DNA of 64,000 nucleotides. Source: Actinomycetota bacterium (lineage in GTDB: Bacteria; Actinomycetota; Acidimicrobiia; Acidimicrobiales; JAMCPL01). Below are positions 1 to 64,000 of the stretch, piece after piece. The notes below the pieces were generated by a model. The model was given only the letters and a program-made list of their open reading frames with translations. It ran no database searches and was not told where the DNA came from. Each line of letters begins with the position of its first letter. Positions within the stretch are counted from its first letter, which is position 1. The position numbers and the translations under genes were made by a program. Where the stretch lies: the NCBI GenBank assembly GCA_023379675.1, contig JAMCPL010000011.1:1-64000 (forward strand), in the 5' to 3' direction.

Positions 1-217
1 ACATCAGGGGTCACCTGTGGGGATCCAACTACAGCCACCTCCTATGGATATACCTACAACGCAGGAGGACTGAGGATGTCAGAGACCTCACCTGGTGGTA
101 CGACACAGCAGTTCACCTGGAACACCCTCTCTTCTGTTCCACAGCTTCTGATGGATGGATCCAATGCATACATCTATGGACCACAGACCAGTTCACTTGG
201 AAATGCACCGGTTGAAC
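1..217 (+). repeat. Perfect direct repeat, copy 1 (RHS core)
   Basis: Bases 1-217 are identical to 4075-4291 (offset 4074). The match stops exactly where the IS66-type element begins in the second copy, and may extend left of the window. Homologous recombination between the copies would delete the tip and the genes behind it. Confidence 0.97.
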
Positions 218-1140
218 AGATATCCCTTTCAGCTCCGAACTCCCAATCATCTGCCAGTTACCTGCTTTCAGATCCAGAAGGGGTAAGGCTCACCTTCAAC
301 TCATCAGGCACCATCACAGCAGATGCATCCTATGACGCCTATGGCAATGTGATCGGAGGAGGACTCTCCTCTGTCACCCCATTTGGATACGCAGGTGGAT
401 ACACAGACCCAACAGGTCTCATCTACCTGGTGAACCGCTACTACGATCCCTCTACGGGCCAGTTCCTCAGTGTAGATCCCCTCGTAGGTGTCACAGACCA
501 GCCCTATCAGTATGTGGGAGGGGACCCGGTGAACGGGAGCGACCCGAATGGTATGTGTGCCAGTGGTATAGGCCAGTTTACTAAGTGTAGCGCCCCGCAC
601 TTCACGCAGGTAGAAGAGGGAGGATTCTTTGGATTATTCGCGACAACCTTGTACGTCAATACCGAATTCTACGAGCTCGTAAACGGCGGGAAGTCAAGCC
701 TCGAAGATGAGCTGTATGTGCTCTGGTTCAACGTATACCAGACGCAATATAGCCCGAGTAACCCACATGTAGGCCAGCCCAGTGGCGCTACGGTCAATTG
801 GCTGCAGAATGGCCTTGTGTACGACGCGCAGTGGATGACTACAAACCAGCATGCCTGTAGCTTCCCGGGGCATTACTTCATGGAGTTTGCGTGCGGTGTG
901 GCAGAGGTACTATCCTTTTACAAAGGTGCCGGAGGTCAGGCAACGATGCAGGCCATCAAGATATTTCAGAACATGTATGGCCATGGTGATCAAAGTCTTG
1001 AATACCTCGTATATCACTACAGTGCTCAATACATCAACCTAGCTAATACGGCGTTGAAGCTGTATCAGAACATCATGAACGACATGAGCGACTATGCCGA
1101 TGCAGCATATGTCATCTCTTCTGGATGCTCTCTGTCATGA
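1..1140 (+). CDS. RHS repeat-associated core protein, 3' part with C-terminal tip (left-truncated by window)
   Basis: The reading frame is open from base 1, so only the last 379 codons are visible. It carries YD/RHS-type repeats and the end of the RHS-associated core: the segment with NRYYDPSTGQFLSVDP and then YQYVGGDPVNGSDPNG, the DPxG signature (bases 541-552) that closes the RHS shell. After it come about 195 residues (553-1137) of non-RHS sequence that I cannot assign to a toxin family. In RHS polymorphic toxins the core forms a cocoon and this tip is the variable effector, so a toxin role is inferred, not shown. A Kelch-like gene starts inside the stop codon, and a broken second RHS core with the same preceding sequence lies 4 kb downstream. 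An internal ATG at 76 is not a credible start because coding similarity continues upstream of it. Confidence 0.85.
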   Translation, partial: TSGVTCGDPTTATSYGYTYNAGGLRMSETSPGGTTQQFTWNTLSSVPQLLMDGSNAYIYGPQTSSLGNAPVEQISLSAPNSQSSASYLLSDPEGVRLTFNSSGTITADASYDAYGNVIGGGLSSVTPFGYAGGYTDPTGLIYLVNRYYDPSTGQFLSVDPLVGVTDQPYQYVGGDPVNGSDPNGMCASGIGQFTKCSAPHFTQVEEGGFFGLFATTLYVNTEFYELVNGGKSSLEDELYVLWFNVYQTQYSPSNPHVGQPSGATVNWLQNGLVYDAQWMTTNQHACSFPGHYFMEFACGVAEVLSFYKGAGGQATMQAIKIFQNMYGHGDQSLEYLVYHYSAQYINLANTALKLYQNIMNDMSDYADAAYVISSGCSLS

Positions 1141-2321
1141 TGCGATGCCATGTGGCGAAGACACTGAGTCTGGTGGGCATTATCGGCTGTGTTGCGCTGG
1201 CGGCAAGCTGTGGGCAACCTGCCGCTCGTCACGGGTGGTTCTGGAAGAGAGTATCTGTAAACTCTCACGCGCTTTTTCAGGGTGGCGAGCCTGACGTGAT
1301 CTGGTATAACGGTTGTACACGCAAGGTAGAACTGTATGAACTTAATACGGTGCCAAGTTCGCTCCATTATCCTCCAAATTTTGAAAACCAGACTATGTGG
1401 TCATGGAATGGATCACGGTGGAAAGCTGTTAGGTTGTCTATAGAATTGAACCCACCGGCCGACGGACAGTTCGCATGGAACAGCGTCGGCTGTACTGCAC
1501 TGTATGTGGACCTGGATGCCCAGTCTCACGGCGGCGTTCCCGTTAGATCGCGTCCTGGACAGACGTTTATGCCCACGTGGTCATGGAACGGCAAGAGCTG
1601 GAGCATTGTCAGTGTGACAAGTCCTGATATGCTCGGCGACATCCCGATGGTATACGATCCAGCTACACGAACGACCTTACTATATGGGTATATTCTTCAT
1701 CCTCCCAGGGAGGTAGGAGAGTGGCCCGTGCCCAAGGGCAATAGCGATCAAGTGATATCACAGCTCGCTCGAATTGAGTCATCATTAGCCCATGACGGCT
1801 TCCCGCGTCCAACGATTGACGCAACTGCTAGCACATGGACATTCAACGGACATAGCTGGGCAGAAGGGCATACCGGCAACGGTACGCCGAAGTTAGCGTC
1901 GTGGCCATCGGTGACGTACGATCCTTCCACTCGTAGCGTAGTGGTGTTTGGAGCGACATATCATCCCCGGGGATACCGCATAAGCCACAGAGGGAAGGTG
2001 AGCTACCAGACATGGTTATGGAACGGTAGCTGGAAAATGGCCAGGCCATACACTGTGCCCCATGTGGATACGGGGTTTGTAGCCATGGCGTACGACCCCT
2101 TGCTTAAAGGGGTGGTGCTCTACGACACACAGTCTCATGCAATCTGGCTCTGGACGGGTACGAACTGGGAAAGGCTAAGAACGGTGAACAGCGCGTACCC
2201 GCGGACTAGGATGAAACCATTAATGGTGTTCGACAACGCTACGGGGCAGCTTGTCCTAGCTGGAGGGAGTGGGTTTTCTTACACTTACAGAGGAAGCACA
2301 TGGGCGCTCGCTCGCCGCTGA
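1137..2321 (+). CDS. Kelch/beta-propeller-like secreted protein behind the RHS tip
   Basis: About 394 residues if started at the ATG at 1137, which overlaps the RHS stop (ATGA), suggesting translational coupling; an ATG at 1125 in the same frame is an alternative and neither has a clear ribosome site. The N-terminus is a hydrophobic signal segment ending in ALAASC, an imperfect lipobox, so export and perhaps lipid anchoring are likely. The rest repeats the pattern W-x-W-N-G-x-x-W (MWSWNG, TWSWNG, TWTFNG, TWLWNG, IWLWTG) alternating with YDP-x-T-x-x-x-V-L-x-G strands, as in Kelch propellers. Its position directly after a variable RHS tip is where an immunity gene usually sits, but Kelch lipoproteins are not a standard immunity fold, so this is a guess. 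Coding-like sequence continues past the stop in other frames, so the gene may be frameshifted. Confidence 0.7.
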   Translation: MMRCHVAKTLSLVGIIGCVALAASCGQPAARHGWFWKRVSVNSHALFQGGEPDVIWYNGCTRKVELYELNTVPSSLHYPPNFENQTMWSWNGSRWKAVRLSIELNPPADGQFAWNSVGCTALYVDLDAQSHGGVPVRSRPGQTFMPTWSWNGKSWSIVSVTSPDMLGDIPMVYDPATRTTLLYGYILHPPREVGEWPVPKGNSDQVISQLARIESSLAHDGFPRPTIDATASTWTFNGHSWAEGHTGNGTPKLASWPSVTYDPSTRSVVVFGATYHPRGYRISHRGKVSYQTWLWNGSWKMARPYTVPHVDTGFVAMAYDPLLKGVVLYDTQSHAIWLWTGTNWERLRTVNSAYPRTRMKPLMVFDNATGQLVLAGGSGFSYTYRGSTWALARR

Positions 2322-2631
2322 TCGAGAACCGTCAGGGTTCCATCGTTGCTCTTACCAGCTCATCCGGCAACGCAGTAGGGGTATCCCCCCGTTGACCGGA
2401 CACAACTGGGTGACTCGGGTAGTTGCCGACAACAGCTTCGGCAGAGTACCGCTTGTCTTCAAGGGTAAGATTGTAGGAAGTTCAAATGGTTCCTCGCAGT
2501 ACCTTGTTTACAGTCCCAATGAATGGGCCTTCGGCCAAGGGGTGCCCACGGGATGGAGTACTCTCTGGAATCCGCCGCCCGCTCTTCCCTGGTGGAAGAC
2601 GTTTCCCTATTCACCGATAGGTGCCGACTAA
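2322..2631 (+). pseudogene. Frameshifted continuation of the Kelch-like gene
   Basis: After the stop at 2321, coding-like sequence continues in the frame beginning at 2306 (reading SPLIENRQGSIVALTSSSG) and then, from about 2395, in a third frame (TGHNWVTRVVADNSFG, later YLVYSPNEWAFG) up to a stop at 2631. The amino-acid style matches the preceding propeller repeats (GHNW, YSPNEW). Two frameshifts would restore one longer gene. The alternative is a separate 120-codon gene starting at 2269; I consider that less likely because its first part overlaps the Kelch gene. Confidence 0.35.
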
Positions 2632-2633
2632 CG

Positions 2634-3488
2634 ATGACTTCGCTGCCGTCCAGCTCAAGTGCTGAAGATCTCATCCGTAGCGGACCGCGTCTTGACCAGC
2701 TGACTCATGCGTTGGAGCAGGCTCAACGCTCTCTGGCTGAACCACTTACTGAACAGAGACGCCAAGAAGGATGGACAGAAGATCGAAAAATGTTTGTTGT
2801 GTCCTACGTGGATGAGGTTGCGCATGCACTTGACGAGCACAAGTTACGGCTGGTGGAAGATCGTAACTGGATGCGTGACGGTGTATTCGATGCCGAATGG
2901 GGGATGGGGCCATATGCCTGGCAATGGAACAAATGGGCGGATGTGGTTCTCGGTGTGTCGAATGCTCTTTCAGATTACCAGCAAGGAGAGCAGTTTCTCC
3001 GTAAAGTGCTATCTACAATCAAGGCTCTCGAGTCAGGTGACGATGAAGGAGTGCAGCGTGATCAGGTCAAGGAGAAATATGTCGAGCTCCAGGTGCTGGT
3101 TCTGTTGCTTCATGGATTTGCGGAGAAACTTCTAGACGGGTTGCCCATTTCCTGGGAAGATCTCAGGGCGTTCCATGATGCAGTACTGCCCATTGGAGCT
3201 GGGTATTCCTGGTTTGATCCCGATGACGGTCGTTTAGGCGCGGGACCGCGCATCGATGAAGCCAGCACCTGGCACAAGGCAGCGATAGAGGAGATGGCTC
3301 TTGAGCACCCAGGTGACCTTGCGAGATTCCGTGCCCGCCTGCAGGAGCTGATAGCAGAGGAGTCAGCTCGGTACTTCGAGCAATCACAGATACCATCTGT
3401 TTGGACGATGATCGGAGAGCTCCACGGCAATTGTGTCGGTATGGCAAACAATGATGAGGCTCATGCAAAGCATTGGTCACGCCTATAA
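2634..3488 (+). CDS. Hypothetical mostly helical protein in RHS locus
   Basis: A 284-residue protein starting at the ATG at 2634, two bases after the preceding stop; the frame is open upstream to 2523 but the earlier part lies over other coding sequence. I do not recognise a family. It is soluble-looking, with charged amphipathic helices (for example the region with LDQLTHALEQAQRSLAEP and the final third with several EE and AR-rich helices) and no signal peptide. Its position after the RHS tip makes it a candidate immunity or accessory protein, or an orphan toxin remnant; this rests on context only. The last codons (NCVGMANNDE) are encoded by a 35-bp sequence repeated 72 bp downstream. Confidence 0.6.
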   Translation: MTSLPSSSSAEDLIRSGPRLDQLTHALEQAQRSLAEPLTEQRRQEGWTEDRKMFVVSYVDEVAHALDEHKLRLVEDRNWMRDGVFDAEWGMGPYAWQWNKWADVVLGVSNALSDYQQGEQFLRKVLSTIKALESGDDEGVQRDQVKEKYVELQVLVLLLHGFAEKLLDGLPISWEDLRAFHDAVLPIGAGYSWFDPDDGRLGAGPRIDEASTWHKAAIEEMALEHPGDLARFRARLQELIAEESARYFEQSQIPSVWTMIGELHGNCVGMANNDEAHAKHWSRL

Positions 3489-3531
3489 TAAAAGGTCGGC
3501 AATTGTGTCGGTATGGCAAACAATGATGAGG
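3425..3531 (+). repeat. Direct-repeat pair A (35 bp, 72-bp period)
   Basis: The 35 bases 3425-3459 recur perfectly at 3497-3531, separated by 37 unrelated bases. Copy 1 is the 3' end of the preceding gene; copy 2 lies behind its stop. Confidence 0.95.
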
Positions 3532-3649
3532 TCTGGGGCTGTCAACACTGAATCGAGCAGGAGATGACGAGCTGTCATGGTCCCATGGGAGGATCGCCAC
3601 TCTTCATTGCCGGAACACATATACCCGGGATCTCGGCTGCTCCCATCTT

Positions 3650-4291
3650 CACACCGCCAGCTACGAGCGGGACAGGCCAGACAAGTTGCACATCGCCACC
3701 TACACATACGATCCCTCGGGGCTTCCTGCATCTGAGAACTCCACCGTTCCGGTATCACCGACACCACCGGAACTGTGAGCCATCCCACCTCCACGGATGT
3801 ATCTTCGTATCTCTCCTACGATGCCGCAGGGGAACTCTGTTCCTCCTCCACACTTACACCCACCGCATCCACCGCAGCTGCCTGTGGACTCTCAAGTACC
3901 CCTGTATACGAATCAGGTGCAACCTCCACATATGGGTACAACCAAGATGGGGAGAGAACCTGTGCAACCCCAGCCAACTCCATCGGGGCCAGTTGTGCAT
4001 CACCTGATCCAGCATATGGATCCACCTACGGGTATAATCCATACATGGAGATGACCTGTGTGACTCCAGCCAATACATCAGGGGTCACCTGTGGGGATCC
4101 AACTACAGCCACCTCCTATGGATATACCTACAACGCAGGAGGACTGAGGATGTCAGAGACCTCACCTGGTGGTACGACACAGCAGTTCACCTGGAACACC
4201 CTCTCTTCTGTTCCACAGCTTCTGATGGATGGATCCAATGCATACATCTATGGACCACAGACCAGTTCACTTGGAAATGCACCGGTTGAAC
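3650..4291 (+). pseudogene. Broken second RHS core fragment
   Basis: RHS/YD-repeat coding sequence is visible in two frames: one reads TYTYDPSGLPASENS near 3690-3740, then the frame changes near 3735-3750 and continues as SGITDTTGTVSH, YLSYDAAGELC, STYGYNQDGERTC and YGYTYNAGGLRMSETSPGG up to 4291. The last 217 bases are identical to the start of the window. At 4292 an IS66-type element interrupts it, and the sequence beyond the element at 5196 is not RHS, so the 3' part with any tip is lost. A frame open from 3775 (GTG) to 4350 covers most of it but runs into the element. Confidence 0.8.
4075..4291 (+). repeat. Perfect direct repeat, copy 2 (RHS core)
   Basis: Identical to bases 1-217; ends at the left inverted repeat of the IS element. 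Confidence 0.97.
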
Positions 4292-5195
4292 GTAACCATT
4301 CAGGTACCCTGATGCTGCGACGGTTCCCGCCAGCGGGTCAGAGCGGATGATAGTGAAGCGGGGATCTCGGTAGCGATGGTGCGATCAGATGCGCATCGGT
4401 GTCGGCGTCTTCCAGGGTACCCAGGCGAACAGATGCAGTCAAGACATCCATCGCGTCGATGCCGTGCTTGGCAGCCTCGAGATGTAGAAGCGTTCCCTGG
4501 CTAGGCGTTTCGCACCAACGGCAGCCCGGAACGATCCAGAGATCTTCTGCCGAGTTGGCCATCCGCAGATCAGACTCGGCTTGGTTGTTGGAGAACGGGA
4601 CACGGAGGTCCTTCGCAAACAGCGTGACCTCCGGCAACAGGTCGCGTAGCGCCAAGGCGAGGTTGTAGGACTCCTTCTCCACGTAGTCCCGCTTGCGCCA
4701 GGTCGGCTCGGGATTGGCGTCTTGTCCCTCCTCCACTATTCTGACTATTCCTGCGTAATTTGCCGGGCTTCCTCCCCATTGCACGACGGGCCTTCCTGTT
4801 CGGACTCTCCTCTTTTGCAGGGCTACCGAAGGTGTCCGAGGACGGTGGCATGGACGAGTTCTGCGAGTTCCGGCCGGATTTCTTTTCCAACTCCACGATC
4901 CTTCGGACCATCACATCGTTTGCGTCTTTGAGCACCAAGACCTGCTGGAGCAGCACCAAGACCTGCTGGCGCAGCGCAGCGTTACCCGCTCACAACATTG
5001 CGTTCTCACGTGCTCCTCCGCATTGCTCTGCGGCTCGTCATTTGCCATGTCCTACTGTCTATCACATATCGCGCGGACAGTGGTGGATATTCGCGCGATC
5101 CGCGCGACGTCCAGGTCAGAGCAACAAAATGCATCCTTACACGTATGCCGTGATCAATGACAACCAGCACAGCATCAGGGTACCTGAATGGTTAC
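4292..5195. mobile_element. Short IS66-family element with perfect 26-bp inverted ends
   Basis: Bases 4292-4317 (GTAACCATTCAGGTACCCTG and six more) are the exact reverse complement of 5170-5195. Between them lies a minus-strand transposase remnant with IS66 hallmarks. At 904 bp it is about a third of a usual IS66 element, so it is an internally deleted, non-autonomous copy. No 8-bp target duplication is seen: GGTTGAAC lies on the left and AATGTATG on the right, and RHS sequence does not resume on the right, so a deletion or recombination followed insertion. Confidence 0.88.
4338..4959 (-). pseudogene. IS66 family transposase, internally deleted and frameshifted
   Basis: Two overlapping minus-strand frames hold opposite ends of an IS66 (TnpC) transposase. 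The upstream one (from 4959) has the N-terminal leucine-rich helix and the zinc/linker-type stretch LEKKSGRNSQNSSMPPSSD followed by GRKPGK. The downstream one (to 4338) has the C-terminal signature VPFSNNQAESDLRMAN, which resembles the family's NNxAExxLR motif with the catalytic-core end. The central RNase-H-like catalytic part is missing, so it cannot be active. A 21-bp in-frame duplication (4931-4948 and 4952-4969) gives a repeated QQVLVL in the first helix. Confidence 0.82.
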
Positions 5196-5289
5196 AATGT
5201 ATGGCTGGCTAATCGGTCAATATGCCCTAGTACCCAACGTGCTCGAAGAAGAGAGGAAGATATGGGCGTATTGTCGTGGATAAGCGATT

Positions 5290-5652
5290 TCAGCGTGCAG
5301 AGAGCGCTGAACGGTTTGCCCGCATCCTCGCTCCGAGCTTACGTCCCATTCGGAGCCATAGAGGATAGGTGGCAAAGAGGGCTACCGATAGCAGGTGCTT
5401 CTTGGCGGTGGTATCTACGTCGCTTAGCGGGAGCACTCCCGAGTTGAACATGAAATCTCGCCCGGATTTCGCTCCGAAGAACTGCCAGAAATGCCTTACC
5501 CATCCCAGGTTGAGATAGAGGGATATCGACACCAGCAGGAAAACCAACAATGTACCCATCTCCAGCTTCTTTGCTGTATCTTCATCCGATACCATCGAAT
5601 CAATAGCGATACCCGATGCCACCAGCAATGGCGGGTCAGCCAGAAAACTCAT
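5290..5652 (-). CDS. Small integral membrane protein, unknown function
   Basis: A 120-residue protein whose ATG (5652-5650) is preceded by a strong ribosome site, AAGGAGG ten bases upstream, which is the main reason to accept it. Two hydrophobic segments, about residues 33-50 (TLLVFLLVSISLYLNLGW) and 87-103 (HLLSVALFATYPLWL), suggest two membrane passes, with a basic C-terminus (RMGRKLGARMRANR). I do not recognise the family. It is the last gene in a minus-strand series behind the aldehyde dehydrogenase, about 105 bp away. Confidence 0.65.
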   Translation of the reverse strand: MSFLADPPLLVASGIAIDSMVSDEDTAKKLEMGTLLVFLLVSISLYLNLGWVRHFWQFFGAKSGRDFMFNSGVLPLSDVDTTAKKHLLSVALFATYPLWLRMGRKLGARMRANRSALSAR

Positions 5653-5757
5653 GTAATTACGACCTCCTTACTTGCCGGGACGTCCTGAACTTGAATCTAT
5701 TCAATCAACACACTAATGCGTACTCGGCACATTTACAAGATTGCCGGTGCCTCCCGA

Positions 5758-7287
5758 TCAAGACTCCACTCGGCTGCCATTCACGTACAGTGGTTGTCCG
5801 GTACTGTTGTATAAACCTGCACGCCCGGGCCGGTATAGTAGCCTTAGGCCTGTCTTCACCGCTCTGCTCAACCAGGAAGGCACGGGCATCCAGGAGGGTT
5901 CCCTTCCCAGTCCGAAGCGATCTTCGGCGACCGACTTTAGGTGGGACATCTCTTTCAACCCTTCAGGTCCGTGAGACCTGCCAAATCCCGAATCACCTAT
6001 ACCACCAAAGGGCAGTGCAGGTATTCCATAAGATATCATTACATCGTTTACGCATACATTGCCTGATCGGATACCAGCCACCAGTTTCTCGATTGTCCGG
6101 GGGTCTTTGGCAAAGATGGAGGCATTGAGCCCGTACCGGCTGTCATTGGCCAGCCTCAACGCCTCGTCCTCGTCCTCAACCTTCATGATCGGGAGCAATG
6201 GCCCGAAGGTCTCCTCTGTCATTACCGCCATCGAGTGGTCTACATCCAGAAGAACGGTAGGCTGTATTGAAGGCCTGCCGGCTACATCTACATGTTTGCC
6301 TCCGTAGGCCACTCTCGCTCCTTTGTCCAGAGCGTCGGCCAGATGACTGTCGATGATTCCGAGCTGACCTTCATGAATAACAGCTCCTACGTCGTCACCT
6401 GGTTCGTTGCCTTGACGGAGTCGGGCGGTCAGTGCCAACACCTTGTCCAGGAATATGTCGTAGACTTCTTTTACCGCATACACGCGTTCGGTAGCCATGC
6501 ACGTTTGCCCGCAATTAGTGAAGGAGCCCCATACGCATGCCCGTGCTGCTCTGTCGAGATCTGCGTCTTTGCACACGATGAATGGATCTTTTCCTCCCAA
6601 CTCCAGAAGCACCGGAGTCAAATGATCTGCGGCTGCACGCATTACGGCCTTCCCGCTCCTTACCGACCCGGTAAATGCTATCTTGTCCACGCCCGATCGT
6701 ACCAGGGCCTCACCGGTGGGCCCGTGCCCTGTGAGTACCTGCACCAAACCTTCCGGACCTCCTGCTCGAGCTATCAGCTTGGCGATAAGCACGCCGGTCT
6801 TTGGCGTGTATTCGGACGGTTTGAGTATGACCGAATTGCCTGCCGCCAGAGCAGTCGCCACAGGACCTATTGCAAGCACCAGCGGGTAGTTCCAGGGGCT
6901 GATCACGCCTATTACCCCAAGTGGCTCGTAGCGTATGCAGGCACGCTTATGGATCAACAACCCCGGGAATACCGACCGAGTATGCAGGATGTCCTGGGCA
7001 TGGGACGCGTAGTAACTGAGTACTTCGCAGGCCACAACCACCTCGCTTACAATTGCTTCGGTGATTACCTTACCGGTTTCCTCAGCTATGGTTTCGACCA
7101 TCTCGTCCATATGGTTTAGCAACTGGGAGCGGACAGCTCTCAGAAGCTGAGACCTTTCGGAGATAGGGACCGTTTTCCATGCAGTGAATGCAGATCGTGC
7201 CAGCTCGAGAGCGGATGCGACTACTGCTTCGTCGGCATCCTCTTTTACCAGCCTGTCCAACACAGTATCGTTTACCAGCTTATTCAT
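5758..7287 (-). CDS. NAD(P)+-dependent aldehyde dehydrogenase
   Basis: A 509-residue aldehyde dehydrogenase superfamily enzyme oxidising an aldehyde to its acid in the cytoplasm. Visible landmarks: cofactor-pocket PWNY at 131-134, KPSE near 156, the catalytic glutamate E229 in LLELGGKDP, and the nucleophile C263 in NCGQTCMA. The C-terminal tail of about 50 residues after the PEGLKEMSHLK segment is longer than in short family members and resembles that of actinobacterial GabD2-type enzymes, but the substrate cannot be told. The start is supported by GGAGG six bases before the ATG. It lies 16 bp behind the CrtC/AttH-like gene and is probably cotranscribed with it. Together with the nearby GMC oxidoreductase it could complete alcohol-to-acid oxidation (inference). 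Confidence 0.93.
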   Translation of the reverse strand: MNKLVNDTVLDRLVKEDADEAVVASALELARSAFTAWKTVPISERSQLLRAVRSQLLNHMDEMVETIAEETGKVITEAIVSEVVVACEVLSYYASHAQDILHTRSVFPGLLIHKRACIRYEPLGVIGVISPWNYPLVLAIGPVATALAAGNSVILKPSEYTPKTGVLIAKLIARAGGPEGLVQVLTGHGPTGEALVRSGVDKIAFTGSVRSGKAVMRAAADHLTPVLLELGGKDPFIVCKDADLDRAARACVWGSFTNCGQTCMATERVYAVKEVYDIFLDKVLALTARLRQGNEPGDDVGAVIHEGQLGIIDSHLADALDKGARVAYGGKHVDVAGRPSIQPTVLLDVDHSMAVMTEETFGPLLPIMKVEDEDEALRLANDSRYGLNASIFAKDPRTIEKLVAGIRSGNVCVNDVMISYGIPALPFGGIGDSGFGRSHGPEGLKEMSHLKSVAEDRFGLGREPSWMPVPSWLSRAVKTGLRLLYRPGRAGLYNSTGQPLYVNGSRVES

Positions 7288-7303
7288 GGTTTACCTCCGT
7301 TGT

Positions 7304-8323
7304 CTATGGCCTATCTCCTATTTCTGCGTGGGCACACCCATCCAGCATCCACTCGTTTTCGACCTTCCATCCGGATGCGGACTTGTGCTCAAGGATTATC
7401 TCGGCATCTGCCACCTCACAATTGGTGCATGTGACAGGTGAGCCGTCTGGATCCTTGTAAGCGACGGCGATCGCTTCGGTTTCCGGTATGGTGACATTCA
7501 CCCTCACCCGCCAGCGTCCGAGGGTTCCATATACTGACCAGCGGGGAAGGCCGAGCGAGGTTCTGAACAATGGTGCGACCAACATCGGGTCGCGGGGCCA
7601 GTCGGTATCGCCAAGTCTGAGCTGGAGAAGCGTGAATGGTGGTAGGGCGGACAGCCCAGGTCGAGTAGGCACTGCGGACACGATTTCCAGGACATTGCCG
7701 TCCCCTAGGTCTGCATGGAGCCATCCCCATTTCTTCGAGTTGCTGTGGGAATATATGTGGGCAAGGTTGCCTCTGGTCTGGCCGGACAGTTCGAAGGGAG
7801 CACTGGTGGTACCTTCGAGATGGATCTTCCCGGATACCGAGACACTCGGAATGGGAACCACCTGTGCTCCCGGGAGTATCTCTTTCGACCATGCCCAGGC
7901 AGGAAAGGTGAAGAGAGGTCTCGTGGCACCCTCGCCGTCCAGCGTCAGGTCCCATTGCAGCTGATGCAGCTTGCCCGACAATCGCGATGGCGTCAAAGTA
8001 ACACCGTTTACTGTCGGTATGAATGGGGTGGAACTATCCTCCCTATTCCAGCCAGACCCTTCATCATCTACTTCCACAGGACCGTAGCGTTCCATGACTG
8101 GGCATTCTCCCTTGTGGAACAAGGCAGCCCATCCATGCATGAACGGCTTTCCGGTTTCCCCGATGGGGGAGATCAGCTCATTATGCATCCAGAAACCGGA
8201 ACGGCTGCTGGGGTCTGATATTGTGGCGTACCAGACCTCCAAACGCCCGCGCTGGCGACGCCACTTCATGGAGAGCGTATCGCGGCCACTCGCGCTGTAT
8301 CCCATGCCGGTACTGTTTCCCAT
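7304..8323 (-). CDS. CrtC/AttH-like beta-barrel protein (lipocalin-like)
   Basis: A 339-residue protein with the pattern LEVWYATISDP followed by GFWMHNELISP near the N-terminus and a second beta-rich half, reminiscent of the hydroxyneurosporene synthase (CrtC)/AttH two-lipocalin fold found in many actinobacterial proteins of unknown role. Family assignment is from style, not from a decisive motif. Several starts are possible (8323, 8305, 8269); the first is kept because TAGGAG lies 14 bases upstream. The gene is divergent from the GH1 gene across 142 bp and probably heads an operon with the aldehyde dehydrogenase. A hydrophobic-ligand role would fit that neighbour, which is inference. Confidence 0.55.
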   Translation of the reverse strand: MGNSTGMGYSASGRDTLSMKWRRQRGRLEVWYATISDPSSRSGFWMHNELISPIGETGKPFMHGWAALFHKGECPVMERYGPVEVDDEGSGWNREDSSTPFIPTVNGVTLTPSRLSGKLHQLQWDLTLDGEGATRPLFTFPAWAWSKEILPGAQVVPIPSVSVSGKIHLEGTTSAPFELSGQTRGNLAHIYSHSNSKKWGWLHADLGDGNVLEIVSAVPTRPGLSALPPFTLLQLRLGDTDWPRDPMLVAPLFRTSLGLPRWSVYGTLGRWRVRVNVTIPETEAIAVAYKDPDGSPVTCTNCEVADAEIILEHKSASGWKVENEWMLDGCAHAEIGDRP

Positions 8324-8465
8324 TATTGTTAAAGTCTACTCCTACCATGGAGTACAGAGCGAAGCACGGAAGCAAGGTAAGGCATGTGGGAAAGCCAGGC
8401 ATAGCGGGTAAGCTGGATGGCTGTCAGGATCACTCTGGATATGCGCGCAGGGTGGATAATGTGCA

Positions 8466-10154
8466 ATGCTGTTGGGGATGGTAGGCGAGACTGACAAAAC
8501 CAGGGAAAATGCATCCAAGCAAGGGGCTGGTTCAGTCACTTCGGGGGCTGGTAGCCGTAGGCAGGCCGGCTCACGAGGACAGGCCAGATCTGGTCGACAG
8601 GCTGGAAGGCAGGGAGGGTCACACCGCGCCGACCAGCAGGCTCCTTCGTCACCCCAGCAGGCAGGGTCACAGCAAATACTGCCTGCTGGATTTCACTTCG
8701 GGGTTGCCACGGCAGGTTTTCAGGTGGAGGGTGGTTTTAACGGGCCAGGTGAGCCTGCGAACAACTGGTTGTGGTGGGAGATGGCCGGACGGGTGGAGCC
8801 ATCCGGTATTGCTCTCGACTTCTGGAACCGCTATGAAGAGATGCTCGACCTGGTTCAGGCCATGGGATGTGACGCATTCCGGTTTGGTATCGAATGGGCT
8901 AGGGTGCAGCCAGCTGAAGGTGAAGTTGATACGCTGGCGCTTGATCGTTACGTGGCGATCGCGAAGGCGTGCAGGGAGAGAGGATTGGAGCCTCTGGTCA
9001 CGCTTCATCACTTTACGCATCCAGCTTGGCTCGGAGAGGATTTTTGGCTGATGCCCGATGCTCCTGGCATATTTTCCGAATGGGTCGACCTGGCGGTGAA
9101 CCGTCTGAAAGAGCACGTTTCCAACTGGGTCACCATCAACGAGATGAACGTGATAACGATGGGGTCTTATCTCTTCGGCATATTTCCTCCAGGCCGTAAG
9201 TGGTCTATTGCGGAGGCGGCAACCTGTGCGGATCATCTGATGGCTGCTCATATAGCTGCTTACGAGGTCATTCACCGGCTGCAGCCCGATGCTGACGTCA
9301 CCACCAACAATACTTGTGTCAGTATTTACGAGTTCGACAAGATGCTCATAGATGTCATGGCAGCCCGGATCTACGGGGTGTCCCGTGATGACTTGGATGC
9401 CTGGATAGGTGAGCGCCGCCGTGCATGGTATGCAGAACTGCCTCCTGCAGGCAGGGCTGAACAGGTAGTCAGGCATCTTGCGGCAAGATACTCTCCCGTA
9501 GGCGCTTCCAAAGTATTGAAACGCGAAACGGGCGGTGGCGCTGCTCGATACCCTCGGGCAGAGACCTTGCCGGCCAGGTTGCCGGCCAGTCAGATGGCCG
9601 TGGATGCAGTGTATGCAAGCGACTACGAGATGGCGTTGGACTTCGTGGGGATAGATTACTACGATCCGGTATCCACTCATCATGTAGTCCTGCCTGGGCA
9701 CCGGACTTCTGGTGGGAGAGTATGGTTCCCTGCTAAGCCTCTATGGGAGGATCCCGAGAATCCCGAAGGATTGATCACGTACTGTCGTGCGAACGTGTTA
9801 CCCGGTAAGCCATTGTGGATTGTGGAAAATGGCATGTGTAACAGGGTGCACAATGGCAGGTCCTACCCGCGCCTGGATTTGCTCCAACGGCCGGATTACA
9901 TACGGGACAACCTTGCTGCCATGGTGAGTGCAATCGACGCGGGAATCCCCGTAGGGTCCTACTTTCACTGGACTCTTGCGGATAATTACGAATGGGGCAG
10001 TTACCAGCCTAGGTTTGGCATACATGGTGTCGACAGGGAAAGGGGCGCGAAGATATTGCCAAACGATGCAATGGGATTGGATTCAGCCAGTATGTACAGA
10101 AACGTAATTACCGGGTTACGTCAGGGTGATCGGAGCGTACTGCACCACCGGTAA
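8466..10154 (+). CDS. Glycoside hydrolase family 1 (beta-glucosidase-like)
   Basis: A 562-residue GH1 enzyme hydrolysing beta-linked glycosides. The domain starts near residue 73 (LPAGFHFGVATAGFQVEGG). The acid/base glutamate is E226 in TINEMN, a variant of the usual T-x-N-E-P, and the nucleophile is E454 in WIVENGM (usual I/V-T-E-N-G). Other family blocks are present: HHFTHP, DFVGIDYY and YFHWTLADNYEW. The first 70 residues are low-complexity Gly/Ser/Arg/Gln sequence with tandem RQAGSRGQ-like runs, with no signal peptide; no start codon lies closer to the domain, so this extension is probably translated. The substrate is unknown. It runs convergently towards the GMC oxidoreductase, five bases apart. 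Confidence 0.9.
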   Translation: MLLGMVGETDKTRENASKQGAGSVTSGAGSRRQAGSRGQARSGRQAGRQGGSHRADQQAPSSPQQAGSQQILPAGFHFGVATAGFQVEGGFNGPGEPANNWLWWEMAGRVEPSGIALDFWNRYEEMLDLVQAMGCDAFRFGIEWARVQPAEGEVDTLALDRYVAIAKACRERGLEPLVTLHHFTHPAWLGEDFWLMPDAPGIFSEWVDLAVNRLKEHVSNWVTINEMNVITMGSYLFGIFPPGRKWSIAEAATCADHLMAAHIAAYEVIHRLQPDADVTTNNTCVSIYEFDKMLIDVMAARIYGVSRDDLDAWIGERRRAWYAELPPAGRAEQVVRHLAARYSPVGASKVLKRETGGGAARYPRAETLPARLPASQMAVDAVYASDYEMALDFVGIDYYDPVSTHHVVLPGHRTSGGRVWFPAKPLWEDPENPEGLITYCRANVLPGKPLWIVENGMCNRVHNGRSYPRLDLLQRPDYIRDNLAAMVSAIDAGIPVGSYFHWTLADNYEWGSYQPRFGIHGVDRERGAKILPNDAMGLDSASMYRNVITGLRQGDRSVLHHR

Positions 10155-10159
10155 GCAAC

Positions 10160-12139
10160 CTACTGCTGATTGATAATGCTTTTTGCGACCGCCAGCGAGA
10201 GCGCCATTATGGTAACTTGCGGGTTCACTCCGGGGCAGGTTGGCATCAGGGATCCATCAGCTACCCACACTCCACTCGTGCCACGCAGTGATCCAGTTGG
10301 TTCAACGGGGAACCTGCCGGGATCCGATCCTGCTGCAACTGTCCCGACGGGATGAAAAGCTGCCGGGTGCAGTGACTTTGGATCAGAGCGAGAGATGGTA
10401 TCGTCCAATTCCTGCTCGGATCGTACCGGTGGTTGTCCGGGAATACCTGTGAGGATTTCCATGGCGCCTGCGGCCAGCAGGACCTTGCCGGCTCCCCTTA
10501 TGGCCTCCAGGAGCCTCCTGCCATCTCGCTTCGAGAGATTATAGATCATGGTCCCCCGGTTCCTTCCGATGACTCTGCCAACCGACAAATCGGCCACCAT
10601 CCCACCGAGGGTGCCGAGATGATCCGCTTGTTCCAACTCGGTCACCAGCTTGCTTCCGAAGCCCGGCAGGATCATGGATCCCATACCTGGTGGAGTGGAG
10701 GTGGCTTCCAGCAGCACTCCGTGTTCGGCATGGAGCTGATCGACATATGCGCTCTGTAGAACGCCATGCCATGCCACCACTGGCTCCTCGAAGCGACCCG
10801 CCACCCCTATGGCAGGATGAATGGCCATGTTCATTCCAATCATGTGGTGTTTCCCGAGTCCACTTCTCCTGAGGAGTAGCGGACTTTCCGTTGTGCCCGC
10901 AGCAACGATCACGCGAGGAGCGAGCACCTTGAAGGCGGATCCGTCTGATCGGTACGCCAGTACACCTGCAGCCCGCCCGTTCTCCACCATGATTCGGGAG
11001 ACTCTTGCTTCCGAGATGATCCGAGCTCCTGATTCACACGCTCTGGGAAGGGCATTCATATGTACTCCGAACTTGGCGTTCTTGGGGCATCCTATGGCGC
11101 ACTGGCAGGTGCCGCCGCATCCGGGGGCGTTCCTGTCCAGCGGACCGGTGGACCATCCCAACTTTTCGGCGCCGGACATTATGGTCCTGCCATTTATGCC
11201 CATTACATCAAGCGGAACGGGACCTACCTGGATCAGCTCCCACACCCTGTCCAACTCCGGCATGAGGGAGTCCGGATCCGCAAGGCTGAAGCCTGCTTCA
11301 TCGCGCCAGTCGAGCAATACTTCCTTTGGGGTCTTGTAGCATGTTCCCGAGTTGACCACCGTCGTTCCACCTACCGCCCGTCCTATAGGGAGTACGACCG
11401 GAGGCTGCCCCAGCGCCACAGTGGATCCCCCGTCTCTGTACAACCCTGCGAAACGGTCCAAGGGATGGATGGTACGGAACTCTTCAACGGTCCAGCGCCG
11501 TCCTTCTTCGAGAATGGCGACGCTCATGCCTGCGCCTGCCAACTCCATTGCAGCCATGGCTCCACCTGCGCCGGACCCTATCACGACAGCGTCGAACTGA
11601 CTGACCTGAGGCCAGGATATCGAGGGAGTTACGTTCAGGACAGCATCTGGTCTAGCAATATCGGTATTGCGCGCGGTTTCGAGTATCTCGGCCGCTGCCA
11701 TTTCCGACCCGGCAGCCAGCAGCACAAGGGCCTTTAGGCCTTCCATGGCGTTGCTACCAAGCGTGGTGCGGGTCAGCAATGACATCACCCGTTCCTGGTC
11801 CTCCGTAGTGGCGTTCTGCAGGGATCTGCCGGATACGGCTCTTGTCAAGAGATCTACCGCACCGGCGCCCATGCGAGTTGCAACGTTCACATAAGCCGGC
11901 TGGTGGGCGAGGAATCGCTTCAGGGTTGCCGTGTTGGCTGCAATGTCACCTTCGTTAACGTGCACAGGGAGGATTGCCCTGCAGAGCCCTTCCAGGGAAC
12001 GATCAGCTAGCCTGCCAGCCAGCGTAGGCCTTGCCATGGGTTGCGTTGTGCCGGTGGTCATTCGAGAAGAGGTTTTGAACTTCATATCAATAATACTAGT
12101 GGAGCGTTCCGGTGGAGTATAGTGCGCAGCATATACCAT
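10160..12139 (-). CDS. GMC family FAD-dependent oxidoreductase (alcohol oxidase/dehydrogenase type)
   Basis: A 659-residue flavoprotein. A dinucleotide-binding motif VVIGSGAGGAMAA lies at 186-197 with an acidic strand end VAILEEG; the GMC signature follows at GRAVGGTTVVNSGTC. A cysteine-rich loop (GCGGTCQCAIGCPKNAK) and the C-terminal active-site region (HPVGT, then PGVNPQVTIMA) are as in long-chain alcohol/cholesterol-oxidase-like GMC proteins. About 180 N-terminal residues precede the FAD motif. A shorter start at 12082 (MKFKTSS) is possible; neither has a good ribosome site. It is a paralogue of the gene at 36863-39019. It likely oxidises an alcohol group; the substrate and acceptor are unknown. 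Confidence 0.88.
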   Translation of the reverse strand: MVYAAHYTPPERSTSIIDMKFKTSSRMTTGTTQPMARPTLAGRLADRSLEGLCRAILPVHVNEGDIAANTATLKRFLAHQPAYVNVATRMGAGAVDLLTRAVSGRSLQNATTEDQERVMSLLTRTTLGSNAMEGLKALVLLAAGSEMAAAEILETARNTDIARPDAVLNVTPSISWPQVSQFDAVVIGSGAGGAMAAMELAGAGMSVAILEEGRRWTVEEFRTIHPLDRFAGLYRDGGSTVALGQPPVVLPIGRAVGGTTVVNSGTCYKTPKEVLLDWRDEAGFSLADPDSLMPELDRVWELIQVGPVPLDVMGINGRTIMSGAEKLGWSTGPLDRNAPGCGGTCQCAIGCPKNAKFGVHMNALPRACESGARIISEARVSRIMVENGRAAGVLAYRSDGSAFKVLAPRVIVAAGTTESPLLLRRSGLGKHHMIGMNMAIHPAIGVAGRFEEPVVAWHGVLQSAYVDQLHAEHGVLLEATSTPPGMGSMILPGFGSKLVTELEQADHLGTLGGMVADLSVGRVIGRNRGTMIYNLSKRDGRRLLEAIRGAGKVLLAAGAMEILTGIPGQPPVRSEQELDDTISRSDPKSLHPAAFHPVGTVAAGSDPGRFPVEPTGSLRGTSGVWVADGSLMPTCPGVNPQVTIMALSLAVAKSIINQQ

Positions 12140-12270
12140 GGTTCAGGCACTGGATCGACAATTGGAAAATGTCTTTCACGAGATAGCTGTTTTTGTGTAT
12201 TATTCAATGTTTATCTCTAAGGCACCTGATACTATCAAGAAAGTAAGGTCACGAGGCTTGCCGTTGGCGG

Positions 12271-12291
12271 GCGGCATGCTATGCATGCCGC
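12271..12291. promoter_or_regulatory. Perfect 9-3-9 palindrome between divergent genes
   Basis: GCGGCATGC, spacer TAT, GCATGCCGC. It lies in the 258-bp divergent region between the GMC oxidoreductase and the fused ABC importer, about 107 bp before the latter's ATG. The symmetry suits a dimeric repressor operator or an RNA hairpin; there is no U-tract, so not a terminator. Confidence 0.5.
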
Positions 12292-12397
12292 ACTCCACGT
12301 ATATGCGGAACAAGCCAAGTGAGGCGGGTTGTAGGGATCGGAGTTGCGAGAATGTGCTGGCTGGCGGGAACGACCTAATTGTGATAAGGAGTATGTG

Positions 12398-15300
12398 ATG
12401 GAGCTTTCCTCCCTGATCTTTCCGCAGATGAAACAGCCACAGCGAAAAGCAGTATTTGCTGGGGTTTGGGTGCTCGGGATCGCAGTAGCCTACCTTATCT
12501 TGCGCCAGGTGCTTCCTTCAGGACTGCCTCCCGGAGTGATTTTCCAGGGGGTGGTACTGGGTGGCCTCACATCGCTGACGGCGATGGGGCTGGTACTGAT
12601 ATACCGGGCAACCAGGATATTCAATTTTGCCCAGAGCGCCATGGGTGGCATAGCAGCAGCTGTTGCGGTTATTGCGGTTACCGGTGAGCGCTGGAGTTAC
12701 TGGGTGGCGATTATTGTAGGTCTCTTGGTGGCTGTGGTCGTAGGTGTGCTCATAGATTTGGTCGTGGTCAAATGGTTTTCCAAGACTCCAAGACTGATAT
12801 TCACGGTTGCCACCATTGGCATAGCACAGATACTCGGGGCCGGCGAGGTGGCGCTCCCAGATATGTTTCACAATATCTCTCCTACGACCACTTTTACCAC
12901 TCCGTTTTCGGCGTCTTTCACTATCAACCCCATTACTTTCAACGGTAATTATGTCATTGCTCTGGCCGTTGTCCCTCTTGCACTGCTGGGGCTTTACTGG
13001 TTCTTCCAAACTACCGATACGGGCATAGCCATACGAGCTTCCGCGGATTCCGAAGAGCGTGCAACCCTACTCGGTATACCCGTGAAGCGGCTGTCCATGA
13101 TCGTTTGGGTGGTGGCGACAGTACTGTCGGGGGTAGCCGCCATACTGACTGCGCCGATAAAGGGCATAAGCCTGGGGGTTGCCACTGGCCCCGAATCATT
13201 GCTTATCCCGCTGGCGGCCGCCGTGCTGGCCGGTATGGATTCATTGCCGATGGCAGTGGTTTGGTCAATCGCGTTAAGGGTTCTCGATCAGGGTGTCTAC
13301 TGGTCCTATCACCAGAGCACGTACGTAAGAGTGGCTGCGTTCTTCTTCATACTCGTAGCGTTGCTTTTCAGGCGTCGCGAACAGAAGCGAACGAGTGACG
13401 CAGGACTTGGGGGATATGTGGCTTTTCGCGAGATACGCCCCATACCGGTGGCACTGGCAAGGATGAAAGAGATCAGGGCTGCTCGCCAGATTGGATATTT
13501 CACTCTGGGTGCGGTAGTGCTAGTGGTACTCCCCCTGGCATTCAACGCCACATGGTTGACTACGTTTACCTTTGTTGCGATATATGGCCTGCTGGCCGTA
13601 TCGGTGGTGATGTTGTCAGGATGGGGCGGTCAGATCAGCCTTGGGCAGTACGCGATTGCGGGAGTGGGCGCAGCTACCACGGGAGCACTTCTCGTCCATT
13701 TACATGTCGAACTCCTGCTTGCCATGCTGGCATCAGCGTTGGTGGGCGCAGTGGCGGCAGTCGTGATGGGTATACCGGCATTGCGCATTCCGGGGTTGTA
13801 CCTTGCAGTCATTACACTGGCATTCGCAGTGATGACATCCACCTGGCTGCTGTCCTCCAATTTCTTCCCGCTATTCAATCCTGCCAACGTGCCCAGGCCA
13901 GTGCTTTTTGGTCGTTTCGATCTGAACTCGCAACGTTGGATGTACGTGCTGTCGGCTCTTGTATTGATTGTGGGGATATACCTAGCTGCCAATTTTCGTA
14001 ATTCCAGAGCCGGTAGGGCCATAGTGGCCATGAGGGACAATGCCAGAGCGGCGTCGGCTTACGGTATCAGCTCCTTCCGGGCCAAGTTGACGGTATTTGC
14101 CATCTCAGGGGCCATAGCTGGGTTGGCTGGTTCCTTGCTGGTCCTTCAGAACCAGGGCATAGGGTATGCAGGTTTCGATCCCAACGAGTCAGTCATGATT
14201 TTTGCCGTGGTCGTGGTTGGCGGTCTTGGATCTCTTTCAGGGGGGCTGCTTGGGGCAGTGTTCTTCGAGCTAATGGGGCATTTGCCTGGTGCATGGCAGT
14301 ATCTGGCTCAGGGAGCTGGGTTGCTTGTCATCCTGATGATAGCTCCTGAAGGGCTCGGGTGGCTCTATTTTGCGGCTAGGGACCGCTTACTTGGTACGTT
14401 TGTGAAACGCCGGGGCATTACCGGAGATCTGCACGGCGCGCCTGCCCCATCTGTAACTGTTGCTTCTAAGGTTGACGCAGATGGGGAGGCGATCCTTGCG
14501 GATACTTTGGGTGACTATGATGGCAACCAGGGATGGGATGGGGGAGCCCGCAGGAGCTTGGCGCGCTCTGCCGCCCTGCGCCTTGGCGCCCTGGAAGATC
14601 TGGAGGTTGCCATGGATGCCCAGCAGGATGCCGGCAAGTCACATCTGGTCGCACCCTATGCAGGACCTCCAACGGGCCGGGTACCGATAATGGGCGTCAG
14701 TGATGTCGATCTTTCAATAGGCAGTTCGCAGGTACTCTACAACGTCAATTTCAGTATTGCCCAGGGAGAAGTACTTGCCCTTCTGGGTACCAACGGAGCC
14801 GGCAAGACGACCACCTTGCGGACTCTGGCAGGACTGATGCAGCCTGGAGAAGGCAGGATTTCCTTTGTAGGCCGAGATATCACACGTGAGAGTGCTACTG
14901 ATCGCGTGAGGTCAGGACTTGTGGCCGTGCTGGGAGGAAGAGGCATATTTCCATCTCTTACTGTAGAGGAGAACCTAACTATGGGTGCATGGATGGTGAA
15001 GCATTCCAAAAGTGATGACGCGTTGGCGTTTGTCGAAGCTGCCACTGACCGGGTATTCCAGCTCTTTCCCCAGTTGCATAACAGATTGCGCAGCAAGGCG
15101 GAATTGCTTTCCGGAGGAGAGCAGCAGATGCTTGCGCTCAGCCAGGCTCTGCTCTGCAGGCCGAAGTTGCTGATGATTGATGAGTTGTCTTTGGGACTTG
15201 CTCCCACGGTTGTCAATGACCTGCTCAAAGTTGTCACCAATCTCGCCAAGAGTGGTGTGACCATCGTGGTCGTGGAGCAGTCGATCAATGTCGCCACGGC

Positions 15301-16495
15301 GATATCCAATCGGGCCGTTTTCATGGAAAGAGGGAGGATACGTTTCAGCGGCCCGACGCCGGATCTTTCCCAACAGCCAAAGCTGTTGCGCTCGGTTTTC
15401 ACTTCTGCGGCCATGAAAGCCAGGGTAGGCAGGACCGCCACGCAAGGTTTCGCCTCGGCTTCAATGAGCAGCGAGCATCCAACGGAATCGCGCGAGCCGG
15501 AACCCACACAGAGTCGCGTACAGCCTGTAACATCCAGCGCAGCACCCGCGCAGCCCGGTATTGCGATGGATGGTATGGCTTCGAGCGGCATGATTACGAG
15601 CGCCGTTGGTTTGGGTGGCATTGCAGCCAGTGAGAGGAAAGCCGGCAATGGCTGTAGCACTGTGCCGGCATTTGAAGTTGTAGGCGTGTCGAAGCAGTAT
15701 GGAGGGGTTGCTGCGTTGCATGATGTGAGCGTGCAGGTGGGTCCTGGCGAGATAGTTGGTATTATCGGTACCAACGGTGCGGGCAAGACGACGCTTTTCG
15801 ATGTTTGTTCGGGATTTCTCAAGCCTGATCAGGGGAGGGTATTCCTGTCGGGTGAGGACATCACCGCGCTAGCTCCCTCGCAGAGGGCTTCGAGAGGGCT
15901 TGGCAGGGTATTCCAGGACGCAAGGCTTTTCCCAGCCATGACGGTGCTTGATGCCATAGCGACAGCCTGCGAGCAGCACGTGGCGGTGAAGGACCCGATT
16001 GCATGTACTCTAGGCCTTGCTGCCGCCAAGGAGTCGGAGGCGGAAATACATGTCAAGGCCCTGGGACTGCTCAGGGATATGGGATTGGAACGTTTTCGCG
16101 GCAGCTTCGTAAGCGAGCTTTCAACTGGTACCCGCCGTATTCTCGAGTTCACCTGTCTCCTCGCACATGAGCCGAAGGTGCTGTTGCTGGACGAGCCGAC
16201 CTCGGGCATAGCGCAGCGTGAGTCAGAGGCTTTGGGTGAGCTGATACTCGGATTGAGGGAAGAGACGGGGGCAGCATTTCTGGTCATAGAACACGACGTT
16301 CCGCTGGTTGCTTCCATCTCTGATCGCCTTGTCTGTATGCACATAGGCGAGGTGATAGCTGAAGGCGACACTGCCGATGTCCTAGAGAACTCTGAAGTGA
16401 TGGCGTCATATCTTGGAACGGAGGAGGACTCACCGCTGTCCGGAGGTGGCACGCATGGTAAGGACGGGGGAGTACTTTCCGGAGTAGGGAACTGA
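12398..16495 (+). CDS. Fused LivH-LivM-LivF-LivG branched-chain amino acid-type ABC importer
   Basis: A single 1365-residue polypeptide contains all four core parts of a hydrophobic-amino-acid-type ABC importer. Order: LivH-like permease (about 10-345, with LVLIYRATRIFNFAQ), LivM-like permease (about 364-650, with GWGGQISLGQYA), first ATPase of LivF type (Walker A GTNGAGKTT near 797, signature LLSGGEQQ near 903, IDELSLGLAP), a Ser/Pro/Glu-rich linker, and second ATPase of LivG type (Walker A near 1123, FQDARLFP, IEHDVP). The second ATPase has LSTGTRR in place of LSGGQ (near 1238). These are normally four genes. The ATG at 12398 follows AAGGAG and is preferred over an upstream frame extension to 12344. 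The binding-protein gene follows 88 bp later. The amino acid or other carboxylate imported is unknown. Confidence 0.92.
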   Translation: MELSSLIFPQMKQPQRKAVFAGVWVLGIAVAYLILRQVLPSGLPPGVIFQGVVLGGLTSLTAMGLVLIYRATRIFNFAQSAMGGIAAAVAVIAVTGERWSYWVAIIVGLLVAVVVGVLIDLVVVKWFSKTPRLIFTVATIGIAQILGAGEVALPDMFHNISPTTTFTTPFSASFTINPITFNGNYVIALAVVPLALLGLYWFFQTTDTGIAIRASADSEERATLLGIPVKRLSMIVWVVATVLSGVAAILTAPIKGISLGVATGPESLLIPLAAAVLAGMDSLPMAVVWSIALRVLDQGVYWSYHQSTYVRVAAFFFILVALLFRRREQKRTSDAGLGGYVAFREIRPIPVALARMKEIRAARQIGYFTLGAVVLVVLPLAFNATWLTTFTFVAIYGLLAVSVVMLSGWGGQISLGQYAIAGVGAATTGALLVHLHVELLLAMLASALVGAVAAVVMGIPALRIPGLYLAVITLAFAVMTSTWLLSSNFFPLFNPANVPRPVLFGRFDLNSQRWMYVLSALVLIVGIYLAANFRNSRAGRAIVAMRDNARAASAYGISSFRAKLTVFAISGAIAGLAGSLLVLQNQGIGYAGFDPNESVMIFAVVVVGGLGSLSGGLLGAVFFELMGHLPGAWQYLAQGAGLLVILMIAPEGLGWLYFAARDRLLGTFVKRRGITGDLHGAPAPSVTVASKVDADGEAILADTLGDYDGNQGWDGGARRSLARSAALRLGALEDLEVAMDAQQDAGKSHLVAPYAGPPTGRVPIMGVSDVDLSIGSSQVLYNVNFSIAQGEVLALLGTNGAGKTTTLRTLAGLMQPGEGRISFVGRDITRESATDRVRSGLVAVLGGRGIFPSLTVEENLTMGAWMVKHSKSDDALAFVEAATDRVFQLFPQLHNRLRSKAELLSGGEQQMLALSQALLCRPKLLMIDELSLGLAPTVVNDLLKVVTNLAKSGVTIVVVEQSINVATAISNRAVFMERGRIRFSGPTPDLSQQPKLLRSVFTSAAMKARVGRTATQGFASASMSSEHPTESREPEPTQSRVQPVTSSAAPAQPGIAMDGMASSGMITSAVGLGGIAASERKAGNGCSTVPAFEVVGVSKQYGGVAALHDVSVQVGPGEIVGIIGTNGAGKTTLFDVCSGFLKPDQGRVFLSGEDITALAPSQRASRGLGRVFQDARLFPAMTVLDAIATACEQHVAVKDPIACTLGLAAAKESEAEIHVKALGLLRDMGLERFRGSFVSELSTGTRRILEFTCLLAHEPKVLLLDEPTSGIAQRESEALGELILGLREETGAAFLVIEHDVPLVASISDRLVCMHIGEVIAEGDTADVLENSEVMASYLGTEEDSPLSGGGTHGKDGGVLSGVGN

Positions 16496-16583
16496 TCATG
16501 AAGGAGCTGAGGCTGCCGGATTGCGGTGTCGTGGAAATGCCAAAGGTAAGTCACCTGATATCGAACCAGATGGGAGATTGACA

Positions 16584-18248
16584 ATGCAGAAGAAATTATT
16601 CGCCGTTGTGCTCCGTTACAAGGGGCTTCTGATAGGCGTAGTTGCGTTTGCCCTTGTGATGGTCTTTGTTCCCTCGCTTCACAGCACCGGGGTTGCGACA
16701 CCATCGAGCCCGAATGGAGTAGGGTTCATTCCTTACAAGCCTCCCGGTGAGGGGCTGGCGGGTACGACGGTGGGTGGATATGTGTGTACGCACGGTCGGA
16801 GGCAGGTTCCCTGGTCGTTGTACGCTCCGTACTGCGTGCCGCAGTGGCACGGTAACAACGGTGGAGCGACCGATAAGGCTGATCCGCTGGCTGTGACTGC
16901 AAAGACCATCAACGTATCGGTCAATTACGCCAGCAATCAAGGACTTTGCTCAATTCTCGCCAGCATGGAGAGCGGTTCGATTGCCTCAGAGGCACTCTTC
17001 AAGAGGATGACAAATATCTATGTATCCCTTTTCAACAAGGATTTCGAGCTCTGGGGTAGGAAAGTTGTTATCAAGTACTTCAACGGGCAGGGTTGTTATG
17101 CAAATGAATTGCTGGGGCAGGACCAGACAGAGGCCGAGGCGGATGCCCAGACAGCGGCGTCTCTCCATGCTTTTGCCGATATGTCAGAGCTATACTCCGC
17201 TCCACCTTACGACACAGCTCTGGCGCAGTACCACATAATCGCCATAGGCGGAGAGTTCATGCCGCACTCCTGGTTTGCCCAGAACGCACCTTACGAATAC
17301 TCCACCATTGCCAGTTGCTCCAAATTCATGCAGAGTGTCGTCGAGATAGTGAAGAACTCCATCTACGGACTACCAGCCATATACGCTGCTGGAAAGCACT
17401 TGCATGGTTCACCTGCCAAAATAGGCCTAATATATCCCAATGCTGCCTTTTTAAGGCCATGCGCTCAGGAGGTTACGGGCGCCCTCAAGGCTGCGCATAT
17501 TCCCGTGGCGGCTCAGTTTGTCTACTCGATCACCAACTTTAGCAGCGTGGAGAGCGAGTCTACTGCGGTTATGGCCGATTTTCGCAACAAGGGAGTGACT
17601 ACGGTGATATGCGGATGTGACCCGGTTACACCCGCGTTCATGGCAACTGCCGCTGCACAGCAGAACTACTATCCTGAGTGGGTACCCATGACGCTTGGCG
17701 ACGGGATAACTAGAGGCATAATGGGCTCCCCTGCCGATAAGGCGGAGTGGGCACACGCAATTACGGCGTTTGTCCAGACGACTCCGCCACAGGATCAGGA
17801 GTACGCACTTGCCTACAAGCTGGCAACTGGTCACCAGTTGCATGGCCTTGTCAATGTGGTGACCGCTGGAGCGGCGTATGGGAGTGTACTCCTGCTGTTC
17901 AGCGCCCTCCAGCAGGCAGGACCTGATCTTACCCCGCAAAGTTTTCAGAGAGGGATGTGGTCGCTTCCCCCGTCCGTGCAGGACGCATCTATGGGGGGGT
18001 GGGCGTTCCTGCCTGGCCATTATACGACCCCGTCGAATTTCCAGATAACCTACTGGAACAACAGTGCACGGGGAGCCGTGACTCACGGAGTCGGCGCTTT
18101 CGTTGCCTGTAACCATGGTGTGTTTTATACCTATGCTGGATATAACGAGGGGCCCAGCTTGCCAGTGGGTAAGCAACTTGAATGTTTCGGAAGTGGTGGA
18201 TCGTCGGCACCTTGGGTACCGCCGCCTTCCGCGATCCCCAAACCTTGA
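16584..18248 (+). CDS. Periplasmic-type substrate-binding protein of the fused ABC importer
   Basis: A 554-residue type I periplasmic-binding fold (Peripla_BP_6/LivJ style): the part from TINVSVNYASNQG to the end shows alternating beta-alpha segments with FELWGRKVVIKYFNGQGCY and GSPAKIGLIYPNAAF. The N-terminus is one hydrophobic anchor (about 9-33) without a lipobox, so it is probably membrane-tethered on the outer face rather than a lipoprotein. The ATG at 16584 has GGGAG seven bases before it; the frame is open upstream to a TTG at 16521 but that lacks a ribosome site. It is longer than usual LivJ proteins (about 370-400) because of a 90-residue N-terminal region before the domain. Cotranscription with the importer is likely. 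Confidence 0.85.
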   Translation: MQKKLFAVVLRYKGLLIGVVAFALVMVFVPSLHSTGVATPSSPNGVGFIPYKPPGEGLAGTTVGGYVCTHGRRQVPWSLYAPYCVPQWHGNNGGATDKADPLAVTAKTINVSVNYASNQGLCSILASMESGSIASEALFKRMTNIYVSLFNKDFELWGRKVVIKYFNGQGCYANELLGQDQTEAEADAQTAASLHAFADMSELYSAPPYDTALAQYHIIAIGGEFMPHSWFAQNAPYEYSTIASCSKFMQSVVEIVKNSIYGLPAIYAAGKHLHGSPAKIGLIYPNAAFLRPCAQEVTGALKAAHIPVAAQFVYSITNFSSVESESTAVMADFRNKGVTTVICGCDPVTPAFMATAAAQQNYYPEWVPMTLGDGITRGIMGSPADKAEWAHAITAFVQTTPPQDQEYALAYKLATGHQLHGLVNVVTAGAAYGSVLLLFSALQQAGPDLTPQSFQRGMWSLPPSVQDASMGGWAFLPGHYTTPSNFQITYWNNSARGAVTHGVGAFVACNHGVFYTYAGYNEGPSLPVGKQLECFGSGGSSAPWVPPPSAIPKP

Positions 18249-18329
18249 GGCATGCAAAAGCAGGCGAACGGGGCGGTTTTCCGTGTATACGTCCGTCGGC
18301 TTCTATTGTTGAAGAGGATGTACCGGCCT

Positions 18330-18761
18330 TCAGGGTCTGACGATTACCTTTCCAAACATGGTTGAGTGGATGGTGGATACATAGGAAAAGACACCAGCCT
18401 TGAAGAAGGTGTGGTACCACTTTCCGCTTGATTCCGTCGGGCTGGTAACATGGAGGCGCGGGAAATGGATATTCCCAGGTATAGGACCGTCATCCATGAT
18501 CCACTCCACAGCCTGGCCCGTGTGTATCGTAACAGTGGACGGTTCGAAAGCAACGTATCTCGTTTGCACAACTGCAGCCACTGGACCCTGTGGGAGCTTG
18601 CCCGGCGTTATGCCTTTTTGCACTGCAGGAGAAGCGGGCAGCCCGCCACAGGCTGCAAGCGATGTTGCCAAAGACAGCACTGCCGCTCCGGCTGCAATCC
18701 GCCCGCATTTCCGGCACCGCATACGTATGCTTGGCATATTTGATGTACCTGTCATGTCCAT
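18330..18761 (-). CDS. Cupredoxin-like lipoprotein lacking two copper ligands
   Basis: A 143-residue exported protein: signal sequence ending in the lipobox LAAC with lipidated C38, then an amicyanin/plastocyanin-like domain (VEWIMDDGPIPGNIHF to FGKVIVRP). Aligned by eye with amicyanin, whose ligands are in P-H-N and C-x2-H-x2-M, this protein has P95-G96-N97 and S129-x2-H132-x2-M135. The first His is Gly and the Cys is Ser, so a blue type-1 copper site cannot form, while H132 and M135 remain. It may bind copper differently, another metal, or none. It stands alone, convergent with the binding-protein gene and 195 bp from the MBL gene on the same strand. Confidence 0.75.
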   Translation of the reverse strand: MDMTGTSNMPSIRMRCRKCGRIAAGAAVLSLATSLAACGGLPASPAVQKGITPGKLPQGPVAAVVQTRYVAFEPSTVTIHTGQAVEWIMDDGPIPGNIHFPRLHVTSPTESSGKWYHTFFKAGVFSYVSTIHSTMFGKVIVRP

Positions 18762-18956
18762 TGTCCCGTTTCCGTTCCGTCGGCTTCCCTGTTCCAGAAG
18801 TTCGCCTGCCCGCTCATGATCCTACATGGTTTCTCGTCATTGGCAACAGTTGCCATGCACTCATCCTTGTCGACATACACCGGTATACCGACATGGTGCC
18901 GACTTATATCTTTGAGCAGCCGCATTATGCCTTTGAGCGCCGGAGGCAGAAATATA

Positions 18957-19946
18957 TTATATCTGGGCTTCCTCACTTTTTGCAAGCCATCTGCTTATTC
19001 CCGCGGCATTCGAGTGCACACCGTTGAGCGTCTCAAGCTTTTGCCGTTCTACCTCGCTGGTGCTGGACAGTTCCTCACTGAATGCTTCTTCCAGCGCAAG
19101 GGCAACATCAGCACCGGACCTGAATGCCCTTTCGGCCACGCCAACCCAGTGTTGGAGTACCTGTATGGCTTCTTCGAGAATATCGCTTGGATCTCCCGGG
19201 ACAATCCCGTAATGGGCCAGTGCAACCCGTGATGGCTTGCGCCGTGCAAAACGATGGAGTGAGTGAACGGCCTGATCCAGGTCGAAATCCGGCGGCGGGG
19301 TGGCAGGCCTTAGAACGCCTGCATCCGGCAAGCGAACTCCGACAGCATCTCCTGCAAATAAGATACCGCTCAAGGAATCATGCACAGCCAGATGGTGCTT
19401 TGCATGACCAGGCGAATCGATTGCCACCAACACCCTGTTGGGGCTAACTCTTATCTCTGCTCCATCAGGAAGTGCCCGTATCCTTTCCTGCTCTGTAGCG
19501 GTGAGGCGTCCGTAGAGGGAATCCAGAAGTGGCCCGTAAACCTGCGCAGCAGACGAGATCAGTCTTTCGGGATCGGCCAGGTGGCGGGCGCCCTTTTCAT
19601 GCACATATACGGTTGCATCCGGGAAAGCCCTAGCGACATCGCCTACCCCGCCTGCATGGTCGAGATGTATATGCGTCACAGCCACACCGGCCAGATCGTG
19701 CGGACCGATACCGAGTGAATCCAAAGCCGCAAGCAGTACAGGGACAGATGTCTGGGAACCGGTTTCCACGAGCACCGGTGCTTCGCCTTCCATAAGGTAG
19801 CCGGCCGTAACCCTCTCCCATCCTCCGAGCATCGTATCTATCTCGATCACTCCGTCCGCTACATGCCTGGTGCCAGTGTAGCTGCCATCGTTCATATGTG
19901 TGGTTGGGTTGACATGCTCGTTTTCGCTCATGTCCTCGTCATGCAT
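18957..19946 (-). CDS. MBL-fold metallo-hydrolase
   Basis: A 329-residue metallo-beta-lactamase-fold hydrolase. Metal ligands are visible in THIHLDHAGG (HxHxDH), SPGHAKHH, the aspartate in LFAGDAVG and the late histidine in ALAHYG. The C-terminal 80 residues are helical (VGVAERAF, SEELSSTSEVERQK), as in many thioesterase/lactonase-like MBL proteins. Its ATG lies inside the 3' end of the glucose dehydrogenase gene (8-base overlap ending ATGCATGA), preceded by GGTGGGAG, so the two are translationally coupled; a lactonase acting after glucose oxidation would be a logical partner, but that is inference. A second in-frame ATG at 19931 is possible. Confidence 0.88.
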   Translation of the reverse strand: MHDEDMSENEHVNPTTHMNDGSYTGTRHVADGVIEIDTMLGGWERVTAGYLMEGEAPVLVETGSQTSVPVLLAALDSLGIGPHDLAGVAVTHIHLDHAGGVGDVARAFPDATVYVHEKGARHLADPERLISSAAQVYGPLLDSLYGRLTATEQERIRALPDGAEIRVSPNRVLVAIDSPGHAKHHLAVHDSLSGILFAGDAVGVRLPDAGVLRPATPPPDFDLDQAVHSLHRFARRKPSRVALAHYGIVPGDPSDILEEAIQVLQHWVGVAERAFRSGADVALALEEAFSEELSSTSEVERQKLETLNGVHSNAAGISRWLAKSEEAQI

Positions 19947-20988
19947 CTCCCACCTCTATGATAACCTTCACATCATCCTCTCGCCTTTTGAAAGCCTCGC
20001 CAAACGACTCCAGCGGAACATGCCGTGTAAGCAACTTGCCCAGCCACTGTGGATCGGCCTTTGCTAGTGCCTCCGCACCGGCTTCGTAGTGCCTGCGATT
20101 GGCATTTACAGACCCTACCACCACTTCATTCTCGAGCACCATTGTGCGATTTACGAGGCCTGCATCGACAGTCAGTTCCCTGCCTCCCGAAGATACCCCT
20201 GTCAGGCAGAGCACACCACCAGGAGCTATATGTTCCATGGCGTCGAACACGAGTGACCCTACGCCGGTACATTCCACAACCACGTCAGGCTGCTGTGGTA
20301 GACTCGTCACAGGGCCGTTATGGTAGAAAGCGCCCAGTGAATTCACAAGATCAGGTTTCAGACCCTCTTTGACCTGGTCGATTACGTAGACCTCCAGTCC
20401 CATCTGCACGCCAAGGAGCGCGGCCAATAGCCCGATTGGTCCCGCACCCGTGACAAGTGCCCGCTTCGGCTCGAAAACCGCCCTCCTTCCCGTACTCGTG
20501 ACCTGTTCCCATGCCTTGGCGACCACGCTTGCAGGTTCGAGGAGCACTCCATGGGTTCCTAACTTCGGGTCCACTTTTACAAGGTACTCCGGTTCTATGC
20601 GGTACCGCTCGGAGCAGTAACCATCGTGTTCCTTGATCCCACGCTCGGTGTACCTACCGTTACGGCAAAAATCCCATTCACCGGCAGCGCAGTTGTCACA
20701 CGGCACCGGATCCGGTCTGCGAACTATTCCCACCACCAAGTCCCCTTCAGAAAAGCCGGAATCCTTCGGCGTATCAAGCACCTTTCCGAGAGATTCATGA
20801 CCTAGAACCAGCTTCTCCTTGCCCTTTGGTGCCCAACCATATGCTCCAGACATGATCTCCATGTCCGTTCCACAGACTCCCACGGCCACTGTTTCCACCA
20901 GCACCGTTCCGTCACTCTCAGGCGGCTCCGGTATTTCTTCGATTTTACCCGAGCTGGCTTTGCCCGGTACAACTGTAAGTGCTTTCAT
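19939..20988 (-). CDS. Zinc-dependent glucose 1-dehydrogenase (MDR family)
   Basis: A 349-residue medium-chain dehydrogenase. It matches the archaeal/haloarchaeal glucose dehydrogenase pattern closely: catalytic zinc ligand C39 in GVCGTDMEI, H64-E65 in LGHESLG, a structural-zinc-type cysteine group at C97, C100 and C108 within VPCDNCAAGEWDFCRNG, then YTERGIK. The nucleotide-binding motif is GAGPIGLLAA near 180. It oxidises glucose (or a similar aldose) to the lactone with NAD(P)+. It is coupled to the MBL hydrolase that follows. Substrate choice is an inference from the family pattern. Confidence 0.87.
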   Translation of the reverse strand: MKALTVVPGKASSGKIEEIPEPPESDGTVLVETVAVGVCGTDMEIMSGAYGWAPKGKEKLVLGHESLGKVLDTPKDSGFSEGDLVVGIVRRPDPVPCDNCAAGEWDFCRNGRYTERGIKEHDGYCSERYRIEPEYLVKVDPKLGTHGVLLEPASVVAKAWEQVTSTGRRAVFEPKRALVTGAGPIGLLAALLGVQMGLEVYVIDQVKEGLKPDLVNSLGAFYHNGPVTSLPQQPDVVVECTGVGSLVFDAMEHIAPGGVLCLTGVSSGGRELTVDAGLVNRTMVLENEVVVGSVNANRRHYEAGAEALAKADPQWLGKLLTRHVPLESFGEAFKRREDDVKVIIEVGDA

Positions 20989-21063
20989 CTGACCTAGTTT
21001 AGCGGTTTGGCTCGCTAATGGCCGTTCGCCGCTGGGTGATTACGGCTTGCTACGCCACGGATG

Positions 21064-21082
21064 CTCCCGCTCTAAGTGGGAG
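21064..21082. other. Hairpin in 139-bp intergenic stretch
   Basis: CTCCCG-CTCTAAG-TGGGAG forms a 5-6-bp stem (last pair G-T). No U-tract follows on either strand. The stem and its CTCTAAG loop resemble right-end hairpins of IS200/IS605-type elements, but no tnpA/tnpB sequence is present, so this is only a possible relic. Confidence 0.25.
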
Positions 21083-21127
21083 ACAAGCGGCGCTTCATAG
21101 CCTTCCCTTTTTCTCTCGTGACCCGTT

Positions 21128-22786
21128 TTACGGGTAGTGGTCAGGCAAGTCGTTCTCGTAGAGGACAATATCCTGCTCGTTCAGGTTGTTTCGTATCCAG
21201 TCGACAGCCTTGTCGCGATTGCCAGCTGTGATGACCGTTGGGTTCCTGCTGTCCTGCCTGCCAGACTCAGGCGTGCCATCCTGCCTGCCAGACCGGGCGA
21301 CATCCTGTTGCTCTGCGGCATCGGGGAGCGCCACACGGTCTGGTGATGTGGCACGGTGGAGCGCTATCCCCTGGAGGAGTGCCTTGCGATTGGTCCTGCC
21401 GACCACGATGATTAAATCGGCCAAGTCTGCAGCTGCGCGTGCGAACGCTATATTCTCCTTGCGCTGGATGGGTCCTAATTCCACCATTCCCGGAGTGACC
21501 AGTACCTTCCGGCCAGTGGCGTGGTCGTATCGGAGCCGTGCAAGGGCGGCCATGCATCCAGCAGGGTTGGAGTTGTAAGTATCGTCCAGCACGGTGGGAT
21601 GGCCTTCGGATACTATCCTGCTTAGGCGGTGGGACGGGCTCGTAAGGGTATGCAGCCGTTCCGCGATTATATCCTTGGGGCATCCAAGTGCCAGGGCGAC
21701 CCCTACCGCGAGTCCGATGTTGGATGGTTGTGCGTCCGTGACGACTCCAGCGGCCACTTCTCCACCATCGACGTTTACCTGGATTATCCCAGTTACTTCA
21801 TTCTTGAGCGCTTCCACATGGATGGCGCCGTCCGTCTCTGCGTGCGAGGAGCAGCGGATGACCCTTTTCCCCTTGATTTCGAGTTGGCGTGCGAGGGCTG
21901 CCAGGCGGGGGTCGTCGACCTGCAGCACTACAGTGGATGCCGATTCGGTGATTTCCGATTTGGCCTGCAGGATGCGATCCTCGCTCTTGAAGCGTTCGAG
22001 GTGGACTGGCCCTATCGCGGTGATGACCGATATATCGGGCGTCAGCCAGCTGCACAGTTCTCGTATCTCTCCTGGACCGTAGGTACCCATTTCTGCCACA
22101 AATACCTCTGTGGAGTCGAGGAGATGCTCGTTGATGGCTCTGGCAAGGCCAGCGCGGTTGTTGAAGCTGGCTGGACTCGGTATGGTCATATAGCACCCTG
22201 CAGAGAGATGGGTCGTGTACAATTTGGTGGAGGTCTTACCGTAGGATCCGGTGATGGCGACCACCCTTGGTTTTACCTTTTCCAAGCGCTCGCGTGCAGC
22301 CTTGACATAGTGTTCAGCCAGCTTCCTTTCCAACGGGTAAGTGAGATAGCAGGCGAGGTCCACCATTACGCATGCACCTATGTCGATGGCCGCGCTGGCC
22401 AGGGGGGCATGTCCGACGGCTATTCCAAGATAGACAATGGCCATGCCTGCTACTACCGATACTGTTGCGAGCGTCTTCAGCCTGCGGGTCCAGGCAAGCG
22501 GCGAGGTGCGTCCCCTTATCGACAGCCCGGCCGGCCCAGCAACGGCTACTGCGGCACTGGCCAGCGCGGCGAGGGGGAAGTGCGACGAGAAGGCCACACC
22601 TGCACAACCTACAAGGATGAGCATGATGTTGACGGGGGACGAAAGCCACCACCGCAGTGCGAAACGTGAAGTTGCGTCTGGCAAGTAATGCTCTCTCTGG
22701 GCTACACGCAGCCATCGCATCCATGCCGGCACCGCCGCGATCACGCAGGTTCCAGATACAATCGCGGATACGATGGTCTGGGTCAT
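21128..22786 (-). CDS. Membrane-anchored Mur ligase family protein (MurF-like)
   Basis: A 552-residue ATP-dependent Mur ligase: P-loop ITGSYGKTSTK at 178-188, the family ENxxE-like EMGTYGPGEI and HLERF/K-x-x-x-x-K segments, and the C-terminal domain start DDTYNSNPAG typical of MurF. The first 150 residues have about four hydrophobic segments, so the enzyme is tethered to the membrane, unlike standard MurF. It probably joins an amino acid or peptide to a cell-envelope precursor; the substrate is unknown. Near residue 490 there is a low-complexity insertion with a repeated SGRQD motif. A hexanucleotide repeat lies 20-64 bases upstream of the start. No ddl or other mur gene is adjacent. Confidence 0.82.
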   Translation of the reverse strand: MTQTIVSAIVSGTCVIAAVPAWMRWLRVAQREHYLPDATSRFALRWWLSSPVNIMLILVGCAGVAFSSHFPLAALASAAVAVAGPAGLSIRGRTSPLAWTRRLKTLATVSVVAGMAIVYLGIAVGHAPLASAAIDIGACVMVDLACYLTYPLERKLAEHYVKAARERLEKVKPRVVAITGSYGKTSTKLYTTHLSAGCYMTIPSPASFNNRAGLARAINEHLLDSTEVFVAEMGTYGPGEIRELCSWLTPDISVITAIGPVHLERFKSEDRILQAKSEITESASTVVLQVDDPRLAALARQLEIKGKRVIRCSSHAETDGAIHVEALKNEVTGIIQVNVDGGEVAAGVVTDAQPSNIGLAVGVALALGCPKDIIAERLHTLTSPSHRLSRIVSEGHPTVLDDTYNSNPAGCMAALARLRYDHATGRKVLVTPGMVELGPIQRKENIAFARAAADLADLIIVVGRTNRKALLQGIALHRATSPDRVALPDAAEQQDVARSGRQDGTPESGRQDSRNPTVITAGNRDKAVDWIRNNLNEQDIVLYENDLPDHYP

Positions 22787-22806
22787 GTTGTAAGCACCTG
22801 AGGTGC

Positions 22807-22850
22807 TGTAGATGTAGATGTAGATGTAGATGTAGATGTAGATGTAGATG
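22807..22850 (+). repeat. Hexanucleotide microsatellite (TGTAGA)x7
   Basis: Seven perfect TGTAGA units plus TG in the 85-bp gap upstream of the MurF-like start (minus strand). Copy-number change would alter promoter or leader spacing in 6-bp steps. Confidence 0.97.
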
Positions 22851-22871
22851 TTACTGCTGGCACGAGAGTCA

Positions 22872-24434
22872 TCAGCTCTTGATAATTGCGGATGGCGGCG
22901 GTATCTTACCTGGTGACGGACTACCGCCCGGACCTGAAGTCAGGCAGCTATTGAGCAGTGCAGGATCAGGTGGGGCCGGCAGCCTTGGTGGCGTGGCAAA
23001 TGCCGCATGATGCAGGTCGAGGAAGTCGAGCATGTTAGCGGCATTGGCATCGCGGGCGGTAAGTGCGGGGAGGTTCCATTTGGTCTCCACCAGCTTGAGT
23101 ATTGACGTGTGATCGTATACCATGTGCGATACATAGTTTGGCTTTGCGTAGGGGCTCACCACTATTGCAGGCACGCGGAACCCGTACCTCGCAAAACCAT
23201 CATACTGCTCGTCCGCTGTCACATCCGGAGGTATATTATCGGGCGGCACTGCGCCGGGTGGAGGCACGTGGTCGAAGTAGCCACCGTGCTCGTCGTAGGT
23301 GATTACCAGCATGGTCTTCGACCAGCCGGGTCCGGTCATCACTGCATTCACTACTCGAGCTATGAAGGCATCACCATACTGGATGTCCTCCCCCTCCCCT
23401 TCGGAGTTTCCTTCAGTGGTGCCGCTTTTTGTAAACTGCGGGTCGACCAGGGAGAATGACGGCAGGGTACCGGCTTGCGCATCAGCGTAGAATTGCGCGA
23501 TCGGGACGATATTCTTTCTGATGGATTGTGGACCCGACAGGTAGAACAGATCCAACGTAGGTAGATCCGAGTAGTAATCGCGCCATGATATCCCATGGGT
23601 ATCGAGCGTATCCACGATCGTTCCATGAGCCGGCTGCGGTGGCAATGCATCTTTGACCAGGCCCGACGAAGTGCCGGCAATCAGGTAGCTGCGATTGGGG
23701 AAGGTCGGTCCCATCACAGAGCAGAAGTAGCTGTCGCCTATTGGGAAGGTGCTTGCCAGCCCGTATGTGAACGGTACGGTTGCGCCAGTGTAATACCCCA
23801 TAGCAGCCGGGCCGCTTGCGCTTCTCGCAAATCCCTGGTTGGTGCCATGATCGTACTGGAAATGGCTGTCGTACCAGGACTGCACAGGCTGCGCCTCGGT
23901 GCGGCAGGGGTTGGGGTCGGGGAATGCCCGGATAAGTTTGCCGTTGTGGTAGGGATTGGTGGCGGTGGGTAAGCCTTTGGAGTCCAGCTTGAAGCCGTTG
24001 CCCCTACCGAGCATGCCAAGTAAGTGGTCGAAGGAACGATTCTCTTCCATCAGTACCACTATGTGTTCTATTTCCGGTATGGTGTCGGTGCCGGGTTCCA
24101 GATGCGGGTAAGGAAGATGTCCTGATTCGAAGATGTGCTGACTTTGACGCGGGAGATGCAACGACTTGGACGAGGACGGGATCGGTTTCCTGGCCGCGTG
24201 GCCGCAGCCAGCAAGGATGCCCCCACCAGTTGCCGCCATCGCGCCATAAGCACCTATCTTGAGTATCCTGCGGCGGGAGAACCGTGCTTCGGTCGAGTTG
24301 CTGCCAGTCGTACCAGCTATGTCATGACTGCCGGGAGCACCGGCGCCTGTACCTGTACCTGTACCGGCGCCTGTATCTGCGACTGTGTCATGACCTACAC
24401 CTGCATCTGGATTGCTGCTCCTATCTTTGTGCAT
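22872..24434 (-). CDS. Tat-exported phospholipase C / acid phosphatase family phosphoesterase
   Basis: A 520-residue phosphoesterase (PLC/AcpA superfamily) that hydrolyses phosphodiesters or monoesters outside the cell. A Tat motif SRRRILK (residues 53-59) precedes a hydrophobic stretch ending in a lipobox-like LAGC (C77), so it may be a Tat lipoprotein. Active-site blocks: VVLMEENRSFDH, PTFPNRSYLIAGTS, ITYDEHGGYFDHVPPP and YDHTSILK. The first 50 residues before the Tat motif are low-complexity with (GT/GA) dipeptide runs, encoded by a short tandem repeat near 24345-24370; a start nearer the Tat motif is not available in frame. Phosphate regulation cannot be shown here although the family is often phosphate-controlled. 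Confidence 0.88.
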   Translation of the reverse strand: MHKDRSSNPDAGVGHDTVADTGAGTGTGTGAGAPGSHDIAGTTGSNSTEARFSRRRILKIGAYGAMAATGGGILAGCGHAARKPIPSSSKSLHLPRQSQHIFESGHLPYPHLEPGTDTIPEIEHIVVLMEENRSFDHLLGMLGRGNGFKLDSKGLPTATNPYHNGKLIRAFPDPNPCRTEAQPVQSWYDSHFQYDHGTNQGFARSASGPAAMGYYTGATVPFTYGLASTFPIGDSYFCSVMGPTFPNRSYLIAGTSSGLVKDALPPQPAHGTIVDTLDTHGISWRDYYSDLPTLDLFYLSGPQSIRKNIVPIAQFYADAQAGTLPSFSLVDPQFTKSGTTEGNSEGEGEDIQYGDAFIARVVNAVMTGPGWSKTMLVITYDEHGGYFDHVPPPGAVPPDNIPPDVTADEQYDGFARYGFRVPAIVVSPYAKPNYVSHMVYDHTSILKLVETKWNLPALTARDANAANMLDFLDLHHAAFATPPRLPAPPDPALLNSCLTSGPGGSPSPGKIPPPSAIIKS

Positions 24435-24691
24435 GGATAGATATTACATCAGGGAGACCATGTAATCCAGGTTATGCAGGCACAACGCGTGCAGCCAGTG
24501 TATAACCGATGGATGTGTGCCTGGGGACGCCTGTCCATGGATGGATGGATGAACGCCCGTACACGATCACGTAACCGGTAGTTCACCGACATTTCACCTT
24601 TCCTTCAGCGCTGTGTCGGCTGCCGGTTACTTTCGCTCTTTACTATGCCCTTCGTGGAGAGACGCGTGGAGAAAGGATAAAGAGAAGATAA

Positions 24692-25915
24692 ATGGCAGCG
24701 ATCGCAATGAAGAATGTCGTGAAGTGTTACGGCAAGGCAAAGGAGGAGGCGGCCGTGAAGGATGTGTCGCTTGCAATAGACGAAGGGGAGTTTGTAGTGT
24801 TACTGGGTCCGTCGGGATGTGGCAAGACCACGATACTGAGGATGCTGGCCGGCTTGGAGGACATTACTGACGGGGAACTCTGGTTTGACGACCGACTCAT
24901 GAATCACGAGCCTCCCGATGCACGTAGTGTCGGGATGGTCTTCCAGAACTACGCCCTTTATCCTCATATGACTGTCTACGAGAACCTTGCGTTCGGCTTG
25001 AAGGCACGAGGGGTTCCTAAGGCGGAAGTAAAGCAGCGGGTGCATGACATGGTTGCACTGCTTGGCATCCAAGCCGCAGTGGACCATAAGCCGAAAGAAC
25101 TGTCGGGCGGCCAGCGTCAGAGGGTTGCTCTTGGCAGGGCGCTCGTACGCGATCCTGTGGTGTTCCTGATGGACGAGCCGCTTTCCAATCTCGATGCCAA
25201 CCTGCGGGAGCAGATGAGACTGGAACTTGCTCGTATTCACAGCCATGTCCGGGTCACGACCGTATATGTCACTCATGACCAGAATGAAGCACTGACACTG
25301 GCCGATCGTGTGGTGGTGATGGAAGGTGGGCGTATCAGGCAGGTTGGCACGCCCAGCGAGATCTATGAAAGTCCGGCGGACACGTTTGTGGCGGGATTTG
25401 TCGGATCGCCCGGCATGAACCTATGGACTCTGAGGTGGGAGGACGACGGAGAGGGCATATCCCTGGATGGCGCATTACGCCTGCCCCGTTCATTCCGGCC
25501 TGCATTGGAAGAGGTCGGTGCCACCGTAACCGTAGGTATCCGTCCGGAGCATCTGGGGATGTCACTAGTCAAGGCGGACGTGAAGGTTATCTGCCGGGCG
25601 GAGTTCTTCGAGAACCTGGGCAGCCATACCCAACTGCATGCTCACCTGGTTGCTTCGGGAACCGATTCCAGCGTCCACGAGTTGCTGCAGCCGGACTCGG
25701 AGCAGTCCCAGCTGCCATATCCCAGCTCACAGTCACGGGATTCCCGGCGCTTGGTGGCGCGCCTCGACGCTGCCGCTTCTGCCGATCCGGGCGAGGAGAT
25801 GGTACTGACCGCTCCTGCAGGTGCGGTCAACCTGTTCGATCCGGTTACAGGTATCCGGATGGGGGAGCAAAGCAGAGAGTACATCAATGCTTCCCAGAGG
25901 TACCTGCCGGCATGA
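24692..25915 (+). CDS. ugpC: Sugar ABC importer ATPase, UgpC/MsmK type
   Basis: A 407-residue nucleotide-binding subunit energising sugar import: Walker A GPSGCGKTT (39-47), Q-loop FQNYALYPHM, signature LSGGQ (137-141), Walker B VVFLMDEPLSNLDA, H-loop YVTHDQ, and the C-terminal MalK-like regulatory domain (EIYESPADTFVAGFVGSP onward). Inside the regulatory domain about residues 325-360 are a Ser/Gln-rich insertion. The stop overlaps the start of the next gene (ATGA). It opens a four-gene importer set, divergent from the phosphoesterase across 257 bp. ugpC is a family label; the sugar is unknown. Confidence 0.92.
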   Translation: MAAIAMKNVVKCYGKAKEEAAVKDVSLAIDEGEFVVLLGPSGCGKTTILRMLAGLEDITDGELWFDDRLMNHEPPDARSVGMVFQNYALYPHMTVYENLAFGLKARGVPKAEVKQRVHDMVALLGIQAAVDHKPKELSGGQRQRVALGRALVRDPVVFLMDEPLSNLDANLREQMRLELARIHSHVRVTTVYVTHDQNEALTLADRVVVMEGGRIRQVGTPSEIYESPADTFVAGFVGSPGMNLWTLRWEDDGEGISLDGALRLPRSFRPALEEVGATVTVGIRPEHLGMSLVKADVKVICRAEFFENLGSHTQLHAHLVASGTDSSVHELLQPDSEQSQLPYPSSQSRDSRRLVARLDAAASADPGEEMVLTAPAGAVNLFDPVTGIRMGEQSREYINASQRYLPA

Positions 25916-26919
25916 CGATTACCGCAAGGAGTGTTGCACCCGAAAGGGTGTCGCTGGATGAAGCGCCTCGTTACACACCGGTCAAGAGACGGCGGAGACT
26001 GCTCCCTCTCCGGCTCCGCCGTCTTCAGGACCGGCTGGTTGCCTACGGGCTCATGTTGCCATCCATGGCGGTGTTTGTCATGTTCTTCTACATTCCCGCA
26101 GCCTACCTTATCTATATCTCCTTCTTTCATTGGGGGGTACTCTCCTCCGCCACGAAGTTTGTGGGGCTTGCCAATTTTCGTATACTGTTCCACCAGCCAC
26201 TCTTTTTCCACTCACTGTTTACTTCCGCTTATTACACCCTGGTGATGATCCCAGCGACTGTACTGCTCTCCCTGGGCATAGCCCTGCTATTGAAGGAGGC
26301 CGTTTCCAGGCGCAGCCGTGGAGCGGGAATATGGCGTAGCGCTGTGTTCCTTCCGCATGTCACACCGGTTGTTGCCACCTCCATCATATGGGTGTGGATT
26401 TTCAACCCGCACTTCGGCTTGGCCAACTTCGTGCTTACTCATCTCGGGCTTCCTGCGCTTGGATGGTTGGAGAGTGTGCACTGGGCGCTGCCGGCTGTGA
26501 TAATCGACAGCCTCTGGCACTCCCTCGGTCTTTACGTCATAATTTTTCTGGCTGGCCTATCCACTGTTCCACGCGAGCTTCTTGAAGTGGCCCGTCTCGA
26601 CGGTGCAAAGAGGTACTATACATTCCGGCGTATAATCTGGCCGCTCATATCCCCGACGACGTTCTTCGTTGTACTGCTGGCAACCATCAATAGCTGGCAG
26701 GCGTTCTCCCAGATTTTTGCCATGACTGGTGGGCCGCACGGTGGTGCAGGAGGACCGGCGTTTGCAACTACCACTGATGCGCTCCTTGTGTACCAGACTG
26801 CATTTATTTACGAGCACTTTTCGTTGGCGGCTGCGATGAGCGTGATCCTTTTCGGGATCATCATGACTCTGACCCTTATACAGAAGTGGATTTCTGATCG
26901 TGTCGTATTTTACCGCTGA
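25912..26919 (+). CDS. Sugar ABC importer permease 1 (MalF/UgpA type)
   Basis: A 335-residue inner-membrane permease with about six hydrophobic segments and the EAA coupling loop EVARLDGAKRYYTFRRIIWP near residue 225. The ATG at 25912 overlaps the ATPase stop by four bases; the frame is open much further upstream (25423) but only as a shadow of the ATPase gene. The basic N-terminus (KRRRRLLPLRLRR) is cytoplasmic. Confidence 0.92.
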   Translation: MTITARSVAPERVSLDEAPRYTPVKRRRRLLPLRLRRLQDRLVAYGLMLPSMAVFVMFFYIPAAYLIYISFFHWGVLSSATKFVGLANFRILFHQPLFFHSLFTSAYYTLVMIPATVLLSLGIALLLKEAVSRRSRGAGIWRSAVFLPHVTPVVATSIIWVWIFNPHFGLANFVLTHLGLPALGWLESVHWALPAVIIDSLWHSLGLYVIIFLAGLSTVPRELLEVARLDGAKRYYTFRRIIWPLISPTTFFVVLLATINSWQAFSQIFAMTGGPHGGAGGPAFATTTDALLVYQTAFIYEHFSLAAAMSVILFGIIMTLTLIQKWISDRVVFYR

Positions 26920-27049
26920 GATCCACCCAGCAGGGCCAGGATACGTGCCGGCAATGCCGTGGGGCCCGCCGGACGCAAGAGATACAGAGACGCAAACAGT
27001 GGGAGATGCAAACGGATATACCACCAACTGTGACAGGGAGGTGCCAGCT

Positions 27050-27073
27050 ATGGCAGGGAAATGCAGCGTATGA
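27050..27073 (+). promoter_or_regulatory. Seven-codon leader ORF coupled to permease 2
   Basis: ATG at 27050 with a strong ribosome site (GGGAGG) opens MAGKCSV and stops at TGA 27071-27073, which overlaps the permease ATG at 27070 (ATGA). The permease start itself lacks a ribosome site, so re-initiation after this leader is plausible. Confidence 0.45.
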
Positions 27074-27984
27074 AAACTACAACGCGGGACGGGAACAAAA
27101 CCAGGGAAGTCACGATACAGGCAGCTTCGCGTAAGGCTAGGCGTACGGTTCCGGTCAGGGCCGGTAGGCACGCAGGAAAAGTCGTACATCAGATCGCAAT
27201 GGCCGTTGTGGCCATTGCGTTCGCGTTCCCTCTCTACTGGGTGGTGGTCACTGCTTTCAACAGCCATGGTGGGGTCTATTCGATTCCTCCCCGTTTCGTG
27301 CCTGCAATGCATACGGGAGCCTTCAGCTACGTATTGACCCATACACACTGGCTGCGATATATGGCGAACACGGTGTTCATTGCGGGCAGTACTGTCCTAC
27401 TGGTCGTCGTCACCTCAGCCATGGCAGGTTACGCGTTGGCTGAGCTGAAGTTTAAAGGGTCCAGCTTCCTGTTCCTCGTGACCATTGGGGTCATGATGCT
27501 GCCGACGCAGGCGCTGCTCGTGCCTCAGTATGCGGTGGCATTGCACCTGCACCTGCTCAACAGCTACGCCATCCAGATACTTCCCTTTGCAGCCAGTACC
27601 TTCGGTATCTTTATGTTCCGGCAGTTCTTCAAGGGGCTGCCGCGCGAGTACTGGGAGGCTGCTCGCCTTGATGGCGTGGGACACCTTACCTATATCCGGC
27701 GCGTGGCGGTGCCTCTTGCAAAACCGGCTGTGGTGACTACGGTGCTATTGACGTTCATCATCTCCTGGAATCAGTTCCAGTGGCCACTCATCATGACGCA
27801 GTCCCATGCTATCCAGCCGATCGAGATCGCGCTCAGCCACTATATGCAGACGTTCGAGGCAAATTGGCGCAAACTGACCTCTGCCGTAGTACTGGCCCTG
27901 GCTCCGATCGTCGTGCTCTTCCTCATACTGCAGCGTCATATCGTGGCAGGTGTGGCAGGCCGTGACAGCGGGGTGAACCAGTGA
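27070..27984 (+). CDS. Sugar ABC importer permease 2 (MalG/UgpE type)
   Basis: A 304-residue permease from the ATG at 27070 (27061 is the alternative). Hydrophobic segments start at about residue 45 (MAVVAIAFAFPLYWVVV); the EAA loop is EAARLDGVGHLTYIRRVAVP near 200, followed by LLTFIISWNQFQWPL as usual for MalG. A basic 40-residue N-terminus precedes the first membrane segment. It pairs with permease 1, 150 bp upstream. Confidence 0.92.
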   Translation: MKTTTRDGNKTREVTIQAASRKARRTVPVRAGRHAGKVVHQIAMAVVAIAFAFPLYWVVVTAFNSHGGVYSIPPRFVPAMHTGAFSYVLTHTHWLRYMANTVFIAGSTVLLVVVTSAMAGYALAELKFKGSSFLFLVTIGVMMLPTQALLVPQYAVALHLHLLNSYAIQILPFAASTFGIFMFRQFFKGLPREYWEAARLDGVGHLTYIRRVAVPLAKPAVVTTVLLTFIISWNQFQWPLIMTQSHAIQPIEIALSHYMQTFEANWRKLTSAVVLALAPIVVLFLILQRHIVAGVAGRDSGVNQ

Positions 27985-28143
27985 AGGAGATACTGTCCGG
28001 TGCTTTCCTGGGTGTGCACCGGATGAACGATTGTTCCTGCATGCCGGAGGACGGATTACTGCAGGTAGGTGACGGCTATGGACAGTGACGGCTACGGACA
28101 GGTGCGCCGAGATGAGCTTCTTTGCAAAGAAAATTGGGGGTCC

Positions 28144-28158
28144 GGCCTCTTGGAGGCC
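28144..28158 (+). other. Short hairpin between permease 2 and binding protein
   Basis: GGCCTC-TTG-GAGGCC, a perfect 6-bp stem without a U-tract, about 94 bp before the binding-protein start. It could protect the 3' end of processed mRNA for the abundant binding protein, as in other importer operons; this is inference. Confidence 0.35.
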
Positions 28159-28251
28159 AGCCTCCTGTCAACACAGAAATACAGATGATGGAGGTAAGTA
28201 CACATCACAATGATAAGACAAAATGACGACACAGAAGGAGAATTAATTGCA

Positions 28252-29646
28252 ATGATCTATTCGAACGAACATGAGAACGTCGGGAATGCCGGTTCTGCAG
28301 AAGTGATGCGGGCCTTGGGTTTCCCAGAGCCGGTAGGAGGCCACTCCAGCCATCGCCGCAGGGTACATCGCACGCCCATAGTCTTGGCCCTGCTTTCTGC
28401 ATCCGCCATCCTGCTGGCGGCTTGCGCGTCATCATCCGGATCGGCGGTGTCCAGCCCTAAAGGAGGTGTGCAAGATATAGTGCTGTGGGAGTCCCATAAC
28501 GGCCCGCCCGTCGGTACGGAGATGAGTGCCATGGTCGCCAAGTTCGACGCTACCCACAAGAATGTACATGTATCCATCGACGTTACCAAGGCTTCCTCGA
28601 AACTGCAGGATGCGCTTGCTGCAGGTGATCCCCCTATACTCGCCGAGATCAGCCACTATGACGGCACGTATGTGAAGGCTCATGCCCTTGTCTCGTGGAA
28701 CAGCTTCATGAAGGGCAGCTCCGTTGTTTCGAAGAGCAACTTCGTACCAGCCGTATGGGCCAACGGCGAGGTAAGCGGGCAGCACTACCGCTTCCAGACC
28801 GATGTCAAGCTTTCCATCGTCGACTACAACAAGACGATGTTTGCCAACGCAGGCATCACTTCCCCACCGGCCACCTGGTCTCAGCTTGCTGCAGATGCAG
28901 CCAAGTTGAAGACCTCCGGAGTGATCCCGATCGGCTGGAAGGATTCCTCATCGCACATACTCCCGGCTTTTGCGAGCAATGGCGGTACGTGGCTGAAAGG
29001 CGGCATGAGCGTTGGACATTCGGTCGACTTCAACAATCCCGCCGGAGTGAAGACGTTCTCTTACTTCCGCAGCCTCTATGCCAATGGTGAACTCATAATC
29101 GATCACGGCACGACTTTGCGCGAGGATCTTGCAGCGGGCAAATTGGCCATGATCGACGGCACCTCCGCGGGCTATCAGAAGACGCTTACTGCTGTCGGTG
29201 GCAAGTTCCCGGTGGGAGCCTTTGTGGAGCCTGCCGGTTCCACCGGCCATGCCTACAACATGGCCCAGGGTCTTGGTTTCGTACTCCCAAAGGGTCACAG
29301 CCACGCCCAGGATGAAGCGGCGTGGACTTTCGTGCAGTGGTGGTTCGAGCCTGCCCAGCAGGTTGCATGGGCGGAGGCCACTGGATATCCGCCGGAAACC
29401 CGTGCCGGTATAGCTGCCATGCCGAGTTCTTTCCTTACAAGCCATCCAGGTGAGGCTGCATCGATCCAGGCGGTGGAATCTCCCTTCACATTCCCTCGCC
29501 CGGTCAGCGACAGCTACAAGGAAGTGCAGGCGGCCCTTGACTCTACGTTCTACGATATAATAACGGGTAAGGAGTCAGTTTCCGCGGGTCTTGCCAGCTT
29601 GGACAAGACCGGCAATTCTTACATGAGCGGGGCCAGCGAGCTGTAG
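28252..29646 (+). CDS. Sugar-binding lipoprotein of ABC importer (family 1 SBP)
   Basis: A 464-residue solute-binding protein exported through a long signal sequence ending in the lipobox LAAC (C58), then the domain from IVLWESHNGPPVGTEM with typical UgpB/MalE features: KFDATHKNVHVSI, PATWSQLAADAAKLK and the clamp region QWWFEPAQQVAWAEATGYPP. The ATG at 28252 follows GAAGGAG; an in-frame ATG at 28210 with GGAGG 15 bases upstream is the alternative. The substrate is probably a sugar, glycerol phosphoester or glycoside; neighbouring enzymes do not settle it. It is followed 54 bp later by a two-component system. Confidence 0.9.
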   Translation: MIYSNEHENVGNAGSAEVMRALGFPEPVGGHSSHRRRVHRTPIVLALLSASAILLAACASSSGSAVSSPKGGVQDIVLWESHNGPPVGTEMSAMVAKFDATHKNVHVSIDVTKASSKLQDALAAGDPPILAEISHYDGTYVKAHALVSWNSFMKGSSVVSKSNFVPAVWANGEVSGQHYRFQTDVKLSIVDYNKTMFANAGITSPPATWSQLAADAAKLKTSGVIPIGWKDSSSHILPAFASNGGTWLKGGMSVGHSVDFNNPAGVKTFSYFRSLYANGELIIDHGTTLREDLAAGKLAMIDGTSAGYQKTLTAVGGKFPVGAFVEPAGSTGHAYNMAQGLGFVLPKGHSHAQDEAAWTFVQWWFEPAQQVAWAEATGYPPETRAGIAAMPSSFLTSHPGEAASIQAVESPFTFPRPVSDSYKEVQAALDSTFYDIITGKESVSAGLASLDKTGNSYMSGASEL

Positions 29647-29700
29647 TACTGCGATGGAAGGTATGCACCATCAGGTAGGCGAGTCAGGGGCGTAGTACCC

Positions 29701-30435
29701 GTGGGCTCCGATACCCCAATAGCCAACTCAGTAGCCAATGTCCTAGTCGTGGAGGATGATCGGCGCTTTGCCGCAGTGCTGCGACGACGCATGGAGGAAG
29801 AGCACTTCATGGTCCATGTTGCATATGACGGCGAGGCTGCGCTGCAGGCGGTGAGGGAGAGGTATTTCGATGTCATAGTCCTTGATGTGCTGCTGCCAGG
29901 AGTGGATGGGTTCGAAGTATGCCGGCACCTTCGCAAGGAAGAGCAACAGGTGCCGGTAGTGATGATGACAGCCCTCGGCAGCGTCGACGATCGGGTACAG
30001 GGCCTTTCGCTGGGTGCCGACGACTATATTGTGAAACCATTCTCTCTAAGGGAACTGGTGGCCCGGATCCACGCCATCCTGCACCGTGCTCGCGGACCTG
30101 CCTCGACTTTCTTGAGCGCCGGCGGCCTTCATATAGATCTGATGGCACGGAGGGCGTGGAGGGGCCAGGCGATCCTGGAACTGTCGCCACGTGAATTTGA
30201 TGTGCTGGTGCTGTTTGTCAAGCATCCGGGTATCGTACTCACGCGCCAGACCATCCTGGCTGCCGTGTGGGGAGCAGGTGCGAGTGTTTCGGTGAATATT
30301 GTGAATCAGTATGTGGCCCATTTGCGCAAGAAGATAGATCAGCCGTTTGACTGCTCCAGCCTGGAGACCATCCACGGTGTCGGGTGGAGGCTCCAGCCTT
30401 TGGAGGTGGCAGGGTGCCTATCCGGCTCCGGCTAG
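29701..30435 (+). CDS. OmpR/PhoB-family response regulator
   Basis: A 244-residue DNA-binding regulator starting with GTG. Receiver domain: acidic pair at residues 19-20 (VVEDD), phospho-acceptor D62 in VIVLDVLLPG, switch T90, K112 in YIVKPFS. The winged-helix domain follows (LELSPREFDVLVL, VNQYVAHLRKKI, TIHGVGWRL). The 3' end overlaps the kinase gene, so the two are coupled. The targets are unknown; the sugar importer just upstream is the obvious guess. Confidence 0.92.
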   Translation: MGSDTPIANSVANVLVVEDDRRFAAVLRRRMEEEHFMVHVAYDGEAALQAVRERYFDVIVLDVLLPGVDGFEVCRHLRKEEQQVPVVMMTALGSVDDRVQGLSLGADDYIVKPFSLRELVARIHAILHRARGPASTFLSAGGLHIDLMARRAWRGQAILELSPREFDVLVLFVKHPGIVLTRQTILAAVWGAGASVSVNIVNQYVAHLRKKIDQPFDCSSLETIHGVGWRLQPLEVAGCLSGSG

Positions 30436-32210
30436 CCTCTATAGTGGCGCTCATTACGATTCTAATAGTTGTGGCCGGCGGGATTGCTTTCGATGCTGCT
30501 CTGGGAGGTGGCATCAGGGCCGCGATAGAACGATCCTTGACGCGCCGGGCGGGACGGATCGAGGCCGATATTTCGGCACACATGCTTTCCCTGATTGGTG
30601 CAAGTGCAGGCGGTACTGCGAGCAAGACGATGCTCAGGCTCCAGCCGGATCAGAGTCTAGTGCAGGTGATAGGGTCGGCCGGCGATCTGGCATATGCCAC
30701 CCAGGTGGCTGGGACGGTTCCCTTGGTGGCTGGTTACGAGTTGGGACAGGCGAGGAAGCATGCTGTCTGGCTGGAGCGGCGCAACACTGCGTGGAAGAAT
30801 GTGCATCTATTGCTCGCGGAGCCTGACCCGGCGCATCCGGGCGAGGTCATTGTGGTAGGGGCGTCGATGGACCAGATCAACGATTCACTTAGGCGGCTTC
30901 ACGATGCTCTGTTCATTGGCGGTCCGCTACTGGTGTTACTGGCAACCGCCGGCACGTGGCTGCTTGCCAGGGATGCGCTGCGACCAGTAGAGAGGCTCAG
31001 GGCACAGGCGGCAGTGATTTCCAGTGTTGGACTGGATGCGAAACTGGCGGTACCCGGGACGCGTGACGAACTTGCAGCACTTGCGGTAACGCTCAATGCC
31101 CTGCTGGCACGGCTCCATGCTTCCCAGTCCCGGCAGCGCGATTTCGTTGCAGCCGCCAGCCACGAATTGCGTACACCGCTGGCGGCGCTCAAAGCCGAGA
31201 TCGAGATGGCGGGCCGTCCGGGCAGGAATCCGGCCGATCTGCAGGACACTCTTGATGAGGTGGACCGCCGTATCGGCCATCTGATCCGTCTTGCCGAAAG
31301 CCTGCTCATTCTGGCTCAGGGAGATGAGGGAGAACTGCTGATGCAGCCCGTATGGCAGCCGCTGGAGCCGCTCGTAGCCCGGTCCCTGGCCGCGTACCAG
31401 CCGTGTGCTGAGAGGAAAGGCGTGAACTTGCTGCTGGATGCCGATGGGGATGTCGAATGCGTGGTGGATGGGATGCGCTTCTGTCAGGTGGTGGAGAACT
31501 TGCTTGACAATGCCATCCGCTATGCACCTGCAAAGTCGTTTGTCGAAGTCAGTTTGCGATATGCCGGGTCAACGGCAGCGCTTGAAGTGGTCGATCATGG
31601 CTCTGGTATCCCGGAGGACTTCTTGCCCAGGGCGTTCGAGCGTTTCTCGCGTGCGGATCCTTCTAGGGCTCTTGGCGGGTCTATCTATCAGAACGGTGCT
31701 GGGCTGGATGGTGCTGGGCTGGATGGTGCTGGGCTGGATGGTGCTGGGCTGGATGGTGCTGGGCTGGATGGTGCTGGGCTGGATGGTGCTGGGCTGGATG
31801 GTGCTGGGCTGGATGGTGCTGGGCAAGATGAGGTCGAGGTGGGAGAAAGCACCCCGGGAGGCAGCGGTGGTAATGGAGGCAGCGGCCTTGGTCTAGCGAT
31901 AGTCCGTATGCTCGTGGAGCAATCTGGAGGGACTGTAGCCATTACCAACTTGCCAGCGGGCGGTACACGTGTAACTGTACAGATTCCTTTGGTGGGTGAC
32001 GGAGAGGTGGTTGACCCGGCAGGCAGGTCATCAGGATCTGAGCTTGGTGATGCCGGTGATGCCGGTGATGCCGGTGATGCCGGTGATGCCGGTGATGCCG
32101 GTGATGCCGGTGATGCGGCAACCTCACCCGGTATCCGGCGAGGAAGCAGGCAGGGAGTAGGTCCAGTGGATCGGCAGGATGGCAGCCGGCAATTTGCGAC
32201 GAATACCTAG
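30414..32210 (+). CDS. Sensor histidine kinase with pentapeptide repeat in the ATP lid
   Basis: A 598-residue membrane kinase. The GTG at 30414 is preferred because GGAGG lies seven bases upstream; the frame opens at 30384. Order: membrane segment 1 (about 8-28), extracytoplasmic sensor of about 130 residues, membrane segment 2 (LFIGGPLLVLLATAGTWLLA), HAMP, dimerisation domain with phospho-acceptor H250 in AAASHELRTPL, N-box VENLLDNAIRYAP, G1 DHGSGIPEDF, F-box FERFSRAD, then at residues 428-472 eight GAGLD units and one GAGQD, then the G2 box GSGLGLAIVRML. The repeat therefore sits in the flexible ATP lid. A second repeat, GDA x8, lies in the C-terminal tail. Partner of the preceding regulator. 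Confidence 0.9.
   Translation: MPIRLRLASIVALITILIVVAGGIAFDAALGGGIRAAIERSLTRRAGRIEADISAHMLSLIGASAGGTASKTMLRLQPDQSLVQVIGSAGDLAYATQVAGTVPLVAGYELGQARKHAVWLERRNTAWKNVHLLLAEPDPAHPGEVIVVGASMDQINDSLRRLHDALFIGGPLLVLLATAGTWLLARDALRPVERLRAQAAVISSVGLDAKLAVPGTRDELAALAVTLNALLARLHASQSRQRDFVAAASHELRTPLAALKAEIEMAGRPGRNPADLQDTLDEVDRRIGHLIRLAESLLILAQGDEGELLMQPVWQPLEPLVARSLAAYQPCAERKGVNLLLDADGDVECVVDGMRFCQVVENLLDNAIRYAPAKSFVEVSLRYAGSTAALEVVDHGSGIPEDFLPRAFERFSRADPSRALGGSIYQNGAGLDGAGLDGAGLDGAGLDGAGLDGAGLDGAGLDGAGLDGAGQDEVEVGESTPGGSGGNGGSGLGLAIVRMLVEQSGGTVAITNLPAGGTRVTVQIPLVGDGEVVDPAGRSSGSELGDAGDAGDAGDAGDAGDAGDAGDAATSPGIRRGSRQGVGPVDRQDGSRQFATNT
31695..31829 (+). repeat. 15-bp in-frame tandem repeat, 9 units, inside kinase ATP lid
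   Basis: Unit GGTGCTGGGCTGGAT, eight perfect copies and a ninth ending GGGCAAGAT. Encodes GAGLD repeats. Confidence 0.98.
32046..32117 (+). repeat. 9-bp in-frame tandem repeat (GGTGATGCC), 8 units
   Basis: Encodes GDA repeats in the C-terminal tail of the sensor kinase; the last unit ends GCG. Confidence 0.95.
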
Positions 32211-32220
32211 AGAGGATCTA

Positions 32221-32958
32221 ATGACATCAATTTTTGAACGCAGCCGCGTAGAAGATGGCCATCTGAAGGAATGGCATAGAACGGTAAAAGACGGAGGCGC
32301 CAGAGCAGCTGTGTTCGGTATCAGTGATGGCTTGGTGACCAATGTTTCCCTGATCGTGGGAATGGTCGGAGCTCATCCCGTCGCGAGCATTATACGTCTT
32401 GCCGGTCTTGCCGGTCTTGTAGCCGGCGCCTGCTCGATGGCCATAGGAGAGTATATTTCGATGCAGGCGCAGAGAGAGTTGCTTCAGAAAGAGATTGAGA
32501 AGGAGCGCCTTGAGATCGAACGTTTTCCTGAAGAAGAGCATCAGGAACTGGTGGACATCTACCGTAGCCGCGGGCTTGCGCCCGATCTCGCCTATGAAGT
32601 TGCCACAGCGATGATGAGTGGAGAGGGCGCGGCTCTTGAAACTCATGTGCGTGAAGAACTCGGTATCAGTACCGGCGACCTTGGCAGTCCCCTACTTGCT
32701 GCGTCTGCCTCATTCGGCTCCTTCGCTCTGGGTGCGGCAGTACCGCTCCTGCCATGGTTTGTCGCTCAGGGTACGCCGGCGGCTGTGGCTACCGTAGTCC
32801 TGGCGGCGTTAATGGCTGTTGCGGTAGGTACGGCTCTATCAAGATTTACCGGGCGTTCGCCGGTACGTTCCGCCGCTCGTCAACTGGTTCTATCCGTAGC
32901 TGCCACAGGAATTGCTTTTGGCATTGGGAGTGCCATTGGCAGTTCACGGATACGGTAG
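32221..32958 (+). CDS. VIT1/CCC1-family Fe2+/Mn2+ transporter
   Basis: A 245-residue integral membrane protein of the vacuolar iron transporter family. The first segment has GISDGLVTNVSLIVGM, then AGACSMAIGEYISMQAQRE, the conserved family block with acidic and Met residues used for metal passage; the cytosolic helical metal-binding insert (LLQKEIEKERLEIERFPEEEHQEL) follows, then three more hydrophobic segments. The ATG at 32221 follows AGAGAGGA; the frame is open from 32179. It probably detoxifies ferrous iron or manganese by export from the cytosol. It follows the kinase by 10 bp and may share its transcript. Confidence 0.9.
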   Translation: MTSIFERSRVEDGHLKEWHRTVKDGGARAAVFGISDGLVTNVSLIVGMVGAHPVASIIRLAGLAGLVAGACSMAIGEYISMQAQRELLQKEIEKERLEIERFPEEEHQELVDIYRSRGLAPDLAYEVATAMMSGEGAALETHVREELGISTGDLGSPLLAASASFGSFALGAAVPLLPWFVAQGTPAAVATVVLAALMAVAVGTALSRFTGRSPVRSAARQLVLSVAATGIAFGIGSAIGSSRIR

Positions 32959-33085
32959 GTGGCGTGATCACCAGATTCCTGCTGGAAAGCAAGACTAGTC
33001 AACCAGATGCGACCTGGTTGGCGCCGCTGCCGGGGAAGCGTTGCAGGTATATCCGGGAGCTGACGGACCGAACGGGGCCATTAGA

Positions 33086-35041
33086 ATGTCCATGATGCGT
33101 ATTGCCGTACTTGTGAAGCAGGTTCCGAGGACGGAACTCATGGGGCTTGGCAACGATGGCAGGTTGCAGAGAGATAGAGTTCCATCCGAGATGAATCCCT
33201 GGTGTCGGCGCGCCTTGTCAACAGGTGTGCGGCTTGCAAGAGGGAGCAACAGCATCGGAGGTAGTGAATATGCGGCTGGTGTCAACGGCAATGGAGATAG
33301 CGATGGGTATTGCATGGTATTCACTATGGGGCCACCTGCGGCGGAGGCTGTGACACGTGAAGCCATCGCTTACGGAGCTGATGAGGCGGTACTGGTGTCA
33401 GATCCAAGGCTCGCTGGCAGCGACACCTTGGTGACAGCCAGGGCTTTGGCTCGTGCTCTGGACGCGTACGCACCATTCGATCTGATCCTTACCGGTAAAG
33501 CGTCCACAGACTCCGATACTGGTCAGGTTGCGCCGGAACTGGCACAATTGCTCGATCTCCCTTTCCTGCCGGCTGTCCGGGAGATCGTACTGGGAGATGG
33601 CGAGATCTGGGCAAAGTGCGAGACCGATGACGGATGGCTAGAAGCCACCTCCAAGCTGCCGACAGTAGTTGCATGCGCCGAACGGCTATCTGCACCGGCT
33701 AAGGTGTTCGAAACGGAGCGGCTTGATGCAGTAGACGCCAGTCTCATACATGTAATGGATACAGGCCAGCTCGGTCCCGGGACTTGGGGACAGGAAGGCA
33801 GTCCGACGGCGGTCGGTAAGGTGAGACGTATCGAGTTCCACCGGAAATGTATCGTGCTAAATGGAACTCCTGGGGAGCAGGCCTCTGTGGCGACGAGCAT
33901 ACTGAAGGCGGAAGGCGTGCTCGATGCCAGTATGGCTTCACGTCGCGGTAAGGAGCAGCGAGATGGCGCTGGCAGGGGATGCGTGGGAGTCCCGGCGGGC
34001 GTGGGAGTCCCGGCGGGCGTGGCGGATACGGCAAATGCAGGTGGCATCGCGTACAATGCAGGCATGGCGGGCGTAGGAGTGCTGTTCGAGCCCGGTCGCG
34101 ATTACGTGAATACGGAATTGCTGGGAGCTGCGCAGGAAATTGCGGGGGATCTGGGGGATGCCGGGGTGATTGTCCTGTCCGGCTCGCAGCCTGATCGTAG
34201 CGGTATTGGCGGTCTGGCTGTTGCAGATCGGCTTGTTATCGTAGATGGTGCTGGGACACCTGAAGACATGGCTGCAGCGGTAGTCGGATGGTTGGCGACT
34301 AATCCTATCAGGGTGCTGATGGCGCCCAGTACCACTTATGGTCGTGAAGTGGCTTCTCGTATCGGTGCTTCGACTTCTTCGGGAATTGCAGGCGATGCCG
34401 TGGGTCTGGAAGTCCGTGATGGAGGGGTGGTGGCTATGAAGCCTGTCTTTGGGGGGAGCTTGCTTGCTGAGATCGGGATCGATTCTCCGATGCAGGTGGT
34501 CACTGTCCGTCCTGGTGGGCTTGGCAGGCTGCCAGGGCGAAGCGACTCCCATATGGCTGCAACCACATATGCCGATCATATTAAGCACATCGAGCATATC
34601 GCTGCCGTGCCGCTCAGGCGGGTCACCGTTCATCGCCAGGAACGTGAGGCCGACATACGGGCGGTTCTCTCTTCGAGTGCACTCATATGCGTGGGAGCCG
34701 GAGTCGATCCGTCACTCTACCCGTTGCTTGATCCGCTGGGCGAATTGCTGGGCGCCGAGAGGGTGGCTACTCGCAAGGTTGCTGATAAGGGACACCTACC
34801 CAGGGCACTCCAGGTTGGGGTGACTGGTATCAGCGTCTCGCCGGAGTTGTACCTGACGATCGGGGTACAGGGGAAGGCCAATCACATGGTTGGCGTGCGA
34901 GGCGCCGGTATGATCGTTTCCATGAACATCGATTGCGATGCCGCTATCTTCGCTCAATCGGATATAGGCATGGTCGGGGACTGGCTAGAGCTTGTACCCG
35001 CGCTGTGCAGGGCACTCACCGCCGAGATGTCTGCAGGGTAG
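33086..35041 (+). CDS. Fused electron transfer flavoprotein, EtfB-EtfA
   Basis: About 651 residues combining both ETF subunits. The N-terminal half begins MRIAVLVKQVPR and has GADEAVLVSD and LILTGKASTDSDTGQV (EtfB/adenine-nucleotide hydrolase-like fold); the C-terminal half has GVLFEPGRDYVN, then the FAD-binding EtfA end (LICVGAGVDP, QVGVTGISVSPELYLTIGVQG, AAIFAQSDIGMVGDW). ETF takes electrons from acyl-CoA or other dehydrogenases to the quinone pool. The usual EtfA FAD signature is partly altered (GVGAGVD rather than GRG). Between the halves is a low-complexity stretch with an 18-bp in-frame duplication (VGVPAG twice). Start choice among ATGs at 33086, 33092 and 33095 is open; the ribosome site is weak. 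No dehydrogenase gene is adjacent. Confidence 0.88.
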   Translation: MSMMRIAVLVKQVPRTELMGLGNDGRLQRDRVPSEMNPWCRRALSTGVRLARGSNSIGGSEYAAGVNGNGDSDGYCMVFTMGPPAAEAVTREAIAYGADEAVLVSDPRLAGSDTLVTARALARALDAYAPFDLILTGKASTDSDTGQVAPELAQLLDLPFLPAVREIVLGDGEIWAKCETDDGWLEATSKLPTVVACAERLSAPAKVFETERLDAVDASLIHVMDTGQLGPGTWGQEGSPTAVGKVRRIEFHRKCIVLNGTPGEQASVATSILKAEGVLDASMASRRGKEQRDGAGRGCVGVPAGVGVPAGVADTANAGGIAYNAGMAGVGVLFEPGRDYVNTELLGAAQEIAGDLGDAGVIVLSGSQPDRSGIGGLAVADRLVIVDGAGTPEDMAAAVVGWLATNPIRVLMAPSTTYGREVASRIGASTSSGIAGDAVGLEVRDGGVVAMKPVFGGSLLAEIGIDSPMQVVTVRPGGLGRLPGRSDSHMAATTYADHIKHIEHIAAVPLRRVTVHRQEREADIRAVLSSSALICVGAGVDPSLYPLLDPLGELLGAERVATRKVADKGHLPRALQVGVTGISVSPELYLTIGVQGKANHMVGVRGAGMIVSMNIDCDAAIFAQSDIGMVGDWLELVPALCRALTAEMSAG

Positions 35042-35629
35042 AACTTATCAGCAGTTAGCAAGGTGCACTGGGCAACGAAGCGCACCCTGGGTGCTCGCGA
35101 CTGGCCTTCCGGGCTGCTCTTCTTGCTGGCCCTTACGATGGGTGGCGGTACCGCGAAGTACAGCGCAACATAATGGCCGAGAATGCACTTGGGTTGCCGC
35201 GAGATCCCGTTGCTGGGTAGCATTCACCCTGAGCACCCTTAGAGCGTGTTTCCGGCGAAGCGTACAGGCAAGAATAGAGCAGCTTGTGAGGCTGTTCACG
35301 TGGGCTGGTAGGTGACTATGCATGAGCGGTAGATGCAGGTGACAGCATCAGCGTGCTCGTCTATGCCAATGGCTATTATGGTGGACATGCAGGATAAGTA
35401 GGTGAACGGGAATAGATCTGATCTTCAGGGCGTTATACAGGAGTGAACGCAATGACCTGTCGTGATATCTGTCTGACCGTCCGGTGGATAGTTAAGGGCA
35501 GTAATGGCGTAAGTGCTTTCATGTGTATGGTCGGGCAGTGAGAATAGGTATTTTTTGTGAAAAACTGTGCCGGTGTACATAAGAAAGTAAGTGTGGATGA
35601 GTTCAATACAAAAGGAGAAGATATAAGAG
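35042..35629. other. Intergenic region, nothing recognised
   Basis: 588 bp between the ETF gene and thioredoxin. Short frames on both strands (for example minus 35223 to 34954) show no family resemblance and no ribosome site. It may hold a decayed gene. The last 70 bp are AT-richer and presumably contain the thioredoxin promoter, but no clear -35/-10 pair stands out. Confidence 0.5.
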
Positions 35630-35959
35630 ATGGCCAATGTCCTTCATGCTGATGACCCCGGTACCTTTGATGAAGCCGTGCTGCAATCGGATGTTCCGGT
35701 TGTAGTGGACTTTTGGGCTGGATGGTGTGGACCCTGCCTGATGGTTGCACCGGAGGTCGAGGCATTGGCAGACGAGCACGGTGATTCAGTCAAGGTCGTC
35801 AAAGTAGATGTGGACCGCAACCCAGCGGTGGCGAGCCGTTATGGGGTCATGAGCATACCTACCATTGCCCTGTTCAAGGAGGGCGAATTGACCGCAACTT
35901 CTATCGGCGCCAAGCCCCGCCATGCAATTCGCCGGGACCTGGGACTCTCTGAGCCTTGA
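35630..35959 (+). CDS. trxA: Thioredoxin
   Basis: A 109-residue cytoplasmic thioredoxin with redox site WCGPC (C33, C36), the buried aspartate in VVVDFWA, VDVDRNP and the cis-proline in SIPT. Length and motif order are typical. AAAGGAG lies upstream of the ATG. It reduces disulfides in target proteins. It stands alone, 180 bp before the OsmC gene. Confidence 0.95.
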   Translation: MANVLHADDPGTFDEAVLQSDVPVVVDFWAGWCGPCLMVAPEVEALADEHGDSVKVVKVDVDRNPAVASRYGVMSIPTIALFKEGELTATSIGAKPRHAIRRDLGLSEP

Positions 35960-36140
35960 ACAGCTGGCGGTCGTCGTCTTTGCTCGATGGCGGGAGGCTT
36001 GCCCAGGGGAGCTGTTCGATAAGAGGCTCAAGTGTATCTGTTCTCCGTATTGCATATTTGCGGGCAGGAAAATTGGCGGTTTGTGTAGTAAGCTATCATG
36101 AAGTGGATTGCTGAGGCGGATCAAAATGGAGGAGGTATCT

Positions 36141-36716
36141 GTGGCGTCTGACGGCAAGGGTGGCAATCCTGGTAGTAGCAGTGACGAGAGCAGCGAGAAT
36201 GCGGCGTTAAATCTCCTAATCACTCCTATCGGTGCAAATCCGGAGCCGGTTGTGACCGGGAGCGAGGGATTTTCGAAAGATTCCGGCAGGAACGACATCG
36301 AAATCAAGCTAGAGCTCGAGGATGGACTTTACGGTCTGCGGGTACATTTTCCCAATGACGTGGAGACCCTGCTGGTGGATGAGCCAGAGCCGCTCGGGAA
36401 GGGGCAGGGGCCGAGTGCTTCGGGCGTGCTTGGTGCTGCCGTTGCGAGTTGCCTAAGCGCTAGCCTGCTCTTTTGCCTGCGAAAGGCTCATATAGAAGTG
36501 TCCGATATCAATACATCGGTGACGGTGTCATTCAAGCGAGATGAAAAAGGGAAGTTGCGTATCGGAGGCATCAAGGTGAACCTCTCTCCGGAGATTGATT
36601 CTGGCCCATCGGCACGCATGGCACGTTGTATGGACCTGTTCGAGGACTTTTGCGTTGTCACCCAAAGTGTCAGGAAAGGTATAGATGTCGACGTGACAGT
36701 CGATGTTCCAGCATAA
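36141..36716 (+). CDS. OsmC family protein
   Basis: About 191 residues from the GTG at 36141, chosen because GGAGGAGG lies five bases upstream; upstream in-frame starts (TTG 36108, ATG 36126) lack ribosome sites. The OsmC fold is shown by the beta-rich first half (YGLRVHFPNDVETLLVDEP), the helix with GAAVASCLSASLLFCLRKA and the late helix with MARCMDLFEDFCVVTQSVRKGI. These hold cysteines at the positions of the peroxidatic/resolving pair of OsmC/Ohr. A hydroperoxide-reducing role is likely, which suits the neighbouring thioredoxin. The first 45 residues are disordered-looking. Confidence 0.85.
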   Translation: MASDGKGGNPGSSSDESSENAALNLLITPIGANPEPVVTGSEGFSKDSGRNDIEIKLELEDGLYGLRVHFPNDVETLLVDEPEPLGKGQGPSASGVLGAAVASCLSASLLFCLRKAHIEVSDINTSVTVSFKRDEKGKLRIGGIKVNLSPEIDSGPSARMARCMDLFEDFCVVTQSVRKGIDVDVTVDVPA

Positions 36717-36862
36717 GGTATTGGTCTGATGCCTGGAGCATAGAATCTATTGACGTTGCTGACACGTGATGCGATGGTTCCAAGCTTCTTCAAGACACAT
36801 GGCTGTGGTCGCTGGCATCCTTCCCATGGCTTCCTTGAGGCGGTTTGCGAGGTTGATTTTGT

Positions 36863-39019
36863 TCAGAGGAGCTGACTGGCGAGAGCCGATGCACATCGTG
36901 CTGCTAGGGCCATTATAGTGACCTGGGGATTCACCCTTGTCGAGGAAGGGATGATAGACGCGTCCATTATCCATGCTCCTGGCAGATCCCATACTTGCCC
37001 CCATGGGTCCACCACCGAATTTGCCGGATCAGTGCCCATACGGGCAGATGACATCGGGTGATAGGCCGAAAGCTTGAGATCTCCAGGTCGCCATCTTCCT
37101 TCCCTGATCGACCGCACTTCCTTCATGGAACTGATGGAGTTCAAACCATGCAGCATGGGGTATACCTCCTTCGCCCCAGCGGCGAGATAGATCTCTGATG
37201 CCATTGCTATCCCTGATATTACCTTTCGTGCATCGGCTTGCGATAGTGAGTATCTGACAATCGGTCGCGCGATGCGACCTGGAAGCGTAATCCTTCCATA
37301 GCCGCCGTCGCTTATGATGGAGCCGCAGGCAGCCATATACGGATATAGAGAGAGCAGGCCTATCTTGTCCTTGCCGTACGCAGGAAGTGTTCCGGCCGAG
37401 TAGCTTATTCCTGGGGGAGGGAATGTGGCCTCTAACAAGACGCCTTGAGCTAGGCGCTCATCCACATAGTAGCTCTGCATTACCCCCTTCCATGCGTCGA
37501 GCTTGTCGTCGAACAGGGCGGTGGTACCTGATCCGGGGTGGATCACCAGATTCTGACCGAGTTGCCTGCTCGTGCTGGCCAGACCTTGACTTGCGAGCAA
37601 TGCGGGCGTAAATATTGCACCAGCGGCCAGGATGGTGGCACGTGCTCTCACTGTCAACCGGCCTTTTGCTTCTCCCGTGTCAGGATCGATGATACGGCCA
37701 ATTACTCCAACTGCACGGTCATTTTCAAGCCAGATCCGACCCACCTTTACATTCGAGAGAACGGTAGCCCCTGCTGCGACAGCTTGTGGCAGGTAGCTCA
37801 CATGCATGCCCTGCTTGGCATCGACAGGGCAGCCGAAGCAGCAGGTGCCGTGGCCATGGCAGCCTTTGGCGTTGCGCCGGATCACCCCGCCGTGGTATCC
37901 GAGCAACTCGGCACCATTCCTGAATACCTCGGCATTCTTGCCCAGAATCTCAGGCGTAGATGGCCCGATACCCAGCATGGCGGAGACCTGGTCAAAGTAT
38001 TGTTGCATGTCGTCAGCCGATATGCTTGGGATACCCTGGTTGGTCCAGCTGTGTAGCACCTCTGCAGGAGTGTCGAAACAAGTTCCCGAATTGATCACCG
38101 TAGTGCCGCCAACTGCCCGGCCCATAGGAAGCGAGATGACTGGTTTGCCTATGGTGCTGGTCAAGCCGTTGTCACGATACAGTGTTGACAGCCTTTCCAG
38201 CGGCTCGTGACCGTTGAACCACTCGCGGTTGAAAAACCCGCCCTCTTCCACGACCACCACCTTCAGTCCTGCTCGCGCGAGGGTGTAGGCAGCCACTGCA
38301 CCGCCTGCGCCGCTGCCCACCACGACTACATCTGTATCCAGGTTTCCAGGTTGAAGATCGGGATACTTATACAGGGGGAACTCGACGGCTGGCGCAACCT
38401 TGTTCCAGTCGACGCCAACCGCGGGAGCGGCGTCGTATCCTATCAAGTCCTTGACTTCGGGCATTGACGCATGCACCAAGCCGATCAACGTCTCCAAGCC
38501 CTTGAAGGATTCTTTCCTGGCCAGGAAGCGACTGGTTACACTGGAGGTATTCCATTGCTCTCGCTCAGCGAGAGTGAGGAGATGGAATGGTTTCAGATGC
38601 CGTGAGAGCACGGGAGTGAGATCGTATCCGATCAGCATCATCCTTACCAGTTTTCTGGCTTGCGGGTCGAAACTTTCTATCCATTTTTCCACCCTCTCGG
38701 CAAAACCGGCAGGCAAGTGAGAGCCATCGGGCGTGCTGGAGGCGGTGGGCACAGCGGATCGGCCAGCGGTTTTGAACGCGTTTGGTGCGTTGTACTCAGC
38801 ATGCCTGCCAGAAACATTGCTTGCAGGAATATCAGGAATGTTTGCCGGCGGTACCGGGTACGTGCCAGCCAGTGCCGAGAGCGTCATTCGTTCTATCGTG
38901 CCAAGTGGCATATTGGCTTTGCGCTTCGAACTGCCCGCGTCACCGTTATGTCTATTGTCATATAGAGAGTTCAACGCGTGGAGCAGTGGATCCAGCCTTT
39001 CGTATTCATGCGATGCCAT
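36863..39019 (-). CDS. GMC family FAD-dependent oxidoreductase, second copy
   Basis: A 718-residue paralogue of the protein encoded at 10160-12139. N-terminal helical region of about 200 residues including RKLVRMMLIGYDL, then the FAD motif VVVVGSGAGGAVAAYTLARAG, the GMC signature GRAVGGTTVINSGTC, a cysteine cluster GCHGHGTCCFGCPVDAK, and the C-terminal active-site region (YHPMSSARMG, then STRVNPQVTIMAL). As in long-chain alcohol oxidases, it probably oxidises a hydrophobic alcohol with FAD. The ATG at 39019 has only a weak ribosome site. No cytochrome or partner gene is next to it; the lipid kinase diverges upstream. Confidence 0.88.
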   Translation of the reverse strand: MASHEYERLDPLLHALNSLYDNRHNGDAGSSKRKANMPLGTIERMTLSALAGTYPVPPANIPDIPASNVSGRHAEYNAPNAFKTAGRSAVPTASSTPDGSHLPAGFAERVEKWIESFDPQARKLVRMMLIGYDLTPVLSRHLKPFHLLTLAEREQWNTSSVTSRFLARKESFKGLETLIGLVHASMPEVKDLIGYDAAPAVGVDWNKVAPAVEFPLYKYPDLQPGNLDTDVVVVGSGAGGAVAAYTLARAGLKVVVVEEGGFFNREWFNGHEPLERLSTLYRDNGLTSTIGKPVISLPMGRAVGGTTVINSGTCFDTPAEVLHSWTNQGIPSISADDMQQYFDQVSAMLGIGPSTPEILGKNAEVFRNGAELLGYHGGVIRRNAKGCHGHGTCCFGCPVDAKQGMHVSYLPQAVAAGATVLSNVKVGRIWLENDRAVGVIGRIIDPDTGEAKGRLTVRARATILAAGAIFTPALLASQGLASTSRQLGQNLVIHPGSGTTALFDDKLDAWKGVMQSYYVDERLAQGVLLEATFPPPGISYSAGTLPAYGKDKIGLLSLYPYMAACGSIISDGGYGRITLPGRIARPIVRYSLSQADARKVISGIAMASEIYLAAGAKEVYPMLHGLNSISSMKEVRSIREGRWRPGDLKLSAYHPMSSARMGTDPANSVVDPWGQVWDLPGAWIMDASIIPSSTRVNPQVTIMALAARCASALASQLL

Positions 39020-39104
39020 CTTATCAGGAATCAGTTGAAGTACGCGATGCTAGGCGCATGATGCATGGTGTACCTCTTCGGCACTATAGGCTGTATCAGT
39101 GGAG

Positions 39105-40430
39105 ATGGAAGAACTTGCTGGCGGTAACCGCAAGGTGATAGTGGTTGTCAATCCACAAGCGGCGCTGAACTCGCCGGATACAGGCAACCAGGACCGCCGT
39201 CATCCGATGGCTGGAAGGGTATGCGACATGCTCGAAAGAGCGGGCTACGCAGTGACCGTGATCGACGAACCGACGGCGGATGGCATGGTTTCGCACCTTG
39301 CGAACGAGTTGTCGAGCAACGATGGATCACTGGCACGGTATGCCGCGATTGCGGTGGTAGGTGGTGACGGCACCGTAAGCATGATTGCAGCCATGCTGGC
39401 TTATTTCGCCGGAAAGCTGCCAGTGTCGTCCCAGCCGGCGCCGGGGCGTTCCCTTGCACGTGCCTCCCTTCCGGCCGCTCTCATGGATACTGCTCCCTCG
39501 GTTTCCAGCCCCTCCCCCATTGATATCACCAGCCCCTCGGTTCCCGCCGTCCTACCAGCACGCGCCACACCCGCCAGCGCTACAGCATCTGCCACCGCTG
39601 CCGATCCCGCCGCCCTCACTGCCTCGGTTCCCGCCAGCGCTACAGCATCCGCCAGCCTCACTGCCTCGGTTCCCGTCGCCCTCACTGCCTCGGTTCCCGC
39701 CAGCGCTACAGCATCCGCCAGCCTCACTGCCTCGGTTCCCGTCGCCCTGCCCCCGCCCCTGCTGATAATTCCCGGGGGTACCGGCAACTCGGTTTACAAG
39801 TCAATCTGGAATGACACATCGTGGGAGGATACAATATGGCGTATGGCGAAAGTGGGTGGCAATGCGATGGCGATTCGTTACATAGACTTAGGCTGGATCG
39901 AGGAGTTGCAGACTCCCTTTATTCTCGGTGCAAGTGCCGGCATCTTCAGCGCTATCCTGGAAAGGTCCATATCTATGGCTGGCATATCCGGCAGAGCCAG
40001 ATACGAACAGGCCGCAATGAAGGTGATGGGCGTCTTTGAGCCATTTGAAGCAGAGATACGGGTGGATGGTTTGCGGTTGGCGGCAGGCCGTTTCGTTCTT
40101 GTGGCGGTAGGAGGGGCTCGTCATAGGGGAGGTATGCTACCAGTCCTGCCGCTGTCGGATCTGGCTGACGGCCTGCTGGATGTGTGTGCTGTGCCGGCTG
40201 CCGGCAGGGACGATGTGATGGGTGTCTTATTGAAGATCGCCAGCGGGGAGCATCTTAGCGAGCCCGGCGTGCGCTACGCCAAGGGCAGTGCTGTAGAGAT
40301 CGTTTCGCCGCACCCTCTTCCTTTGGAACATGACGGCGAGATCGACACCCAGGAACTATACGCATGTCACATAGCAGCCGTTCCTGGCGCCGTGCCTGTG
40401 GTGAGTCCACTCGCGCCACTGCTTGGATAA
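39105..40430 (+). CDS. Diacylglycerol/lipid kinase family protein with repeat insertion
   Basis: About 441 residues (ATG 39105; GTG 39099 also possible). DAGK catalytic domain: VVVNPQAA, nucleotide motif VVGGDGT at 86-90, then the partner motif PGGTGN at 223-228 and a C-terminal beta domain ending in LEHDGEI, as in YegS/DgkB-like kinases that phosphorylate diacylglycerol, sphingoid or related lipids. Normally GGDGT and PxGTGN are some 25-30 residues apart; here about 130, because a Pro/Ala/Ser/Thr-rich stretch with two 66-bp repeats is inserted next to the nucleotide site. The enzyme could still fold if this loops out. Confidence 0.85.
   Translation: MEELAGGNRKVIVVVNPQAALNSPDTGNQDRRHPMAGRVCDMLERAGYAVTVIDEPTADGMVSHLANELSSNDGSLARYAAIAVVGGDGTVSMIAAMLAYFAGKLPVSSQPAPGRSLARASLPAALMDTAPSVSSPSPIDITSPSVPAVLPARATPASATASATAADPAALTASVPASATASASLTASVPVALTASVPASATASASLTASVPVALPPPLLIIPGGTGNSVYKSIWNDTSWEDTIWRMAKVGGNAMAIRYIDLGWIEELQTPFILGASAGIFSAILERSISMAGISGRARYEQAAMKVMGVFEPFEAEIRVDGLRLAAGRFVLVAVGGARHRGGMLPVLPLSDLADGLLDVCAVPAAGRDDVMGVLLKIASGEHLSEPGVRYAKGSAVEIVSPHPLPLEHDGEIDTQELYACHIAAVPGAVPVVSPLAPLLG
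39615..39746 (+). repeat. Two perfect 66-bp in-frame tandem repeats in lipid kinase
   Basis: 39615-39680 equals 39681-39746. Each encodes LTASVPASATASASLTASVPVA; each unit itself contains a shorter internal repeat. Confidence 0.95.
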
Positions 40431-40520
40431 CGATCGAGGGCAGGAACGCCAACTATGCCAATGGTGTAGCTGGCCTACAACCGTCCTTGTAGTGAGCGTG
40501 GCAGATCGTCGTGGTGTGCT

Positions 40521-40596
40521 GTATAGCCTGCAGTGATGTGTATAGCCTGCGGTGATGTGTATAGCCTGCAGTGATGTGTATAGCCTGCGGTGATGG
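40521..40596 (+). repeat. Four 19-bp intergenic tandem repeats
   Basis: Unit GTATAGCCTGCRGTGATGT, alternating A and G at one position, in the 171-bp gap between the convergent lipid kinase and MFS genes. The alternation means a 38-bp unit was duplicated. Confidence 0.95.
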
Positions 40597-40601
40597 CCTG
40601 C

Positions 40602-41846
40602 TCAGCGGGCATTAGGGTCGTACTGGGCAGGAGATTGAGGCTGGTTTGGCTGCTGCTCGCTGGAGAGCGGAACGTGTTTGAACCAGATCCAAAGAATCAG
40701 GTCGTAACTGCCTTTGATGATCCCCGATATCAGGAATGGGAAACCGAGAGATATGTTCTGAGCCAGCCCCGCAAGAATCGGGCCAGCAGGCCGGGCAATG
40801 TAGCGTGCCAGGCTCGTCGTACTTGCAGCTCTTGTGCGTTCTTCGGGGACGACAAGTGCCATCACGTAAGCTTGGCGGGCCGGCATATCCATTTCGGACA
40901 GGGCAGCTCGAGCAACCAGCAGTCCTGCCGCAACAGGAAAGTTGGGAGCGAAAGCCACAGCAACCATCAGGAAGTTCGAGGGAAGATGGGTGAAGACCAT
41001 GGTGGGCAGCAACCCAAACCGCCTGCCCAGCCAAGCGGCAGCGAACATCGATAGTGCTTGGGAGGCGCCTATCAGCAAGAAAAGCGCCCCTATGGCAACC
41101 GTATCAGCTCCGAACCGTGTACTCAGCCAGTAAGAGATGAATGCCTGGACAGCAAACCCCGCTCCGAAAGCATCCATACCGAAAAGAGCGGATAGCCGCA
41201 ATAGTACGCTCCGCATCGGTGGCGGTGGAAGGAATCTGGTACGTTCACCGGCATTGCCTGCAGCTGCCTTACCGGTTGCCGTCGATGGCTGCAGTTCCAT
41301 GGCAGGAGAAAGGTTTACGGCGCATATCGCACCTGCGAGGGCAAGAGGGACTAGGAGGATGAACAGGTGTGAACCGGATTGACCCCTGATCCCGGACGGG
41401 ATGGCATAGGCTACTCCTGCCAGCAATGCCCCGAACGAGCCCGAGGCGGCGGCCACTGCATTGTAGGTGCCGAAGTCTCGTATACGGTTCTGGCCGGAAG
41501 CGGCGCTGGACAGCATCACATGTTCGATGACGCTGAATGGGCCGGAGTCCATGACTTCTGCCGAGAGTGTCCCGCTGAATGCAGCCAATACCATAAGCCA
41601 CCACCAAGGCGACAGCGCAACGGTCATGCCTGCAAGGGCCAGCAGTATGTAACCAGTGAAATATACTCGTCGTCGCCCGATCCGGTCTGCCATTCGGCCC
41701 ACCGCCAGCAACCCCAGGGCAGAACCAGCAAGGATCGCACTCAACACGAGGCCTGTCTGTATGCCGGATAGACCACGTCGATGCAGATATATACCAAGTA
41801 ATATCGCGCTATAACCGTAAGCAAAAGCTCGGATGGACTTGGCCAT
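40602..41846 (-). CDS. Major facilitator superfamily transporter
   Basis: A 414-residue, twelve-segment-type carrier. MFS motif A is visible as GRMADRIGRRR after segment 2, and a related GRRFGLLPT in the second half; the central cytoplasmic loop (about 185-215) holds a Pro/Ala-rich stretch. The segment EVMDSGPFSVIEHVML and the polar residues in segment 4 resemble drug/unknown-substrate exporters, but no substrate can be named. The N-terminus starts close to the first membrane segment, somewhat short for the family. Confidence 0.85.
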   Translation of the reverse strand: MAKSIRAFAYGYSAILLGIYLHRRGLSGIQTGLVLSAILAGSALGLLAVGRMADRIGRRRVYFTGYILLALAGMTVALSPWWWLMVLAAFSGTLSAEVMDSGPFSVIEHVMLSSAASGQNRIRDFGTYNAVAAASGSFGALLAGVAYAIPSGIRGQSGSHLFILLVPLALAGAICAVNLSPAMELQPSTATGKAAAGNAGERTRFLPPPPMRSVLLRLSALFGMDAFGAGFAVQAFISYWLSTRFGADTVAIGALFLLIGASQALSMFAAAWLGRRFGLLPTMVFTHLPSNFLMVAVAFAPNFPVAAGLLVARAALSEMDMPARQAYVMALVVPEERTRAASTTSLARYIARPAGPILAGLAQNISLGFPFLISGIIKGSYDLILWIWFKHVPLSSEQQPNQPQSPAQYDPNAR

Positions 41847-42311
41847 CAGGATCAGGCGTATATCGCTGCGATGATCACCTGCTGCACCAGGGCCGAGCGT
41901 GGAGTGTTTGCTATAGGCGCGTTTGATGGTTAGTATTCTCTTCCGCTTTCATTGTGGTATCCACCGTCTGTATTGTCATGTTGATCGGTGTCCTCGTAGT
42001 AACCGCAGCCGTCTATGCCGGTGCCGCGGCCGCATGTCTCGTAAGATTGTGAATCACCGTGCCTCTGAGAAGGGATGGGCTGTGACCGTATCTTGTCAAG
42101 GTGCATGTTGGTATGGTATCGGAGCCAGGTAAACGGACGATGAAGTTTGGCCGAACGACAACGGTACAGTCACTGAATTCATCGTGAAATACACGTGAAC
42201 ATACATTCATGAAGATGAGACAAGTCGCCTTATATGCCGGACAGTGACTTCATCGGCAAGACGATTGGTTGTGCATCCTTGCGATAACGGTTTGGCTGCG
42301 GTTCCGGTAAC
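41847..42311. other. Intergenic region with one possible tiny membrane ORF
   Basis: 465 bp between MFS and MmgE/PrpD genes, both on the minus strand. Apart from a possible 32-codon plus-strand ORF (41954-42052) nothing is recognised; the MFS promoter should lie near 41850-41950 reading leftward. Confidence 0.4.
41954..42052 (+). CDS. Possible single-pass membrane miniprotein
   Basis: GTG start, 32 residues, nearly all hydrophobic (VCIVMLIGVLVVTAAVYAGA) ending CLVRL. There is no clear ribosome site, so this may be chance; noted because the composition is strongly membrane-like and it is too short for ordinary gene calling. Confidence 0.2.
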   Translation: MVSTVCIVMLIGVLVVTAAVYAGAAAACLVRL

Positions 42312-43952
42312 TTAAGCCGGTTGCAGCAGCCGCCTGAGCAGTCGCTGGATATCCTTGGCACCCAGCGACTCCATCTGCAACAGAGCAGATACATCGTCTG
42401 ACGATACGCCTGTGTTGAGGAGTTTGTCTCTGGCGAGTTCTTCATGCGATTGTCTTGTCTCGGGACCGATGGCGCCTATGGCGGATTCTCGGTATTCCTG
42501 TTCCACATGACCGTCGGTGAAGCGTACCGTGACGCGTGCGCCGATACGCTTGGTGGCATCCTGGAAGCTTGTCGCCGGGGGGCCGAACGATGATGATGCA
42601 GGGATACCTGCAAGCTCCATTTTTCCTGGTGGTTTTCCTGATGCGTTCTCTGTTGTGCCGCCGCCGCTTGGCATCTTGCCGGCCACATCCTTCTTCGTGC
42701 TATCTCCCATTTCGCGGTTAGCGCCATCTCCCATTTTACCGGCCATCTCCATCAGCCACGGGATGGCAGCTGAGCCTGCCTGTTTCAATGCTTCTCCCAA
42801 TGGCGCAGTGGCTTGCAACGCTGACCAAGTGAGGGAGGCGTCATGCTTGACGTGTACCTTTCTGGCCAGTTCCCACACCGAAGGGTCGCTGGTGCTTTCT
42901 GGGGCAAGGTCTGCGGTTTCCAACGTTCCTCTCGTCAACGCGACCGCGACGTTGTATCCTACCGAGAACCCGAGTGCACTCAAGGGGGTGCGTGGTCCGT
43001 CGATGTATGGAGCGCTCTTGGCATCCATACCGGCGGTAAATGCTGAGGATTCCACGACGATCTTGTCTATCGCGGCAGGTTCGATCGTATGGTCGAGCAG
43101 CGTGAGCCTGTGGTGGATTGCGACGGCGCAGTCGACTGCGGAGTCGATGTAGGCGCATCCAGGATATATCTTGATGGAGAGAGTTTCGGTGTGCCACAAG
43201 CTGCCGAGCCCGTAAGAAATCACTTCGGGCAACGGCACGGAAGCATACCTGGCCAGAAAGCCTCCAGGATGTTCGAAGATGTCTATGATGCCATCCAACC
43301 CACCGAGAGCGGCATCGCAGGCATCGAGGCCGGCCCTTACCTGAGTGGAGGCGAGCAGCGCTTTTGACTCACCGCTGAAGAACGGATGGTCCAGTGTCCA
43401 GGGAGGGGCGGCAAATGCAATGCCCCATGCCGAAGCCCACAGGTAGGCATCCGCCTGTTCCAGGAACATCCGAGCTGCCACGGAACCGGCCAGATGGGTA
43501 TGCGCGGCAGTCTGGCCCCTGAAAGGACCGAGTGTTGCAGCAGCGGTAATCCTTGCCGCACATTCGTTGGCGGCAACGACGGCGGGCAGGAGCGTCCTAC
43601 CATCAGCCTGGAAGGTCGCAGCATACGCCAGGGGGACTGAAATAGTAGAGTGCGATACATGACCAGCGTACATGGTGTCATCGAAGTCAGCGGCCATGGT
43701 GAGCGCTGCCAGTACGTAGGCCGCAGATTTGGGATCTTCCTGGACAGGAAGTCCAAATGCGCGTACAATTTTCCTTCCTACGGGTAGTGTCATCGTGGCC
43801 CTGGCTGCTGCAATCTGGGACGCAATTTGGCTGCTGGCAAACTTGATCACTCTTTCAGGGATGCTCTTGCCATCGATGGATCGTGCCCAGTCGGCTAGGA
43901 CGAGGGCAACGGGCACGGAGCTGCGTTCGGCGGCGGTCACTCCCATTTCCAT
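42312..43952 (-). CDS. MmgE/PrpD family protein
   Basis: About 546 residues from the ATG at 43952 (upstream in-frame ATG at 44012 lies deep in the permease gene). Family pattern: ALVLADWARSIDGKSIPERV at the start, the helical domain with FDDTMYAGHVSHSTISVPLA and ECAARITAAA, and the alpha/beta part with KIYPGCAYIDSAVDCA. Members include 2-methylcitrate dehydratase and cis-aconitate decarboxylase; which reaction this one does cannot be told. About residues 400-460 are an inserted Gly/Met/Lys-rich low-complexity stretch with repeated MGD/GKM words. Its start overlaps the 3' end of the ABC-2 permease gene. Confidence 0.85.
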   Translation of the reverse strand: MEMGVTAAERSSVPVALVLADWARSIDGKSIPERVIKFASSQIASQIAAARATMTLPVGRKIVRAFGLPVQEDPKSAAYVLAALTMAADFDDTMYAGHVSHSTISVPLAYAATFQADGRTLLPAVVAANECAARITAAATLGPFRGQTAAHTHLAGSVAARMFLEQADAYLWASAWGIAFAAPPWTLDHPFFSGESKALLASTQVRAGLDACDAALGGLDGIIDIFEHPGGFLARYASVPLPEVISYGLGSLWHTETLSIKIYPGCAYIDSAVDCAVAIHHRLTLLDHTIEPAAIDKIVVESSAFTAGMDAKSAPYIDGPRTPLSALGFSVGYNVAVALTRGTLETADLAPESTSDPSVWELARKVHVKHDASLTWSALQATAPLGEALKQAGSAAIPWLMEMAGKMGDGANREMGDSTKKDVAGKMPSGGGTTENASGKPPGKMELAGIPASSSFGPPATSFQDATKRIGARVTVRFTDGHVEQEYRESAIGAIGPETRQSHEELARDKLLNTGVSSDDVSALLQMESLGAKDIQRLLRRLLQPA

Positions 43953-44704
43953 GCGATCCCGGCAGCTACCGGCGCTGCTATTGCCCATGCAACCAGTACC
44001 AGCCATGCCCATGCGGGAATCGCGGTACCGCCGTTCAGGGAGTGGAAGAGACCTTCCGACAGGGCCGCTGCGGGCAGTGCTTTGGCCAGGGTGGCCATCC
44101 AGGCTGGAAACCTGGACAGCGGGATTATCATATTGCCGGCTAGAAGCAGTACGAGGTAAAGTCCGTTCACAAGTGCAAGGTTCACTTCCGCTTTCAACGT
44201 TCCTGCCAGTAGCAACCCTAGTCCGCTGAATGCCACGGTTCCCAGAGCGATGACACCAATGGCCTCCAGGCCATTACCGCCCGGCCTCCAGCCAATTGCG
44301 AGCGCAACGGCTACAAGTACGATGGCTTGGATTATTTCAATCAGTACTACTGCCGCCATCTTTCCGGCCAGCAAGGCCGGCCGGCCAAGTGGCGTGGTAC
44401 CCAAGCGCTTGAGTACCTTGTAACTGCGTTCGAATCCAGTTGCTATACCCAGGCTGACCATGGATGTGGACATCACCGCCAGCGCCAGGATGCCAGGTGC
44501 AAGGAAATTGACCGGCTTTCTCGTGGATGCAGGGAGTACGTGCACTTCTGCGAAGAACACCAGCAATACCACCGGTATGCCCAGTGTCAGTAGCAGGGAT
44601 TCACCCCTTTTCAAGGTCATGGATGTTTCAGCTCTGGACTGCACTACAAGACGTCGCAAGAATGGGGCGGCGGTACGAGATGGCTCAGATGCATGCTGGT
44701 TCAC
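43937..44704 (-). CDS. ABC-2 type exporter permease
   Basis: A 255-residue membrane protein with about six hydrophobic segments and the ABC-2 pattern: LLLTLGIPVVLLVFF, FLAPGILALAVMSTSMVSLGI, YKVLKRLGTTPLGR, and NMIIPLSRFPAW near the end. Its ATG overlaps the stop of the ATPase gene by four bases. With that ATPase it forms a DrrAB/Nod-like exporter, perhaps for a lipid, drug or polyketide. Confidence 0.88.
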   Translation of the reverse strand: MNQHASEPSRTAAPFLRRLVVQSRAETSMTLKRGESLLLTLGIPVVLLVFFAEVHVLPASTRKPVNFLAPGILALAVMSTSMVSLGIATGFERSYKVLKRLGTTPLGRPALLAGKMAAVVLIEIIQAIVLVAVALAIGWRPGGNGLEAIGVIALGTVAFSGLGLLLAGTLKAEVNLALVNGLYLVLLLAGNMIIPLSRFPAWMATLAKALPAAALSEGLFHSLNGGTAIPAWAWLVLVAWAIAAPVAAGIAWKWE

Positions 44705-45651
44705 TGGACAGGGCTACCTATCAGACTCAGGTATGCTTCCTCCAAGCTTACTGTACCCGTTGTGAGCCTGTCCATGAAGATGTCGTGTTCGGCCAGGTAG
44801 GAGGTGATGGCGGCGATCCTCCCCGGTGTGGCATCTCCGTCAACCCTATAGCTTGCCTGCGCCTCCTCGATGATTTCCCCAGGGCTTGTGCCTATCGCTC
44901 TTGCCAGAGCATGAATGTCTACAGCAGCTGATGTATGGAATCTCACGGAGGTGTTTCCTTGCGAGGTGGCCAGCAGTTCATGGATGGTTCCCTGCATCAC
45001 CTTCTTGCCCCTGTCGAGAATCAGGACCTCATCGGCAAGGCGCTCTGCTTCAGGCAACTCGTGGGTGGTCAGGATGATGCAGGTTCCCTGACTCCTTAGT
45101 TGGAGGATTACCTGCCTTATGCCCAGCCTTCCTTGTGGATCCACCCCTGCCGTAGGTTCATCGAGGAATACCACGATAGGTCTTCCCATGAGAGCCAGCC
45201 CGAGGGAGAGCCGTTGTTTCTCCCCGCCGGAGAGTCTTTTGTATGGGGTGCGTGCCACATCCTCCAAGCCAACCAATCCGATGATTTCACCTGGATCCAT
45301 GGCGGCGCGGTAGTAGCCTGCAAATAGCTCTGCAGCATCTCTGGGTGACATCATAGGATGTACCCCTCCTTCTTGGAGCATTACCCCTATGCTCGGAGAA
45401 AGCTGCTTGATGCCTTTGGCAGGATCATGCCCCAGGACCCTTACCTGTCCTCGCTGAGGCACGCGATATCCTTCCAGCGATTCCACGGTAGAGGTTTTGC
45501 CGGCGCCATTAGGACCAAGTATGGCCAGAATCTTACCCCTGGAGGCTTCGAAAGAGAGGTTGTCAACAGCTATCGTGTGGCCGTAGGCCACGGTCACGTC
45601 CACACAGGAGACCGCGGGCGATCCACCGTTCGATCCGGTCGGCTTATCCAT
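44701..45651 (-). CDS. ABC-2 exporter ATPase (DrrA-like)
   Basis: A 316-residue ATPase: Walker A GPNGAGKTS near 43, Q-loop VMLQEGGVHPMM, signature LSGGEKQR, Walker B VVFLDEPTAGVDPQGR, H-loop TTHELPEAE, then about 90 C-terminal residues as in DrrA-type exporters. First gene of the ATPase-permease-MmgE/PrpD operon, divergent from serS across 105 bp. Confidence 0.92.
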   Translation of the reverse strand: MDKPTGSNGGSPAVSCVDVTVAYGHTIAVDNLSFEASRGKILAILGPNGAGKTSTVESLEGYRVPQRGQVRVLGHDPAKGIKQLSPSIGVMLQEGGVHPMMSPRDAAELFAGYYRAAMDPGEIIGLVGLEDVARTPYKRLSGGEKQRLSLGLALMGRPIVVFLDEPTAGVDPQGRLGIRQVILQLRSQGTCIILTTHELPEAERLADEVLILDRGKKVMQGTIHELLATSQGNTSVRFHTSAAVDIHALARAIGTSPGEIIEEAQASYRVDGDATPGRIAAITSYLAEHDIFMDRLTTGTVSLEEAYLSLIGSPVQ

Positions 45652-45756
45652 CTATATCGCTCCACTCTGGTATGGCAAAGAGTGCCGTTCTCCGAGAACT
45701 GGTGGAGCTAGGCCGTGTTCCCATCCGTCCAGAAAACGAGATAGCCTGGTTCAGGT

Positions 45757-47046
45757 ATGATTGATATACGTCAAGCACGAGATAATCCTGATGGGCTCAG
45801 AGCAGCGCTTGCCCGCCGTGGCGTACCTGCGAGCGAGGTGGACCGCCTTGTGGAAGCCGATGCGGCTGCAAGGGTTGCTGCTGGCAAGCGGGACGATACC
45901 CGCGCCAGGGTGAAAGAGCTTTCCCGGCTGGTGGTGGGTGCAAAAAGAGCAGGCGACACGGAGAGGGCCGAACAGTTGGCCCGTGAGAGTAGGCTGGAGG
46001 GCGAAACTCTCAAGGCGGAGGAAGCCGCAGCGGACGACGCTGCGGACGAGGTGCGGTCGTTGCTTCTTACCCTGCCCAACTTGCCAGCAGATGATGTACC
46101 TGACGGTACGGGTCCCGATGGCAATGTGATACGGGAGAGATGGCCCGAAAAGGGGCTTGTATACGAGCAGCACCAGCGTATCCCGCATTGGGATATAGGG
46201 AAGGAACTGGGCATTCTCGACCTGGAACGTGGGGCCAAACTGTCTGGATCCATGTTCCCATTATACAGAGGCATGGGAGCAAGGCTTCTTAGGGCGCTGA
46301 CTTCCTTTGCTCTCGATCACCACAGGGATATGTTTGAAGAAGTACGCCCGCCTACATTGGTAAAGACCGAGACCATGATGTCTACCGGGCACCTCCCGAA
46401 GTTTGCCGACGATGCCTACCATTTGGAGAGGGATGATCTCTGGGCGATACCGACAGCAGAGGTGCCGCTTACCTCCATGTTTCGTGGCGAAATATTATTG
46501 GAAAATGATCTGCCTGTGTGCCTGACAGCGTATACGCCATGTTTCCGACGAGAGGCGGGATCAGCGGGGAGGGATACCAGGGGTTTGCTCAGGGTGCATG
46601 AGTTCGACAAGGTGGAGCTGTTCGCCTATACCGCTCCAGGTCAGTCTGAAGAGCTGTTCACCACCATGGTCACGAGGGCGCGGGAATTACTCGTTGCCCT
46701 TGGCCTCGAACACAGGGTGGTAGCCCTTTGTGCGGGGGATATGGGTATATCTGCGGCTCGTACCTTCGATCTCGAGGTGTATGCTCCCGGATGCGATCAG
46801 TGGCTGGAAGTATCGTCGATATCCTGGTGCAGCGATTACCAGGCCCGTAGGGCGGGCATACGCTACAAGCCGGACGATGGTGGCCCCGCAAGGCTGGTGC
46901 ATACTTTGAACGGTTCCGCTCTGGCCTGGGCTCGCATCTGGGCGGCTTTGGTGGAAACGGGGCGTCATGAAGACGGATCGGTCCAGCTGCCCGATGTGCT
47001 CTCTCCTTATCTGGGGGGAGAGTTGCTCATTCCACGAAAGGACTGA
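45757..47046 (+). CDS. serS: Seryl-tRNA synthetase
   Basis: A 429-residue class II synthetase of normal length, charging tRNA-Ser with serine. N-terminal coiled-coil arm (about 30-100, rich in R, K, E and A), motif 1 region FPLYRGMGARLLRALTSFALD, motif 2 TPCFRREAGSAGRDTRGLLRVHEF, and motif 3 with LNGSALAWARIWAALVE. The class-specific CAGDMG and EVSSISWCSDYQARR segments are present. The ATG at 45757 gives the expected MIDIRQARDNPD start. Confidence 0.97.
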   Translation: MIDIRQARDNPDGLRAALARRGVPASEVDRLVEADAAARVAAGKRDDTRARVKELSRLVVGAKRAGDTERAEQLARESRLEGETLKAEEAAADDAADEVRSLLLTLPNLPADDVPDGTGPDGNVIRERWPEKGLVYEQHQRIPHWDIGKELGILDLERGAKLSGSMFPLYRGMGARLLRALTSFALDHHRDMFEEVRPPTLVKTETMMSTGHLPKFADDAYHLERDDLWAIPTAEVPLTSMFRGEILLENDLPVCLTAYTPCFRREAGSAGRDTRGLLRVHEFDKVELFAYTAPGQSEELFTTMVTRARELLVALGLEHRVVALCAGDMGISAARTFDLEVYAPGCDQWLEVSSISWCSDYQARRAGIRYKPDDGGPARLVHTLNGSALAWARIWAALVETGRHEDGSVQLPDVLSPYLGGELLIPRKD

Positions 47047-47100
47047 GATTGCTTGCTCGCTGGTTCTCTGTTCCAGCTGGTCCGTTCCGATGTCTGCCTA

Positions 47101-47209
47101 TGGTGTCTGTAGGCTTGCGGGACGTCCGCTGGAAGTTTGTAACATCTGCAACGGTTGGTTCGCCGTCCAGTTTGTGGTGTCTGTAGGCTTGCGGGACGTC
47201 CGCTGGAAG
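47101..47209 (+). repeat. Direct-repeat pair B (35 bp, 74-bp period)
   Basis: 47101-47135 recurs perfectly at 47175-47209 with 39 unrelated bases between, in the 290-bp gap behind serS. Each copy contains the near-palindrome GCGGGACGTCCGC. Nothing else is recognised in the gap. Confidence 0.95.
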
Positions 47210-47336
47210 CGTGGACGAGAGGCTCGTGGGCAGTGAATGTCATTAGGCGTGGCGCAGCTTGGGCAAATGACCCGATGGCGAGCGTAGGCCGGTCTTTCAG
47301 GGCCGGTAGGAGGTCAACCAGAGATTTTGGCCGTGC

Positions 47337-48275
47337 CTACTGGATCTCGAACCTGTAGCCGATTCCTCTGATGGTCTTTATTGGTGCAGGTGAGGCAGGA
47401 TCTCGCTGCAGGCGTGAGCGGAGGCGCTTTATATGCACATCGAGCGTCTTGGTATCCCCTACATAGTCAGTGCCCCAGATTCTGTCGATCAGGACATCCC
47501 TGGTTAGCACTTTTCCGGCGTTGCGAAGGAAAATTTCCAGTAACTCGAATTCCTTTCGTGGCAGCGCTATTTCGTTGCCATCCAGGTATACGCGATGGCT
47601 TTCGGTATCCACCAGCACCGATCCTCCCCTGAGCTGGGTAGTTCCACGTGTAGGTGAAGTCGAATACGATCCCTGGTATGGCTGGTATGGGTTGCCTTCC
47701 GTGGTTGCAGGCGTTGTGGTATCGGCACGGCTTGAAATGCCGGCATGGCCCGCGACCTCATCATGGGCGCCATGATGGCCGGTAATGCCCTTGCTCTCTT
47801 GCGGTGAGCCGGCAGGCTGATCCTTTCCCGGTCCAGCATCTGAAGCGGAGCGGCGGAGGACTGCCCGCATGCGTGCCACCAGCTCGCGTAGGCGATACGG
47901 CTTGGTGACGTAGTCGTCCGCTCCGATTTCCAGTCCGAGCACCAGGTCGAGTTCGGTGGTCTTTGCTGTGACCATGATGATAGGAGTGGATGAACGCTCT
48001 CTGAGTGCCTTGCAGATGTCGATCCCCGACATCTTTGGCAGCATTAGGTCGAGCAGTACCAGGTCAGGCTGAACTTCATCGAACAGTCTTATGGCCTCGG
48101 TTCCATCCCTTGCTGCAACCACGCCGAATCCCTCTCTGGGCAGTCCCGAAAGCAGAGCGTCCACGAAGGATTCCTCATCTTCTACGAGCAGGACCAGCGG
48201 CTCCTTCGTAGCCGGCGATGCGCCCGTATCAATGCCCCTATCGGCCACCATGTCTCTGCGTGCGCGTGCGGTCAT
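47337..48275 (-). CDS. regX3: RegX3/PhoB-like response regulator with long linker
   Basis: A 312-residue OmpR-family regulator. Receiver: VEDEE, phospho-acceptor D76 in LLDLMLPK, T103, K125 in YVTKPYRLRELV. Winged helix: LPRKEFELLEIFLRN, LDVHIKRLRSRL, IKTIRGIGYRF. Between them is a linker of about 70 low-complexity residues (145-210), whereas PhoB/RegX3 proteins have some 10-15 and total about 230. It lies 36 bp behind the kinase gene, kinase first, as in mycobacterial senX3-regX3, which controls phosphate starvation genes. The symbol reflects closest resemblance; orthology is not proven. Confidence 0.85.
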   Translation of the reverse strand: MTARARRDMVADRGIDTGASPATKEPLVLLVEDEESFVDALLSGLPREGFGVVAARDGTEAIRLFDEVQPDLVLLDLMLPKMSGIDICKALRERSSTPIIMVTAKTTELDLVLGLEIGADDYVTKPYRLRELVARMRAVLRRSASDAGPGKDQPAGSPQESKGITGHHGAHDEVAGHAGISSRADTTTPATTEGNPYQPYQGSYSTSPTRGTTQLRGGSVLVDTESHRVYLDGNEIALPRKEFELLEIFLRNAGKVLTRDVLIDRIWGTDYVGDTKTLDVHIKRLRSRLQRDPASPAPIKTIRGIGYRFEIQ

Positions 48276-48311
48276 AGATGTTCACCAGTGTAACCTATAT
48301 TTCCGGTCGAC

Positions 48312-50138
48312 CTATCCACTTTGGTGCTGGTAATTCCATGGCTGGTTGAGCCGCTCCGGAGGTTCCGGCTGCTCGATTTGTCCATGAAGTCCAGGCCGGT
48401 CGGGCGGCGAGAGAGGCTGTTCGCCAGAAGGTTCGGGAGTGGTGCCGGTGGTGGTGTCGGAAGGTTCGGGAATGGTGCCAGCGGCGGTGAGAAGTCCGGC
48501 ATGCGTGGAGTACTCTCTGGACTCGGGGGGCTTGATGGTGCCGGTGGTGGTGTCGGAAGGTTCGGGAATGGTGCCGGTGGTGGTGTCGGAAGGTTCGGGA
48601 GTGGTGCCGGTAGCGGTGAGAAGTCCGGCATGCGTGGAGTACTCTCTGGACTCGGGGGGCTTGATGGTGCCGGTGGTGGTGTCGGAAGGTTCGGGAGTGG
48701 TGCCGGTGGTGGTGTCGGAAGGTTCGGGAGTGGTGCCGGTGGTGGTGTCGGAAGGTTCGGCCGAACCAGGAGGCGCAGCGTGTTCGAGATACCCGGAGAC
48801 AGCATAGAGACTGGGCAGTACCAACTTGAAGGTGGACCCCTGCCCTTCTCTGGAGTCGACCTCTACCCTGCCGCCGTGGTTGGATGCGACGTGGCGTACT
48901 ATGGATAACCCTAGACCGGTACCGCCGGCCTGATGACTTCGTGATATATCTACACGATAGAATCGCTCGAAGATACGTTCAAGGTCCTTTGCGGGTATCC
49001 CTATGCCATGATCGGTAACGGATACCGCTACTTCTGGTGCATCGCCTGTGGCATTGGCATCGGAGTACGAAGTGACAACCTCTATACTGTTGCCGGCATC
49101 GGAGAACTTGACCGCGTTCTCCACTAGGTTGTAGACAGCCGACGTAAGCTGGCGCCTGTCTCCCAGAACGGCCGCCGGATGGTCGGGTTCGGTTGCATCG
49201 ATCTCGATGCTCCTTTGGTCAGCTGCTCCCCGTACCCTCTCGATGGCGTCTGCCACGATAAGACCTATCTCTACTGGATCGCGTTGTGGGGATTCCTCGG
49301 CTTCAATGCGAGACAGGTCGAGGAGATCGTCTATGACCCTGCTTACCCTGAAAGCCTCTTTCTGTATACGCGAGCCGAGCCGCTTGGCGACTGTTGTATC
49401 CTCTTCATCCACCAGCGTCTCGGCAAGCAGCCCCAGGGCACTGATCGGCGTCTTCAGCTCGTGAGATACATTGGTGACGAAATCCCTCCGTATTTCGTCT
49501 ATCCTGCGCCGCTCCGTCACGTCCTCTATGATTGCGATGACTCCCAGGCTCTTGCGTCCGTCGTCTATGACCTGTGCATGTATGACAAGCGATCGCTTTG
49601 GTGGGCCGTACAGATCCACGGTACGCTCCTCCATGCCTTTTTCCCATGCAGACTGGAGTAGGTCGACAACCCCTTGGGCCACTATGGCATCTCCATGGCG
49701 TCCTCCCATGAGCGAGAGCGCCAGGCTGTTGCGAAATACCACCTTGCCGCTGACATCGCAGATGAGTACACCTTGGCGCAACGAGTCCAGCACCTTGCGG
49801 TATCTGATAGATTCTTCAGAGGACTCGGAGACCACTTCGGCGGCTTGCCCGGTCACTTGCTCGAGATGGTGCAATACCGCTTCCACTCCCTCTTCGCCAC
49901 TGTCCTCAGGCATGTCCACGCCCAATCTTGCGGCGAGAGCCGCCAGGCGTTCTTCCAGGGAGCGCCGTCCTGACCTGCGACCCAGGATGACGGACAGGAC
50001 TATTGCAATTACGGCAACCACCGCGACAGTACCCACGATAAAATCCACATGGGACGTGCTGATCGCGCCCAGCGAGGTCCACGGCCAGTACGTCACTTGG
50101 GTTTCTTGGGCCCAGCGCATCCACCCTGTGGCGCGCAC
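48312..50138 (-). CDS. senX3: SenX3/PhoR-like sensor histidine kinase with C-terminal repeats
   Basis: A 608-residue kinase (GTG 50138; ATG 50120 possible). One membrane segment (about 33-53), a linker helix, a PAS-like domain (about 110-210, LDSLRQGVLICDVSGKVVF), dimerisation helix with H226 in NVSHELKTPISALGLLAETL, and a standard ATPase domain (VENAVKFSD, DHGIGIPAKDL, FERFYRVD, GGTGLGLSIVRHV) ending near 455. This is the SenX3 architecture. The remaining 150 residues are repeats: six EPSDTTTGT units interrupted twice by KPPESREYSTHAGLLTA, then a Pro-rich tail. It probably senses phosphate through the membrane with its RegX3 partner just downstream (inference). Confidence 0.87.
   Translation of the reverse strand: MRATGWMRWAQETQVTYWPWTSLGAISTSHVDFIVGTVAVVAVIAIVLSVILGRRSGRRSLEERLAALAARLGVDMPEDSGEEGVEAVLHHLEQVTGQAAEVVSESSEESIRYRKVLDSLRQGVLICDVSGKVVFRNSLALSLMGGRHGDAIVAQGVVDLLQSAWEKGMEERTVDLYGPPKRSLVIHAQVIDDGRKSLGVIAIIEDVTERRRIDEIRRDFVTNVSHELKTPISALGLLAETLVDEEDTTVAKRLGSRIQKEAFRVSRVIDDLLDLSRIEAEESPQRDPVEIGLIVADAIERVRGAADQRSIEIDATEPDHPAAVLGDRRQLTSAVYNLVENAVKFSDAGNSIEVVTSYSDANATGDAPEVAVSVTDHGIGIPAKDLERIFERFYRVDISRSHQAGGTGLGLSIVRHVASNHGGRVEVDSREGQGSTFKLVLPSLYAVSGYLEHAAPPGSAEPSDTTTGTTPEPSDTTTGTTPEPSDTTTGTIKPPESREYSTHAGLLTATGTTPEPSDTTTGTIPEPSDTTTGTIKPPESREYSTHAGLLTAAGTIPEPSDTTTGTTPEPSGEQPLSPPDRPGLHGQIEQPEPPERLNQPWNYQHQSG
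48425..48765. repeat. Nested in-frame repeats in SenX3-like C-terminus
   Basis: 33-bp units (plus-strand reading GTGGTGTCGGAAGGTTCGGG) occur six times; a 49-bp segment beginning GAGAAGTCCGGCATGCGTGG occurs twice with a 132-bp period, giving a higher-order repeat. Confidence 0.93.
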
Positions 50139-50288
50139 GATTCATTGTAGGGCGCCGCAAGCACAATATCATTCATATTATCCAGCATGGCAGGCTTTTC
50201 CATCCAAGTGTTGCATATGGCCTGGCCTGCACTTCGACGGTGTTTACGGCGCGCAGCTTTGCTTGTTGCGGATTTTCCGCATGCGGAC

Positions 50289-50316
50289 TTGCATTTGATT
50301 TAGCACGGTGTATAAT
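50289..50316 (+). promoter_or_regulatory. Sigma-70-like promoter of the type IV secretion operon
   Basis: TTGCAT (50289-50294), 16-bp spacer, TATAAT (50311-50316), 43 bp before the first ATG, with GAGGTCGAA as ribosome site. It sits in the AT-rich divergent gap between the kinase gene and the secretion operon. Confidence 0.6.
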
Positions 50317-50359
50317 GATACATACTGGAAAGACATGATAAAATATTAAAGAGGTCGAA

Positions 50360-50779
50360 ATGCATTTGATATTATTGGTTGCCGTAATCCCTGCCCTTTC
50401 GTCATCCCTGCCTGCAGTGGCAATGACCATGCCCGGAGTGCTTGGAGCGGCCTTACGGTGGTTTCCTCATTACACGGGACAAGTCGCCTGGGTTACCGCA
50501 GCTGGCACGGTTAGCATGCAGCCGCAGGTGTCTGGCCTGCCTGGAGGTTCAGTACTGCAAAGCATTACCAACGGGATTGGGGCATGGGCGCTGGTTGCAG
50601 CACTTGTTGGGCTTATCGTCGGCGCTGCGGCATGGGCGTTGGGCTCTCATTCTCAGAATTACCAGCAGTCATATGTCGGAAAGCGGACGGTACTCGTGTC
50701 GGGGCTGGCGGCTCTGCTTATCGGAGCTGCTCCTGGCATAATCAATTTCTTTTTTCAAGCGGGGAGCAAGGTGCATTGA
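50360..50779 (+). CDS. Pilin-like small membrane protein of type IV secretion operon (VirB2/TrbC-like, DUF6112 type)
   Basis: A 139-residue protein: cleavable-type signal segment (1-21), a central polar part, and two hydrophobic helices (about 72-95 and 108-132) joined by a basic loop (SYVGKRT). Two-helix layout and first position in the operon match VirB2/TrbC pilins and the DUF6112 proteins that open actinobacterial conjugation-like clusters. The ribosome site GAGG precedes the ATG by six bases. No pilin peptidase gene is present in the window. Confidence 0.65.
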   Translation: MHLILLVAVIPALSSSLPAVAMTMPGVLGAALRWFPHYTGQVAWVTAAGTVSMQPQVSGLPGGSVLQSITNGIGAWALVAALVGLIVGAAAWALGSHSQNYQQSYVGKRTVLVSGLAALLIGAAPGIINFFFQAGSKVH

Positions 50780-50784
50780 GTGTG

Positions 50785-50904
50785 ATGCAACATGCCGTGA
50801 GCAACGTCGGAACGGAGGCAAAAGGCGGTAGGACTGGCCACGGAACAGCAAAGAGCGGCAAGGGAAGCGCGTCGAGTGCGACCTGGTGCGGGATGGGCTT
50901 GTAG
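50785..50904 (+). CDS. Possible small ORF between pilin-like and TrbL-like genes
   Basis: 39 codons from ATG 50785, rich in Gly, Ser and Lys, stopping two bases before the likely ATG (50907) of the next gene. The close spacing suggests it might be translated, but no ribosome site or known family is seen. Confidence 0.25.
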   Translation: MQHAVSNVGTEAKGGRTGHGTAKSGKGSASSATWCGMGL

Positions 50905-50906
50905 AA

Positions 50907-52208
50907 ATGCTCAACCCGCTCAAGGGGCTGCTTGGCATAGGCATCAATGCCGGGCTCGGAGCTTTGGCGTCCTGGGCAGGTGCAGGGGCCGTATGGGTGC
51001 TGCACGAGCTTGGCAAGTTTATGTCGTATACTACTGAGCCTGAGCTCACATCGCACTGGTTCGGTTCTGATTACAAGACGATGTTGTACCTTGCCACAGC
51101 GGTGATCCTTCCAATGGCCTGTATAGGGGCCATCCAGTCAGTTGTCCGCCAGAGCCCGGCGCTGTTGCTGCGGAGTTTTCTCGTGCATTTGCCACTCGCC
51201 ATGCTGATGATGTTTGTTGCCGTGCAGCTTGTGCATCTCGGCTTGTCTCTTACCGATGCCTTATCGAATGCTCTTGCCGGTGGCACTGCGTCGACTACCC
51301 GGAACTTGCTCGTGTCGATATCAGATTTATTTGGGAAGGATGCGCCAAGCCAGGCGCCGGCCTTTGTTCTTTTCGTATTCGGCGTCGTCGTGACTGTATG
51401 CGGGCTTATCCTCTGGCTGGAGCTTGTCGTCAGGACGGCCGCGATCACCGCTGCCACTCTTTTCCTGCCACTGGGATTGGCTACGTTTGCTTGGCCAGCG
51501 CTGTCGCGCTGGTGCAGGCGCCTTGCGGAGACCATCGCAGCGTTGATCCTTTCCAAGCTGGTGGTGGTGGCCATACTGGTGCTGGGCGCCTCCGCCGTTG
51601 GCGGTTCCGTGAACGGGCATGGAGCTTTCTCGGCGGCTATTACGGGTATTGCATTGCTTATCCTGTCAGTGTTTGCGCCATTCACGCTGTTCAAACTGGT
51701 ACCTGCCATAGAGGGCAGTGCCGCAAATCATCTGGAGGGCGCCAGGAGCCGGATCAGCCATGTTGCAGGTACCCCTGTCAGGGCAGGCAGGATGGTCGCT
51801 TCCCTTGCAGCAGGTGGCACCGCCTCAGGAGCAGGTGCCGGAGTGGGAGTGGGAGTGGGAGTGGGCGCAGGTGCAGTGTCCGGCTTGGAACAGGGTGGGG
51901 TGAGTGGGCCGGGCTCTTCGGCTCTGGCCGGGCTTGGGTATTCTTCGAATGGAGTGACTCCCGATTCCAGTGTAAAGGCTTTGGCGTTGCAGCACGAGAG
52001 AGCGGAGATACTGGGGATGCCTGCAAAGATGATAGACGAGAAGATCGCAGAGCAAAGAAGGGAGGGCGCTTCAGACACCGAGGCCATAAGGGCCGTTGCA
52101 GTCATGATTGACGAGCATGCCGGTACCAGTCCGGTTGGGCAGGGTGGTGGCATGGCGGGAACGGCCCGGGATAGTGATGCGGTCAATCTGCAAAAGGTGA
52201 GCACGTGA
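50907..52208 (+). CDS. TrbL/VirB6-like polytopic membrane protein
   Basis: About 433 residues (ATG 50907; GTG 50886 is in frame). At least six hydrophobic segments between residues 55 and 270, including LLRSFLVHLPLAMLMMFVAV, FVLFVFGVVVTVCGLILWLE and ITGIALLILSVFAPFTLFKL, with the WLELVVRTAAITAATLFLPL stretch conserved in TrbL/VirB6-type proteins of actinobacterial clusters. The cytoplasmic C-terminal 160 residues contain a GVGVGVG run and a helical end. It should form the membrane channel part of the secretion machine. Its stop overlaps the next start (GTGA). Confidence 0.78.
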   Translation: MLNPLKGLLGIGINAGLGALASWAGAGAVWVLHELGKFMSYTTEPELTSHWFGSDYKTMLYLATAVILPMACIGAIQSVVRQSPALLLRSFLVHLPLAMLMMFVAVQLVHLGLSLTDALSNALAGGTASTTRNLLVSISDLFGKDAPSQAPAFVLFVFGVVVTVCGLILWLELVVRTAAITAATLFLPLGLATFAWPALSRWCRRLAETIAALILSKLVVVAILVLGASAVGGSVNGHGAFSAAITGIALLILSVFAPFTLFKLVPAIEGSAANHLEGARSRISHVAGTPVRAGRMVASLAAGGTASGAGAGVGVGVGVGAGAVSGLEQGGVSGPGSSALAGLGYSSNGVTPDSSVKALALQHERAEILGMPAKMIDEKIAEQRREGASDTEAIRAVAVMIDEHAGTSPVGQGGGMAGTARDSDAVNLQKVST

Positions 52209-54160
52209 AAGACCGGACTCGGACCCAGGAACAGGATAGGCAGGATACCCATATTTTCGGTCCGCTCGAGTGCAGGGGGGTGATGGCGGGATGGCGAGTG
52301 GGCCAGCTGGTGGTCGTTGCATCAGGTTTGCTGGTAGACGTGGTCATCTTGCGCGTGGCTCCTTCCGTTGGCGGGCTTGTCATAGCGGTTGCGATTGCCT
52401 GCGTGGTGGTAGGGATGGCGACAGTTCCTGTCTATGGTCAGAGCATCGAGGAGTGGATTCCTGACGTGGTGAGCTTTGTCCGTGCGTTGTCTGCAGGGCA
52501 CGGACGCAAGGCGTCTCTTATCCCCGACAGGGGTATCCCATGCAACTTGCTGTACGCCGCGTGGGATGCATCCGTCCAGGATGATCAGTTGGTGGGGTTG
52601 GGGGATGATCAGTTGGCGGGGTTTGCGAATATGCAGCCGGGCGGTGCTGGCGGCCGATGCACAGGCCCGGATCACGGTCCAGTTCCCGGTCCAGTTCCCG
52701 GTCCAGTTCCCGGTCCAGTTCCCGGTCCAGTTCCCGGTCCCGGTCCCAGTTCGCGCCCATACCGGGGTAGTACTGAACGCGATACATTTAAGCGGCATCG
52801 GCATGCCCTGATGCAATTTTCCAGAGCGTTCCCCCTCCTGTCCCGTTCCCGCTATCCCTTTGATCGCTTCACCATCATAGAGGGATACCTGGACGGCGGT
52901 AGTGGCATGGCTGGTGATCTCGATCTTCACGCTGCAGGCGGCAGGCATGACGTTGACGGTCAACGGGTGGGGATCATCCATGATCCGCGGCACTCCACCT
53001 ATGCCGCAGCCTTTCCGGTGCAGCCGTACGGCTTTCTACTCGATGCTCCAGACGAGCAGCGCCAGAAGGTGCGCGCATGGGCTTTTGCGCTTGCATTCCT
53101 GGCCAGAGAGGGTTCTCCGGTTCACCGTGTTCAGTGGCTTGCACGAGCCACTCCCGGTAGCAGCCAGGAGATGGGGTCTTATTACGCAGCGCATCAGGAT
53201 CCTGCTGCATCCCCTGTCCAGCGCCGTTCCTACGAAGAACTCCTGAACCGGACTACGGTGGGCGCTCGTCGCCATGAGCTGTTCATCGTGTTTGCCGTAC
53301 GGGCTGGTTCATCGTGGAAGCGCCCAGGGAGCAGCGCGTCTTTGGAAGAGGCCGCATGTACCCGGCTATTACGGGAGATGGCTGCATTCAAGCGCAAGTT
53401 GCAAGGCATAGGCGGCGGAGTTGGCCCGATCATGGGTGCGAGTGAGTATCGCCGGTGCATCATGGACGGATGGGCCAGCGAGAACATCACCGCCAGGGAT
53501 AGTGGGGCTAGTGGAGCCAGTGGTGGTGGCAGGATTGGCGGGATCGGCAGGGCTGGTGATGTAGGCAGGGAGGGATGGCCCGCAAGGAAGGGTGAGAGAG
53601 CGGTCTTGGCGGGCGGTGAAAACGGTGAGCTGCATAGAGCGAGTTTCCCATGGCCACTTGCAACTGAGGAGCATTGGGACTGTTTACGAGTGGAGTCATC
53701 CTGGCAGTCTACCTACTGGGTATCACAGTGGCCGAGAATGCCGGTTCCGTCCGATTTTCTCTCTCCCTTGCTGCTCCTTCCTGACATGCGGTTCAGCTTT
53801 TCGATGGTGATGGAACCCGTTGCTCCCCTGAAGGCGGTACGTCAAGTCGAGCAAGCTAGGACTGGCTACCTGGCTGATCAGGAGCTTCGCCAGAGGGGCG
53901 GATTCTTGCGAACGGAAAGGCAGGCAAGGGGGCATGATGCATTGATCCAGCGGGAACAGGAACTTGCCGAAGGGCATGGCCAATTTCGTTTTAGCGGCTA
54001 TGCATCAGTGAGTGCGGGCACTTTCGAGGCTCTCTGTGATGCGCGGCACCGTTTTGAGCAGGCCGCAGGACAGGCACATGTCGATACGAGACCGCTTTAC
54101 GGTCGCCAGCTGGATGGGCTCGGCTTTACCCTGCCACTGGTACGGGGGCTGAGCCGATGA
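52205..54160 (+). CDS. PrgI/SCO6880-like protein, probably VirB3 plus VirB4 N-terminal part
   Basis: A 651-residue protein starting with GTG in a four-base overlap. Two membrane segments near the start (about 33-52 and 56-76) match the PrgI/VirB3-like N-terminus of SCO6880-family proteins; the soluble remainder includes RAFPLLSRSRYPFDRFT, SYEELLNRTTVGARRHELFIVF and a final part with LPLVRGLSR, resembling the N-terminal domain of VirB4 ATPases (inference). No P-loop is present; the ATPase motor is in the separate gene at 54413. Residues about 158-182 are GPVP repeats (12-bp DNA unit), and about 430-470 a Gly-rich stretch. The 3' end is duplicated 72 bp downstream. Confidence 0.75.
   Translation: MKDRTRTQEQDRQDTHIFGPLECRGVMAGWRVGQLVVVASGLLVDVVILRVAPSVGGLVIAVAIACVVVGMATVPVYGQSIEEWIPDVVSFVRALSAGHGRKASLIPDRGIPCNLLYAAWDASVQDDQLVGLGDDQLAGFANMQPGGAGGRCTGPDHGPVPGPVPGPVPGPVPGPVPGPGPSSRPYRGSTERDTFKRHRHALMQFSRAFPLLSRSRYPFDRFTIIEGYLDGGSGMAGDLDLHAAGGRHDVDGQRVGIIHDPRHSTYAAAFPVQPYGFLLDAPDEQRQKVRAWAFALAFLAREGSPVHRVQWLARATPGSSQEMGSYYAAHQDPAASPVQRRSYEELLNRTTVGARRHELFIVFAVRAGSSWKRPGSSASLEEAACTRLLREMAAFKRKLQGIGGGVGPIMGASEYRRCIMDGWASENITARDSGASGASGGGRIGGIGRAGDVGREGWPARKGERAVLAGGENGELHRASFPWPLATEEHWDCLRVESSWQSTYWVSQWPRMPVPSDFLSPLLLLPDMRFSFSMVMEPVAPLKAVRQVEQARTGYLADQELRQRGGFLRTERQARGHDALIQREQELAEGHGQFRFSGYASVSAGTFEALCDARHRFEQAAGQAHVDTRPLYGRQLDGLGFTLPLVRGLSR
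52677..52742 (+). repeat. 12-bp in-frame repeat (CCAGTTCCCGGT), about 5 units
   Basis: Encodes GPVP repeats in the SCO6880-like protein; the flanking units are degenerate. Confidence 0.9.
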
Positions 54161-54240
54161 TGTCAGCTACATCGCTAACTATGATCATCATTCCTCTTTC
54201 AGCTGCCACTGGTACGGGGGCTGAGCCGATGATGTCAGCT
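54131..54240 (+). repeat. Direct-repeat pair C (38 bp, 72-bp period) at a gene junction
   Basis: 54131-54168 recurs perfectly at 54203-54240 with 34 unrelated bases between. Copy 1 contains the stop of the SCO6880-like gene and the overlapping ATG of the next gene; copy 2 lies in frame inside that next gene. Confidence 0.96.
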
Positions 54241-54420
54241 TCCTGGGGTGTCAACGGTGTCAACCGGTTTTCCGTTCAAATCATGATACTCCTTTTTTGG
54301 GCTTCTTGCAGTGTCAACGGTGTCAACGGTGTCAACGGCCACGATCGGTTACCGGATGAGCAGGTTTTCAGACGCATGACGGCTGGGCCGATGACGCAGG
54401 CTCACCGGAGATATGCCTGA
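54157..54420 (+). CDS. Small membrane protein of secretion operon, N-terminally extended by duplication
   Basis: An 87-residue ORF whose ATG overlaps the preceding stop (ATGATG). Because the junction is duplicated 72 bp (24 codons) on, the protein can also start at 54229, the likely ancestral start: MMSASWGVNG, then a membrane segment (FSVQIMILLFWASC), then a polar tail. Both copies are in frame. 9-bp GGTGTCAAC units give repeated GVN words. The family is not recognised. It overlaps the next gene by eight bases, which supports translation. Confidence 0.55.
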   Translation: MMSATSLTMIIIPLSAATGTGAEPMMSASWGVNGVNRFSVQIMILLFWASCSVNGVNGVNGHDRLPDEQVFRRMTAGPMTQAHRRYA

Positions 54421-55705
54421 CATGCGGACCGTGCCATCCCACAGGGCAACCACCAAGCAACTATCAGGCGCATACCCGTTTTTATGTGAATCAGGGCTTG
54501 GTGGGCAAGGAGCGCTGATCGGCCAGGATCTCCTCGGAGGTCCGTTCTGCTACGATCCTTTTGACCTTTACAGGCGAGGCATACTCAGCAATCCGAACAT
54601 GGTGGTGCTGGGGCAACTGGGCAAGGGGAAAAGTTCTCTCGTAAAGACCTACTTGTGGCGCCAAGGGGTGTTTGGAAGGAAATGTTGGGTCATAGACCCC
54701 AAGGGCGAGTACGGAGCGCTTGCCGCCCATTGGGGTGTAAAACCCATCTTTTTGCGGCCCAACGGCGCTATCAAGCTCAATCCTCTCGATGATCCGAGAG
54801 GCGGGCGAGACTACGCGGGTGGATCGGTGACTGTCCGGAGAGTGGAGTTACTTACTGCGATAGTATCGTCGTCTCTCCAGCGCATTTTACTACCTGCCGA
54901 AGTGTCCGCCATCGAAATGGCAGTGTGTGATGCGGAAGGACGCAACCGGCAGCCCGTAATCCCTCATGTGGTGGAAGCGCTTCTCTCGCCAAGTTTTGCA
55001 AGTGCTACGGCATTGCGTACCACTGTGAACGATCTCGGCTCCGATGGGCGCCAAGTTGCACTTGAACTGCGCCGTCTTGTCTCCGGCGATATGCGCGGGA
55101 TGTTCGACGGTCCTACCAGCGATGGGATCTCCCTCGATGCTTCGCTGGTGGTGCTGGATCTGTCTGCAATATACGGCTCGGCGGCACTGGGAACTCTTAT
55201 GTCCTGTGCGATGGCGTGGCTCCAGGGTATCGTGGAAAAGTTGGCCGGCGGGCCTGTGACCGGCGGAGTGCCGGACGATTCACAGGTCATCCTGGTGGTG
55301 GACGAGGCATGGGCAGTGCTGAAGAACCCGGTGGTGGCCAGATGGTTGCAGTCGTCGTGGAAACTGGCCAGGGCAAAGGGTGTATCCAACATTGCTGTGG
55401 TACATCGGGCATCTGACTTGCTTGCGGTCGGCGCTGCTGGTGCTGAACAGATAGAACTTGCCAAGGGGCTCCTTGCTGATTCCGAGACGCGGGTTGTCTA
55501 TTCGCAACCACCTGGTGAGGTTTCTCTGGCCAGTGAGCTGCTCGGACTTTCATCCGTGGAGACCGGTATAGTCAGTTCTTTGGGCAAAGGTACGGCTCTA
55601 TGGAAGGTCGGTCAGCGATCATTTCTTGTGCGCCACGACTTGTCGGCTGGCGAATACCGGTTTGTACAGACAGATGAGCGAATGGGTGGGCTCGGTGCAT
55701 ATTAG
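54413..55705 (+). CDS. VirB4/TraC-type secretion ATPase (motor half)
   Basis: A 430-residue ATPase: Walker A GQLGKGKSS (67-75), VIDPKGEYGALA, FLRPNGAIKLNPLD, Walker B VILVVDEAW (D297, E298), and ARAKGVSNIAVVHRASD before the C-terminal LFVR-like segment. This equals the C-terminal motor domain of VirB4; the N-terminal domain is absent here and probably supplied by the preceding SCO6880-like protein. It powers assembly or transfer at the membrane. The last codons (ERMGGLGAY) lie in a sequence that is repeated twice downstream and that also contains the next gene's start. Confidence 0.85.
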   Translation: MPDMRTVPSHRATTKQLSGAYPFLCESGLGGQGALIGQDLLGGPFCYDPFDLYRRGILSNPNMVVLGQLGKGKSSLVKTYLWRQGVFGRKCWVIDPKGEYGALAAHWGVKPIFLRPNGAIKLNPLDDPRGGRDYAGGSVTVRRVELLTAIVSSSLQRILLPAEVSAIEMAVCDAEGRNRQPVIPHVVEALLSPSFASATALRTTVNDLGSDGRQVALELRRLVSGDMRGMFDGPTSDGISLDASLVVLDLSAIYGSAALGTLMSCAMAWLQGIVEKLAGGPVTGGVPDDSQVILVVDEAWAVLKNPVVARWLQSSWKLARAKGVSNIAVVHRASDLLAVGAAGAEQIELAKGLLADSETRVVYSQPPGEVSLASELLGLSSVETGIVSSLGKGTALWKVGQRSFLVRHDLSAGEYRFVQTDERMGGLGAY

Positions 55706-55850
55706 CCATGCCCGATGCTACCAATGGCTTCCTTCACGCCACCTGAGGAGCGAATGGGTGGGCTCGGTGTACATCGGCGGCATGAAGGCAAATTGGCGAC
55801 CGGTGGAGGATGTGCTTGATGAGCGAATGGGTGGGCTCGGTGCATATTAG
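55673..55850 (+). repeat. Direct-repeat trio D (33 bp; 72- and 73-bp spacing) at the VirB4-TraG junction
   Basis: 55673-55705 and 55818-55850 are identical (33 bp); an intermediate copy at 55745-55769 shares the core GAGCGAATGGGTGGGCTCGGTG. The unit contains both the VirB4 stop (TAG 55703) and the ATG of the TraG gene, so an ancestral overlapping stop/start was duplicated twice. The 42- and 48-base spacers are unrelated. Confidence 0.95.
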
Positions 55851-57687
55851 CGTCTATATGTTGCTGGCGCTCGGCGTACTGGCTGCGGGGCTTGCTGTTT
55901 CGCGATCCAGGGGGTCGCACGGAGGTGTGCACGGAGGTGTGCACGGAGGTGTGCACGGAGGTGTGCACGGAGGCCTGTTGTCCAGAAGGGGCGAGAGAGG
56001 AGTGCCTGCTGGATCATACATGGCGAGCGGATGGGCCGGCGGCTTGCGAGGAGGGTGGAGAGCGAATCCTCGCATGGCTATTCGCGGAGGGTTAGGCATC
56101 TTCCACTCTAGAGCGATGCCTAGCATGCAGGGTGCATACGAGCCGGCCAGGTGGGCGCGGCCCAGGGATGTGCAGCACCTAGTGGTGAAGGCACCTGCTC
56201 CCGGCAGGATAACACTTGGTACGATGAATAGCATGGCAGGAGGCAGGTTAATAGCGGCAGAGCGCGGTCATTCCCTACTTGTTGCCGGCCCTACCCAGAG
56301 CGGCAAGACCACCGGGCTGGCCATTCCGGCCATACTTGAATGGAAGGGTCCGGTACTTGCTGCGTCTGTAAAGTCGGATATTGCCCTTAACACAATTAGC
56401 CAGCGTCTACTCCGGGGGCAGGTGTATATTTATGACCCAACGCGTTCGGGTGGGCTCGCTGGTGGTGGACTCTACAGCGATACTGGTGCATTCCTCGGCG
56501 CAGTCCCTGACGTTGGCGGGAAAGACTTCATGGGTGGTGCTGGAAATGATTTCGCAAGTGATGTTCTGGGTGACACCGGAGGCAGTGCTGGGAATGGCTC
56601 AGTAGACACTGCCGGTGGTGAACCGTGCCAAGGGTGGCCTGATCTGATATGTGGATGGACGCCTCTTACATATGCTCGTGATTGGCAGGGGGCGAGGAAG
56701 ATGGCTCGGGCGCTCACCGAGTCTGCAAAAAGCACCACTTCCGGCATGGCTGACGCTGATTTCTGGTATGCGACCGCGATGAAGCTCCTTGCGCCTCACC
56801 TTCTTGCCGCCGCCAATTCCGGTCGCACCATGGCCGATGTCGTCAGGTGGCTCGATTGCCAGGAGATTGGCGAGGTTGCCGACATCCTGGACATGCTCGG
56901 GATCAGCGAGGCATCTACGGCCGCCGAGGCTTCTTGGAGGAGGGAGGAGAGGCAGCGCAGTTCAGTGTACACGACTGCCGAGGCCATCTTGGAGCCGTTC
57001 TCAGAGCCTGATATAGCCGCATCAGAGAAGATGGGCCACACAAAGGGGATGCCCGATCCACGAGAGTTTGTAGCGAGCCACGATACTGTGTACCTCTGTG
57101 CACCGGCTCACGATCAGAGACGTTGCCGCTCCTTGCTATCCACTGTTGTGAGTCATATCCTGCAGGTGGCCTACGAACTGTCGCTGGAAAGAGGCGCCCC
57201 GCTGGACCCACCCCTGCTGGTGGTGGTGGATGAAGCGGCCAACGTGGCTCCTCTGGCCGATCTAGACTCGCTCGCATCCACCGCCGCCGGCCACGGGGTG
57301 CAGCTGGTGACGGTGTGGCAGGACCTTGCTCAACTCAATGCGCGCTATGGTATGCGAGCAGCCAGCGTAATCAATAATCATCGTGCAAAGATGTTCTGTT
57401 CCGGAATATCCGACCTTGCGACACTGGAACAAGCAAGCCGGCTTGCAGGCGAGGCAGGTATCAGTTCTACGAGCAGTACATATGACAGGTCGGGCTATAC
57501 TGGCACCACCCATTCCAGCGTGTACCGGGCACTACTTCCTGCAGACGCGTTGCGCCGGATGCCGCCCGGCTGCGCTGTGCTCATGTACGGCAACCTCCAT
57601 CCGATTGCCCTGAAACTCCGGTCACGCGCGGGCAGCTCCTCATGCCTCCACGGGCAGGAGGTGGTTGCGGCTCGCCATCCCAGCTGA
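55819..57687 (+). CDS. VirD4/TraG-type coupling protein
   Basis: A 622-residue coupling ATPase from the ATG at 55819, nine bases after TGGAGG; an ATG at 55810 is too near that site. One N-terminal membrane segment (about 9-30, VYMLLALGVLAAGLAVS), then (HGGV)4 from a 12-bp repeat, then P-loop GPTQSGKTT (157-165), ASVKSDIA, a Gly/Asp-rich insertion near 215-270, Walker B LLVVVDEAANV (D471-E472), and VTVWQDLAQLNARYG with the late FCSGISD segment of TraG/VirD4 proteins. It recruits substrate (DNA or protein) to the channel. No relaxase gene adjoins it. Confidence 0.88.
   Translation: MSEWVGSVHISVYMLLALGVLAAGLAVSRSRGSHGGVHGGVHGGVHGGVHGGLLSRRGERGVPAGSYMASGWAGGLRGGWRANPRMAIRGGLGIFHSRAMPSMQGAYEPARWARPRDVQHLVVKAPAPGRITLGTMNSMAGGRLIAAERGHSLLVAGPTQSGKTTGLAIPAILEWKGPVLAASVKSDIALNTISQRLLRGQVYIYDPTRSGGLAGGGLYSDTGAFLGAVPDVGGKDFMGGAGNDFASDVLGDTGGSAGNGSVDTAGGEPCQGWPDLICGWTPLTYARDWQGARKMARALTESAKSTTSGMADADFWYATAMKLLAPHLLAAANSGRTMADVVRWLDCQEIGEVADILDMLGISEASTAAEASWRREERQRSSVYTTAEAILEPFSEPDIAASEKMGHTKGMPDPREFVASHDTVYLCAPAHDQRRCRSLLSTVVSHILQVAYELSLERGAPLDPPLLVVVDEAANVAPLADLDSLASTAAGHGVQLVTVWQDLAQLNARYGMRAASVINNHRAKMFCSGISDLATLEQASRLAGEAGISSTSSTYDRSGYTGTTHSSVYRALLPADALRRMPPGCAVLMYGNLHPIALKLRSRAGSSSCLHGQEVVAARHPS
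55921..55968 (+). repeat. 12-bp in-frame repeat (GGAGGTGTGCAC) x4 in TraG
   Basis: Encodes HGGV repeats directly after the membrane anchor. Confidence 0.97.
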
Positions 57688-57788
57688 GTGTAGCTGCTCG
57701 CTAGGAGTGTGAAGTCTAACATACTACGATATAAAAAGAACACAAGAGTTGTGGTTGGTTTACAACGGTCACAAAATATAAGTTTACT

Positions 57789-57909
57789 GGGTTAACAGCC
57801 GGGGGTTCTGACTCACGTTCCTAGTACCCAGGACGAAGGACGAAGAGCACCTCTTGATAGAGTTAACAGCATAGGGTTAACAGCCGGGGGTTCTGACTCA
57901 CGTTCCTAG
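57789..57909 (+). repeat. Direct-repeat pair E (36 bp, 85-bp period)
   Basis: 57789-57824 recurs perfectly at 57874-57909, with 49 bases between, behind the TraG gene. Copy 2 ends in the CTAG that opens the inverted-repeat element. The 57688-57788 stretch before it is AT-rich and holds nothing recognised. Confidence 0.95.
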
Positions 57910-58031
57910 GTGTCTGGTGTCAAACTGCCCACAGCTCAGGAAAAGCTGTTGCATCTGCCGTGATGGTGCAGGTCAGAGGTTCGCGCATTATCGATTATGT
58001 GTGTGATCCAGCGAAAACACCAGACACCTAG
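57906..58031. mobile_element. MITE-like 126-bp element with 15-bp inverted ends
   Basis: 57906-57920 (CTAGGTGTCTGGTGT) is the exact reverse complement of 58017-58031. Read another way, an 118-bp element with 11-bp inverted ends is flanked by CTAG on both sides, a possible 4-bp target duplication. It encodes nothing. The right CTAG supplies the TAG stop codon of the HNH gene. Confidence 0.55.
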
Positions 58032-59725
58032 CACTTGCGTGAAGTGCTTGCCTCCCTCACCAATACCTTCGAGAGTTCCCCAGTGCGTGTTTTCTTCTCT
58101 TTCTGCCTGGATGGATGGCGAGGATCCTCTGGGGGTACAAAGGCGCGCTTTCCGTGTCCAGCTACGAGCGACCAGTTCTCACGGGTCTTCAGTGCGTGAT
58201 GGTATGAGCAGAGCCGATCAAGCAACGATAGGACCGTTATGCGCGTATTCGCCCATGGTTTTCGATGGTCCATCTCTAAATAAGTGGTAGATGAGCAGCC
58301 CTTTACCGCGCAAGCCGGATAGAGCCACTGAAGAGCGGTCTGCTGCTTTGCGTTTGGTCTTCTACCTAAATGTACAACCGATGTCACCTTCTCTCCTTTG
58401 GCAACTACTGCAGCCAAGAACGGATCTCCAGATTCAATCATGTCTATAACTGCAGAAGGTGCTATCGGTCCAATGCCGGCAATTTCAGATACCTCCCCTG
58501 TAATTGCGTGTCCACGGATGAGCGCTGCGTGGTCTACGCGCACAATTATCTTTGTACGGGGGGTGGAAGTGGTGTTGGTGGTGGGAGTAGGGTCGCCGAC
58601 AGCTAGGGCAGCGAGGCCAGCAGAACCACCAGCACCAGCAGGAACGGAAGCGGGAGCCTGACGTTCGCCGAATGCAATATCCACGGCAGCGAGAGCACCG
58701 CCCCCAGCATCGCCAACGCCCCCGCCCCCAGTGGGGCCATCATTAGCACCAGCACTAGTATGGCCACCGCCGCCAGATGAGATGCCGCTGGCTGAAGTTG
58801 TAGCAGAACCACCAGCACCAGCAGGAACGGAAGCGGGAGCCTGACGTTCGCCGAATGCAATATCCACGGCAGCGAGAGCACCGCCCCCAGCATCGCCAAC
58901 GCCCCCGCCCCCAGTGGGGCCATCATTAGCACCAGCACTAGTATGGCCACCGCCGCCAGATGAGATGCCGCTGGCTGAAGTTGTAGCAGAACCACCAGCA
59001 CCAGCACTAGTATGGCCACCGCCGCCACAAACATCTGCAAACATCTGTATCATTGCGTCGAAACCGTAGGCCTCATAGGGCTCGCGGGTACCTTTCCTTC
59101 TTGCGTCTTCAAAGATATGCCTGCGCTTGTCTTCGATTGCAGTTTCCAGGAAGGCAAGCTCCTCCGGATTCGCACCTGCACGGAGATGCCTCATGCCGTC
59201 AGTGTCTGTGTATGTCTTAAGATAACGGCGCCGATGGATTGCCCTGCGACGCTCATCTGGATCTGTGGCTAGAGCTTTTGCCTTGGTGCAGTGCTCCTTG
59301 AGCTCGTCAAGCGAACCGCCGGCTGCTTTCTCGATGAGATTGCGCTCCATCAATGGGTTTACACCTATCGCATCTGATACCAAATTAAGCTGCGACGCGG
59401 AGAACTCACCTGATAGGGCGTGTCGTGTAAGCAAAGGGTGCTTGGCAAGGCTCTTTCCGGTGTCGATGATCTCTTTTGCCCTGCTCAGAGAGATTTTCTC
59501 CATCCGGGCAAGCGAATGGGCATCTGAGCGATCCCCAGGCTCCAAAAGACCGTGGTTGCAGGTAAGCTCAAAGGAGGTGGCGGCCACAGCGGCTGAAGCC
59601 AGCCGCTCCAAGTGGCTGAAGGCTTCCAGCAGGTCTTTGAGTTCAGCTCTGTCAATAGCTGAAGGGCTGTAGCCAGAGAGCACTTCCGCCAAGGACATCT
59701 CGATCTTCTGCACTGTAGCAAACAT
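58028..59725 (-). CDS. DUF222 / HNH endonuclease (13E12-repeat type)
   Basis: About 565 residues from the ATG at 59725 (MFATVQKIEMSLAEVLSG, the usual family start; 59755 is also open). DUF222 helical domain to about residue 225 (LERLASAAVAATSFEL, GEFSASQLNLVSDAI, RRAIHRRRYLKTY), then a Gly/Ala/Ser-rich middle with two perfect 183-bp tandem repeats, then the C-terminal part and the HNH nuclease: CAVKGCSSTTYLEMDHRKPW and LCSYHHALKTRENW, with two CxxC-like zinc positions and the HH pair. Members are abundant, often mobile-like genes of Actinobacteria with unclear roles. The stop lies in the end of a MITE-like element, which may have trimmed the tail. Confidence 0.87.
   Translation of the reverse strand: MFATVQKIEMSLAEVLSGYSPSAIDRAELKDLLEAFSHLERLASAAVAATSFELTCNHGLLEPGDRSDAHSLARMEKISLSRAKEIIDTGKSLAKHPLLTRHALSGEFSASQLNLVSDAIGVNPLMERNLIEKAAGGSLDELKEHCTKAKALATDPDERRRAIHRRRYLKTYTDTDGMRHLRAGANPEELAFLETAIEDKRRHIFEDARRKGTREPYEAYGFDAMIQMFADVCGGGGHTSAGAGGSATTSASGISSGGGGHTSAGANDGPTGGGGVGDAGGGALAAVDIAFGERQAPASVPAGAGGSATTSASGISSGGGGHTSAGANDGPTGGGGVGDAGGGALAAVDIAFGERQAPASVPAGAGGSAGLAALAVGDPTPTTNTTSTPRTKIIVRVDHAALIRGHAITGEVSEIAGIGPIAPSAVIDMIESGDPFLAAVVAKGEKVTSVVHLGRRPNAKQQTALQWLYPACAVKGCSSTTYLEMDHRKPWANTRITVLSLLDRLCSYHHALKTRENWSLVAGHGKRAFVPPEDPRHPSRQKEKKTRTGELSKVLVREASTSRKC
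58621..58986. repeat. Two 183-bp in-frame tandem repeats in HNH gene
   Basis: 58621-58803 and 58804-58986 appear identical (61 codons each, for example GALAAVDIAFGERQAP); a partial third copy begins at 58987. Confidence 0.95.
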
Positions 59726-59950
59726 ATGTACGATTATAGAACAGTGGTGTATCACTAACGCAGAGACCTATTTCGTAAACCCGATACTGCTCTCGACCTA
59801 CCCGGAATCCCTTGGGTACTTTGTAAGTAGCTGTAGGGCAGCCAACTACTGGCATGGACATCCTGGGTCGGAACGGCGATTCACTCCCTCCCTAATGGAC
59901 GGGGCTTCCGTGCCGACAAGGTTCTCGGTGGATCTGAGCGTTGCTCATGC

Positions 59951-61363
59951 TCATGCAGGCGCCGTAAGCGGCCAGGGCATTATCCTTTCCGCCAGCAGGG
60001 CCAGATCCAGCAGGATGTCTTCCCTGTGGTGCCGTGCCATCACTTGCATTCCCACTGGTAGCCCTTCGTGGGTGCCTACAGGCAGGGAGATGGCCGGGTT
60101 GCCCTCCATGTTGGCCGGTATTGTAAGCGCTCCGTTGTTGGCAAGTGCGGCCTCCAAGCCTATCTCGGGTACAAGGTCTCTGCCATCCACAAAAGTCGAT
60201 ACCGGCCCATCGGCTGCGAATGCGACATCAGGATTGGTCGCGGAAAATACGAGATCAGCTTCCTCGAATATCGTCGCCATGCTCTCGGAAAGCTCCATCC
60301 TGTTCAGTTCAGCGGTTGCCGCCGCCTTGAGATCGTAGTGGTGGTATGCGATATTCATGCCAAACTGCAACTCGGGTATGAGGTCTTGCTCACACTCCGG
60401 GTAGGCTTCGCCCAAGTCTTCCATCAGGCTTACCAGGTTGGACATGGCCCAGTCCATGCCGAGGGGCGGCAACTTGATCGCTATATCCACCTGGCGAAGC
60501 CCTGCCTCCTTGATCAGTACTTGCGCTGCCTTCCCCACCATGGCGGCAGTCGAGGGAGCTACTACGGCACAGCCGAGGTCTACGGATATGGCGGCTCGCA
60601 GCCCGGCGAGATCGTGGGTTCCGAGCCCCTCTTCGTAGCTACCGACTTTAGGGAGACTGAGGGAGTCGTGAGCGTCGTAGCCATTGCAGACATCCAGGAA
60701 CCTGGCAGTGTCTCTTACCGATCGGGAGAGACACCCTAGGGTTACCGTCATGGGGTACTGGCCGCAGTGCGGCCCTCGGGGTATCCGACCGTAGGTGGTT
60801 TTCAAACCTACCAGCCCGGTGAAACCTGCGGGTATACGGATGGAACCGCCGCCGTCGCTTCCTGTGGATATTGGCAGTAGTCCCCCTGCCACTGCAGCAG
60901 CAGCCCCGCCTGATGATCCTCCTGGTGTGCGTGCATGGTTCCACGGGTTGCGAGTGGTTCCATGCAGGCGCGTGCTCGTGTAGTTGACCGCTCCGAATTC
61001 ACTGGACGTAGTCTGTCCGGTGAGCACTCCGCCTGCTACAACTATGCGTTCGACCATTGTGGCGGACCAGGTGGAAACGCGGTCTTTGAAGACCAGCGAT
61101 GCTTCAGTGTAAGGCCATCCTGCAACATGGTCAAGTTCCTTCACGCCGAAGGGCACTCCACCGAAGGGGAGGGATATATTGGCGTTGGTAGCCTGTTCGA
61201 GGGCTCTTTCGGCATCCAGGTATGAGAAGGCATTGATCTCTGATTGTTCGATCGACTCCAGGCATGCTTGCAGCGCCTCAGTAGGTGACAGCTCCTTGCG
61301 CCGGAAGGTATCTACCAAAGAACATGCGTCGCCTGTCCAGATTCCACTTTTACTGTATGGCAT
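59951..61363 (-). CDS. Amidase signature family hydrolase
   Basis: A 470-residue amidase from the ATG at 61363, chosen because GGAGG lies seven bases upstream; the frame is open to 61501. Catalytic triad of the family is visible: K75 in FGVKELD, the cis-serine in TPGGSSGGAAAAVA (150-151) and the nucleophile S174 in GSDGGGSIRIP. The C-terminal region has NEGNPAISLPVG-like NMEGNPAISLPVG. It hydrolyses an amide; GatA is unlikely because no gatB or gatC is near and the sequence has LPVGMQVMARHH rather than the GatA end. It lies 160 bp downstream of the siroheme synthase stop region, same strand but ahead in sequence. Confidence 0.88.
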   Translation of the reverse strand: MPYSKSGIWTGDACSLVDTFRRKELSPTEALQACLESIEQSEINAFSYLDAERALEQATNANISLPFGGVPFGVKELDHVAGWPYTEASLVFKDRVSTWSATMVERIVVAGGVLTGQTTSSEFGAVNYTSTRLHGTTRNPWNHARTPGGSSGGAAAAVAGGLLPISTGSDGGGSIRIPAGFTGLVGLKTTYGRIPRGPHCGQYPMTVTLGCLSRSVRDTARFLDVCNGYDAHDSLSLPKVGSYEEGLGTHDLAGLRAAISVDLGCAVVAPSTAAMVGKAAQVLIKEAGLRQVDIAIKLPPLGMDWAMSNLVSLMEDLGEAYPECEQDLIPELQFGMNIAYHHYDLKAAATAELNRMELSESMATIFEEADLVFSATNPDVAFAADGPVSTFVDGRDLVPEIGLEAALANNGALTIPANMEGNPAISLPVGTHEGLPVGMQVMARHHREDILLDLALLAERIMPWPLTAPA

Positions 61364-61523
61364 GTGCCATCCTCCATTTCCTGCGTTCATTTGCGCCAGT
61401 ACCAGATTCACCGGCTGCGACATCCGTCGGCTTTGCCAACTCGGCACTGGAGATACGTTGCAGATCCCAGGTCTGTTGCCATCTGGTAACCAGTTGATCA
61501 TCCCAGGGATACCGGAGAGTATC

Positions 61524-62522
61524 TTATTCTTGATTGTGTTTGAACGCCAGCCGGGTACCGTGACCGGCTATGTAGTTCGATATGTATGATCTGGCTTCCT
61601 CTGCACGGGACCGTTTCAGTGAATCGGCGCAGGCATCAGGTGTGGCTGCTCCAGACGAGGGAGCGTTCAGCAGTGTCAGTAGCCCGGGGGACCCCGACTT
61701 CCTTCCGTCTATGAGATCGTGCCAGTCGATTCCCTCAGTGCTCAGATTAGCCGCATGGAGGGCGCAGCGTGCCTCTTCCAGAAGCCTGGCAAGCATACCC
61801 AGTCCATCCGGGAGGACACGCTGCAGCTCGTTGCGCAGCCAGCTTGCAAGCGCGGGACTGGCACCTTCAGTAGAAACCGATACGGACACCGGAACATCGC
61901 TGTACACGGCTGGAAATAGCATATTGGATGGCCTTGCATCGTCCGCCACGTTGATCAGAGCGCCAGCTTGTGCCGCATCCTGGGCGACCAGCCTGTCGAC
62001 ATCGCTGTTGCCGGTTGCAGCTATGACCAGCTTGTACCCGGCTGCTTCGCCGGCCTGATACTCTCTTCGTTCCAACCTTATGGCTTGGTGGAACACCGGT
62101 TCGCCGGTTTGCCTGTCAGCACCGTGAACCCAAGTCGCCAACACCGAGGCCTGGGTTACGCCTTGGTCTGCCGCCGGGCCGTTCCGGGCGGCATTATACT
62201 GTACGGGCTGCGGCATAGTGGCTGCAGCAGACCCCGGGCTTGAGTCTGGGCTGTCCCTTGCGATGCTGTCCTTACCGCTACCGTCTTGCATGGCATTGCC
62301 CCTGGCGGCGTTGTCTTCACCGGCAACTCCTAGCTTTATGCTGTGCTGCACTAGGCTGTCCAGCTGTTCCACCGTGGCTGGAGCTACGACGGTAAGCGCT
62401 GCACCGCATCTATAGAGGGATCCGACCTTACGTGCTGCAACCTTTCCCCCGCCTACCACTAGGCATGAGACTCCATCGAGGAAAAGCGACACCGGCAGCC
62501 AGGGATGCTGTCCCTCTGTCAA
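61524..62522 (-). CDS. Siroheme synthase N-terminal type (precorrin-2 dehydrogenase/ferrochelatase)
   Basis: A 332-residue CysG(N)/Met8p-type protein that oxidises precorrin-2 with NAD+ and inserts iron to make siroheme for sulfite or nitrite reductase. NAD motif LVVGGGKVAARK at 21-32, LVIAATGNSDVDRLVAQDA, NVADDARPSNMLFPA, and SVSVSTEGASPALASWLRNEL, all standard. The methyltransferase domain of full CysG is absent. A low-complexity insertion of about 80 residues (65-145) separates the first strand pair from the rest, where family members have almost nothing. The ATG overlaps the cysN stop (ATGA), so both serve sulfate assimilation. Confidence 0.88.
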   Translation of the reverse strand: MTEGQHPWLPVSLFLDGVSCLVVGGGKVAARKVGSLYRCGAALTVVAPATVEQLDSLVQHSIKLGVAGEDNAARGNAMQDGSGKDSIARDSPDSSPGSAAATMPQPVQYNAARNGPAADQGVTQASVLATWVHGADRQTGEPVFHQAIRLERREYQAGEAAGYKLVIAATGNSDVDRLVAQDAAQAGALINVADDARPSNMLFPAVYSDVPVSVSVSTEGASPALASWLRNELQRVLPDGLGMLARLLEEARCALHAANLSTEGIDWHDLIDGRKSGSPGLLTLLNAPSSGAATPDACADSLKRSRAEEARSYISNYIAGHGTRLAFKHNQE

Positions 62523-63979
62523 ATGATCATCCCCGCACCGAGTGTTGCATTGCTTGATTCATCTACGATGATGAAGCTACCGGTTGCCCTACTGGCTGCA
62601 TAGCTGTCGACTGTGAGAGCGGACGCGGTCTCTATCTCCACCTTGCCTATACCGTTGTGAGGCAGCTTACTGGCAGGAACGTCCCGTATGTTGTCCACGT
62701 CGAGTACGGTCCTTATGCTGGATAGCCTTGCCCGAGTGGTTTTGGTTCCGGCTTTCAGTAGGTAGTGCTGCCCGGTGGAACCCGGCTCCATCCCCCACCA
62801 GCAGAGCACCGCTTCAAGATGCGTGGTTACCTGCGGTAACCCGTTAGCAGCAGCGATTACATCTCCGCGTGATATTCCTACCTCATCGGTCAGTGCGACC
62901 GAGACTGAGGTGGATGAGACAGCACTTGCCACTTGCCCTGCTGCACTCCAGATACCTTCTATGCGTGTGTGTACCCGGGAAGGGAGTACGATGACTTCCT
63001 GGCCCTCCTCCAGTTCACCGGCTGCCACCATGCCTGCGTATCGTCTCGATATGCCGTTTACTCGTATGACCGACTGTACCGGCAGGCGCATTGCAGCTTT
63101 GGTGGAGTCATTCGTGTGACTGGTGGCGCCGTTGGATGGAGATACAGCCGTGGCGTGCGTGCGTGCGTGTTGCAGCGCCGCCAGCAGGGTCGGCCCTCCA
63201 TACCATGATGTGTGCTCGGAACGGTGGACGACATTGTCGCCAGAGAGGGCGGAAACCGGTACGACTGTCAACTCTCCGAGATCCATCCCGTTGAGGTCGA
63301 GGCGCGATCCCAAATCTGCGAGTGCAGACAGGATATCTGTAAAGCAGGTCTGGTCGAAGGATACGGAGTCCATCTTGTTGACGGCGATGATGTATTGGCG
63401 GATGCCGAAGAGTGACGCTATGACCATGTGTCTTGTAGTCTGCTGCCTTATCCCTCTCGTGATGTCTACTACTACGAGGGCCAGATCTGCATTGGACGAA
63501 CCTGTGGCCATGTTGCGGGTGTACTGGAGATGTCCTGGGCAGTCAGCGACTATGAGCTTACGGCCAGGGATTGTGAAATAGCGGTGCGCAACATCAATGG
63601 TGATGCCCTGATCCCGTTCAGCCTGCAGCCCATCGGTGATAAGAGAAAGGTCCAGTGTGTCCATGCCCCTTCTCCTGCTTGCCACCAACGCTGCCTGGAG
63701 ATGATCATCAGGGATCTGGCCGGTATCGTGGAGCAGGCGCCCTATCAACGTCGATTTGCCATCATCCACAGCCCCCACCGCTGCCACTCGCAGTAGTTCG
63801 CCGCAGTCATGTAATTCATCATGGAAGCTACGAGTGCGGGCGGCAGGCGTGGCGGCTCTAGCGGCAGAAGGGAGATCTGCGTGTATCTGAGAAATCGCAG
63901 TGGCGCTACTGCTGTGGCTTGCCCCGTCCTTGACAACGGGGTGGGGATCCGTCGCTATGTGAGAGTCGATGCCAGGCAT
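62519..63979 (-). CDS. cysN: Sulfate adenylyltransferase subunit 1 (GTPase)
   Basis: A 486-residue EF-Tu-like GTPase driving ATP sulfurylase. G1 GAVDDGKST (69-77), ITDGLQAERDQGITIDVAHRYF (G2 region), G3 DCPGHLQYTRNMATG, G4 NKMD, and VPVSALSGDN, the CysN pattern. The ATG at 63979 follows GGAAGGA; a TTG precedes it. The 60-residue N-terminal extension before the GTPase is low-complexity. No fused APS kinase (CysC) domain is present. Its partner cysD is expected just beyond the right edge. Confidence 0.95.
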   Translation of the reverse strand: MPGIDSHIATDPHPVVKDGASHSSSATAISQIHADLPSAARAATPAARTRSFHDELHDCGELLRVAAVGAVDDGKSTLIGRLLHDTGQIPDDHLQAALVASRRRGMDTLDLSLITDGLQAERDQGITIDVAHRYFTIPGRKLIVADCPGHLQYTRNMATGSSNADLALVVVDITRGIRQQTTRHMVIASLFGIRQYIIAVNKMDSVSFDQTCFTDILSALADLGSRLDLNGMDLGELTVVPVSALSGDNVVHRSEHTSWYGGPTLLAALQHARTHATAVSPSNGATSHTNDSTKAAMRLPVQSVIRVNGISRRYAGMVAAGELEEGQEVIVLPSRVHTRIEGIWSAAGQVASAVSSTSVSVALTDEVGISRGDVIAAANGLPQVTTHLEAVLCWWGMEPGSTGQHYLLKAGTKTTRARLSSIRTVLDVDNIRDVPASKLPHNGIGKVEIETASALTVDSYAASRATGSFIIVDESSNATLGAGMII

Positions 63980-64000
63980 CAAAAGTATCCTTCCTTTTTC

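Follow-up and report, generated by a model that had tools for sequence, protein, structure and literature searches.

One reading frame for four importer domains

The window, a stretch of 64,000 nucleotides from an Actinomycetota bacterium, holds at positions 12398–16495 of its forward strand a single uninterrupted frame of 1365 codons, whose 1365-residue product carries its domains in the order H-M-F-G, that is, two membrane channels and two ATP-driven motors in one polypeptide. The features of the gene and its surroundings are as follows, with the source of each assignment in brackets.

7304–8323, minus strand: 339-aa protein with no Pfam match and an AttH/hydratase-like predicted fold, a kept neighbour (neighbourhood comparison; model)
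8466–10154, plus strand: GH1 family glycosidase, a kept neighbour (NCBIfam; neighbourhood comparison)
10160–12139, minus strand: GMC-family oxidoreductase, a neighbour kept in some relatives (Pfam; neighbourhood comparison)
12386–12391, plus strand: Shine-Dalgarno-like AAGGAG, 6 nt 5′ of the ATG at 12398 (read from sequence)
12398–16495, plus strand: fused H-M-F-G importer core, 1365 aa (intact ORF; Pfam; frame conserved in 26 genomes)
12455–13447, plus strand: LivH-like permease domain, residues 20–350 (BPD_transp_2; domain HMM)
13490–14437, plus strand: LivM-like permease domain, residues 365–680 (BPD_transp_2 at 388–633)
14423–14665, plus strand: permease-to-ATPase (M-F) linker, about residues 676–756, fast-evolving and of low confidence in a homologue's model (congener comparison; homologue model)
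14666–15412, plus strand: LivF-like ATPase domain, residues 757–1005, with an LSGGE signature and Q961 at the H-loop position (Pfam; NCBIfam; motifs)
15107–15121, plus strand: LivF-type signature LSGGE, residues 904–908 (motif reading)
15278–15280, plus strand: Q961, the switch (H-loop) position of the LivF-like domain (motif comparison)
15413–15658, plus strand: F-to-G linker, residues 1006–1087, 30–39% identical to three more distant congeners (congener comparison)
15659–16432, plus strand: LivG-like ATPase domain, residues 1088–1345, with an LSTGT signature and H1299 as switch (Pfam; NCBIfam; motifs)
16118–16132, plus strand: LivG-type signature LSTGT, residues 1241–1245 (motif reading)
16584–18248, plus strand: Peripla_BP_6 binding protein, hydrophobic segment at its N terminus, likely to partner the fused chain (Pfam E 5e-12; homologues beside most H-M-F-G genes)

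Pfam recognised in the fused chain two BPD_transp_2 stretches (204.6 bits, threshold 26.8) and two ABC_tran stretches, and both families were matched by all 31 of the 31 aligned full-length homologues. The best NCBIfam matches were UrtE/LivF for residues 767–992 and UrtD/LivG for residues 1092–1341, and each ATPase shows a legible Walker A, signature, Walker B and switch motif. These searches, together with the open frame, bear out the claim of the first-pass annotation that four importer core domains lie in one intact chain. The features that mark membership of the HAAT family are present, namely two BPD_transp_2 permeases, a LivF-like and a LivG-like ATPase, and a nearby Peripla_BP_6 gene; the separate-subunit core, which is the norm of the family but not essential to it, is replaced in the window by the single frame, and since partial fusions occur elsewhere in the HAAT family we treated the chain as a variant of it. 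Judged by its sequence, 12398–16495 encodes a complete HAAT-type (Liv/Urt) importer core as one continuous protein. A narrower assignment as a urea transporter, prompted by the UrtE score, was dropped, because the whole-protein score sums both ATPases and passing the UrtE cut-off consequently says nothing about urea.

The window's genome is a draft of 33 contigs, so that a fused frame created by sequencing or assembly deserves consideration, and the first-pass annotation had itself named an error hiding stop codons as a way in which its claim could fail. The frame recurs independently in many genomes, with one-frame copies in relatives at 95% (G003), 77% (G002), 64% (G005) and lower identity, and a second H-M-F-G chain, 48% identical, lies elsewhere in the window's own genome (C8; L042). 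When the window was compared with four congeners, nucleotide differences within the four domains fell mostly at third codon positions, and both the M-F linker (56–60% identity in the three congeners furthest from the window) and the F-G linker stayed open and in frame. The third-position bias and the open linkers exclude hidden stops or a frameshift, and the independent genomes and the same-genome paralog refute an artefact, to which we assign practically no probability.

A different concern is that the fused precursor might be cleaved at loose linkers, or that F might also be made from an internal start, either of which would yield an ordinary multi-subunit working complex. Both ATPase linkers evolve fast (30–60% identity to the more distant congeners) and are of low confidence in the homologue's model, and an in-frame ATG at 14612 is preceded by GGAGGT just 5′ of the LivF-like domain. 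That start, however, is common only to the window and its 95%-identical relative, candidate starts precede F in 3 and G in 1 of the 23 clade members as against 9% of random stretches, and no conserved cleavage motif was noticed. Conserved internal initiation is therefore unsupported, candidate starts before F or G being rare, at roughly the frequency of random stretches, and we regard a working complex of separate pieces as unlikely, even though some internal initiation, perhaps weak, is possible at the window's own 14612 ATG.

Predicted assembly and unequal ATP sites

We modelled with AlphaFold2 a 1200-aa stretch of a homologue from genome G008 that is 52% identical to the window protein, using an alignment of 38 family members. 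The model reached a mean pLDDT of 85 and a pTM of 0.85, and its low-confidence regions lay mainly at three linkers. In Foldseek comparisons its tandem ATPases aligned with the DppD/OppD proteins of mycobacterial importers (TM normalised by target 0.58–0.70), and no single solved chain matched all four domains well. The proposal that one chain forms the transporter core thus gains from the intramolecular assembly predicted for this homologue, and the model supports, rather than proves, assembly within one chain; we infer a sandwich geometry for the ATPases. Among ABC proteins, those built as one full-length chain are chiefly familiar as exporters, for example ABCB1, and whole-length Foldseek matches to ABCB1 did appear, but they were weak: the alignments were poor (TM about 0.3, rmsd above 22) and did not reveal an exporter transmembrane fold matching from end to end. 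Moreover, the permeases belong to the importer-type BPD_transp_2 family and a binding-protein gene accompanies the chain, so that we hold either export or a role outside transport very improbable for this protein.

The first-pass annotation had also pointed to LSTGT in place of LSGGQ in the second ATPase as a reason why the two ATP sites may be unequal. The second ATPase does read LSTGT, but the motif is no peculiarity of the window protein, since LSTGT or close variants are standard in the LivG-type domain throughout the lineage, fused or not, and more distant LivG-type proteins carry different signatures that are likewise off LSGGQ. The annotation had missed a matching departure in the LivF-type domain, a glutamine at the H-loop position. 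Within the lineage, the LivF-like domain combines an SGG signature with this glutamine in 73 of 73 cases, and the LivG-like domain has histidine at the switch and threonine or another non-glycine residue at the third signature position in 75 of 75. The distant homologues (L078–L157), almost all of which are separate genes, show glutamine in F (75/84) and histidine in G (77/77), with glycine as the third LivG signature residue in just 2/77; overall, 148 of 157 homologues carry glutamine at the LivF-type H-loop. Because the same departures occur in distant, mostly separate-gene homologues, the asymmetry predates the fusion, and unequal ATP sites are, as far as these motifs tell, a family trait not produced by it.

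ABC ATPases pair head-to-tail in known structures, and if the domains of the fused chain do likewise, the Walker motifs of F, Q961 and LSTGT would come together in one composite site, and the Walker motifs of G, H1299 and LSGGE in the other. The Walker A lysine, the catalytic glutamate, and the serine and glycine of the signature are invariant or nearly so across lineage members. In the window protein both ATPases retain the catalytic glutamates and Walker lysines, and LSTGT retains its serine and second glycine, from which the odd site (F Walker motifs, Q961, LSTGT) may be slowed rather than dead. Across the family, an off-consensus LivG signature goes together with glutamine at the LivF switch, both predicted to fall in one and the same composite site, so that most of the work would be expected of a single ATP site.

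We consider it probable that the chain is a single-chain, binding-protein-dependent HAAT importer core with a fixed 1:1:1:1 domain ratio and unequal ATP sites. In such a transporter the LivH-like and LivM-like permeases would make the channel, beneath which the LivF-like and LivG-like ATPases would dock and close, presumably head-to-tail, upon ATP. A separately encoded and probably membrane-anchored binding protein, putatively that of 16584–18248, would bring the substrate. One copy of every domain per chain would fix H:M:F:G, the site built from the F Walker motifs, Q961 and G's LSTGT would be off consensus and that built from the G Walker motifs, H1299 and F's LSGGE canonical, and transport would presumably run inwards with unequal ATP turnover at the two sites.

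Binding protein and neighbouring genes

The Peripla_BP_6 gene starts 88 nt 3′ of the fused gene, and its product is the likely partner of the fused chain by sequence and position; a search with the binding-protein profile found no solved relative at E 0.01. Upstream, between 5758 and 12139, an aldehyde dehydrogenase accompanies the GMC, GH1 and 339-aa genes, and the GH1 glycosidase carries the catalytic motifs NEMN and ENG, as read from its translation. At least one of the GMC, GH1 and 339-aa genes is present at the H-M-F-G loci of G003, G002, G004, G013, G049, G038 and G052, and none of the three turned up at any other of the loci searched in the class or phylum. These recurrent neighbours may mark a substrate pathway. 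The model of the 339-aa protein (pLDDT 72) resembles AttH, kievitone hydratase, pericyclases and 25-phosphosteroid lyase; as a lead only, these resemblances and the neighbour genes suggest a hydrophobic or aromatic substrate, taken up as such or as a glycoside.

Distribution and history of one-chain importers

The architecture search that the first-pass annotation had proposed, carried out with domain profiles, yielded 41 loci with H-M-F-G in one frame, spread over 26 genomes and 19 families, among which L184 has an additional MFS domain and L073 matches the H and M profiles weakly. Strong matches to the chain (E 1e-170 or better) occurred in 31 of 138 genomes sampled from the order, most frames being at least 1200 aa long, with four-domain content checked in part of these frames. 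One H-M-F-G member belongs to another class within the phylum (G238, L247). The window's genome shares the four-domain fusion with others across one actinobacterial order, and with some outside it. As background we used the best-matching loci of many other bacteria, about 80 in all, an uneven sample picked by generic pattern matches; none held an H-M-F-G chain, and nearly all consisted of separate genes, for the most part arranged H-M-G-F, apart from a few fusions of two or three domains (MG, HM, GF, HMF).

All four domains of the chain are homologous to those of LivFGHM/UrtBCDE, whose separate-gene homologues share with it the LivG-type signature off LSGGQ and the LivF-type H-loop glutamine, but these systems use four genes, usually in the order H-M-G-F, where the window has one gene in the order H-M-F-G. 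LivM-LivG fusions, seen at 3 of the roughly 80 distant loci, likewise join a HAAT permease to an ATPase, but they unite two domains only and leave H and F separate. The closest relatives are two-protein systems of the same class, in which H and M are fused and F precedes G as in the window, but in which an MFS domain, lacking from the window type, stands ahead of F on the second polypeptide. The fused tandem ATPases of the RbsA/NupO and DppD/OppD types also present two importer ATPases per chain, but their permeases are separate proteins. For RbsA/NupO one degenerate ATP site has been reported, and ATPase fusion alone has been called relatively rare in prokaryotes (PMC11466899).

On a concatenated-domain tree, the window's own clade was H-M-F-G in 23 of 23 members with full support, and among wider relatives H-M-F-G chains were interleaved with H-M + F-G and H-M + MFS-F-G pairs. 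The architecture label requires 9–10 changes on this tree, at least 7 of the changes being forced by well-supported branches. A single origin of the fusion was rejected when all H-M-F-G rows were held together (p-AU 5e-30, on a quick LG+G4 tree, with the group defined by architecture but after the first tree had been viewed). One-chain forms thus seem to have arisen or to have been split repeatedly, the change counts fitting the fusion and the fission direction alike.

In the sister form, an MFS domain is fused to the LivF- and LivG-like ATPases in proteins of about 1000 aa (L195:5949-9050, L200:5931-8930, L210:4556-7834, L219:3203-6214 and about 26 other loci); these proteins match Pfam MFS_1 with E-values down to 1.5e-34 and are adjoined by an H-M permease fusion. 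The pair is possibly a hybrid of a secondary and a primary transporter. In one case, L184:3371-8557 on the plus strand, a single 1729-aa frame carries five domains, H-M-MFS-F-G (MFS_1 E 9e-20).

Full-text searches of the open-access literature turned up neither a described four-domain HAAT chain nor an MFS-LivF fusion. We expect one-chain HAAT proteins to be present in sequence databases under generic names. We see an even chance that these proteins make up an undescribed class of bacterial importers, with the whole core in one chain, repeatedly reached by fusion or left by fission within one Actinomycetota group, with a sister form that joins MFS to the importer's two ATPases, and with one five-domain chain. 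Binding-protein-dependent importers normally comprise several subunits, a build that complicates stoichiometry, structural studies and single-ATP-site mutagenesis. In a naturally fused version with its domain ratio fixed, each HAAT ATP site could be mutated singly, and the interleaved one- and two-chain forms would be a ready-made set for studying why the subunits of importers become joined.

Lesser degrees of fusion were also encountered. Streptomyces longisporoflavus (L122) has an H-M-F fusion of 1054 aa beside a separate G, and Nocardia asiatica (L082) a G-F fusion of 903 aa. The window's own genome encodes, besides its H-M-F-G chain, an H-M fusion whose G and F stand alone (L043, G000:C18) and a set of four separate genes (L044, G000:C14), so that a single genome combines three degrees of fusion.
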